Shown: positions 1-38,815 of the stretch, in pieces
Numbering within the stretch: position 1 is the stretch's first letter
How the letters are laid out: every line of letters starts with the position of its first letter
DNA from: Gammaproteobacteria bacterium
GTDB lineage: Bacteria > Pseudomonadota > Gammaproteobacteria > JAJDYQ01
NCBI GenBank assembly: GCA_028289815.1
Contig: JAPYNQ010000028.1
Span: 1 to 38,815 of the forward strand
DNA: 38,815 nt
Direction: 5' to 3'
Notes under the pieces: model-generated
Told to the model about the DNA's origin: nothing
What the model saw: only the letters and a program-made list of their open reading frames with translations
Databases searched by the model: none
Program-made: the position numbers and the translations under genes

Positions 1-486
1 TGTCGCTGTGGCGGTATTGCCAGACTCTACCGAGATCGTCACGGTGTTGGTCGGCTCTGCATCCAGCACCAGGGTGTATCCGTCCGTGCCGCTGTCTTCA
101 TCAATGGTGATGGTATCTGTGCTCACTGTCACGCCGGGCGCTGCTTCAGAAGAAACACCGACTATCCTCAGCATGTCGTCTATGATAGCCCTACAGTCGT
201 CGTTGTCTGGAACCCCTTGGTTTGCGCAAGAGCCCATAGTAGGAGAGAGACCAGTACCGGTGAAGACCCTTTGATACAAACCCTCATTGGTTTGATCAGC
301 AAACCGTGACTGCCAATCGGCCATGTTAGCCTGGCTTACGACAGGAGCTCCAGCAATACCAGTGTTATGGCACACTCCGCAAGTGCTGCTGGCGTAGGGT
401 GTCTGTGCGAGGGCATCGGGTGCCAGGCCGGCGAGCAGCAGGCAGAGCATGGCGCCGCGCCAGATTCGGCAGGCAGCCGCTCGCAT
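1..486 (-). CDS. Exported cytochrome c5-like protein with Calx-beta-like region (3' end outside window)
   Basis: Translation from the ATG at 484-486 gives 162 residues and continues past the left edge with no stop. Residues 1-28 look like a signal peptide (basic start, LCLLLAGLA core, ALA-Q cleavage). A heme c site CGVCH lies at 36-40, followed by GAPVV, a probable distal Met in PTMGSC and a second Cys in DNDDC, which is the pattern of the class I cytochrome c5 family. From about residue 117 the sequence changes to a repeat-type extracellular region (EDSGTDGYTLVLDAEPTNTV) resembling Calx-beta or cadherin-like modules. Inference: a periplasmic or surface-anchored electron carrier at the N-terminus of a large repetitive exported protein. 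A second possible start is Met13. The partner and total length cannot be seen. Confidence 0.75.
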   Translation of the reverse strand, partial: MRAAACRIWRGAMLCLLLAGLAPDALAQTPYASSTCGVCHNTGIAGAPVVSQANMADWQSRFADQTNEGLYQRVFTGTGLSPTMGSCANQGVPDNDDCRAIIDDMLRIVGVSSEAAPGVTVSTDTITIDEDSGTDGYTLVLDAEPTNTVTISVESGNTATAT

Positions 487-836
487 GGCAGCAGTGGTAC
501 GGCGGGCGTGGGTATGGGTTAAGCAGCTACTTCCGGGTTCCGGTTCTTTCATCGTTTATTAAGACCTCGCGTTGCTTTATCCTGTTAACGTTATCTGCCC
601 GAGCGGATACCGGCTTTATGCCGACCTTCTCACCCGAACAGGCACAGCAGCGCCGCACTTAACCGTAAAAATTCGCTGGTGTCAATACCCGGAAATAAAA
701 AATTCGCTATTTTGTTACATTTTTTTGCCGGTACCGTGGCTTTTGGTGCGGGATACTCAAGATAAACCGGATTTCACGTCTGCCGCAACCATAAGTGCAA
801 TTTATAGCGGACTCATACAGAAACCAAATTGACATC

Positions 837-920
837 CAGGTTCCTGGAGATTCAAATGTCATATCATCGTATATAATACTGGACCAGGCTGTTGCGCCCG
901 CCAGCAGGTTCCCGGAGATT
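837..920 (+). repeat. 16-bp direct repeat flanking a -10-like box
   Basis: CAGGTTCCTGGAGATT at 837-852 recurs as CAGGTTCCCGGAGATT at 905-920, 15 of 16 bases identical, start-to-start distance 68 bases. The TATAAT box at 872-877 lies between the copies. They could be regulator sites or a small duplication. No regulator family is recognised from the motif. Confidence 0.45.
872..877 (+). promoter_or_regulatory. Candidate -10 box upstream of the acyltransferase gene
   Basis: A perfect TATAAT sits about 200 bases before the 1076 start. No good -35 hexamer lies at 16-18 bases; TTGACA at 829-834 is too far away. A transcript from here would begin near 884 and carry the second repeat copy and the 935-1035 foldback as leader or as a separate small RNA. 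Confidence 0.35.
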
Positions 921-934
921 GCTCAGAAGAAATT

Positions 935-1035
935 ATTGAGGCTGTTTTAAGTATCGCCGCAGGACGAGAGTGCCGCCTGACAGGGCGCAGGTCAGTTGCC
1001 CGTGCGGCGCGACCCGGGCTTAAAACAGTCTCAAT
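935..1035 (+). ncRNA. Candidate structured RNA or leader (101-nt foldback)
   Basis: Bases 935-951 pair with 1019-1035 in a 17-bp closing stem (16 Watson-Crick pairs, the other a G-T pair). Inside it CGCCGCA (955-961) pairs with TGCGGCG, and CTGAC with GTCAG forms an apical hairpin. No T-run follows, so it is not a simple intrinsic terminator. I compared it by eye with remembered features of 6S RNA, SRP RNA and SAM/SAH riboswitches and found no match. It is either a free small RNA or a 5' leader of the acyltransferase gene 40 bases downstream. Confidence 0.4.
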
Positions 1036-1075
1036 GCAGGCAGGGTTTTGTTAAATACGTTATTGTCCGCCGGTC

Positions 1076-1990
1076 ATGCGGGATATTATCGTTAATCTGC
1101 TGGTCCGTACGGCCGGTTTTTTCGGTCTGCCTGTTCTGCATTTTTGCGGGACGGTTGCAGGCTATTTGCTGTATTTTATCCCGAATCCGTATCGGTCGGT
1201 GTCTGCCGCCAATATAAGGACCTGTTTTCCCGGGCTTGGGCACAGGGCGCAAAAAAAATTAATCCGGGCTTCGCTGGTTGAGCTTTGCAAGTGGCTTTTT
1301 GAGCTCGGACCGGTATGCAGGTGGCCGCCGGACAGGCTCGAACGGCTGGTTGTCGGCGGTGACGGTTTTGATGCCGTCAGAAAGACGCTGGAGCAGGGCA
1401 GGGGGGCTATGTTAATCGCGCCTCATTATGGTAACTGGGAGCTTGCCGCTCTGATCAGCGCACGGCGGTTTCCGGTTACTATTATGTATAAGCCTCCAAA
1501 AATCGGGGCGCTGCATCGGCATATGCGGTGCGCCCGCAGCCGGGCAGGGGCGACTTTGGTAAAAACGGATTACAGCGGCCTGAAGGCGCTGATCGGGGCG
1601 CTGCGGCGTGGTGAGGCTATCGGCCTGTTGACTGATCAGGAGCCTAAACGGGGGGCTTATGTGTATGCGCCTTTCTTCGGTCAGCCGGCACGCACCATGA
1701 CGCTGTTCTCGAAATTATTGCGCAAAACCCGACCGGCGGTGTTTATGTCCGGTATCCGCCGACTGCCTCGGGGACGTGGCTTTGAACTGAGCTGTATACG
1801 GCTTGATGAGCAGTTACTCTCCGACCACGATGAGCAAAAGGCAGCATCTTATATGAATCATGCGATCGAAAAGCTGATCCTTGAGGACCCCGCTCAGTAT
1901 CTCTGGGCGTATAAACGCTTCAAGTTCCCACCTGATCTTGAGAGCAGGGGGAGTTATAATATAGTGGAGAACCGCCAGGAAATATCCTGA
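1076..1990 (+). CDS. Lysophospholipid/Kdo2-lipid IVA acyltransferase, LpxL/HtrB family
   Basis: A 304-residue member of the LpxL/LpxM acyltransferase family, which transfers a secondary acyl chain to lipid A at the inner membrane. Seen: a hydrophobic N-terminal segment (about residues 5-36), the catalytic HxxxxE motif as HYGNWE (His117, Glu122), a DQEP motif at 187-190 and the C-terminal QYLWAYKRFK block at 274-283. The length is normal for the family (about 300). The start has no clear Shine-Dalgarno sequence, but the family N-terminus fits. It stands alone between non-coding regions. The exact acyl donor and position (LpxL, LpxM or a relative) cannot be assigned from sequence alone. Confidence 0.85.
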   Translation: MRDIIVNLLVRTAGFFGLPVLHFCGTVAGYLLYFIPNPYRSVSAANIRTCFPGLGHRAQKKLIRASLVELCKWLFELGPVCRWPPDRLERLVVGGDGFDAVRKTLEQGRGAMLIAPHYGNWELAALISARRFPVTIMYKPPKIGALHRHMRCARSRAGATLVKTDYSGLKALIGALRRGEAIGLLTDQEPKRGAYVYAPFFGQPARTMTLFSKLLRKTRPAVFMSGIRRLPRGRGFELSCIRLDEQLLSDHDEQKAASYMNHAIEKLILEDPAQYLWAYKRFKFPPDLESRGSYNIVENRQEIS

Positions 1991-2338
1991 GAAAGGCTTT
2001 CGGCATCAGAAGCGGAATCCCCGGGCATAAGAGTTTATAATTCTGACTGCCACAGGATAGTAGCTGTAAGACTGGATCAGTTGCGTGGTAAAAAGTATGC
2101 GGTAGAAAAGTCCTCCGTAAAATATCAGGACACCGATCAGTTGAGAGGGAGCCGCCAGGCAATGTGGTGTATTCACGCATCCAGCTAAAAATCGGAACTC
2201 AACACGGCAGTATAAGCTATATGAGAGTTATTTCTCAGCCCTGACGTGCAGTGATTGAAATTTTTGTATATTGACCTATAACACAGTACCTGTGCTTTGG
2301 CCTCTCGCACTAACGATTTTTTACAGGTTTTGCAAAGG
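1991..2338. other. Non-coding region between convergent genes
   Basis: About 350 bases between the ends of the acyltransferase and trkH genes. No coding frame on either strand shows protein-like composition. A short CACAG/CTGTG palindrome at 2282-2294 lies downstream of trkH but has no adjacent T-tract, so I do not call it a terminator. Confidence 0.5.
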
Positions 2339-3790
2339 CTATTTTCTCCAGAAAGCTATGCTGATCAGCACCAGCAGGGTGAATACTTCCAGACGGCCCA
2401 GCAGCATGGCAAAACTCAGGACCCACTTGGCAAAGTCACTGATGCCGGCATAATTCGGCCCTACTGCGCCCATGCCCGGACCCAGGTTGTTTATGGTCGC
2501 CGCTACGGCAGAAAATGCGGTTATCTGGTCCATACCACTGATCATGAGCACGACCATGATGACGACAAAACTTGCGACATAGGCAGAAAAGAAGCTCCAT
2601 ACTGCGCTGACGACTTTATCCGACAACGGTTTTCCCCCTACTTTAATCGGGATGATCGCATTGGGATGAATCAGCCATTTTATCTCCCGGTTGCCCTGCT
2701 TGATGAGTAGCAGAAAGCGGATTACCTTGATGCCGCCTGCCGTCGAACCGGCACAGCCGCCTATAAAACTTGAGAAAATCAGTATGACCGGTATTGCTCC
2801 CGGCCATAGATAGTATGCCTCGGTGGTAAATCCGGTTGTGGTGCCTATGGATACCGCCTGGAATATCCCTGTAATCAGCGCCGCTGCCGGTTCTCCGGTA
2901 ACATGCAGTGTGTATAGCAGAATGGAGGTCAGCGCAGCGGTGAACAGCAGAATGGCAAAGTATGTGCGTGTTTCTGCGTCTGCCAGGTAAGTTCCGATAT
3001 TCATACTGCGCCAAGCTATGAAATGCAGGGAAAAGTTGATGCCGGCCAGCAGCATGAAAATGATCGCGATGGATTCAATCAGGGGATTGTCAAAATATCC
3101 GATACTTTCGTCATAGGGCGAGAAGCCGCCCATTGCTATGGTTGAAAAGCTGTGCGATACCGCATCGAACAGGCTCATGCCGGCAAATCTGTATGCGAGC
3201 GCACAGACAACGGTCAGTCCGAGGTAGATAAACCACAGGGCTTTCGCGGTCTCGGTAATGCGCGGGGTCAGCTTGTTGTCTTTCATCGGACCGGGGGTCT
3301 CGGCGCGATACAGCTGCATACCGCCAATTCCCAGCATCGGCAAAATGGCAACGGCAAGCACAATAATCCCCATGCCGCCCAACCATTGTAGCTGCTGGCG
3401 GTAATAAAGAACGGAACGCGGCAGGTCATCCAGATGGGTAATCACGGTGGCACCGGTCGTGGTCAGACCGGAAACCGATTCAAATACCGCATCAACAAGC
3501 TCAAGATGCGGCGATGTGGATAACATGAACGGTATGGCACCAGACACGCTCAGTACCAGCCAGGACATGGCTACAACCAGAAAACCATCTCGTAAATGAA
3601 GGTCTTGTTCGACCCGGCGCACCGGCAACCACATGAGCAGCCCGATAACCAGCGTCACCAGAAATGCCATAAAAAACGGCAGTGCCTGGCCATCATCATC
3701 GTACAGGGAGATGGGTATCGGGATCAGCTGTGTCACGCTGAACAGCATCAGCAGAATGCCGAGCACACGCCGGATGATTTTAGGCTGCAA
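2339..3790 (-). CDS. trkH: Trk potassium uptake protein, channel subunit TrkH
   Basis: A 483-residue membrane protein, the same length as E. coli TrkH. It forms the K+ translocation pore of the Trk system in the inner membrane and is gated by TrkA. The four pore-loop filters are visible: SGLTTTGAT (110-115 core), AMGGFSPY, GTTTGFTTE and NLGPGMGAVGP, separated by multiple hydrophobic segments. The gene starts 11 bases after trkA on the same strand, so the two are surely co-transcribed, downstream of the ntrX-like regulator gene. TrkH and the paralogue TrkG are hard to separate; the context with trkA favours TrkH. Confidence 0.95.
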   Translation of the reverse strand: MQPKIIRRVLGILLMLFSVTQLIPIPISLYDDDGQALPFFMAFLVTLVIGLLMWLPVRRVEQDLHLRDGFLVVAMSWLVLSVSGAIPFMLSTSPHLELVDAVFESVSGLTTTGATVITHLDDLPRSVLYYRQQLQWLGGMGIIVLAVAILPMLGIGGMQLYRAETPGPMKDNKLTPRITETAKALWFIYLGLTVVCALAYRFAGMSLFDAVSHSFSTIAMGGFSPYDESIGYFDNPLIESIAIIFMLLAGINFSLHFIAWRSMNIGTYLADAETRTYFAILLFTAALTSILLYTLHVTGEPAAALITGIFQAVSIGTTTGFTTEAYYLWPGAIPVILIFSSFIGGCAGSTAGGIKVIRFLLLIKQGNREIKWLIHPNAIIPIKVGGKPLSDKVVSAVWSFFSAYVASFVVIMVVLMISGMDQITAFSAVAATINNLGPGMGAVGPNYAGISDFAKWVLSFAMLLGRLEVFTLLVLISIAFWRK

Positions 3791-3801
3791 GGTCCCTGTC
3801 C

Positions 3802-5175
3802 CTAGAAAAAGCTGATACCGACCTGGAACAGCTTTTCCACCGCACTGATCTTGTGGCGATCAATCAGAAACAGGATGATATGGTCTTCCGCCATGATCAC
3901 GATGTCATGGTGTGCCATCAGAACTTCTTCACCGCGTACTATGGCCCCTATGGTGGTCCCTGACGGCAGATCAATCTGGTCGACCCGGCGCCCGACTACC
4001 GCAGATGTGTTTTGATCGCCGTGCGCAACCGCTTCAATCGCTTCGGCCGCCCCTCTTCTGAGCGAGTGTGCCTTGACAACATCACCGCGACGAACATGGG
4101 CAAGCAGGCTGCCAATCGTTAGCTGCTGCGGCGATACGGCAATGTCAATCTCTCCCCCCTGGATCAGTTCAACATAGGAGGCACGGTTAATCAGGGACAA
4201 GACTTTGCTTGCCCCAAGGCGCTTGGCCAGCATGGCCGCCAGGATGTTCGCCTGGTCGTCGTTGGTAACAGCGCAAAATACATCTATGCTGTGGATGTTT
4301 TCTTCCGTCAGCAGGTCTTTATCGGCACAGTCACCCTGCAAAACGACAGTTTTATTGAGGCTTTCAGAAATACGGGTCGCCTGCTCCGGGTTGCGCTCAA
4401 TGAGTTTGACCCGGTATTGCTTCTCCAGCGAGCGCGCCAGCCGGGTTCCTATATTTCCGCCACCGGCTATCATGATGCGACGAACCCGCTTTTCTCGTTG
4501 GCGCAGCTCTTCGGTAACTGCCCGGATATGTGCTTCGGCAGCAATAAAAAATACTTCGTCACCCGCTTCAACCACGGTATGCCCCTGGGGAATAATGGGA
4601 CGGTTACGCCGAAAAATGGCAGCAACCCGAACTTCTATTCCCGGCATATGTTCGGTAATCGTCTGTAGTTCATGTCCGACCAGGGGGCCTCCATAATAGG
4701 CCCGCACAGCGACAAGTTTGACCTTGCCGTCGGCAAAATCGGTAACCTGCAAGGCACCCGGATGATCAATCAGGCTGTGAATCGAGTCGGTAACAATCTG
4801 CTCCGGGCTGATTAAGACATCAACCGGCAGGGCTTCCTGATGAAACAGCCGGTCTTCTTTCAGATATTCCGGGGCGCGTACACGGGCAATTTTGGTCGGT
4901 GTATGGAACAGGGTATAGGCAACCTGGCAGGCAATCATATTGACTTCATCGCTGTTGGTTACGGCAATGATCATATCCGCGTCTTCCGCTCCTGCCTGGG
5001 TCAGTATATCGGGGTGTGAGGCATTACCCGAGATGACCCGCAGGTCCAGATGTTCCTGCAGGGCGCGAAGAAATTCCGTATTGGTATCGACAATGGTGAT
5101 GTCGTTGACCTCGCTGGCAAGACTGGCCGCCAGCGTGGAACCGACCTGACCGGCCCCAAGAATAATGATCTTCAT
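3802..5175 (-). CDS. trkA: Trk system NAD-binding regulatory subunit TrkA
   Basis: A 457-residue cytosolic protein, close to the E. coli length of 458. It binds NAD(H)/nucleotides and controls the TrkH pore. Two RCK (Rossmann) halves are visible: GAGQVG at 7-12 with the acidic IVDTN that follows, and GGGNIG at 238-243 with LIERN, each followed by a C-terminal RCK_C segment (about 140-225 and 365-455). The ATG overlaps the stop of the upstream regulator gene by 4 bases (ATGA type), which implies translational coupling. Nothing appears missing or altered. Confidence 0.95.
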
Positions 5176-6557
5176 TGTCCGACCGTTGCTTTCTTATGGT
5201 CTATGCCCAGATTTTTCATCTTACGATACAGGTGGGTTCTCTCCATGCCAACTTTCTTCGCCAGCCTGCCGACACTGCCCCCGGATTGCTTCCATTGATA
5301 TAAGAGATAGTCACGCTCGAAACATTCTCTGGCTTCCCGCATCGGCAGATCCAGTATGCCCGGGGTCAGCATCGCGCTGCAGGTATCATCGGTCGCCTGC
5401 AATGAGGTGCGCAGGATGCGCCGCACATCCAGAGAGGAAATTGTGCGGCTGTCACCCAAAATTAACAGGCGCTGGATGAGGTTCCTGAGCTCGCGGATAT
5501 TGCCCGGCCAGCCATACTCCTGCAAATACGCCATAGCATCATCGGAAAACATGCGATCCGGCAGGTGGTCTCTTTGAATATAGAGATCCACGTAGTGACG
5601 CACTATGTCAGGGATGTCTTCGGCATGTTCTTTCAGGGCAGGCAGACGCACAGGCAGTACATTCAGAAAAAAATACAGATCATCACGAAAATGGCCCGCT
5701 CTTACCGCAAGTTCCAGATCGCTGCGGGTGCTGGCGATAATCCGCACATCCACAGACACCGGACGCGTACCATCAACCCGTAAAAAAGAAGATTCCTGCA
5801 AGGCACTCAGCAGGCGCGCCTGGGTCTCGGCATCCAGGTCGGCCACTTCGTCAAGGAAAAGTGTCCCGCCATCGGCCTGTTCCAGGTGGCCACTGTAGAT
5901 TTCGCCGTTGTGCTCACGGCCAAAAATGGCCGCCTGATAGTTCTCACTGGCGATCGCACCGATCCGCAGTGTGATAAAAGGCCCTTCACGCCGATTACCC
6001 AGATGATGTATGTAGCGTGCGCATGATGCCCGACCGCTGCCTGCCTCGCCCTTAAGCAATACCGGAGAGTAGTGTTGGGCAACATTGGTTGCCTGTTGGC
6101 GCAGATTTTGAATAACCGGGCTCTCTCCCAGGGGCTTTTCGATGTCCGTGGCATTGTTGCGGAGGCGGATATTTTCTCTCGTAAGCTCTACGGCCTGCAT
6201 GGCCCGGCTTACCATCAGCAGCAGCTTTGCCATAGAAAGCGGTTTTTCCAGAAAATCATAGGCCCCAAGACGGGTCGCCTCCACGGCGGTCTCTATCGTC
6301 CCGTGCCCCGACATCATAATGACGTGAAATGGCAATCCGCTCTCCTGTCGCCACTCCTTCAGCAGACTGATACCATCAATATCCGGCATCCAGATATCCA
6401 GCAGGGCCATATCCGGCAGGTTTTCGTCCACCTTAAGCCGGGCCTCAGTCGCATGGCCAGCCACCCATACCTGATAGCCTTCGTCTCGCAGAATGTCGCC
6501 GACCAGTTCCCTGATTTCGGATTCGTCGTCAACAACCAGTATTTTCCCGTCAGCCAT
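5172..6557 (-). CDS. ntrX: NtrX-type response regulator with AAA+ and Fis domains
   Basis: A 461-residue response regulator. The receiver domain (1-125) has Asp10/Asp11, phosphoacceptor Asp54 (ALLD), Ser83 and Lys105. The AAA+ domain spans about 145-370 and the Fis-type helix-turn-helix about 415-455. The Walker A is GEAGSGRA at 170-177 with Arg176 where Lys is normal. Walker B TLFLDEV is intact. The GAFTGA loop that contacts sigma-54 is replaced by a short sequence around 213-224; NtrX proteins are known to lack it, so it probably does not act as a classical sigma-54 activator. The cognate kinase gene ntrY lies 5 kb upstream, split off by an accessory block. The gene overlaps trkA by 4 bases. 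Confidence 0.88.
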
Positions 6558-6611
6558 ATTTCAGGTGCCTCTGAAAACCCTATCCGGCGGTGAATAATAA
6601 TACATTTGGGA

Positions 6612-6617
6612 ATTATA
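6612..6617 (-). promoter_or_regulatory. Candidate -10 box for ntrX-trkA-trkH
   Basis: On the minus strand TATAAT occurs here, about 55 bases before the ntrX start. The -35 side is poor. The element is of interest because insertion of the accessory block would cut ntrX off from any promoter upstream of ntrY, so a local promoter is needed. Confidence 0.35.
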
Positions 6618-6759
6618 CCGATTGTCCTGGTTCAAGCACCTGCCAGAACAAAATCAGGCAACCTGCATAACTTGCTGGTAGTAACTCGTAGAGGCCCCTC
6701 AGATTGTCGGTCGTCTTCATTCAGGAAAGCCGAAACAGGCAGCGTGCCCATTCTCCCGG

Positions 6760-7515
6760 CTATAGCAATCCCATTTGGTCTTGCCTGGACGAGATTGCAG
6801 AATCCCGCTCAATATCCGCAAAGATATTTTTCATATTTGCCCGCCCTGTGGACCGACTTCGAGCGAGACGTCTGCCGCCCAGCTCCAGAACCTTTTTGTT
6901 GCCGCGGGCATGGACAGACATATCCCGATACTCGGCAACATATAGCGGCATATCATGCTTGATGGTTTCCATACTCGCATTCATAGTCCCGCCTTTTTCA
7001 CTGGCCTCTATAACTATCATCGCTTTGCTTAATCCAATGATGATTTGGTTGCGTGCCATCGCTCGATAGCCTTTCCAGACATCATCGGGATTGAATTGGC
7101 TGATTACCAAGGTGCGTGCCCAATTCCAGACGGGTGCCAATGCTCGTTTGATGCGAAAATGGTTTATGCCTTCGGGCAGAACCAGCATCGTTGCTCCCCC
7201 TGCGGCGAGCGAATGGTAGTGCGCTTCGAAGTCAATACCAGCGGCATTACCGGACACAACGGCAAGTCCGGTTACGGCTGTCTGCTCTGCGCAGTCTCTA
7301 ACGGTATCAATTCCTTTCCGGCTGGATTTGCGCGATCCGCAAAATCCGATGCCATTCAAATTCAGCAGATCAACATTACCCTGAAGATAGAGCATAGCCG
7401 GGGCCTTTTTCCCCAGAACAGTAAGCAGCCGCTCCGGGTATAAGGTGTCGCTCTGACTAATCTGCCGAATCTCGGGTGCTGCTGTCGCGTCGTCTGTTAC
7501 TCTACCTTTACTCAA
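6760..7515 (-). CDS. DprA/Smf-like Rossmann (SLOG) protein paired with a phosphoribosyltransferase
   Basis: A 251-residue relative of DNA-processing protein A. The DprA core is recognisable: GSR at 60-62, SGNAAGID at 88-95, LVLPEGI at 111-117, ARNQIIIGLS at 154-163 and VIEASEKGGT at 168-177. The N-terminal SAM-like and C-terminal winged-helix domains of housekeeping DprA are absent, and the C-terminus is basic. The start is most likely TTG at 7515, since the ATG just upstream runs out of frame into a stop. It begins 15 bases after the phosphoribosyltransferase gene and is clearly its operon partner. A canonical dprA lies at 18474-19595, so this copy has a different job. Inference: a nucleotide or DNA sensor in a two-gene accessory, possibly defence, cassette. 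Confidence 0.75.
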   Translation of the reverse strand: MSKGRVTDDATAAPEIRQISQSDTLYPERLLTVLGKKAPAMLYLQGNVDLLNLNGIGFCGSRKSSRKGIDTVRDCAEQTAVTGLAVVSGNAAGIDFEAHYHSLAAGGATMLVLPEGINHFRIKRALAPVWNWARTLVISQFNPDDVWKGYRAMARNQIIIGLSKAMIVIEASEKGGTMNASMETIKHDMPLYVAEYRDMSVHARGNKKVLELGGRRLARSRSTGRANMKNIFADIERDSAISSRQDQMGLL

Positions 7516-7530
7516 AAATCATCTCAATTC

Positions 7531-8397
7531 TTACCGGTTGTCTGTATCTCGCATTGTTTTCACCATACTCAATCCGAGGACATGGCGTGCGCCTGCCTCC
7601 TGCAATTTCATTGCAATGTATTGAATGGTGGTACCTGACTGATACTTGTCATCAATCAGGATGATTTTCTTGTCAGTCAAATCGCTGTTAAAGACTATCC
7701 GGGCATTATGCCAAGCTTCCCATTTTTCATCACGTGTTGCGGATTTGACCGACCTTTTCTCTGCACCAAATGAAAAACGCGCAGTAATATCTTCCTTGTC
7801 AAGTTTCTTGCTCACAATGGATACGACTCCAGAGGGTAAATCGAAGTCCTTACCTCGTTGTGGCGGTATAGCACAAACCAGGTCTGCATCTTTGTAAAGC
7901 CGGATCTCCGTTATCGTATTTATGCAATGTTCGGCAAGTTTTCGGACAGCAATCATGTCATGGTTTTGCTTTGCACGATATTCAAGCTCTCCAATCTCGG
8001 TTCTTGCGCCTTCATCTAAATTGGTAAAGTTATGGTGCATCGCAATAGATGTGTATAAACAGTCCCGCAGGAAGACGCGGCTTCCCTGTTCTTTTACCCA
8101 AGTGTCGATCTCTTGGAATTCTTCCTCGGTAGTAATTGATCGCCAAAACGAGTCACTGTGATAGCGGTCTTTTTTGTTCGGAAAGAGTTCGTAAGGAAAT
8201 AACCTTGAGAACCCACAATCAAATGGAACGTTGAACGTCCCGACATAATCAGGGTGATCTGATCGTTTAGGTTCTTTAGCGTGTGTCGTGGCAAAACAAA
8301 TTCGTCTCGTATCTTTACAGTGTGCCTGTTGGACGGATTTCTTCGTAATAAGGTTCATCTTGTCCGTGCCCTTTAAGGGTTTCTTCAAATCGACCAT
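7531..8397 (-). CDS. ComF-like phosphoribosyltransferase
   Basis: A 288-residue protein with a type I phosphoribosyltransferase domain in its C-terminal half. The PRPP-binding loop reads IILIDDKYQSGTT (245-257), preceded by VCAIPPQRGK (174-183), a layout similar to ComF and amidophosphoribosyltransferase-like proteins. Residues 1-150 form an extension rich in charged and aromatic residues that I do not recognise. The ATG at 8397 is preceded by AAAGGTGA; a GTG one codon upstream is less well placed. It is the first gene of a two-gene operon with the DprA-like gene. The substrate base is unknown. Confidence 0.72.
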   Translation of the reverse strand: MVDLKKPLKGTDKMNLITKKSVQQAHCKDTRRICFATTHAKEPKRSDHPDYVGTFNVPFDCGFSRLFPYELFPNKKDRYHSDSFWRSITTEEEFQEIDTWVKEQGSRVFLRDCLYTSIAMHHNFTNLDEGARTEIGELEYRAKQNHDMIAVRKLAEHCINTITEIRLYKDADLVCAIPPQRGKDFDLPSGVVSIVSKKLDKEDITARFSFGAEKRSVKSATRDEKWEAWHNARIVFNSDLTDKKIILIDDKYQSGTTIQYIAMKLQEAGARHVLGLSMVKTMRDTDNR

Positions 8398-8743
8398 CAC
8401 TCACCTTTCTTAAACCCCGTATTGCTGAATTGCAGCACGTTGCAGCTTTCCTTTAAAGCTCGCTGAAGTCTTTCATCACAAAGGGATGGTATCCCTAGAT
8501 TTCGCATTTGTGAAGATAATATTTAGGGAATCATAGCCGAAAGCCGGTAAACATCTTCAGTTTTTTCTGCATTATCTAGTGACTTGTACGAAGGAGAGGG
8601 CAGTAAAAATGGTGGCTTTTTGATTTGCAGCGGCGGTATTTGACAGATTTCAAGGCGAGGAAGTATTTTGAGGTGGGGCAGTCGACCGGTTTGCATCCGG
8701 TACGGAGAAGCGGAAGATCACCCGAAAAAATATCCGATAATTG
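8398..8743. promoter_or_regulatory. Intergenic region upstream of the phosphoribosyltransferase operon
   Basis: About 345 bases between divergent genes. Two small elements are visible: TTGCAGC repeated at 8430-8436 and 8440-8446 (exactly one 10-bp turn apart, about 35-50 bases before the operon start), and a palindrome AGGGAT-GGT-ATCCCT at 8482-8496. Either could be an operator for the leftward operon. Short open frames near 8600-8790 have no recognisable product. Confidence 0.35.
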
Positions 8744-8818
8744 ATGATCAGCAACTCAGGCCTGATTCGGCCAACTTTCGGTTATAATTCCTATGTAATT
8801 CTGCAGAAGTCGCCGAGT

Positions 8819-8989
8819 CGCGCCTGGGCAGGTATGCGCCAGGCCGGTATAAGTATGCACAGGGCGGCAAACCGATTTGCGCTTAAGGCCCAAGAGGCAG
8901 GGACGCTATCAGCTTACAACACCCTTGCAGAGGTCACCTCTGCCTGTGTAAGCTGCCATACGGATTATCGCATTCGCTGGAGTGTTTAA
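8819..8989 (+). pseudogene. C-terminal remnant of a cytochrome c'-type protein
   Basis: The frame ends with about 55 residues typical of the C-terminal helix of cytochrome c'/c556 proteins: MRQAGISMHRAANRFA, then TLAEVTSACVSCHTDYRI, with the heme site CVSCH. The N-terminal three-helix part and signal peptide are missing; the frame upstream (8744-8818) is unlike a cytochrome. Without an export signal no heme could be attached in the periplasm, so I read it as a truncated relic at the edge of inserted DNA. The next gene starts right after it. Confidence 0.5.
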
Positions 8990-8993
8990 TAGC

Positions 8994-9974
8994 ATGATAA
9001 AGCAGCTGCCTCTTGGAAATAACGGCCCCCTTACCGGTCGCTTGGGATATGGTGCCATGGTGCTTGAGGGATACTATGGTGCTTCTGACGATAGTACCGC
9101 CGTTCAGGCTCTGGCGAAGGCAATTGAGCTGGGGATGTTGATTGACTCGGCTGACGCATACGGAGCAGGCCACAATGAATCGCTGGCAGGACAGGCAATC
9201 AAGGCTGCGAGTAGTAAACCATTGGTGGCGACAAAATTCGGTATCGTCTTTGACGAAGGCATAACCGGAACGGAACTGCCAACCGGCTGGGGATTTTCAC
9301 TCAACATCAACGGCACTCCCGAGTACGCCGAAAAGGCATTAGATGCCAGTTTGACGCGCCTTGGCGTAGATGCTGTTGATTTATGGTATGCGCACTACCC
9401 TGACCCTTCCGTGCCGGTGGAAGAAACGGTCGGGGCAATGTCGAAAGCGGTCGAGCGGGGGAAAGTCAAGTACCTTGGCCTGAGCAATGTCACGGAAGAT
9501 GATGTAAGACGTGCGCACGCTGTTCATCCGATCAGCGCCGTGCAATATGAATATTCGCTGTGGCGCCGCGAAGCAGAGACAGAATTACTGCCAACACTTC
9601 GAGAACTGGGCATTGCGCTTGTCGGATGGTCTCCATTAGGCGGCGGATTGCTGACCGGCACAGTTCGGTCACTCGATGAAGGTGATTTCAGACATAACAA
9701 TCCCCGATACTCCGGAGATAATCTTAAATTAAACCGGGAACGTTTCTCTCCATTGATTGATATTGCAGACAGCCTGCATATCAGCCCTGCACAGCTGGCG
9801 CTGGCGTGGATACTGCACCAGGGTGAGGATATATTTCCTATTCCCGGCTCCAGAAAACCGGAACGCCTTGAGGAAAACGCCGCGGCAGTTGATGTTGTTC
9901 TTGATCAATCTGTTTTAGACGAGATCAGCCGGATTGCCGCACCAGGAACCGCCGTCGGCGCTACTCTGGTATAG
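8994..9974 (+). CDS. Aldo/keto reductase
   Basis: A 326-residue member of the aldo/keto reductase superfamily, which reduces carbonyls with NADPH on a TIM barrel in the cytosol. The catalytic tetrad is visible as Asp51 and Tyr56 (IDSADAYGAG), Lys81 (ATKFG) and His134 (YAHYPDP). The cofactor-binding C-terminal part contains IPIPGSRKPERLEEN-like sequence (seen as FPIPGSRKPERLEEN). The family is closest to YajO/Tas-type dehydrogenases or general AKRs; the substrate is unknown. The ATG at 8994 has GGAG about 11 bases upstream; an in-frame GTG at 8982 has none. It lies within the accessory block but has no obvious link to the restriction genes that follow. Confidence 0.88.
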   Translation: MIKQLPLGNNGPLTGRLGYGAMVLEGYYGASDDSTAVQALAKAIELGMLIDSADAYGAGHNESLAGQAIKAASSKPLVATKFGIVFDEGITGTELPTGWGFSLNINGTPEYAEKALDASLTRLGVDAVDLWYAHYPDPSVPVEETVGAMSKAVERGKVKYLGLSNVTEDDVRRAHAVHPISAVQYEYSLWRREAETELLPTLRELGIALVGWSPLGGGLLTGTVRSLDEGDFRHNNPRYSGDNLKLNRERFSPLIDIADSLHISPAQLALAWILHQGEDIFPIPGSRKPERLEENAAAVDVVLDQSVLDEISRIAAPGTAVGATLV

Positions 9975-10062
9975 ACATGACGGTGAGCTTATTATTAGAA
10001 TCCGCATAAGCAAGTGTTGCCGTCCGGCAATGGTTTAGTCTGCAACAAAAAAGGGATTGACG

Positions 10063-10950
10063 ATGGGCGCGAGCAAGAAACGCTTAACCGAGGGTTCGGT
10101 ATTATCGGATGACAGGCCGCACGTAAAAACAACACCAATAACCGAAGACCGGACATACAAAATTCATTGCGGCGATTGTCTGGAAATCATGCGGTCTATG
10201 CCGGATAACTGCATAGACTTAATAGTGACTTCACCGCCCTATGCCGATGCGAGGACACATACGTATGGCGGTATATCTCCCGACGACTATGTCGATTGGT
10301 TTAAAGAGCGGGCCGAAGAAATGTATCGCATATTAAAACCTACCGGTTCTTTTGTCCTGAATATCAAAGAAAAGGCCGTTGAGGGTGAGCGTCATACCTA
10401 TGTCCTGGATTTGATCCTGTCAATGAAGCGTGAAGTCGGTTTCCGGTGGGTTGAAGAATATATCTGGCATAAGACAACAGCCGCTCCGGGCAAATGGAAA
10501 TACCGGTTCAGGGATGCCTGGGAGCGGATTATTCATTTCAGTAAAACCAGTAGTGTAAAAATGAACCAGGACGCGGTAAAGGTTCCCATCGGAAACTGGA
10601 CAGAGGCCAGACTGAAGAACATGAGTAAAAATGACAGGGAGCGCCGTAATTCCGGGACACGTTCAGGTATTGGCCGGAAAATATCGGCCTGGGAAGGTAA
10701 AAAGCGGGTCTATCCGTCTAATGTCCTGCATAAGTCGCCCGTTGCACACAATACGGGGCATAGTGCGCCGTTCCCGGACTGGTTGCCTGATTTTTTTATC
10801 AAGTTGTTTACGGATGAGGGCGATATTGTGCTTGATCCGTTTTCGGGGAGCGGGACGACATTCAGGGTTGCCGCACAGTTAGGGCGCACCCCGATAGGCA
10901 TAGAGATTAACCCGGAATATATCAAGGGAAATTCCCTGCTCGCGCTATGA
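10063..10950 (+). CDS. Type II DNA methyltransferase, beta class (probably N4-cytosine)
   Basis: A 295-residue amino-methyltransferase. Motif IV TSPPY is at 56-60 near the N-terminus and motif I DPFSGSGTT at 258-266 near the C-terminus, the order that defines the beta class; an SPPY tetrapeptide is typical for N4-cytosine methylation, though adenine targets occur. The ATG at 10063 has AAGGGA upstream; a TTG six bases earlier is less likely. The stop overlaps the start of the nuclease gene by 4 bases, the tight coupling expected of a restriction-modification pair. The target sequence cannot be read from the protein. Confidence 0.88.
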   Translation: MGASKKRLTEGSVLSDDRPHVKTTPITEDRTYKIHCGDCLEIMRSMPDNCIDLIVTSPPYADARTHTYGGISPDDYVDWFKERAEEMYRILKPTGSFVLNIKEKAVEGERHTYVLDLILSMKREVGFRWVEEYIWHKTTAAPGKWKYRFRDAWERIIHFSKTSSVKMNQDAVKVPIGNWTEARLKNMSKNDRERRNSGTRSGIGRKISAWEGKKRVYPSNVLHKSPVAHNTGHSAPFPDWLPDFFIKLFTDEGDIVLDPFSGSGTTFRVAAQLGRTPIGIEINPEYIKGNSLLAL

Positions 10951-11609
10951 ACAGCCTGACCTGGATAGATAAAGATAAACTGCAGGATATTATCCGGGGC
11001 ACGCTGCAACGTGCACAAGAGGCGAACAGCCAGGCTCAGGCCAGAATGAGGAAAAATGTTATTGATCCGTTTTCCTCTCTCGTCATTGCCACCACTACCG
11101 ACATCAACACAAAGGCCGATCTGGTTGCCGTCCAACAAGGCAATTCAGTATCGTCCGGCATAGCAAGTGCTATCGGAGCTTTTCACCAACAGATACCTGG
11201 TTCAATCAAGGGGTTTAAAAATCATAATGCAGGCTACGATCTGGAATGTCCCGGAAGAAACATACTGGCCGAAGTAAAGAACAAGCACAACACCATGAAC
11301 GCATCTAACCACCAGAAGGTAGTAGCCGATCTGGATACGGCAGTGCGTCAAAAGGCAGGCAACCGGGTCGGATATCTGGTAATCATCATACCGGCCAAGC
11401 CAGAACGGTATAAAACGAAACTGACAAAGCGCGAAGTTTATGAAACGGACGGCGCATCATTCTACGAACTTGCAACCGGCAGTAGTAGTGCTTTGCATGA
11501 TCTGTATGACGCATTTGAAGACATCACTACAAACCACTATCCGAAATGGTCGTCAAAAGACATTCTGAAATACTGCAAGAAAGCCCTGCGTGAAGGCATA
11601 CCGGCATAA
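10947..11609 (+). CDS. Type II restriction endonuclease, Eco47II-like
   Basis: A 220-residue protein resembling the Eco47II/Sau96I-type nuclease family (the named members cut GGNCC). Features: VIDPFSSL near residue 40, GAFHQQIPG at 77-85, and a PD-(D/E)xK-like active site with Asp98 (GYDLE) and Glu109-Val-Lys111 (AEVKNKHNT). It overlaps the methyltransferase gene by 4 bases and is its partner. The recognition site is inferred from family only. It appears intact, as expected while the methylase is intact. Convergent with ntrY, 38 bases away. Confidence 0.78.
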   Translation: MNSLTWIDKDKLQDIIRGTLQRAQEANSQAQARMRKNVIDPFSSLVIATTTDINTKADLVAVQQGNSVSSGIASAIGAFHQQIPGSIKGFKNHNAGYDLECPGRNILAEVKNKHNTMNASNHQKVVADLDTAVRQKAGNRVGYLVIIIPAKPERYKTKLTKREVYETDGASFYELATGSSSALHDLYDAFEDITTNHYPKWSSKDILKYCKKALREGIPA

Positions 11610-11647
11610 GGTTACAACCGTATGCGGCCGATGCGGGTTTATTTCGG

Positions 11648-13822
11648 CTAACAGGGTAATGTTATGGTAATTCTGGCACCGCCTTCGATGGTATTGCTGG
11701 CCGATATGGTACCGTTATGCTCTTCAACAATTTTCTTGACGATAGCCATGCCCAGGCCGGTACCGTGGCCTTTGGTTGTTACATATGGTTCAAAGATATT
11801 ATTGATAATGGCGCTGTCAAAGCCCGGACCGTTATCCTGAATAATCATTTGCAGACTACAAACATCAGCACTTGTGGTTAGTCTGGTTATAAATTTCAGT
11901 ATGGGCCGGGGTGTATCCCGCATCGCATCAACCGAATTTTTTACCATGTTGTGCAGTAGCTGCCTGAGCCGACCTTGATCAGCGGTTATCATCCGAATAT
12001 CTTCTGTCAGGTCCAGCCGTACTTCAGGAAAAAGGCGATCTCCCTTGTACATATCAAGGGTCTCGCCAATCAGCTGATTCAACGATATTGGAACCATTTT
12101 TAATTCGGGACTACGGGCATACTGGGTAAAGACGTTGACCATTTCTTTCATTGCCTCTACCTGATCAATAATCGTTTTGGTGGATTTATCCAGCACCTCG
12201 GCCGGCCGACCTGTTATTGCAGCAAGGCATTTGTGTCGTACCCGTTCGGCAGATAGTTGAATCGGCGTCAGGGGATTTTTGATTTCATGTGCCAGTCGTC
12301 GTGCCATCTCTCCCCAGGCGGCATTGCGCTGCGCCTGTACAAATTCGGTGACGTCATCAAACATAACGATGTGTTCGCCTTCGTGCCCGGGTTCCTGTGA
12401 TAGCAACGTGCCGTTGATAATTAATACCTGGCGACCATTCCGGTTAAGAATGGTAAGTTCTTCCTGCCATTCTTGCTTGCCGGAATCCATATTTCGACCC
12501 AGACAGTTACAAAATTCCCGTAGATACGGGTATGAGTGCATAATTTCATCCAGGCTCAGGTCGGTCATATCGCATTCGGCACCAGACAGCAGCCGGGAAG
12601 CCATAGGGTTCATAGTGACAATTCGACGCCGGTTATCAAATGTAATCAGGCCTGATGCCAGGCGGGACAGTACGGTTTGTACATAGGCCCGCTCTTCTTC
12701 CGCAGCGACCTGGCCCAGGCGGGCTTGCTGGCTGGCTTCGGCAATTTTCAGCGTCATATCGTTGAATGAACCGACCAGCTGCCCCAGCTCGTCCTGGCTG
12801 GTCACTACCAGTTGCTTGTCATATTCCCCTCTGGACAGTGCCCGGGTGCCATCCAGTAAAATACGTATCGGTTCGACGAGGCGTCGGGCAGACAGTACGG
12901 CAACAACAACGGCCGCAAGAATGTTAAGCACGAATACCAGAGAAAGTGTAAGAACAAAGCTCTGTTTTAACTCATCGCGAATATAAGACAGTTCCTTGTA
13001 AGCCCCAAACGCGGATTGCACGCTCTGCGCAAGGGTGTTCAGCCGAGCTGCTACCGGGTAAAGTGCCTGGATCAGGCGCTTTTCTCCGGTAATCACGTTG
13101 GTAGTATCAGGTATTGCTATGACTATTCTTATGAAAAAACCGCGGTCTTCAATCAACTCCATATCAAGATACGGATATCCCTGGCGCAGTTGGCTATAAA
13201 CCAGTTCGCTGGGCGTATGGGGAACAACGACCTCCGGGTCGATATTACTGAACGCGTAAACACGACCGGCTGTGTCAAGCAGTGCGATTTCATCAGCAGA
13301 ACCCGATAATCGGAGATCCACCATGTCAAGGGTCGCCAGCGTGGTTGGTGTATCAGCCAGCGATTTAGCCATTCTCAGGGTGGTGCGTGCCTTTTCCCGA
13401 ATCCGTCCGGACATGGCATCACGGCTTAAGTCCAGGGCGTCGCCGAGGGCGGCCTCAATCCTGACATCAAACCAGCTATCAATTCCTCGCTGTAAAAATT
13501 GAATCGACAGAACGTAAACCAGCGAAGCAGGGACAACAGCCAATATGACAAACATGGTCACCATGCGCAGCGTTAATCGGATGCCGGCACGACGCTGTCT
13601 GTACTCCAGCAATAACCGGTATAGCTGGTAACCCAGTATGGTCATCAGAGTGATCAGGCCGACGGCGTTACCCAGTAACAGCCAGGAATAGTAAGGGCCG
13701 ATGGACGCCGAGTTTTCGGTTGCGTTACTTAGCAGGTAAAGCGAGACAAGCATACCGGCAAATAGCGCCAACACCGGAAAAACAAACATTCGCCTGAAAT
13801 AGTTTTTACCGTGAATCCGCAT
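11648..13822 (-). CDS. ntrY: NtrY-type membrane sensor histidine kinase
   Basis: A 724-residue kinase. Transmembrane segments lie near 10-31, 46-68, 86-108 and 289-311, with a periplasmic sensing region at about 109-288. A HAMP domain follows (314-365), then a PAS domain (380-495), a HisKA box with His512 (LAHEIKNPLTPIQ) and a HATPase domain with N box, DNGPGF and GTGLGMAIV. This is the NtrY layout. It should phosphorylate Asp54 of the NtrX-type protein encoded at 5172-6557, which is normally the next gene. It overlaps the DUF4390 gene by 17 bases. Its 3' neighbour here is the end of the restriction nuclease gene instead of ntrX. Confidence 0.9.
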   Translation of the reverse strand: MRIHGKNYFRRMFVFPVLALFAGMLVSLYLLSNATENSASIGPYYSWLLLGNAVGLITLMTILGYQLYRLLLEYRQRRAGIRLTLRMVTMFVILAVVPASLVYVLSIQFLQRGIDSWFDVRIEAALGDALDLSRDAMSGRIREKARTTLRMAKSLADTPTTLATLDMVDLRLSGSADEIALLDTAGRVYAFSNIDPEVVVPHTPSELVYSQLRQGYPYLDMELIEDRGFFIRIVIAIPDTTNVITGEKRLIQALYPVAARLNTLAQSVQSAFGAYKELSYIRDELKQSFVLTLSLVFVLNILAAVVVAVLSARRLVEPIRILLDGTRALSRGEYDKQLVVTSQDELGQLVGSFNDMTLKIAEASQQARLGQVAAEEERAYVQTVLSRLASGLITFDNRRRIVTMNPMASRLLSGAECDMTDLSLDEIMHSYPYLREFCNCLGRNMDSGKQEWQEELTILNRNGRQVLIINGTLLSQEPGHEGEHIVMFDDVTEFVQAQRNAAWGEMARRLAHEIKNPLTPIQLSAERVRHKCLAAITGRPAEVLDKSTKTIIDQVEAMKEMVNVFTQYARSPELKMVPISLNQLIGETLDMYKGDRLFPEVRLDLTEDIRMITADQGRLRQLLHNMVKNSVDAMRDTPRPILKFITRLTTSADVCSLQMIIQDNGPGFDSAIINNIFEPYVTTKGHGTGLGMAIVKKIVEEHNGTISASNTIEGGARITITLPC

Positions 13823-14402
13823 CTTTCCCTACCGGGGACCTCCAGTAAATTTTCTCCCAATCACCTCGCAGACGCCAGCTGTCCGATAAATAAGTCAGCG
13901 GCCTGAGCGGCACCGGCAGTGCCTCGCTGTTCAACCCTGAGCGCACTCGTATAACATAACTTTTGTCCCGGTGCAGCCTTGCCAGTTCCCGAATTTCGAG
14001 ATTTTCTATTTTTCCCAGTGCCTGCAACGCCGAACTGCGTGTCAGGTATGCCCTGGGAAACCCCGCCTGAATACCTTTTACCAGATACTGCTGGCTCAGA
14101 GCATGGTACTGAATTTCATGGACGAATGATTTTTTCCAGACAGCACGGTCCCATAGCCATTCATTGGGTACCGCCAGCTCGACTTCGGTTATCAGCGTGA
14201 GGGGAAGGCCGTTATCCAGTGCCTCAAGTGCAGCCCGACTGAAATTGAAGCGAATATCACCGCTTAAAATTAAATGTACCCGATGCCGACCCGCTTTAAT
14301 ATTATACACCGCAAATGGTTCTTCTTCAGCGCAGACGATATTAGCCGGAAGCTGGCTTACGGACAGTAAAAGGCATATTGTCAACCTGAAAAAGTGCCTC
14401 AT
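13806..14402 (-). CDS. DUF4390 exported protein
   Basis: A 198-residue protein with a signal peptide (MRHFFRLTICLLLSV, cleavage probably after VCA) and a body matching the DUF4390 proteins found between rsmB and ntrY in gammaproteobacteria, e.g. LSGDIRFNFSRAALEALDNG and the C-terminal SLAYLSDSW-like segment (seen as LTYLSDSWRLRGDW). The ATG at 14402 overlaps the rsmB stop (ATGA), and a longer in-frame start would run through rsmB, so the short form is chosen. The function is unknown; position suggests a periplasmic role tied to NtrY. Confidence 0.8.
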   Translation of the reverse strand: MRHFFRLTICLLLSVSQLPANIVCAEEEPFAVYNIKAGRHRVHLILSGDIRFNFSRAALEALDNGLPLTLITEVELAVPNEWLWDRAVWKKSFVHEIQYHALSQQYLVKGIQAGFPRAYLTRSSALQALGKIENLEIRELARLHRDKSYVIRVRSGLNSEALPVPLRPLTYLSDSWRLRGDWEKIYWRSPVGKDADSR

Positions 14403-15718
14403 GTTTTTTCCAGTATCGCAAAATAAAATCCATCCATACCGCTTTCGCCCGGCAGTATCTGGCATCCGGGCTGCCCTCGGCCCCATGCCTCTTCAATCGG
14501 TTTCAATATGGCATTGCCGTGCCGCTGTAGAAATTTTTCTATCTGGTCCTTATTTTCTGACTTGAATACGGAACAGGTGACATAAACTATCCTGCCACCT
14601 CGCCTGAGAAGACACCAGACAGCATCCAGTATCCGCGCCTGGCGCTGCACTATTTCATGTACAGCAGACAAGGAACGAATATGCTTGATATCCGGGTGGC
14701 GGCGTATGACACCACTGGCACTGCAAGGCACATCCAGCAGGATTCGATCAAAATATTTTCCGTCCCACCAGTCTTCGGGGCTGGCGGCATCACCGACAAC
14801 AATTTCGGCACTCCGGTGTACACGCTCAAGCAGTACCTTGAGTTTTTCGAGTCTTTGCGGACTGTAATCCATCGCTACCAGCTCTGCAGGTCGGGCCTGC
14901 TGTAGAATATGTGCCGTTTTCCCTCCCGGTGCAGCACAGGCATCAAGCACACGATGCCGGTGTGTTGCCTCCAGCAGCGGTACCGCCAACTGTGCGGCCG
15001 CATCCTGAACAGACACCAGCCCTTGCGCAAAACCGGGAAGTTCATCCACCGCAACCGCTTTTTTCAAGACTATCCCGGCAGGTGCATACTTATGTCCGCG
15101 GGCTTCAACTCCGGCACTGCCGAGCAACTCAAGGTATTCTTCTCTGGACGTATGCTCCATGTCCAAGCGCAACACCATTGGGGCCTGCTGATTATTATTC
15201 TGCAAAACTCTGCGCCAGTCATCCGGCCAGTCCGCTCTGATTATGTCCAGCATCCAGCCCGGATGCGCGTAGCGGGTGGTTTTATTATCTGTAAGCAGGC
15301 CCTGTTCGTTGCCACGCTGATACTCTCTCAATATGGCATTGATCAATCCTCTTGCGCGAGAGACCCGCAGGGAGACAGCACATTCAACCGTGGCATGAAT
15401 GGCAGCGTGTGCCGGTATGCGCGTGTATCGTAACTGGTAAATGCCCAGCAGTATTAATATCTGAATTTCAGGCTTTAAGCGGTCAACGGGCCTATCCAGA
15501 AATTGCGCCAGCCATTCCCTGAGTTGTAGATACCACCGCATAACACCATAGCACAGGGTTTGCAGTAACGGGCGGTCAACGGGCTGCACCCGAGCCAGGT
15601 AGTGCTCCAGGATACTGTCCAGGGATTGATGCTTGTCAATGACGCGAAGCAGCGCACGCACCGCCTGTTCGCGAACAAGTACCCCCGACTGAGGCTTACT
15701 TTTGCCGCGACTGACCAA
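14399..15718 (-). CDS. rsmB: 16S rRNA (cytosine-967-C5)-methyltransferase RsmB
   Basis: A 439-residue enzyme that methylates C967 of 16S rRNA with S-adenosylmethionine. An N-terminal NusB-like RNA-binding domain (about 10-150) precedes the methylase domain with DACAAPGGKT (259-268), DVPCSASGV (Cys332) and TCSVFKSEN (Cys382), the two-cysteine signature of RNA m5C methyltransferases. It overlaps the end of fmt by 23 bases and the DUF4390 start by 4 bases. Confidence 0.95.
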   Translation of the reverse strand: MVSRGKSKPQSGVLVREQAVRALLRVIDKHQSLDSILEHYLARVQPVDRPLLQTLCYGVMRWYLQLREWLAQFLDRPVDRLKPEIQILILLGIYQLRYTRIPAHAAIHATVECAVSLRVSRARGLINAILREYQRGNEQGLLTDNKTTRYAHPGWMLDIIRADWPDDWRRVLQNNNQQAPMVLRLDMEHTSREEYLELLGSAGVEARGHKYAPAGIVLKKAVAVDELPGFAQGLVSVQDAAAQLAVPLLEATHRHRVLDACAAPGGKTAHILQQARPAELVAMDYSPQRLEKLKVLLERVHRSAEIVVGDAASPEDWWDGKYFDRILLDVPCSASGVIRRHPDIKHIRSLSAVHEIVQRQARILDAVWCLLRRGGRIVYVTCSVFKSENKDQIEKFLQRHGNAILKPIEEAWGRGQPGCQILPGESGMDGFYFAILEKT

Positions 15719-16661
15719 GGGTGTAACCAGGCCGGATGATTTCTTTGCGAGAATTCAAAAACGCCTCGCCAGACATACGCCGACCGCCAGCAGGCTGAAC
15801 CTCTAAAAGTTCCAGGCACCCGCTACCCGTTGCAACAGTAATGCTGTGGCTTGCCAAAACTACTGTTCCCGCCTCAGCCGGCACGACACAATCAACCCTG
15901 GATACATCCCAAATGCGCAATGGTTGAGCATCAAGCTCCGTATAGGCCACCGGCCATGGATTAAAACCCTTTACGGCTCGCATGATTTCCACGGCCGGTA
16001 GAGACCAATCTATGCCTGCCTCGGATTTAGTCAGCTTTGCCGCATAACAGGCATCGCCATTATTCTGCGGCACCGCCGCCGGCAGGCAGCCCTCTGCCAT
16101 ATCATCCAGCACCTTTACCAGAGCTGTCGCTCCCATTATAGCCAGCCGGTCATGCAGTATCTGACTGTTATCTTCATCATCAATGGAGGTCCCGACGGCA
16201 CTCAATACATCGCCGGTATCCAGTCCTTCATCCATCTGCATGATGGTCACGCCTGTCTCGCGATCTCCCGCGAGTATTGCCCGTTGAATCGGAGCCGCGC
16301 CTCGCCAGCGTGGCAACAGTGAGGCATGGACATTGAGGCACCCATGCTTTGGTATTGGTAATATATTGGATGGCAACATTTGCCCGTAGGCCACGACGAC
16401 CATGACATCCGGGCATAGTGCGCACAGCTGTTGGCGCACCTCCGGGATACGCAGATCTTCCGGCTGACGAGTCTCAATCCGGTATCGCGCCGCCAAGTGT
16501 TTAACTGAAGACGGTAGTACTTTTCTTCCCCGGCCTGCAGGACGGTCCGGTCGAGTATAGACGGCAATCACTTCATGGCGGCTTTTTATCAGTGCCTGTA
16601 AAGTTGAAGCCGCAAAATCGGGGGTGCCGGCAAACACGACCCTTAGAAACGGTGAAGACAT
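15696..16661 (-). CDS. fmt: Methionyl-tRNA formyltransferase
   Basis: A 321-residue enzyme that formylates Met-tRNA(fMet) using 10-formyl-tetrahydrofolate. The N-terminal formyltransferase domain has FAGTPDFA (10-17), Asn110 and His112 in LNVHASLLP, SLLPRWRGAAPI (114-125) and Asp148 in DTGD. The C-terminal OB-like domain ends in QPAGGRRM and LNSRKEI. It follows def by 23 bases and overlaps rsmB by 23 bases. Confidence 0.96.
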   Translation of the reverse strand: MSSPFLRVVFAGTPDFAASTLQALIKSRHEVIAVYTRPDRPAGRGRKVLPSSVKHLAARYRIETRQPEDLRIPEVRQQLCALCPDVMVVVAYGQMLPSNILPIPKHGCLNVHASLLPRWRGAAPIQRAILAGDRETGVTIMQMDEGLDTGDVLSAVGTSIDDEDNSQILHDRLAIMGATALVKVLDDMAEGCLPAAVPQNNGDACYAAKLTKSEAGIDWSLPAVEIMRAVKGFNPWPVAYTELDAQPLRIWDVSRVDCVVPAEAGTVVLASHSITVATGSGCLELLEVQPAGGRRMSGEAFLNSRKEIIRPGYTLGQSRQK

Positions 16662-16684
16662 ATCGTCCGGCGTGGTAAAAGAGG

Positions 16685-17218
16685 CTAAATCACCCGCCGA
16701 CTTCCAGAACCGGATTGTACCTCGGCACGGGCACGCTTACTCAGCTTTTTGCGGATCCTATGACGCTTTAATTCAGAAAGATAATCAATGAACAACTTGC
16801 CATCCAGATGATCAATCTCATGTTGTATACACACAGCCAGTAAACCATCCGCATCCGTTGCAAACTCCACGCCTTGCGAGTTTAGAGCCTTGACCGTAAT
16901 CCTGTCCGCCCTCTCTACCTTCTCGAATACGCCCGGCACGGACAGGCAACCTTCATCCATACTTTCAACGCCCCCAAGGTTGGTGATCTCAGGATTAATC
17001 AGCACCAGCGGCCGGGACTTATCCTCGCTTACGTCAACCACAATAACGCGCTGCGGGACATTCACCTGGATGGCGGCAAGCCCTATTCCGGGAGCGTCAT
17101 ACATGGTCTCGAACATATCTCTGACCAGCTGGCGGATATCTTCATTTACCTCCTCAACCGGTCGAGCCTGGCGCCGCAGGCGTTTATCAGGAAAATGCAA
17201 TATGTCCAATAAAGCCAT
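16685..17218 (-). CDS. def: Peptide deformylase
   Basis: A 177-residue metalloenzyme that removes the formyl group from new proteins. The three motifs are complete: GIGLAAIQ (44-51), EGCLS (Cys91) and HEIDH (His133, Glu134, His137). It is the first gene of the leftward def-fmt-rsmB-DUF4390-ntrY cluster. It is divergent from the lysM gene, with 128 bases between. Confidence 0.96.
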
Positions 17219-17346
17219 AGTATTCTCGAAAAATTCTGATATTCTCTTCCAAGTACGCGTAATTCAAGAGATAATACTGGAATAATCAGGAATTTTGTGT
17301 TACAACCTAAAGGTATGTTTCTGGTTAATCATACTAGAGGATCGTC

Positions 17347-18462
17347 ATGACTGCTAAAACATTTTCCCCGCCCCGTCCGGTACGGGTTCTATATTTGCTC
17401 ATGGGTTTGCTGGCAACCCCGATAGCCGCTTCCGACACCCTTAATGTCAGGGATGATGCCCCGGAGAAATACACGGTAGTAAAAGGTGATACCCTCTGGG
17501 ATATTTCAGGTCGCTATCTGGACAAACCCTGGCGCTGGCCGGAACTTTGGGAAAATAACCCCCAAATTGCTAATCCCCATCTTATTTATCCGGGTGATGT
17601 TATCTCACTGTACTACGTTGATGGACAACCAACATTAGGCATCAACCGCATTGAACCCGATGCTGGCCAAAGTGAACCGGGCATTGATCCGAATATTAAT
17701 CCAGCCCCCGAAACGGTCAAATTATCGCCCCGGATCAAGGCCACTCCCATTGATAGCGCCATCCCGGTTGTACCAGTTGAAGACATACAACAATTTTTGC
17801 ACGAACTGAAGGTCCTCGGTAAGACAGCCTTGGACAACGCGCCATATATTGTACGAGGACAGGGAGGCCGTATCATGGCCGCACAAGGGGACCGTGTTTA
17901 TGCGAAAGGACTGGACAGTACCGAATCCGGCCAGACATTCCAGATTTATCATCAAGGCAAGCCCATCAGAGATCCTGTGACCGGCAATATCATTGCCTAT
18001 GAGAGTATCCTTGTCGGCAATGCAAAGCTGGAGCAGGCCGGTAACCCGGCCACTCTGCTTATTACATCATCAAAACGAGAGACCAACGTGGGTGACCGTT
18101 TGATTGCTACTACGTCGGAGGTCGCACTGTCCAGCTTTTATCCCCGGGTCCCTGATAATTTCATATCTGCACAGATATTAAATGTGGTGGACGGGGCCAG
18201 CCTGATCGGCCGGAATCAGACCGTTATTATTAATGCCGGTACGCAGCAGGGTCTTGACAGGGGCCATGTGTTATCCACATTTACCAAGCCAGAAAAGGTC
18301 CCGGATAGTGTCAGCCGTGATCCGATCGATACCGTGACTCTGCCATCAGAACGCTCCGGGACATTGATAGTCATCCGGCCTTTTGAAAACTTGAGCTATG
18401 CTCTGGTTATGGAGTCTCGTCTGCCCTTACACCCGCTTGATGAGGTCCGCACCCCAGAATAG
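17347..18462 (+). CDS. Exported LysM-domain protein
   Basis: A 371-residue protein with an N-terminal signal region (RVLYLLMGLLATPIAASD) and one LysM peptidoglycan-binding domain at about 40-90 (YTVVKGDTLWDISGRYL ... NPHLIYPGDVISL). A proline-rich linker follows, then a C-terminal domain of unknown function. This LysM protein between def and dprA is a conserved gammaproteobacterial neighbour. AGAGGAT precedes the ATG. The role is probably cell-wall associated. Confidence 0.88.
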   Translation: MTAKTFSPPRPVRVLYLLMGLLATPIAASDTLNVRDDAPEKYTVVKGDTLWDISGRYLDKPWRWPELWENNPQIANPHLIYPGDVISLYYVDGQPTLGINRIEPDAGQSEPGIDPNINPAPETVKLSPRIKATPIDSAIPVVPVEDIQQFLHELKVLGKTALDNAPYIVRGQGGRIMAAQGDRVYAKGLDSTESGQTFQIYHQGKPIRDPVTGNIIAYESILVGNAKLEQAGNPATLLITSSKRETNVGDRLIATTSEVALSSFYPRVPDNFISAQILNVVDGASLIGRNQTVIINAGTQQGLDRGHVLSTFTKPEKVPDSVSRDPIDTVTLPSERSGTLIVIRPFENLSYALVMESRLPLHPLDEVRTPE

Positions 18463-18473
18463 ACCTGTCTGCG

Positions 18474-19595
18474 ATGACCGAATCCGAGTTGCTTGGCTGG
18501 CTGGCTCTTACACTCGTTCCCGGGCTGGGCCCGGTCAAAATTAACGAGCTTCGGGTTGAGCTCGGTGAACCACCGGCTATTTCCGCTTGCAGCGATAACC
18601 GGTTGATAGCCGCCGGCCTGAATGAAAATCAGATCCAAGCGTTTCGTCAACCGAACGAGCAGTCAATTAAAAGCACGCTAGATTGGCTTGACGCACCGGA
18701 TCATTATTTGGTGCCGATAACTGACCCTGCATACCCACCCATGCTCAGGGAGATTGGTGGTCCCCCGCAGTTACTATTCGCCAAAGGCGATACGAGTATT
18801 CTGCACAGCTTGCAGCTGGCCATTGTCGGCAGCCGGAACCCGACAAATAACGGTTACGAAACTGCCTATAGCTTCTCTAAACATTTAGCTGTGCAGGGAC
18901 TGACGATTACGAGTGGCCTGGCCCTGGGAATTGACGCGGCAAGCCATCTTGGCTGCCTTGATGCCAAGGGTAAAACCATAGCCGTTACAGGTAATGGGCT
19001 GGACAGGGTATATCCGAGGAAACACCATCAGCTCGCTCACCGTATTGCCGAGCAGGGATTGCTGATTTCCGAGTATCTTCCCGGTACAAAACCGTTAGCA
19101 CGGCATTTTCCCCAGCGTAATCGCATTATTGCCGGACTGTCTCTGGGGACCTTGGTCGTTGAAGCTGGCACACAAAGCGGCTCTTTAATCACAGCCCACC
19201 GTGCGCTTGAACAAAACCGTGAAGTCTTCGCGGTACCTGGCTCCATTCATAGTCCATTAGCCAGGGGATGCCACCAGCTTATCAAGCAGGGCACTGCCAA
19301 ACTGATTGAATCAGCCCAGGATATACTCGAAGAATTGGTTACCCCGGCGGCTAATGCCCAGCTGGAAATACGCCTTTCAGACGATGCCCCCGGTACCACC
19401 CGTGAGCATTCTGACAGCAGTACGCATCAGTCAGTCCTGGATGCAATGTCTTTTGACCCGGTCAGTGTGGACACTCTGGCGCAGAGAACCGGAATGGAAG
19501 TCGCGGCGCTGTCATCTATCCTGTTAATACTGGAGCTTGAAAACAAAATCAGCGCGGAAGGTGGAGGCTACTATGTCCGCAATAGTCAAACATGA
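18474..19595 (+). CDS. dprA: DNA-processing protein DprA
   Basis: A 373-residue full-length DprA, which binds incoming single-stranded DNA during transformation and loads RecA. An N-terminal helix-hairpin region (1-70, LTLVPGLGPVK), the Rossmann core with IVGSRNPTNNG, SGLALGIDAASH, VTGNGLDRVYP and RNRIIAGLS...VVEAGTQSGSL, and a C-terminal winged helix (about 310-370) are all present. It starts 11 bases after the lysM gene. The smg (DUF494) gene often found between dprA and topA is absent here. Confidence 0.95.
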   Translation: MTESELLGWLALTLVPGLGPVKINELRVELGEPPAISACSDNRLIAAGLNENQIQAFRQPNEQSIKSTLDWLDAPDHYLVPITDPAYPPMLREIGGPPQLLFAKGDTSILHSLQLAIVGSRNPTNNGYETAYSFSKHLAVQGLTITSGLALGIDAASHLGCLDAKGKTIAVTGNGLDRVYPRKHHQLAHRIAEQGLLISEYLPGTKPLARHFPQRNRIIAGLSLGTLVVEAGTQSGSLITAHRALEQNREVFAVPGSIHSPLARGCHQLIKQGTAKLIESAQDILEELVTPAANAQLEIRLSDDAPGTTREHSDSSTHQSVLDAMSFDPVSVDTLAQRTGMEVAALSSILLILELENKISAEGGGYYVRNSQT

Positions 19596-19706
19596 TACAG
19601 TCCGCTTATGCAAAAACCATGAGCAGCCGGTCCGTGAAAGGCCCTAGTCCATCACGTTTACCCAGGAATCTATCTACCTGAACCCATTTTTCAAGGATCT
19701 TTAATA

Positions 19707-22001
19707 GTGGCCAAGAATCTTGTCATTGTAGAATCTCCTGCGAAATCAAAAACTATTACCAAGTATCTCGGCAGAGATTTTTCGGTACTGGCTTCTTATG
19801 GCCATGTTCGTGACCTTGTGCCGCGTGAAGGTGCCGTAAATACCGAGCATAACTATGAAATGCTTTATGAACCCATCGAGAAAAACGAAAAATACGTTGC
19901 CGCTATTGCCAGGGCACTAAAAAAATCTGATGCCCTTTATCTGGCAACTGATCCGGACCGCGAAGGTGAGGCTATTTCCTGGCATTTGCATGAAATGCTG
20001 AAAGATAAAAAGCTGCTGAAAAACAAAAAAGTCTATCGTGTTATTTTCCATGAAATCACCAAACGTGCCATCCGGGAAGCTATAGAAAATCCTCGAGAGC
20101 TTTCACAAGAGCTCATCAACGCGCAGCTGGCGCGCCGGGGCATGGACTATCTCGTAGGCTTTAATCTATCACCGTTATTATGGAAAAAAATCCGTCGCGG
20201 GCTATCCGCCGGTCGCGTACAAAGCCCTGCTCTTCGGCTGATCACCGAACGTGAAGATGAAATTGAGGCGTTCAGGGCACGCGAGTACTGGACCATTGAA
20301 GCTGATCTGAATAAAGACAAACAGGATTTTACCGCCAAACTGAGCATGTACGATGGCAAAAGGGTCAAGCAGTTCACCATCAATAATGAAAAAGACGCGA
20401 AAGCCGCCCACAAAAATCTGAAAAAGCACGGTGGAAAAAAACTTACCGTTTACCATGTGGAAAAGAAGTCTCGCCGACGCAATCCCGCCGCTCCGTTTAC
20501 AACTTCAACCCTACAACAGGAAGCAGTGCGAAAACTCGGCTTTTCTGCTCAACGTGCCATGCGTACCGCCCAAATGTTGTACGAAGGGATTGATATCGGT
20601 TCTGGTAACGTCGGCCTGATTACCTATATGCGTACTGACTCCGTGACCCTGGCAGCCGAAGCCATAGATGAAATCCGCAGCTATATTAAAACCCAATATG
20701 GCAAAGAAAATCTGCCGACCAGCCCGTGTCTTTATAAGACCAAAGCCAAAAATGCCCAGGAAGCTCATGAGGCCATACGCCCCACATCCGTGATGCGAAC
20801 ACCCGATGCGCTTAAAGACTCGTTGAGTAAAGACCAATATAAGCTATATAGCCTCATCTGGAAGCGAACCGTAGCTTGTCAGATGATTCATGCCACCCTG
20901 CATACTGTGGCCGTAGATTTTACCTGCGGTGAAGGCAACATGTTTCGATCAACAGGGTCAACCATCGCCAAGCCGGGCTTTATGGCAGTTTATCTGGAGG
21001 GTGAAGATGATCATAAGGACAAAGATGATGAAAAAATGTTGCCTGGCCTCGAGAAGGGCGACCAGGTTCCACTGAAGGATATCCGGGCCGAGCAGCATTT
21101 TACCGAACCACCCCCGCGTTATACCGAAGCCACGCTGATTCGAGCACTAGAAGAATATGGCATTGGTCGGCCCTCGACATATGCGTCCATTATCTCCACA
21201 TTACAAAATCGAGAATATGTGGAGATGGACCGTCGACGCTTCTTTCCTACCGATGTGGGCCGGGTGGTCAATCGTTTTCTGACCAATCACTTTCCCAACT
21301 ATGTCGATTATGACTTTACAGCACATATGGAAGATGACCTGGATGCGGTCTCCCGTGGGGAAAAAGACTGGATTCCGATAATGGACAACTTCTGGAAACC
21401 TTTTATCAAGCTGGTCAAAGACAAGGAACAGTCGGTCAGTCGGGCAGATGCCACGACCGAGACAACTGATGAAAAATGCCCCAAATGCGACTCGCCTCTG
21501 CTCATACGGCTTGGGCGCCGAGGGCGCTTTATCGGCTGTAGCGCCTATCCTGATTGTGATTACACCCGCAACATTGGCGGTGAAGAAAGTAACCCGGAAA
21601 GCAGTGAATTCATAGAGGGCCGCAGCTGCCCTTCGTGTGGTTCGGCGCTCCTCATCCGGCAAGGCAGATATGGTCGATTTATTGGTTGTAGCGCCTACCC
21701 TGACTGCAAGTTTATAGAGCCGCTGGAAAAACCGACTGATACCGGGGTTTCCTGCCCCAAATGTAACAAGGGTAAAATGGTCACCCGCCGCTCACGCCGC
21801 GGAAAAGTTTTTTACTCCTGCTCACGTTATCCCGATTGCGATTATGCTGTATGGAACGAACCTGTCGATAAAGCCTGCCCCTCCTGTAGCTGGCCCATGC
21901 TGACGATAAAAACCACAAAACGCAGGGGCACCCAAGCGGCGTGCCCTCAACAAGATTGCCACTACAGCGAAGCCGTTGATCCCGTAGTTCAGGATAGCTG
22001 A
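19707..22001 (+). CDS. topA: DNA topoisomerase I
   Basis: A 764-residue type IA topoisomerase that relaxes negative supercoils. Toprim domain: Glu9 (VESPAKSK) and TDPDREGE (81-88). Active-site Tyr307 lies in ITYMRTDS. Four C-terminal four-cysteine zinc ribbons follow (about residues 591-760), the second and third pairs ending in SAYPDC or SRYPDC. The start is GTG at 19707 with AAGGA upstream, giving the MAKNLVIVES terminus usual for the family. It is complete. Confidence 0.96.
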   Translation: MAKNLVIVESPAKSKTITKYLGRDFSVLASYGHVRDLVPREGAVNTEHNYEMLYEPIEKNEKYVAAIARALKKSDALYLATDPDREGEAISWHLHEMLKDKKLLKNKKVYRVIFHEITKRAIREAIENPRELSQELINAQLARRGMDYLVGFNLSPLLWKKIRRGLSAGRVQSPALRLITEREDEIEAFRAREYWTIEADLNKDKQDFTAKLSMYDGKRVKQFTINNEKDAKAAHKNLKKHGGKKLTVYHVEKKSRRRNPAAPFTTSTLQQEAVRKLGFSAQRAMRTAQMLYEGIDIGSGNVGLITYMRTDSVTLAAEAIDEIRSYIKTQYGKENLPTSPCLYKTKAKNAQEAHEAIRPTSVMRTPDALKDSLSKDQYKLYSLIWKRTVACQMIHATLHTVAVDFTCGEGNMFRSTGSTIAKPGFMAVYLEGEDDHKDKDDEKMLPGLEKGDQVPLKDIRAEQHFTEPPPRYTEATLIRALEEYGIGRPSTYASIISTLQNREYVEMDRRRFFPTDVGRVVNRFLTNHFPNYVDYDFTAHMEDDLDAVSRGEKDWIPIMDNFWKPFIKLVKDKEQSVSRADATTETTDEKCPKCDSPLLIRLGRRGRFIGCSAYPDCDYTRNIGGEESNPESSEFIEGRSCPSCGSALLIRQGRYGRFIGCSAYPDCKFIEPLEKPTDTGVSCPKCNKGKMVTRRSRRGKVFYSCSRYPDCDYAVWNEPVDKACPSCSWPMLTIKTTKRRGTQAACPQQDCHYSEAVDPVVQDS

Positions 22002-22108
22002 TTTATCCCGGTCCACATCTCCGGGCACCCGTTAATGACTACCGTAAAAGGCCCACCCGGCTTAAGATAGCCATTCTCTTAAACATCTTGTCAACAAGGT
22101 ATCCCGTC

Positions 22109-22574
22109 ATGCTGGCGAAACATCTTTTGAAATTAACATATCTATTTGCCACCTTGCCGGTAACTGTATTGAGCTTTGCTGCATCGGCACAGGCCTGGCC
22201 AGGCCCATATGCAGGTAGTAACCCGTGGAATGGCAATTACTATGGCAGGTATGTGGCACCCACACCACCACCGTCCTATGGCTATCCACAAACAGGTTCG
22301 CAACAACCCTATTATCCGCCGATGGAAAAGAAACAATTTTTTTGATAATTGGCCCGGAAACTGGATGGACCCTGAAGATCCCAAAGGTTCCATGTCCAAA
22401 ATGTGGGATGACATGCTGGAAGCCCCTAATGAAATGGGAGAAATGCCCGGCGGCTGGACCGCCCCAAGCATCAAGGTACCCAATCCGGTCGATGTCGGTG
22501 ATGAATTTGAGGCCACCTCAAGAAAATCACCAAAAGAAGCAGCAGATCAGATGAATAATTTCAGGTTTAATTAG
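22109..22574 (+). pseudogene. Frameshifted exported Pro/Tyr/Gly/Asn-rich protein
   Basis: A signal peptide (LFATLPVTVLSFAASAQA) is followed by a WPGPYAGSNPWNGNYYGRY segment, then PTPPPSYGYPQ. The frame stops with TGA at 22343-22345 directly in a run of seven T (22337-22343). Reading on in the +1-corrected frame (six T) gives a continuous protein: QFF-DNWPGNWMDPEDPKG ... WDDMLEAPNEMGEMPGG ... ending at 22574, 154 residues in all. Composition suggests a small secreted structural or envelope protein; a resemblance to sulfur-globule-type proteins is a guess only. Homopolymer indel in the assembly is as likely as a real mutation. Confidence 0.55.
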
Positions 22575-22744
22575 AGGCTCTGGAGGAAGTACCCGGGGTT
22601 TTTAATAGCGGTTTTTCCACTATCACAGGCAAGAAAGATTGGGCTCTCCGAGAGTTGAATGAACAAGTTGCTGAAAAAGGCACGCAAGCTATGGATCAAC
22701 GTACATCGAAAGATATGGAGAAGATCACCACCGGGCTTGGCTAA
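22574..22744 (+). other. Orphan open frame, possible gene remnant
   Basis: A 57-codon frame without an upstream start reads as protein-like sequence (EALEEVPGVFNSGF ... KDWALRELNEQVAEKG ... SKDMEKITTGLG, then stop). It opens right after a stop and ends 20 bases before the nuclease gene start. It could be the tail of a gene whose front was lost. No family recognised. Confidence 0.25.
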
Positions 22745-22763
22745 AGAAAGTATAATTCCACAA

Positions 22764-23601
22764 ATGGGCACCAAGCATCCCTATCTCGATTTCACTGAGC
22801 GCCTCAAGCTCTTGGTCTCCAAGCATCCTGCATTGATCACGATCACCCTGAGTAACATCTTCACCATGCGGCTCATAGGAAACAAGACACATGGAGATCT
22901 CGCCGAAATTGCAATAGCTGAATTCATTAATCAGTACATGTACTGACTTCAGATCTGTGCATGTGGGCAAAGACCTCTACCGGGCAAAATCCAAAGAAGA
23001 AGACATAAAAATTATCAATGAAACCACAAAGGCCGAGTTTCCGGTTAGTCTCAAAGCATATGGCGACGGGCCATTACAACTCTCCACAGATAAGTCTTGC
23101 CGCATGTTCAAGCATCTCTCCAAACAGGGGGATGATATCAAGGGAAGAGGTAAAATTCAGAAAATTCTGGATGACCCGGCATTTTCAGAGTTTCGTGAAA
23201 TAAATGTACTGCCGCTGATCTATAACGAAAAGGGCCAGCGCTGCAACATTATGGTTTTTGATTATCGCCGTGCGATTGATGAAACCTTCAGCATTAAGAA
23301 AAAGAAGGGCAGGAAACATCCGGTATATCGATTTTATAATAAGAATGATGAATACATCTGTGAGGTCCGCTATGGCGGTGGCACGACTAACGCCCTTCAG
23401 AGGGGTCTCTGGACACATACGAAGAATGGATTACAGTATTTCGATAGCATCACCGGAGGATGGATTGATTATTCACATAATCAGACCTTGGTAAAGCTCC
23501 TTTCTCATGCCCTCGTGTCCTCAGAAATCGGCCATACGGAAGCACTCAGTACGATCAAGGACGACATTAAGCTGTTAAAGAAAAATTCAGGCATGAATTA
23601 A
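22764..23601 (+). pseudogene. Type II restriction endonuclease-like gene, frameshifted
   Basis: Two frames make one protein. The first runs from ATG 22764 (MGTKHPYLDFTERLKLL ... THGDLAEIAIAEFINQYMY) to TGA at 22944-22946. Skipping one base there continues DFRSVHVGKDLYRAKS ... FPVSLKAYGDGPLQLSTDK to 23601. The corrected length is 278 residues. The nuclease assignment rests on position directly before a D12-class methyltransferase (1 base gap) and on remembered likeness to restriction enzymes with the GDLAEIA and HVGKDLYRAKS blocks; the catalytic residues are not certain. An upstream ATG at 22659 is in frame but overlaps a more protein-like frame, so 22764 is preferred. Confidence 0.6.
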
Positions 23602-23602
23602 T

Positions 23603-24739
23603 ATGGCCCATGTATTGCCACTATTTGATGACATTCTTCCTGAAACACCCAAGACCGAAGGTATTAAATATGCTGGTTCAAAGCTCAAACTCCTTCCTCA
23701 GATTCTCTACCTTGCAAGCAAGGTATCAGCAACAACGGTTACCGATGCATTTGCCGGAACGACCAGGGTATCTCAGGCATTTGCACAGCTGGGATATGAT
23801 GTGATCTGTAATGACAGAGCAGTCTGGTCTGAAACATTTGGCAACTGCTACTTGAAAGCGGATGCGAACAATAGACACTATCAGGAGTTGGTAGATCATC
23901 TGAACGCTGTAGTCCCAAGAGACGGCTGGTTCACTGATAACTATGGCGGATTACCCAACGGCGGCAGTGCGATTCATTGCGACGGCCTGAAAAAGCCATG
24001 GCAAATCCACAACACCAGAAAACTCGACGGAATCAGGGAAGAAATTGATACGCTAAAATTAAATTCCATAGAAAAGTCTGTTGCACTAACCAGCCTCGTG
24101 CTTGCGCTCGACTAGGTGGATAGCACGCTGGGACACTTCGTGTCCTATCTGAAAGAATGGTCAACCCGTTCGTACAAGCAGCTGGACCTGAAGATTCCTC
24201 GAATATGCCCGGTTGATGGAAGACATCAGGTATATCGACAAGATGTTTTTGAACTGTGCAAATCTGTCGAGACCGATCTGACATATCTCGATCCACCATA
24301 TGGTTCTAACAATGAAAAAATGCCGCCTTCCCGGATTCGGTATGCCTCTTACTACCACATATGGACAACGGTTATATTGAACGACAAACCCGACATTTCG
24401 GGGAAGGCACTGAGAAGAACCGACAGTTCGGACAGAATTGCAGGTTCAGTATTTGAAGAGTTTCGCAAGCATGAAAACGGCCGTTTTATTGTGGTAGAGG
24501 CTATCGACCGCCTGCTTTCATCAATCAAGTCAAGGTGGATCATTCTTTCCTATAGCTCAGGAGGGCGGGCTACCGCCGCTGAACTTGATGATGTCCTGAC
24601 CACACACGGTACTATACTGGATATTGTGGAACTGGAGTACAGGAAGAATGTCATGGCCAAGATGAGATGGACAAACGAGTGGCTGCGTGACGCCAAAGAA
24701 GGCAACCGGGAATTCATGTTCCTCATTGAGAAAACATAG
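23603..24739 (+). pseudogene. D12-class DNA adenine methyltransferase interrupted by an amber codon
   Basis: One frame of 378 codons carries a single in-frame TAG at 24113-24115. The front half has KYAGSKLKL (22-30) and the SAM-binding DAFAGTTRVS (48-57). The back half has the catalytic DPPY (TYLDPPYGSNN). Both halves are needed for activity. The context ...LALD*VDSTLGHF... suggests a Lys (AAG) to TAG change. The MethyltransfD12 family methylates adenine N6. It starts 1 base after the nuclease-like gene and is its modification partner. Without suppression it should be inactive, consistent with an inactive nuclease. Confidence 0.7.
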
Positions 24740-24898
24740 GTACGGTAACACATTGTCAGTGGTTTTCAGCCCACTGCACACCTTGCTGCCGTAAAGACAA
24801 GCATCGCCTCAAATCTGTCCGCCTCAACCTGCTGAAGCGGCACCTTTTTCAGGGATGCCCCGGATAAAATTCTGTGAGTGATTTACCACCAAGCCCCG

Positions 24899-26728
24899 CT
24901 ATTCCACTGTAACCGACTTGGCCAGATTTCTGGGCTGATCGACATCAGTCCCCCGGGTGACAGCGACATGATAGGCCAGTAATTGTAACGGTAGCGTATA
25001 AAGGATCGGTGCCACATGATCACCGACCAATGGTACTTCTATTACTGTACAGCCTTCCATGTTCTGGATACCGGCTTCCTTGTCCGCAAACACATACAGC
25101 TCTCCGCCGCGTGCACGGACCTCCTGGAGGTTGGATTTTAATTTTTCCAACAAACTATCCTTTGGTGCCACTGCAATGACGGGCATATTTTCATCCACAA
25201 GCGCAAGCGGTCCATGCTTTAGTTCACCTGCGGGATAAGCCTCGGCGTGTATGTAGGAGATTTCTTTCAATTTTAATGCGCCCTCCATTGCCACCGGAAA
25301 CTGCACACCTCGACCAAGAAAAAGTGCATGTTGCCGTGATACAAATTGCTGGGATAACTTCTGTATTTCCGCATCAAGCCGCAACACTTCTTCACAATAT
25401 CTGGGCAGGGTTCGAAGCTGTCGGACTATCTCAATTTCTCGCTCAGGCGACAGACCGGCCCTGCGACCAAGCGCAATTACTACCAACAATAAAACCGAGA
25501 GTTGCGCAGTAAACGCTTTGGTTGAGGCGACTCCAATTTCCGGGCCGGCACGTGTCAATAATAACATGTCAGATTCACGAACAAGAGATGACTCCGCAAC
25601 ATTTACTATACTCAATACCGGCCCAAAACCCTGGGTCCGCGAACCCTTTACTGCAGCAATAGTATCTGCCGTCTCCCCGGATTGAGAAATGGCAAGAATT
25701 AATGTTTGTTTGCTTGATACCGGGTGGCGATAGCGAAGCTCACTGGCCACCTCTACCTGGCATGGCACATTTGCCAAACCCTCAAACCAATTTCTGGCCA
25801 CCAATCCGGCATGGTAGCTGGTACCGCAGGCGATAATTCGGACCTCTCTTACCGCATCAAATATCTCTTTTGCTCGAGCACCAAAGCTCTCCTCCAACAA
25901 GCGATCCTCTGTAATACGACCTTCAAGCGTTTCTGCCAAGGCAAACGGCTGCTCATAAATTTCTTTCAACATGTAGTGCTTGTATTCCCCTTTGTCCACA
26001 GCATCAGGACAACCATCGTATGGAATAATCTGACGATCAACATGCGCCCCCCATTTGTCTTCAATACACAAACTATTCGTGGTCATGTGTGCAATATCGC
26101 CGTCCTCAAGATAGATAAATTCCTGAGCGACCGGCAACAGTGCCAGATAGTCTGATGCAATATAGTATTCATTCAGACCAATACCAATGACCAGAGGGCA
26201 TCCCTCGCGCACTGCCACCATTTCGCCAGGATAATTTGATGAGATGACACCCAGCGCATACGCACCTTGCAGTTCTCTGACCGTCATTTTAACGGCACTG
26301 AATAAATCATACTCCTGTGAAAGATAGCGATGGACTTCATGGACAATAACCTCCGTATCCGTTGCGGAGGTAAACCGATAACCGGTAACCTCCTGATGCG
26401 CTTTGATATCAAGGTGATTTTCAATAATACCGTTATGCACCACCGCGACCGACTGCTCGCAAATATGTGGGTGTGCATTCGCCTCGGATGGTTCACCATG
26501 TGTTGCCCATCGCGTGTGAGCAATACCTACCAGTCCCTGTGGCTGGTGTTCCGCTGCAGCTTTATCCAGTTCACTGACCTTACCGACCCTACGGACACGT
26601 TCAAGATGATCACCGTGCAAAACACACAGGCCAGCAGAATCATAACCACGATATTCCAGCCGCTTTAATCCTTCCAGCAGGATTGGCGTTGTATTGCGCT
26701 GCGCAACTGCACCAATTATTCCACACAT
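24899..26728 (-). CDS. glmS: Glutamine-fructose-6-phosphate aminotransferase (isomerizing)
   Basis: A 609-residue enzyme, same length as in E. coli, making glucosamine-6-phosphate from fructose-6-phosphate and glutamine, the first step to UDP-GlcNAc. Nucleophile Cys2 (MCGIIGAVAQ), HTRWATHG and EYRGYDSAG define the glutaminase domain. Two SIS domains follow, with CGTSYHAG and SQSGETADT, and the C-terminal tail DQPRNLAKSVTVE closes the active site. It lies 12 bases after glmU on the same strand. No glmS ribozyme or sRNA site was seen. Confidence 0.97.
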   Translation of the reverse strand: MCGIIGAVAQRNTTPILLEGLKRLEYRGYDSAGLCVLHGDHLERVRRVGKVSELDKAAAEHQPQGLVGIAHTRWATHGEPSEANAHPHICEQSVAVVHNGIIENHLDIKAHQEVTGYRFTSATDTEVIVHEVHRYLSQEYDLFSAVKMTVRELQGAYALGVISSNYPGEMVAVREGCPLVIGIGLNEYYIASDYLALLPVAQEFIYLEDGDIAHMTTNSLCIEDKWGAHVDRQIIPYDGCPDAVDKGEYKHYMLKEIYEQPFALAETLEGRITEDRLLEESFGARAKEIFDAVREVRIIACGTSYHAGLVARNWFEGLANVPCQVEVASELRYRHPVSSKQTLILAISQSGETADTIAAVKGSRTQGFGPVLSIVNVAESSLVRESDMLLLTRAGPEIGVASTKAFTAQLSVLLLVVIALGRRAGLSPEREIEIVRQLRTLPRYCEEVLRLDAEIQKLSQQFVSRQHALFLGRGVQFPVAMEGALKLKEISYIHAEAYPAGELKHGPLALVDENMPVIAVAPKDSLLEKLKSNLQEVRARGGELYVFADKEAGIQNMEGCTVIEVPLVGDHVAPILYTLPLQLLAYHVAVTRGTDVDQPRNLAKSVTVE

Positions 26729-26740
26729 AGTGATCTCTCG

Positions 26741-28099
26741 TTATTTTTTTACTGGCCGCTTCCAGCCGACAATGCTTTGCTGTTCGCTTCGCGATAAGGA
26801 TAGCTGTTGCGCCGGCACATCCCTGGTAAGGGTTGACCCTGCACCTGTAGTTGCGCCATCTCCAATTATGATCGGCGCAACCAGCTCATTACCTGAGCCA
26901 ATAAAAACATTATTTCCTATTTTCGTACGATGTTTACGGGCACCGTCATAATTACAGGTTATAGTACCTGCACCAATATTAACGTTACTTCCAATATCAC
27001 TATCACCAATATAGCTCAGATGACTTACTTTGCTACCATCACTAATATTAGAATTTTTAACTTCGACATAATTACCAATACGTACCTGAGATGCCAACTC
27101 AGTTCCCGGCCTCAGTCGGGCATATGGCCCTATGATAGAATCTTTGCCTACAATAGCCGATTCAATAACACAATTAGATTTTATTTCCACTCCTGAACCT
27201 ATTATGCTTTCAGAAATAACTGTATGAGGACCTATGGTTATCCTATCACCAAGAATAACCTTGCCCAGGAAAATACAATTCACATCAATAACAACATCTC
27301 TGCCACAACTTAGTGAACCACGAATATCAATACGGGAAGGATCCAGAATATGGACACCGGCCTCCATTAGTTCATACGCTTTTTGCAATTGATAACAACG
27401 CTCCATATCTGCTAGCTGGCGTCTGGTATTCACACCTGCAATCTCATACTCATCATATACCACAAGACTATTTACAATAATATCCCGGATATGTGCTACG
27501 GAAACACAATCAGTCAGATAAAATTCGCCATGACTATTATTACAATTGACGTGTTTTAATAACATTTTAAGCAATGTTGAATCTGCAAAAAATACACCTG
27601 TATTTATTTCATGGATTTCGCGCTGTTCTTGAGAAGCATCACGTTCTTCAATAATACCTACCAAATGATTATCTTTTCTGATAATGCGACCATAACCAGA
27701 AGGATTCCCGACAACGGCAGATAATATTCCAAATCGATCACTTATTTCTATCAGGTTTTTTAATGTATCTGCAGAAAGTAATGGGACATCACCATATAGA
27801 ATCAGGCTGTTACTATCATCAGGAATTTCTCGCAATGCAATACTGACGGCATGGCCCGTACCATTTTGTATCTCCTGCACAATCCAATTGAGATCATATG
27901 ACTTACAGGCGTCCATTACAGTCGCGCCATCATGTCCGTAAACTACGTGAATTTTGTCCGGCTGCAATTTAGTTGCGGTATCCAGAACATGGTGAAGAAG
28001 GGGTTTGCCGGCCAACTTATGTAAAACCTTGGGCAGGGAAGAGTTCATGCGCGTACCCTGGCCAGCTGCCAGAATGATGATATGCAGACTCCTATTCAT
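26741..28099 (-). CDS. glmU: Bifunctional GlmU: GlcN-1-P acetyltransferase / GlcNAc-1-P uridyltransferase
   Basis: A 452-residue enzyme completing UDP-GlcNAc synthesis. The pyrophosphorylase domain has AAGQGTRM (11-18), Lys24 and YGDVPL (Asp104 region). The left-handed beta-helix half has hexapeptide repeats from about 250 on, His360 (SHLSYIGD) and NYDGARKH with Asn383. The length fits the family (456 in E. coli). The coding sequence is visibly richer in A and T than glmS or the atp genes on either side, especially at 26900-27700. It sits between the SlyD-like gene and glmS. Confidence 0.96.
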   Translation of the reverse strand: MNRSLHIIILAAGQGTRMNSSLPKVLHKLAGKPLLHHVLDTATKLQPDKIHVVYGHDGATVMDACKSYDLNWIVQEIQNGTGHAVSIALREIPDDSNSLILYGDVPLLSADTLKNLIEISDRFGILSAVVGNPSGYGRIIRKDNHLVGIIEERDASQEQREIHEINTGVFFADSTLLKMLLKHVNCNNSHGEFYLTDCVSVAHIRDIIVNSLVVYDEYEIAGVNTRRQLADMERCYQLQKAYELMEAGVHILDPSRIDIRGSLSCGRDVVIDVNCIFLGKVILGDRITIGPHTVISESIIGSGVEIKSNCVIESAIVGKDSIIGPYARLRPGTELASQVRIGNYVEVKNSNISDGSKVSHLSYIGDSDIGSNVNIGAGTITCNYDGARKHRTKIGNNVFIGSGNELVAPIIIGDGATTGAGSTLTRDVPAQQLSLSRSEQQSIVGWKRPVKK

Positions 28100-28122
28100 A
28101 CATAAGGCCCGGCAAACATGAT

Positions 28123-28620
28123 TTAGTGAAGCATACCCCTAGGTAGATCGTCATGCGGACGGCCCTCTCTGATTTCTTCTGTTGTCGCGTCCCGAATAGT
28201 CTTGACGGTCACATGAAACGTGATGGCCTTGCCCGCTAGCGGATGATTACCATCAACAGTAAGCTTGCCATCTTTTATTCGGGTTACCAGAAATGTCCTG
28301 GTCTCACCCGACTCACCGGTCATTTCCACCTGGGCACCAATATGCCTGAACTGCTCGGGAACATTATTAATATTGTCAGTAAAGGTCAGAGATGGATCAT
28401 AAGCCCAGAGGCTTTCTTCTCTACTTAACGGCACACTGATCTGATCACCTTCTGAACAACCTTCAAGCGCCGCCTCGACTTTATCAATAAGCTCGCTGTA
28501 TCCACCATGCACATAGCCGATAGGTATATCGGACTGCTCAACTACCGAATCGCTGGCATCAATCGTGATAAAATAGGTAAAATGAACAGTCTTACCCCTA
28601 CTGATTTTCTGCCCGGACAT
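28123..28620 (-). CDS. FKBP-type peptidyl-prolyl isomerase, SlyD-like
   Basis: A 165-residue protein of the SlyD/FkpB class. The FKBP half reads VHFTYFITIDASDSVV and GYVHGGYSELIDKVEAAL, and the insert-in-flap region ends in the class marker DGNHPLAGKAITF. No signal peptide, so it is cytosolic. The His-rich metal-binding tail of E. coli SlyD is absent, closer to FkpB (SlpA). It starts 11 bases after atpC and ends 23 bases before glmU, so it is part of the atp-glmUS transcription unit. Whether it assists ATP synthase folding is unknown. Confidence 0.85.
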   Translation of the reverse strand: MSGQKISRGKTVHFTYFITIDASDSVVEQSDIPIGYVHGGYSELIDKVEAALEGCSEGDQISVPLSREESLWAYDPSLTFTDNINNVPEQFRHIGAQVEMTGESGETRTFLVTRIKDGKLTVDGNHPLAGKAITFHVTVKTIRDATTEEIREGRPHDDLPRGMLH

Positions 28621-28631
28621 CCGCGGAAAAG

Positions 28632-29057
28632 TCAGCGCCTAGCACGCTTACGCAGTGCCTCAATGGAACGCAACTGTGCTGCCGCCTCGGCAAATTCCTT
28701 TTGCGCCTTTGCGTAATCAATCGCATCAGTCTTATTGTGCATGGCCCTTTCGGCACGCTCTCTGGCTTCCAGAGCAGCTACTTCATCAAGGTCGGAAGCT
28801 CGTGTCGCGGTATCAGCCAGAATAGTTACAACATGGGGCTGTACCTCCAAAATGCCGCCGGAAACGTAAATATGTTGTTCTTCCCTGTCTTGAGTAACAA
28901 CCCGCACTTCGCCAGGCTTCAGGCGTGCCAGCATCGGCGCATGACGAGGCGCTATACCAACCTCACCCATTTCAGCAGGAGCGTAAATCATGGTGGCGGA
29001 ACCGGAAAAAATTTCTGACTCCGAACTCACAATATCAATGTGTGTCGTCATGGCCAT
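28632..29057 (-). CDS. atpC: ATP synthase F1 epsilon subunit
   Basis: A 141-residue subunit of the F1 central stalk that couples rotation and inhibits hydrolysis. An N-terminal beta-sandwich (VSSESEIFSGSATMI, GEVGIAPRHAPMLARLKPG) is followed by a helical C-terminal arm rich in Ala, Arg and Glu. Several starts are close: TTG 29063, ATG 29057 and ATG 29051; ATG 29057 is chosen. It is the last atp gene. Confidence 0.94.
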   Translation of the reverse strand: MAMTTHIDIVSSESEIFSGSATMIYAPAEMGEVGIAPRHAPMLARLKPGEVRVVTQDREEQHIYVSGGILEVQPHVVTILADTATRASDLDEVAALEARERAERAMHNKTDAIDYAKAQKEFAEAAAQLRSIEALRKRARR

Positions 29058-29088
29058 GGTCAATCAGCATGTATAATAAATTTGTATG

Positions 29089-30468
<1,380 letters not shown>

Positions 30469-30513
30469 TCAGGTCCTCTGTTTCAATATTTATTAAATAA
30501 TTTTAACTCCAGC

Positions 30514-31377
30514 CTATACCGCAGCTGCACCACCTACAATTTCAGAAATTTCCTGGGTGATGGAGGCTTGGCGTGCCTTGTTATAAACCAGCTGCAGTTC
30601 GTTAATCAGTTCACCTGCGTTATCGGTTGCAGATTTCATGGCAACCATACGGGCTGACATTTCACAGGCAATATTTTCTACTACAGCCTGATAAACAAGA
30701 GATTCAACATAGCGCATAAATACCTGATCCAGCATAACAGTCGCCTCTGGTTCATAAATATAATCCCAGTACTTATCCAGATCATCATCCTGATCAAACG
30801 CATGCAAGGGAAGCAAGGGTTCGATATTGGGCTCTTGTGTCATGGAATTAACAAAGGAGTTGTAAACCAGAAACAGCTTATCAAGCCGACCTTCTTTATA
30901 GGCATCAAGCATGATCTTGATGGTACCGATTAATTTATGTGCAGAAGGTGTATCACCAAGGCCAGACTGCTGACTGATAACGTTACCGCCGATAGAGGTA
31001 AAAAACCCAATACCCTTTTTACCTATGGCACACAGATCAATGCCGGCACCCCGATCATCCCACTCTTTAAACTCATTTATGGTCTTTTTGAACAGATTGA
31101 CGTTAAGACCACCGCATAAGCCACGATCAGACGTAATTACAACATACCCGACACGCTTGATCTCGCGCTGCTTCAGGAAAGTATGATGATATTCGCTATG
31201 CGCAGAAGCTATGTGCGATGTCACGTTACGAATTTTTTCGGCATAAGGGCGTGCCGCTCGCATACGGTCCTGGGCCTTACGCATCTTGGATGCCGCGACC
31301 ATTTCCATAGCACTAGTGATCTTCTGGGTGTTTTGAACACTTTTGATCTTGGTGCGGATCTCTTTCTCGTTTGCCAT
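30514..31377 (-). CDS. atpG: ATP synthase F1 gamma subunit
   Basis: A 287-residue rotor shaft subunit, the same length as E. coli AtpG. The N-terminal coiled coil [20 protein letters not shown] and its partner at the C-terminus ([19 protein letters not shown]) are intact, as is the [10 protein letters not shown] block. The ATG at 31377 matches the family start; 11 extra in-frame codons upstream are not expected to be used. Confidence 0.97.
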
Positions 31378-31403
31378 GTCAATCCAGTAAATTAAATCGC
31401 TGA

Positions 31404-32945
31404 CTACCACGTATGGTTGGCAACAAAATCATCAAGTGCCGCCTTGAAACCATCGGCAAACTCATCGTTCCAGTCACCTGACTCGGCAATACGTTTCATC
31501 AGGTCGCCGTGTGACTGATTCATGTAAGAAATGAGAGCCGATTCAAAAGCGCCCACTTTATTTAACTCAACATCATCAAGATAACCTTCGTTTACGGCGT
31601 AAAGAGAAACCGCCATTTCAGAAATATTCATGGGAGAGTACTGCGGCTGTTTCATCAACTCGGTTACACGCTGACCACGCTCCAGCTGCTTACGGGTGGC
31701 ATCATCAAGGTCAGAAGCAAACTGCGCGAAAGCTGCCAGCTCACGATACTGGGCCAGTGCGAGACGAACACCACCGCCCAGCTTTTTAATAACGACTGTC
31801 TGCGCCGCACCACCCACGCGAGACACGGACAGGCCGGCATTAATCGCCGGACGCACGTTCGCATTGAACAAATCAGATTCCAGAAAGATCTGACCGTCAG
31901 TAATAGAGATAACATTAGTAGGCACAAACGCAGAGACATCGCCGGCTTGCGTCTCAATGATGGGCAAAGCCGTTAAGGAACCTGTCTGACCCCTAACCTT
32001 GCCGTCGGTAATTTTCTCAACATATTCGGCGTTAATACGTGCGGCGCGCTCCAGCAGGCGCGAATGCAGATAAAAAACATCACCAGGATAAGCCTCCCGG
32101 CCCGGCGGGCGGCGTAACAGCAACGACACCTGACGATAGGCCCATGCCTGCTTGGTCAGGTCGTCATAGATAATCAATGCGTCTTCGCCCCGGTCACGGA
32201 AGTACTCGCCCATGGAACATCCGGCATAGGGAGCAATAAACTGCAATGCAGCAGATTCAGCCGCAGTCGCCGCCACCACGATCGTGTGGTCCATTGCGCC
32301 ATGTTCCTCCAGTTTGCGAACGACACCGGCAACACTGGAGTTCTTCTGACCAATCGCGACATAGATACATTTAACGCCGGTGCCTCTCTGGTTGATAATG
32401 GTATCAATCGCAATGGCGGTCTTACCCGTTTGGCGATCACCAATGATCAGTTCACGCTGACCACGACCAATCGGCACCATAGAGTCAATCGCTTTCAAGC
32501 CAGTCTGCACAGGCCGGGAGACTGACTGGCGGGCTATGACACCCGGCGCAACCTTTTCAACCGGCTCATGGCGAGCTGCCTCAACAGGACCTTTGCCATC
32601 AATAGGATTCCCCAGTGAGTCCACAACCCGACCCAGCAAACCTTCGCCGACAGGCACTTCCATAATACGGCCCGTACACTTTACCGTGCCACCCTCGGAA
32701 ATTTTACCGTAGTCACCGAGTATCACCACGCCAACTGAGTCACGTTCAAGGTTGAGAGCCATCCCCATGATGCCCTCACCGAAGCTGACCATCTCACCCT
32801 GCATAACATCAGACAGGCCGTGAATACGTGCGATACCGTCGGTCAGGCTAACGACCGTACCCTCGGTCTTGGCTTCGGTCGGCATCTCAAAATTTTCAAT
32901 TTTCTTCTGAATCAGGTCAGAAATCTCTGTTGCACTGAGTCGCAT
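31404..32945 (-). CDS. atpA: ATP synthase F1 alpha subunit
   Basis: A 513-residue non-catalytic nucleotide-binding subunit, the same length as in E. coli. P-loop GDRQTGKT at 169-176, the arginine-finger region and the N-terminal [19 protein letters not shown] helix that binds delta are visible. It lies between atpH and atpG at usual spacing. Confidence 0.98.
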
Positions 32946-32982
32946 GGCTAAAAGCCCTCTTCAAATCTAATGTACGTAGTTC

Positions 32983-33519
32983 TCATGTCCGCAGGTCGGC
33001 AGCCAGCGCCTCTACCTGGCCCCGTACCGAAGCATCAATCACCATGTCACCGATACGAATAATCACCCCGCCCAGCAGGGCTTTGTCAATTTTTGTAGTG
33101 AAGGTAACTTCACGGTACAGACGCCTGCGCATTGCCGCAGCAATTGCTTGTTCAAATTCGGTATTAACCGGATAGGCCGCTGTCAGGCTGGCATGAATCG
33201 CCCCACCCGATTCAACCCGAAGCTCCTTATAGACATCATTCACCTCCGGCATAAGCGACAGCTTGCCGTTTTCCACCAACAATCGGACAAAGGCTCCGGC
33301 AATATCATTAATACGATCACCGCAGACTTGCAGCATGAGAGCGGACAATGTGTCTGTATCCACACGCGGGTCACTGACTATGGCAGACATAGCATCATCG
33401 CTGACCACGCTTGCCATAAACTCCAGCATTTCAGACCAAAGCACCTGTTCACCTTGGTCCTCCGCGTGTTTCCAAGCGGCGGCGGCATATGGGCGAGCCA
33501 CGGTTTTTGCTTCAGACAT
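32983..33519 (-). CDS. atpH: ATP synthase F1 delta subunit
   Basis: A 178-residue stator subunit connecting F1 alpha to the b subunits. The N-terminal helical domain (VARPYAAAAWKHAEDQG) and the C-terminal DKALLGGVIIRIGDMVIDASV block are typical. It begins 14 bases after atpF. Confidence 0.95.
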   Translation of the reverse strand: MSEAKTVARPYAAAAWKHAEDQGEQVLWSEMLEFMASVVSDDAMSAIVSDPRVDTDTLSALMLQVCGDRINDIAGAFVRLLVENGKLSLMPEVNDVYKELRVESGGAIHASLTAAYPVNTEFEQAIAAAMRRRLYREVTFTTKIDKALLGGVIIRIGDMVIDASVRGQVEALAADLRT

Positions 33520-33533
33520 GTCGTACCATCCGG

Positions 33534-34004
33534 TTACAGGCTGGCACTCAGTTTTTCAAGCGTTGCGTTGTGATCTTCCACATCCACCTCACGCTCCAGA
33601 ATTTTACTGGAAGCCGTCAGCACCAGGTCAATCACCTTGCCGCGCAATTCTTCACGAGCACGGTTTGCTTCCTGTTCCACCTCGGCGTGCGCCGCCGCAA
33701 TAATGCGAGACGCCTCTTCCCTGGCATCATCTTTGGCCCGATCAACAATTTCCACATGGCGCCTTTCCGCCTGCGCGATGATAGTACGTGCCTGCTCCTT
33801 TGCCTCCTGGAGTGTTTCAACGGCCTTCGACTGCGCGAACTGCTGTTCTTTCACGCCACGCTCAGCGGCTGCCAGACCATCAGCGATTTTCTGCTTACGA
33901 TCTTCCAGTGCCTGCATAATCGGAGGCCAGACAAATTTCATACAAAACCAGACAAAAACCGCAAAAGTAATGGACTGGCCTATTAGCGTCAGATTGATAT
34001 TCAT
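33534..34004 (-). CDS. atpF: ATP synthase Fo b subunit
   Basis: A 156-residue peripheral stalk protein, the E. coli length. One N-terminal membrane helix (about 4-27, ending [15 protein letters not shown]) is followed by a long charged coiled coil to the C-terminus. Confidence 0.96.
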
Positions 34005-34042
34005 GATAAACCTGTCTGTCTGTGCAAATAGTCGTCGGCGGA

Positions 34043-34282
<240 letters not shown>

Positions 34283-34308
34283 TTAAAAATCGTAAATAAT
34301 CAAAATAA

Positions 34309-35635
<1,327 letters not shown>

Positions 35636-36110
35636 TCCTCGCTGCCTCCCGCTTCTGGCAGCCGGCCCTCAAGCGGACGCAGTATAAAGGGGTACCATAG
35701 CACGGATCAACATTATATCCTGGTTCAGTGCCTATGATGATGCCCGGCGCGATAAATCAAGCCAACATTCTGCGATCATTACGCAAAGCAAAAGCCTGAC
35801 CAGGGCATGTTAGCACTACCGCAGCGTCTCGACCATGAGCACAAAGACGATGAACCCGAGGAAAATGACATCAAGTTTCTCGAATTCTGTAGACCATGCG
35901 AATCCCGCATCAGTAATACGACATGGAGCCATAAATATTTGCGTCCGACCATAAATAAAATCTATTGGAAGAACTGTCGGCCTTGTTATAGCCTCAGTTC
36001 GTATCCGCCTCCTGTGCCTTACGCTGCGTTCCCCGGGATCCTGAATGCAGCCGACCCCTGGAGGCTTTTTTGTTTCCCGGAGATCTTATTTCAAGGGAGA
36101 GTGCAGAGCG
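35636..36110. other. Non-coding region between atpI and the NYN remnant
   Basis: About 475 bases holding the atp promoter at its left end. A minus-strand frame ending at 35816 encodes a hydrophobic stretch (LDVIFLGFIVFVLMVETL) with a possible ATG at 35932, 38 codons, but no Shine-Dalgarno sequence; I list it only as a possible small membrane peptide or remnant. A weak AGCC/GGCT hairpin followed by TTTTTT lies near 36049-36072 on the plus strand. Confidence 0.4.
35681..35710 (-). promoter_or_regulatory. Candidate sigma-70 promoter of the atp operon
   Basis: On the minus strand TTGATC (-35, 35705-35710) and TATACT (-10, 35681-35686) are separated by 18 bases, with the atpI start 46 bases downstream of the -10. 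This is the best match found in the region ahead of the operon. A nearby TATAAT at 35715-35720 lacks a partner. Confidence 0.5.
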
Positions 36111-36664
36111 ACGAAAGTAGCTATCCTTATAGATGGTGCTTATCTGTTAAAGCGCCTGCCGTCTTTGTCTAAAAAATATCGTCAAGAGAAACCGGCCATC
36201 GTTGCGGACGCTATCAGAAAAATTACCATTGAGCACCTGAGACACCAAAGCAAGTCTATAGGTACATTTGAGCCCCCGAAACATGAAAATGAACCCATAA
36301 TTGCATCAAATCCGATGTCACTGCTCTACAGAAAAAGTTACTGAGCAAAGAAATCAACGTTGACGAACTGACCGACGAGCATTTCACTCTCGACCTTAAG
36401 CAAAAGGCTGTGGATATGCGTATCGGTATAGACATTACATCCATCGTACTGAAACGGCAGGCCAGCGTCATCATCCTCATATCCGGGGATGCTGACTTTG
36501 TACCAGCAGCGAAACTTGCTCGTCGTGAAGGTGCCCGGGTGATTCTTGATCCGCTGTGGCGAAAAGTTTCTCATGACCTGTACGAGCATATTGACGGTGT
36601 GCATAGCGGTTTCCCAAAACCAGGAACAGACGGCGCAGACAAGCAAAGTACAGATCAGCTTTAA
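36111..36664 (+). pseudogene. Degraded NYN-domain (PIN-like nuclease) gene
   Basis: The front part (frame from 36111) reads KVAILIDGAYLLKRLPSL, the first NYN strand with the catalytic Asp, and stops at 36344. The back part, in another frame open from about 36293, reads LLSKEINVDELTDEHF, QKAVDMRIGIDI, LISGDADFVPAAKLARREG and LYEHIDGV, the second half of the same domain. Compared with family memory, roughly 50-60 residues between them are missing. The expected ATG is ACG (36111-36113) behind AAGGGAG. Start loss, internal deletion and frameshift together make a functional RNase-like protein improbable. Confidence 0.65.
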
Positions 36665-36747
36665 TTCTCTTCTTAATCCGAGCTATCGGATATGGTCCAA
36701 TATACCCTGCAGTTCATCAAGTGAATTAAAGCTGATCTGTACTTTGC
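36643..36747. repeat. Perfect 25-bp inverted repeat across the NYN/parB ends
   Basis: Bases 36643-36667 are the exact reverse complement of 36723-36747, with a 55-base spacer. One arm is the last codons and stop of the NYN remnant; the other codes KVQISFNSL near the C-terminus of ParB. The match ends abruptly on both sides. It can fold as a long hairpin on either strand. Confidence 0.9.
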
Positions 36748-37552
36748 CTTTACCGGCGTTATTCGCTGAAATCGCCACTTTTGCGGCCAACCGTTCAGAC
36801 AGATGATGCTCCAGTCGCAAGACATCCGGGTCTTTTTTCGGGCCGGCGGCATGTTTGTTTTTATCCGTACCTTTTTGCAGCGATTTACTCAGCTCTTCGG
36901 CCTGACGTACGGACAGCCCCCGGTTCACTATCGTTCTGGCCACATGTAACTGTGCCTCCGCCGCCAGCGGCAGTATGGCCCTGGCGTGCCCCATCTCCAG
37001 CTCGCCCGATTCCAGCCAGGGTTTTACCGCAGGGGTGATATCGAGCAGTCTGAGCAGATTACTCACCGCCGAGCGGGAACGGCCGACGGCGTCCCCTGCC
37101 TGCTGATGCGACATCTCAAATTCATCAATCAGGCGCCTGAGGGCATTGGCCTGCTCCAGCGGATTAAGGTTTTCGCGCTGAATATTCTCAATGAGTGCCA
37201 TAGCAATGGCCGCCCCATCCGACACATCGCGCACCACGGCGGGTATTTCCTGCAAGCCGGCCAACTGCACAGCCCGCCAGCGACGTTCACCGGCGATAAT
37301 TTCATAGCGGTCCTTACCGACAGGCCGCACCACAACAGGCTGGACCACACCCTGTGCCTTGATGGATTCGGCCAGATCGGTCAGCGTTTCCTCACGCATA
37401 TCGACACGCGGCTGATAACGACCACGTTGCAGAAACTCGACCGGAATGATTTTCAGGTTATTGCCGGTTGTCCCCGGTCCCGTACCCTCATCACCCGGGC
37501 TGCCGGATAACAGGGCATCCAGTCCCCGGCCCAGACCTCTCTTTTTTACCAT
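36683..37552 (-). CDS. parB: Chromosome partitioning protein ParB
   Basis: A 289-residue CTP-dependent DNA-binding protein that loads on parS sites near the origin. The family N-terminus MVKKRGLGRGLDALL, box II GERRWRA (88-94), the helix-turn-helix around MSHQQAGDAVGRSRSAVSNLL (about 128-155) and the C-terminal dimer domain (KVQISFNSLDELQGIL) are present. ATG 37552 has AGGAAA upstream; the longer in-frame start is rejected. Usually parA precedes parB; here ankyrin genes lie upstream instead. No parS was found by eye in the window. Confidence 0.95.
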   Translation of the reverse strand: MVKKRGLGRGLDALLSGSPGDEGTGPGTTGNNLKIIPVEFLQRGRYQPRVDMREETLTDLAESIKAQGVVQPVVVRPVGKDRYEIIAGERRWRAVQLAGLQEIPAVVRDVSDGAAIAMALIENIQRENLNPLEQANALRRLIDEFEMSHQQAGDAVGRSRSAVSNLLRLLDITPAVKPWLESGELEMGHARAILPLAAEAQLHVARTIVNRGLSVRQAEELSKSLQKGTDKNKHAAGPKKDPDVLRLEHHLSERLAAKVAISANNAGKGKVQISFNSLDELQGILDHIR

Positions 37553-37631
37553 CCGAATTTCCTGTGATTGTGCGTCATGTGCGGGGGACCTCAGCACACC
37601 TCTTCAAGTGACCAGCGAATATCATTATCCC

Positions 37632-37961
37632 TTATATTATATGTTCATTCTCTGCTGCAAGGTCAGCGGGAAGTTTACCATCGTTGGACTTGAACCCGGG
37701 GTCGGCACCTGCCCGGACAAGAACCCGAATAACCTCAGGACTGCTGTTATAGGTCGCTGCCCAATGCAGAAGAGTAAACCCCTTTGCATCACGCATATCA
37801 ACATCCGCACCATCGGTCAGTAATCGCTCTATCTGTACGGATGTCGCGATACGCCACCAGTCTTCCGATGCGGGTAATTCCCGGTTACAGCCGGATCCGG
37901 ATAACGCTGCGCAGCCGCCAGCGGACCTTGCTGTCCTTGATGGCTTCGTTTGTTGCAGCAT
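37632..37961 (-). CDS. Small ankyrin-repeat protein, possibly a truncated lipoprotein
   Basis: The frame from ATG 37961 gives 109 residues. It contains ALSGSGCNRELP, which looks like a lipobox, then WWRIATSVQIERLLTDGADV and an ankyrin repeat (GFTLLHWAATYNSSPEVIRVL) and ends with LPADLAAENEHII. The WWRIAT/GADV layout is the usual N-terminal part of exported ankyrin proteins of this style, and the tail is the usual C-terminus. The hydrophobic signal core before the Cys is too short, and the front overlaps the end of the larger ankyrin gene by 77 bases in another frame. Either a fusion by recombination between repeats or a broken second gene. Confidence 0.45.
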   Translation of the reverse strand: MLQQTKPSRTARSAGGCAALSGSGCNRELPASEDWWRIATSVQIERLLTDGADVDMRDAKGFTLLHWAATYNSSPEVIRVLVRAGADPGFKSNDGKLPADLAAENEHII

Positions 37962-38815
37962 AGTCGGCAGGTAATTTTCCGCCGTTGTCTTTGAACTTCG
38001 GGTTTGCGCCTGCGTCCAGAAGGGCTTCGATGACGACAGGGTTTTCGTTATTACCTGCTGCAAAATGCAGGGGGGTCTCCCCGTCTTCCGCCCGCGCATT
38101 GATGTCCGCGCCCGATTGCACCAGCGTCTGGATGATTTCAGGGTTTTCGTTATTGCTTGCTGCCACATGCAGGGGGGTCGCTCCGTGTTCCGCCCGCACA
38201 TTGATGTCTGCGCCCGATTGCACCAGCGTCCGAATGATTTCAGGGTTTTCGTTATTACCTGCTGCAAAATGCAGGGGGGTCGCTCCGCCTTCCGCCCGCA
38301 CATTGATATCCGCGCCCAACTGCACCAGCGTCCGGATGATTTCAGGGTTCTCGCTACGCCATGCTGCTGCATGCAGGGGGGTCGATCCGTCTTCCGCCCG
38401 CACATTGATATCCGCGCCCGACTGTATCAGCGTCCGGATGATTTCAGGGTTCTCGTTATTACTTGCTGCTAAATGCAGGGGGGTCGCTCCGCCTTCCGCC
38501 CGCACATTGATATCCGCGCCCGATTGCACCAGCGTCCGGATGATTTCAGGGTTTTCGTTACTACTTGCTGCTACATGCAGGGGGGTCCCTCCGTGTTTCC
38601 CCCGCATATTGATATCCGCGCCCGATTGCACCAGCGTCCGGATGATTTCAGGGTTTTCGTCATTAAGTGCTGCTACATGCAGGGGGGTCCATCCGGTTTT
38701 ATTTCGCGCACTGATGTCCGCGCCCGATTGCACCAGCGTCCGGATGATTTCAGGGTTTTCGTTATTACTTGCTGCTACATGCAGGGGGGTCTTCCCGTCT
38801 TCCGCCCGCGCATTG
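37885..38815 (-). CDS. Ankyrin-repeat protein (5' end outside window)
   Basis: At least 310 residues, open to the right edge. It has eight or more near-identical 34-residue ankyrin units of the form NENPEIIRTLVQSGADINVR + AE.GATPLHLAAS, then a diverged last unit (ENPVVIEALLDAGANPKFKD) and the closing segment LPADYAATNEAIKD...WRL with stop at 37885, a C-terminal pattern usual for this protein type. Ankyrin repeats bind proteins; the partner is unknown. No membrane segment is seen in this part. Confidence 0.85.
   Translation of the reverse strand, partial: NARAEDGKTPLHVAASNNENPEIIRTLVQSGADISARNKTGWTPLHVAALNDENPEIIRTLVQSGADINMRGKHGGTPLHVAASSNENPEIIRTLVQSGADINVRAEGGATPLHLAASNNENPEIIRTLIQSGADINVRAEDGSTPLHAAAWRSENPEIIRTLVQLGADINVRAEGGATPLHFAAGNNENPEIIRTLVQSGADINVRAEHGATPLHVAASNNENPEIIQTLVQSGADINARAEDGETPLHFAAGNNENPVVIEALLDAGANPKFKDNGGKLPADYAATNEAIKDSKVRWRLRSVIRIRL
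38029..38815. repeat. 102-bp tandem repeat array in the ankyrin gene
   Basis: The landmark GATGATTTCAGGG recurs at 38131, 38233, 38335, 38437, 38539, 38641 and 38743, with a diverged copy at 38029, an exact 102-bp period. Units differ by only a few bases, much closer than protein selection alone requires, so recent duplication or gene conversion is likely. The array continues past the window. Confidence 0.9.

What the first reader, a model, noticed from the sequence alone, without database searches (positions are those of the whole stretch)
6760..8397. Two-gene cassette: ComF-like phosphoribosyltransferase plus stand-alone DprA-like protein
Seen: a 288-residue protein with a PRPP loop (IILIDDKYQSGTT) and a DprA core protein lacking the usual flanking domains, 15 bases apart, in an island that also carries a restriction-modification pair. 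Known: ComF and DprA both belong to the competence repertoire, and a full dprA is present 11 kb away, so this pair is not the housekeeping set. I recall DprA/SLOG-type proteins beside phosphoribosyltransferases being noted as candidate immunity pairs, but cannot check it. Inference: a nucleotide-signalling or DNA-sensing defence module.
Basis: partly seen in the sequence, partly recalled or inferred. Interest (0 to 1): 0.72.

Follow-up and report, generated by a model that had tools for sequence, protein, structure and literature searches.

The report
Helicase-less PRTase–DprA toxin–antitoxin pair
Two neighbouring genes appear to encode a phage-defence suicide switch, an enzyme of the phosphoribosyltransferase type (probable toxin) and a DprA-like partner (probable antitoxin), forming a separate, rarer branch of a known class (PsyrTA/ShosTA) in which the usual DNA-helicase part of the toxin is replaced by an uncharacterised domain.

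Summary
A 288-aa phosphoribosyltransferase (T, 7531-8397, minus strand) is followed 15 bases later by a 251-aa protein that is only the DprA Rossmann domain (A, 6760-7515). They lie with a type II restriction-modification pair in a ~5.1-kb block that splits the ntrY-ntrX operon. The housekeeping dprA (18474-19595) and a better-scoring comF elsewhere in the genome are separate genes. The pair belongs to a known class, the DprA + PRTase toxin-antitoxin/phage-defence systems PsyrTA (RqlHI) and ShosTA: A matches PsyrA at 3e-50 and the C-terminal half of T matches the PRTase tail of PsyrT at 5e-10. It is neither named type. T has no RecQ helicase but a conserved N-terminal region of ~130 aa with no family match. 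A and its kin form a supported clade apart from PsyrA, ShosA and housekeeping DprA. I found ten relatives; every strong T homologue has A next to it (10/10; 6/6 among genes not used to build the profile; 1/22 among weak PRTase hits). One relative is a natural T-A fusion; another sits beside an Argonaute. Best explanation: T is a PRPP-using toxin restrained by A and released by infection or DNA damage. Toxicity and defence are inferred, not shown.

The parts
7531..8397 (-). T: phosphoribosyltransferase, 288 aa, probable toxin/effector; residues ~1-130 are a conserved N-terminal region with no family match, ~132-283 the PRTase domain (PRPP motif IILIDDKYQSGTT, residues 245-257)
   Evidence: PADLOC PsyrT 4.8e-10 over 132-283 aligned to 537-686/689 of the model (its PRTase tail), ShosT 2e-6; family alignments; fold search ShosT, ComF, PRPP synthetase
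6760..7515 (-). A: DprA-like Rossmann (SLOG superfamily) protein, 251 aa, probable antitoxin/DNA sensor; lacks the SAM-like N-domain and the winged-helix C-domain
   Evidence: PF02481 2e-40; PADLOC PsyrA 3e-50, ShosA 5e-34; PDB ShosA 9vzo 2e-9; tree
10057..10950 (+). Type II DNA methyltransferase (N6/N4) of the R-M system in the same block; neighbour, not part of the pair
   Evidence: PF01555 8e-47
10947..11609 (+). Eco47II-like type II restriction endonuclease in the same block; neighbour, not part of the pair
   Evidence: PF09553 3e-31
8982..9974 (+). Aldo/keto reductase in the same block; not thought to be part of the system
   Evidence: PF00248 2e-71
6558..11650 (.). Block between ntrX and ntrY holding A, T, the aldo/keto reductase and the R-M pair
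   Evidence: ntrX and ntrY matches are 45 bases apart in congener G002:C145; T absent from both congeners
18474..19595 (+). Housekeeping dprA, for contrast; not part of the system
   Evidence: TIGR00732 2e-79 above cut-off; SAM_SMF and DprA_WH present

Best explanation
The pair is a toxin-antitoxin type phage-defence module of the DprA + phosphoribosyltransferase class, belonging to a branch separate from both PsyrTA and ShosTA. T is the toxin: it binds PRPP and, when free, depletes or corrupts nucleotide pools, so that DNA replication is damaged and the infected cell stops growing or dies. A is the antitoxin and probable sensor: its DprA Rossmann domain binds single-stranded DNA or DNA ends and restrains T, by contact or by promoting repair, until phage infection disturbs it. 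T's N-terminal domain takes the place of the RecQ helicase of PsyrT and probably supplies the extra function (DNA or partner contact) that the bare PRTase domain of RqlH lacks. Shown here: the genes, domains, motif, adjacency, phylogeny, purifying selection in relatives, defence-gene context and absence from congeners. Inferred from relatives: toxicity, neutralisation, trigger and phage protection.
For: Profile matches to PsyrA/ShosA and PsyrT/ShosT (relatives). Every strong T homologue has A directly downstream on the same strand; one is a natural T-A fusion of 552 aa. dN/dS about 0.1-0.2 in three close Nitrospirota pairs for both genes. Defence neighbours: R-M here; Argonaute, and by eye a Cas4-like nuclease, in L006; AbiE ~7 kb away in L003; wider-class relatives lie inside type I R-M, BREX-1 and temperate phages. 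Literature: RqlH toxicity needs its PRTase domain and is countered by RqlI, which binds it (PMC4670107); a P2-phage DprA + PRTase pair protects E. coli against T7 and lambda (PMC9122126); ShosT is reported to disturb purine pools and damage DNA, ShosA to bind DNA (Pu et al. 2025, read only as summarised in PMC12593503). The PRPP-binding acidic pair D249 D250 is conserved.
Against: No functional data for this lineage. The residue whose change (D663A) abolishes RqlH toxicity aligns with an invariant Gln here (Q253), so the chemistry may differ. RqlI needs its N-terminal ~84 residues to counter RqlH, and A lacks that region. T has no match in the phage, plasmid or viral-contig collections searched. 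Two relatives' loci (L004, L005) show no obvious defence neighbours.
Confidence: 0.66

Rival explanations
1. Sensor-effector rather than toxin-antitoxin: T is inactive on its own and A activates it when it binds phage or damaged DNA (the model Rousset et al. proposed first).
For: [quoted passage not shown] The RqlH PRTase domain alone is not toxic. A lacks the N-terminal region that RqlI needs for neutralisation. A natural T-A fusion fits constitutive coupling.
Against: RqlHI, PsyrTA and ShosTA are all reported as toxin countered by antitoxin.
Confidence: 0.15
2. Nucleotide signalling: T makes or destroys a PRPP-derived nucleotide and the SLOG-type A senses it.
For: DprA Rossmann domains belong to the SLOG superfamily; LDcluster4 matches in relatives. 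Short PRTases in other genomes are followed by a different SLOG-like ORF instead of DprA, so PRTase + SLOG is a recurring combination.
Against: No signal synthase or separate ligand-gated effector is present; the closest studied relatives act as toxin-antitoxin pairs.
Confidence: 0.06
3. A selfish addiction module maintained without phage defence.
For: Toxin-antitoxin pairs can persist selfishly; the family is rare and patchy.
Against: Neighbouring defence genes in several loci; related systems protect against phages.
Confidence: 0.11
4. Competence or housekeeping genes (ComF and DprA).
For: Domain names are shared with competence proteins.
Against: Separate full-length dprA and a better-scoring comF exist; A lies outside the group of housekeeping and ShosA-type DprA (100/99); T is absent from both congeners and 53 other class relatives.
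Confidence: 0.02

Closest known systems
PsyrTA / RqlHI (RecQ-PRTase toxin + DprA-like antitoxin; Sberro 2013, Russell & Mulvey 2015)
   Same: PRTase tail of the toxin aligns with T's C-terminal half; PsyrA is A's best profile match (3e-50); gene order toxin then antitoxin in one operon
   Different: No RecQ helicase in T, an unrelated N-terminal region of ~130 aa instead; A lacks the N-terminal region and HTH of RqlI; A forms a separate clade; the Asp of RqlH needed for toxicity (D663) is Gln
ShosTA (PRTase toxin + DprA-like antitoxin; Kimelman 2012, Rousset 2022, Pu 2025; PDB 8zva-8zvd, 9vzo)
   Same: Stand-alone PRTase plus DprA; fold searches find ShosT and ShosA structures
   Different: Weaker profile match (T 2e-6, A 5e-34); A lies in a different clade from the ShosA-type proteins sampled; T's N-terminal region was not seen in the ShosT-type sequences aligned
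Housekeeping DprA and ComF
   Same: Rossmann fold of DprA; PRPP-binding motif of ComF
   Different: A lacks SAM and winged-helix domains; T scores far below the genome's comF; the pair is absent from congeners
HmaB (DUF1156 methylase of the Hma defence system) with an N-terminal DprA domain
   Same: Its DprA domain groups near the A family (96/90, only 92/66)
   Different: Fused to a DNA methylase; no PRTase

Membership tests
DprA + PRTase toxin-antitoxin/defence class (umbrella) | PRTase-domain protein with PRPP motif | tested here: met
DprA + PRTase toxin-antitoxin/defence class (umbrella) | Adjacent, co-directional DprA-like gene, conserved across genomes | tested here: met
   10/10 strong homologues, 6/6 not used to build the profile
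DprA + PRTase toxin-antitoxin/defence class (umbrella) | Toxicity of the PRTase, neutralised by the DprA partner | not testable with these tools
   needs expression assays
DprA + PRTase toxin-antitoxin/defence class (umbrella) | Protection against phages | not testable with these tools
   needs phage challenge
PsyrTA / RqlHI | Toxin is a RecQ helicase with C-terminal PRTase (~690 aa) | tested here: not met
   T is 288 aa; only the PRTase tail matches the model
PsyrTA / RqlHI | Antitoxin groups with PsyrA in a tree | tested here: not met
   PsyrA clade 99/97 excludes the A family; how the two clades join is not resolved
ShosTA | Antitoxin groups with ShosA-type proteins | tested here: not met
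   ShosA-type and housekeeping rows form a 100/99 group that excludes A
ShosTA | Toxin is a stand-alone PRTase matching ShosT | tested here: inconclusive
   ShosT profile 2e-6 over the PRTase part only; profile-profile E 6e-8 to three ShosT-type proteins
ComF (competence) | Scores on the comF model like the genome's own copy | tested here: not met
   24 bits vs 87 bits
Housekeeping DprA | SAM + Rossmann + winged helix, and position in the housekeeping clade | tested here: not met

The most novel reading that the evidence does not exclude
A third, undescribed family of DprA + PRTase immunity in which an uncharacterised N-terminal domain replaces the helicase and an invariant Gln replaces the Asp that RqlH toxicity needs, so that the toxin carries out a different PRPP chemistry (for example PRPP hydrolysis or transfer to a non-purine acceptor) and is controlled by a minimal, Rossmann-only DprA.
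Probability: 0.3. Interest if true: 0.6.

Novelty: new variant of a known kind. Interest (0 to 1): 0.42.

Why it matters
DprA + PRTase systems are established phage-defence/toxin-antitoxin modules, but how the DprA partner controls the PRTase, and why PsyrT carries a helicase, is unsettled. This branch is a natural experiment: no helicase, a DprA reduced to its Rossmann core, and one member with the two proteins fused. It offers a small, tractable pair for asking what the DprA domain senses and what the PRTase does with PRPP. Profile libraries match only part of T, and split the pair between two named systems, so such pairs may be missed or misnamed in genome surveys.

Tried and rejected
Housekeeping competence pair: rejected (separate dprA and comF, different clade, absent from congeners). 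Phage or plasmid origin: T has no match in phage or plasmid records or in IMG/VR scans, so carriage by a known element is not shown; no tRNA, long flanking repeat or Rfam RNA was found at the block. Fold of T's N-terminal region: the AF2 model of window T is poor there (pLDDT below 50 over 1-40 and 58-84); the fusion L005 gave a better model of that region (strand/helix pattern EEHEEH, block pLDDT mostly 60-90), but fold searches returned no named match for it. T-A interface from the fusion model: pTM 0.50, not usable. Pfam, NCBIfam, PADLOC and PHROGs gave nothing for the N-terminal region. Primary papers on PsyrTA (Sberro 2013) and ShosTA (Pu 2025) are not held. Promoter- and terminator-like sites were at chance level.

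Full report
WHAT IS THERE. The window (contig C21 of a 2.18-Mb genome, G000) holds, on the minus strand, T (7531-8397, 288 aa) and, 15 bases downstream, A (6760-7515, 251 aa). The motif IILIDDKYQSGTT is at T residues 245-257. A carries only the DprA Rossmann domain (PF02481, 2e-40), whereas the dprA at 18474-19595 has SAM_SMF, Rossmann and DprA_WH. T's Pfam match to Pribosyltran is below threshold in the window protein, but all five members of the first family alignment match it, the best at 7e-7. The AF2 model of T, poor in its N-terminal part, matches PRPP synthetase, ShosT (8zvb-8zvd) and ComF structures best.

WHICH CLASS. PADLOC profiles put A at PsyrA 3e-50 and ShosA 5e-34, and T residues 132-283 at the PRTase tail of PsyrT (537-686 of 689; 4.8e-10) and at ShosT (2e-6). 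PsyrTA/RqlHI and ShosTA are published DprA + PRTase systems. RqlH is toxic through its PRTase domain, which is necessary but not sufficient, and RqlI restrains it and binds it (PMC4670107). A DprA + PRTase pair from a P2-like phage protects E. coli against T7 and lambda (PMC9122126). For ShosTA a review reports that ShosT is a phosphoribosyltransferase and pyrophosphatase that disturbs purine pools and damages DNA, that ShosA binds DNA, and that T7 Gp0.7 is a trigger (PMC12593503, citing Pu et al. 2025, which I could not read).

A SEPARATE BRANCH. A scan of 84,980 species genomes with peptide patterns from T gave four relatives, in a Rhodobacteraceae, a Nitrospirota, a Rickettsiales and an Ignavibacteriales record. 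All four have A immediately downstream; in the Rickettsiales record the two are one 552-aa frame. In the Nitrospirota record T is broken by a frameshift next to a run of A, possibly an assembly error. A profile search of 396 genomes of the Nitrospirota record's phylum and 396 of the Ignavibacteriales record's phylum added six strong homologues (67-130 bits), all in the former. Every one of the ten strong hits has a DprA gene directly downstream on the same strand; of 22 weak hits (27-63 bits) only one has, and that one is a RecQ-PRTase-type frame of about 650 aa. Leaving out the four loci used for the profile, this is 6/6 against 1/22 (Fisher exact about 2e-5, worked by hand; the rows are related, so this overstates independence). 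In a tree of the Rossmann core, ten A proteins form one clade (97/89), PsyrA types another (99/97), and ShosA types with housekeeping DprA a third group (100/99) (the deepest joins are weak, 92/66). An earlier tree with longer regions and fewer rows gave the same separation. Within the clade the window protein, L004 and L005 lack the N-terminal region that L006 and L066-L071 retain. Both genes are under purifying selection in three close pairs of relatives (dN 0.09-0.18, dS 0.5-1.9; NG86).

DIFFERENCES THAT MATTER. T has no helicase. Its N-terminal ~130 residues are conserved in the close relatives and match nothing in Pfam, NCBIfam, PADLOC or PHROGs. The acidic pair D249-D250, which in PRTases binds the ribose hydroxyls of PRPP (general knowledge), is invariant. 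The position of Asp663 in RqlH (D663A abolishes growth inhibition and SOS induction) is an invariant Gln in the nine full T sequences aligned. From general knowledge, an Asp there is the catalytic base of 6-oxopurine PRTases; its loss suggests a different acceptor or simple PRPP breakdown. This is inference. RqlI needs its N-terminal ~84 residues but not its HTH; A has neither.

CONTEXT. In congener G002 the ntrX and ntrY matches are 45 bases apart; in the window 5.1 kb with A, T, an aldo/keto reductase and an Eco47II-type R-M pair separate them. In congener G001 ntrX and ntrY lie on different contigs with other neighbours, so the junction may be a rearrangement point and the insertion history is not fully resolved. 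T is absent from both congeners and from 53 other class-level relatives searched, and from 398 other genomes of the phylum at E 1e-8. A relative of the R-M methyltransferase (72% identity) is on the ntrX contig of G001, so the R-M genes and the pair need not have arrived together. The Ignavibacteriales locus has an Argonaute (pAgo_II 1.5e-32) upstream; the Rhodobacteraceae locus has AbiE genes about 7 kb away. Other members of the wider class lie in type I R-M, BREX-1 and temperate phages.

MECHANISM. The most likely reading is a toxin-antitoxin defence module: T attacks PRPP-linked nucleotide metabolism when released, A restrains it and senses DNA. Steps shown here are at sequence level only. 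Toxicity, neutralisation, trigger and protection are transferred from distant relatives. The main alternative is that A activates rather than restrains T.

LIMITS. Genomes reached through other tools' loci carry no quality or kinship data. Plasmid and phage neighbours were chosen from best hits, not at random, and not all of them show a PRTase beside DprA (L040 and L047 do not). No primary ShosTA or PsyrTA paper could be read.

Noticed in passing
L060 344-3958; L061 2-3505 (-); L022 95-1723 (-): DprA Rossmann domain fused to the N-terminus of an HmaB/DUF1156 DNA methylase (1204 aa in L060), apparently a DprA-bearing version of the Hma defence methylase; its DprA domain groups near the window's A family.
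   Followed up: partly
L072-L075, L081, L082: Short PRTases (206-228 aa) without a DprA neighbour each overlap a downstream ORF whose N-terminus reads like a second SLOG-type protein (VFxxGSRxxxxLN; weak YAcAr match in one), suggesting another PRTase + SLOG pair.
   Followed up: partly
window 22957-24739: A second possible R-M locus: a 214-aa ORF without a Pfam match followed by a D12-class adenine methyltransferase split by one in-frame stop (23603-24115 and 24116-24739 are in the same frame).
   Followed up: no
window 8741-8989: Short ORF with a CxxCH motif (ACVSCHTDYR), looks like the tail of a cytochrome c-type protein between T and the aldo/keto reductase, perhaps a remnant.
   Followed up: no
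L047 3701-8591; L044 4733-5230: E. coli plasmid pLAO18: DprA-like gene followed by a long protein that starts with a HAD-type motif and is annotated as RecQ helicase, a different DprA pairing. In Segatella a HAD hydrolase follows the PRTase-DprA pair.
   Followed up: no
L015, L016: PsyrA-type genes without an upstream RecQ-PRTase, followed by a Rpn/YhgA-like ORF: orphan antitoxins or a different partner.
   Followed up: no
L006 743-7880: Ignavibacteriales defence cluster next to the T-A pair: Cas4-like nuclease (by eye), Argonaute, a small unknown protein and a 372-aa protein with a metalloprotease-like motif (FFHELGHYL).
   Followed up: partly
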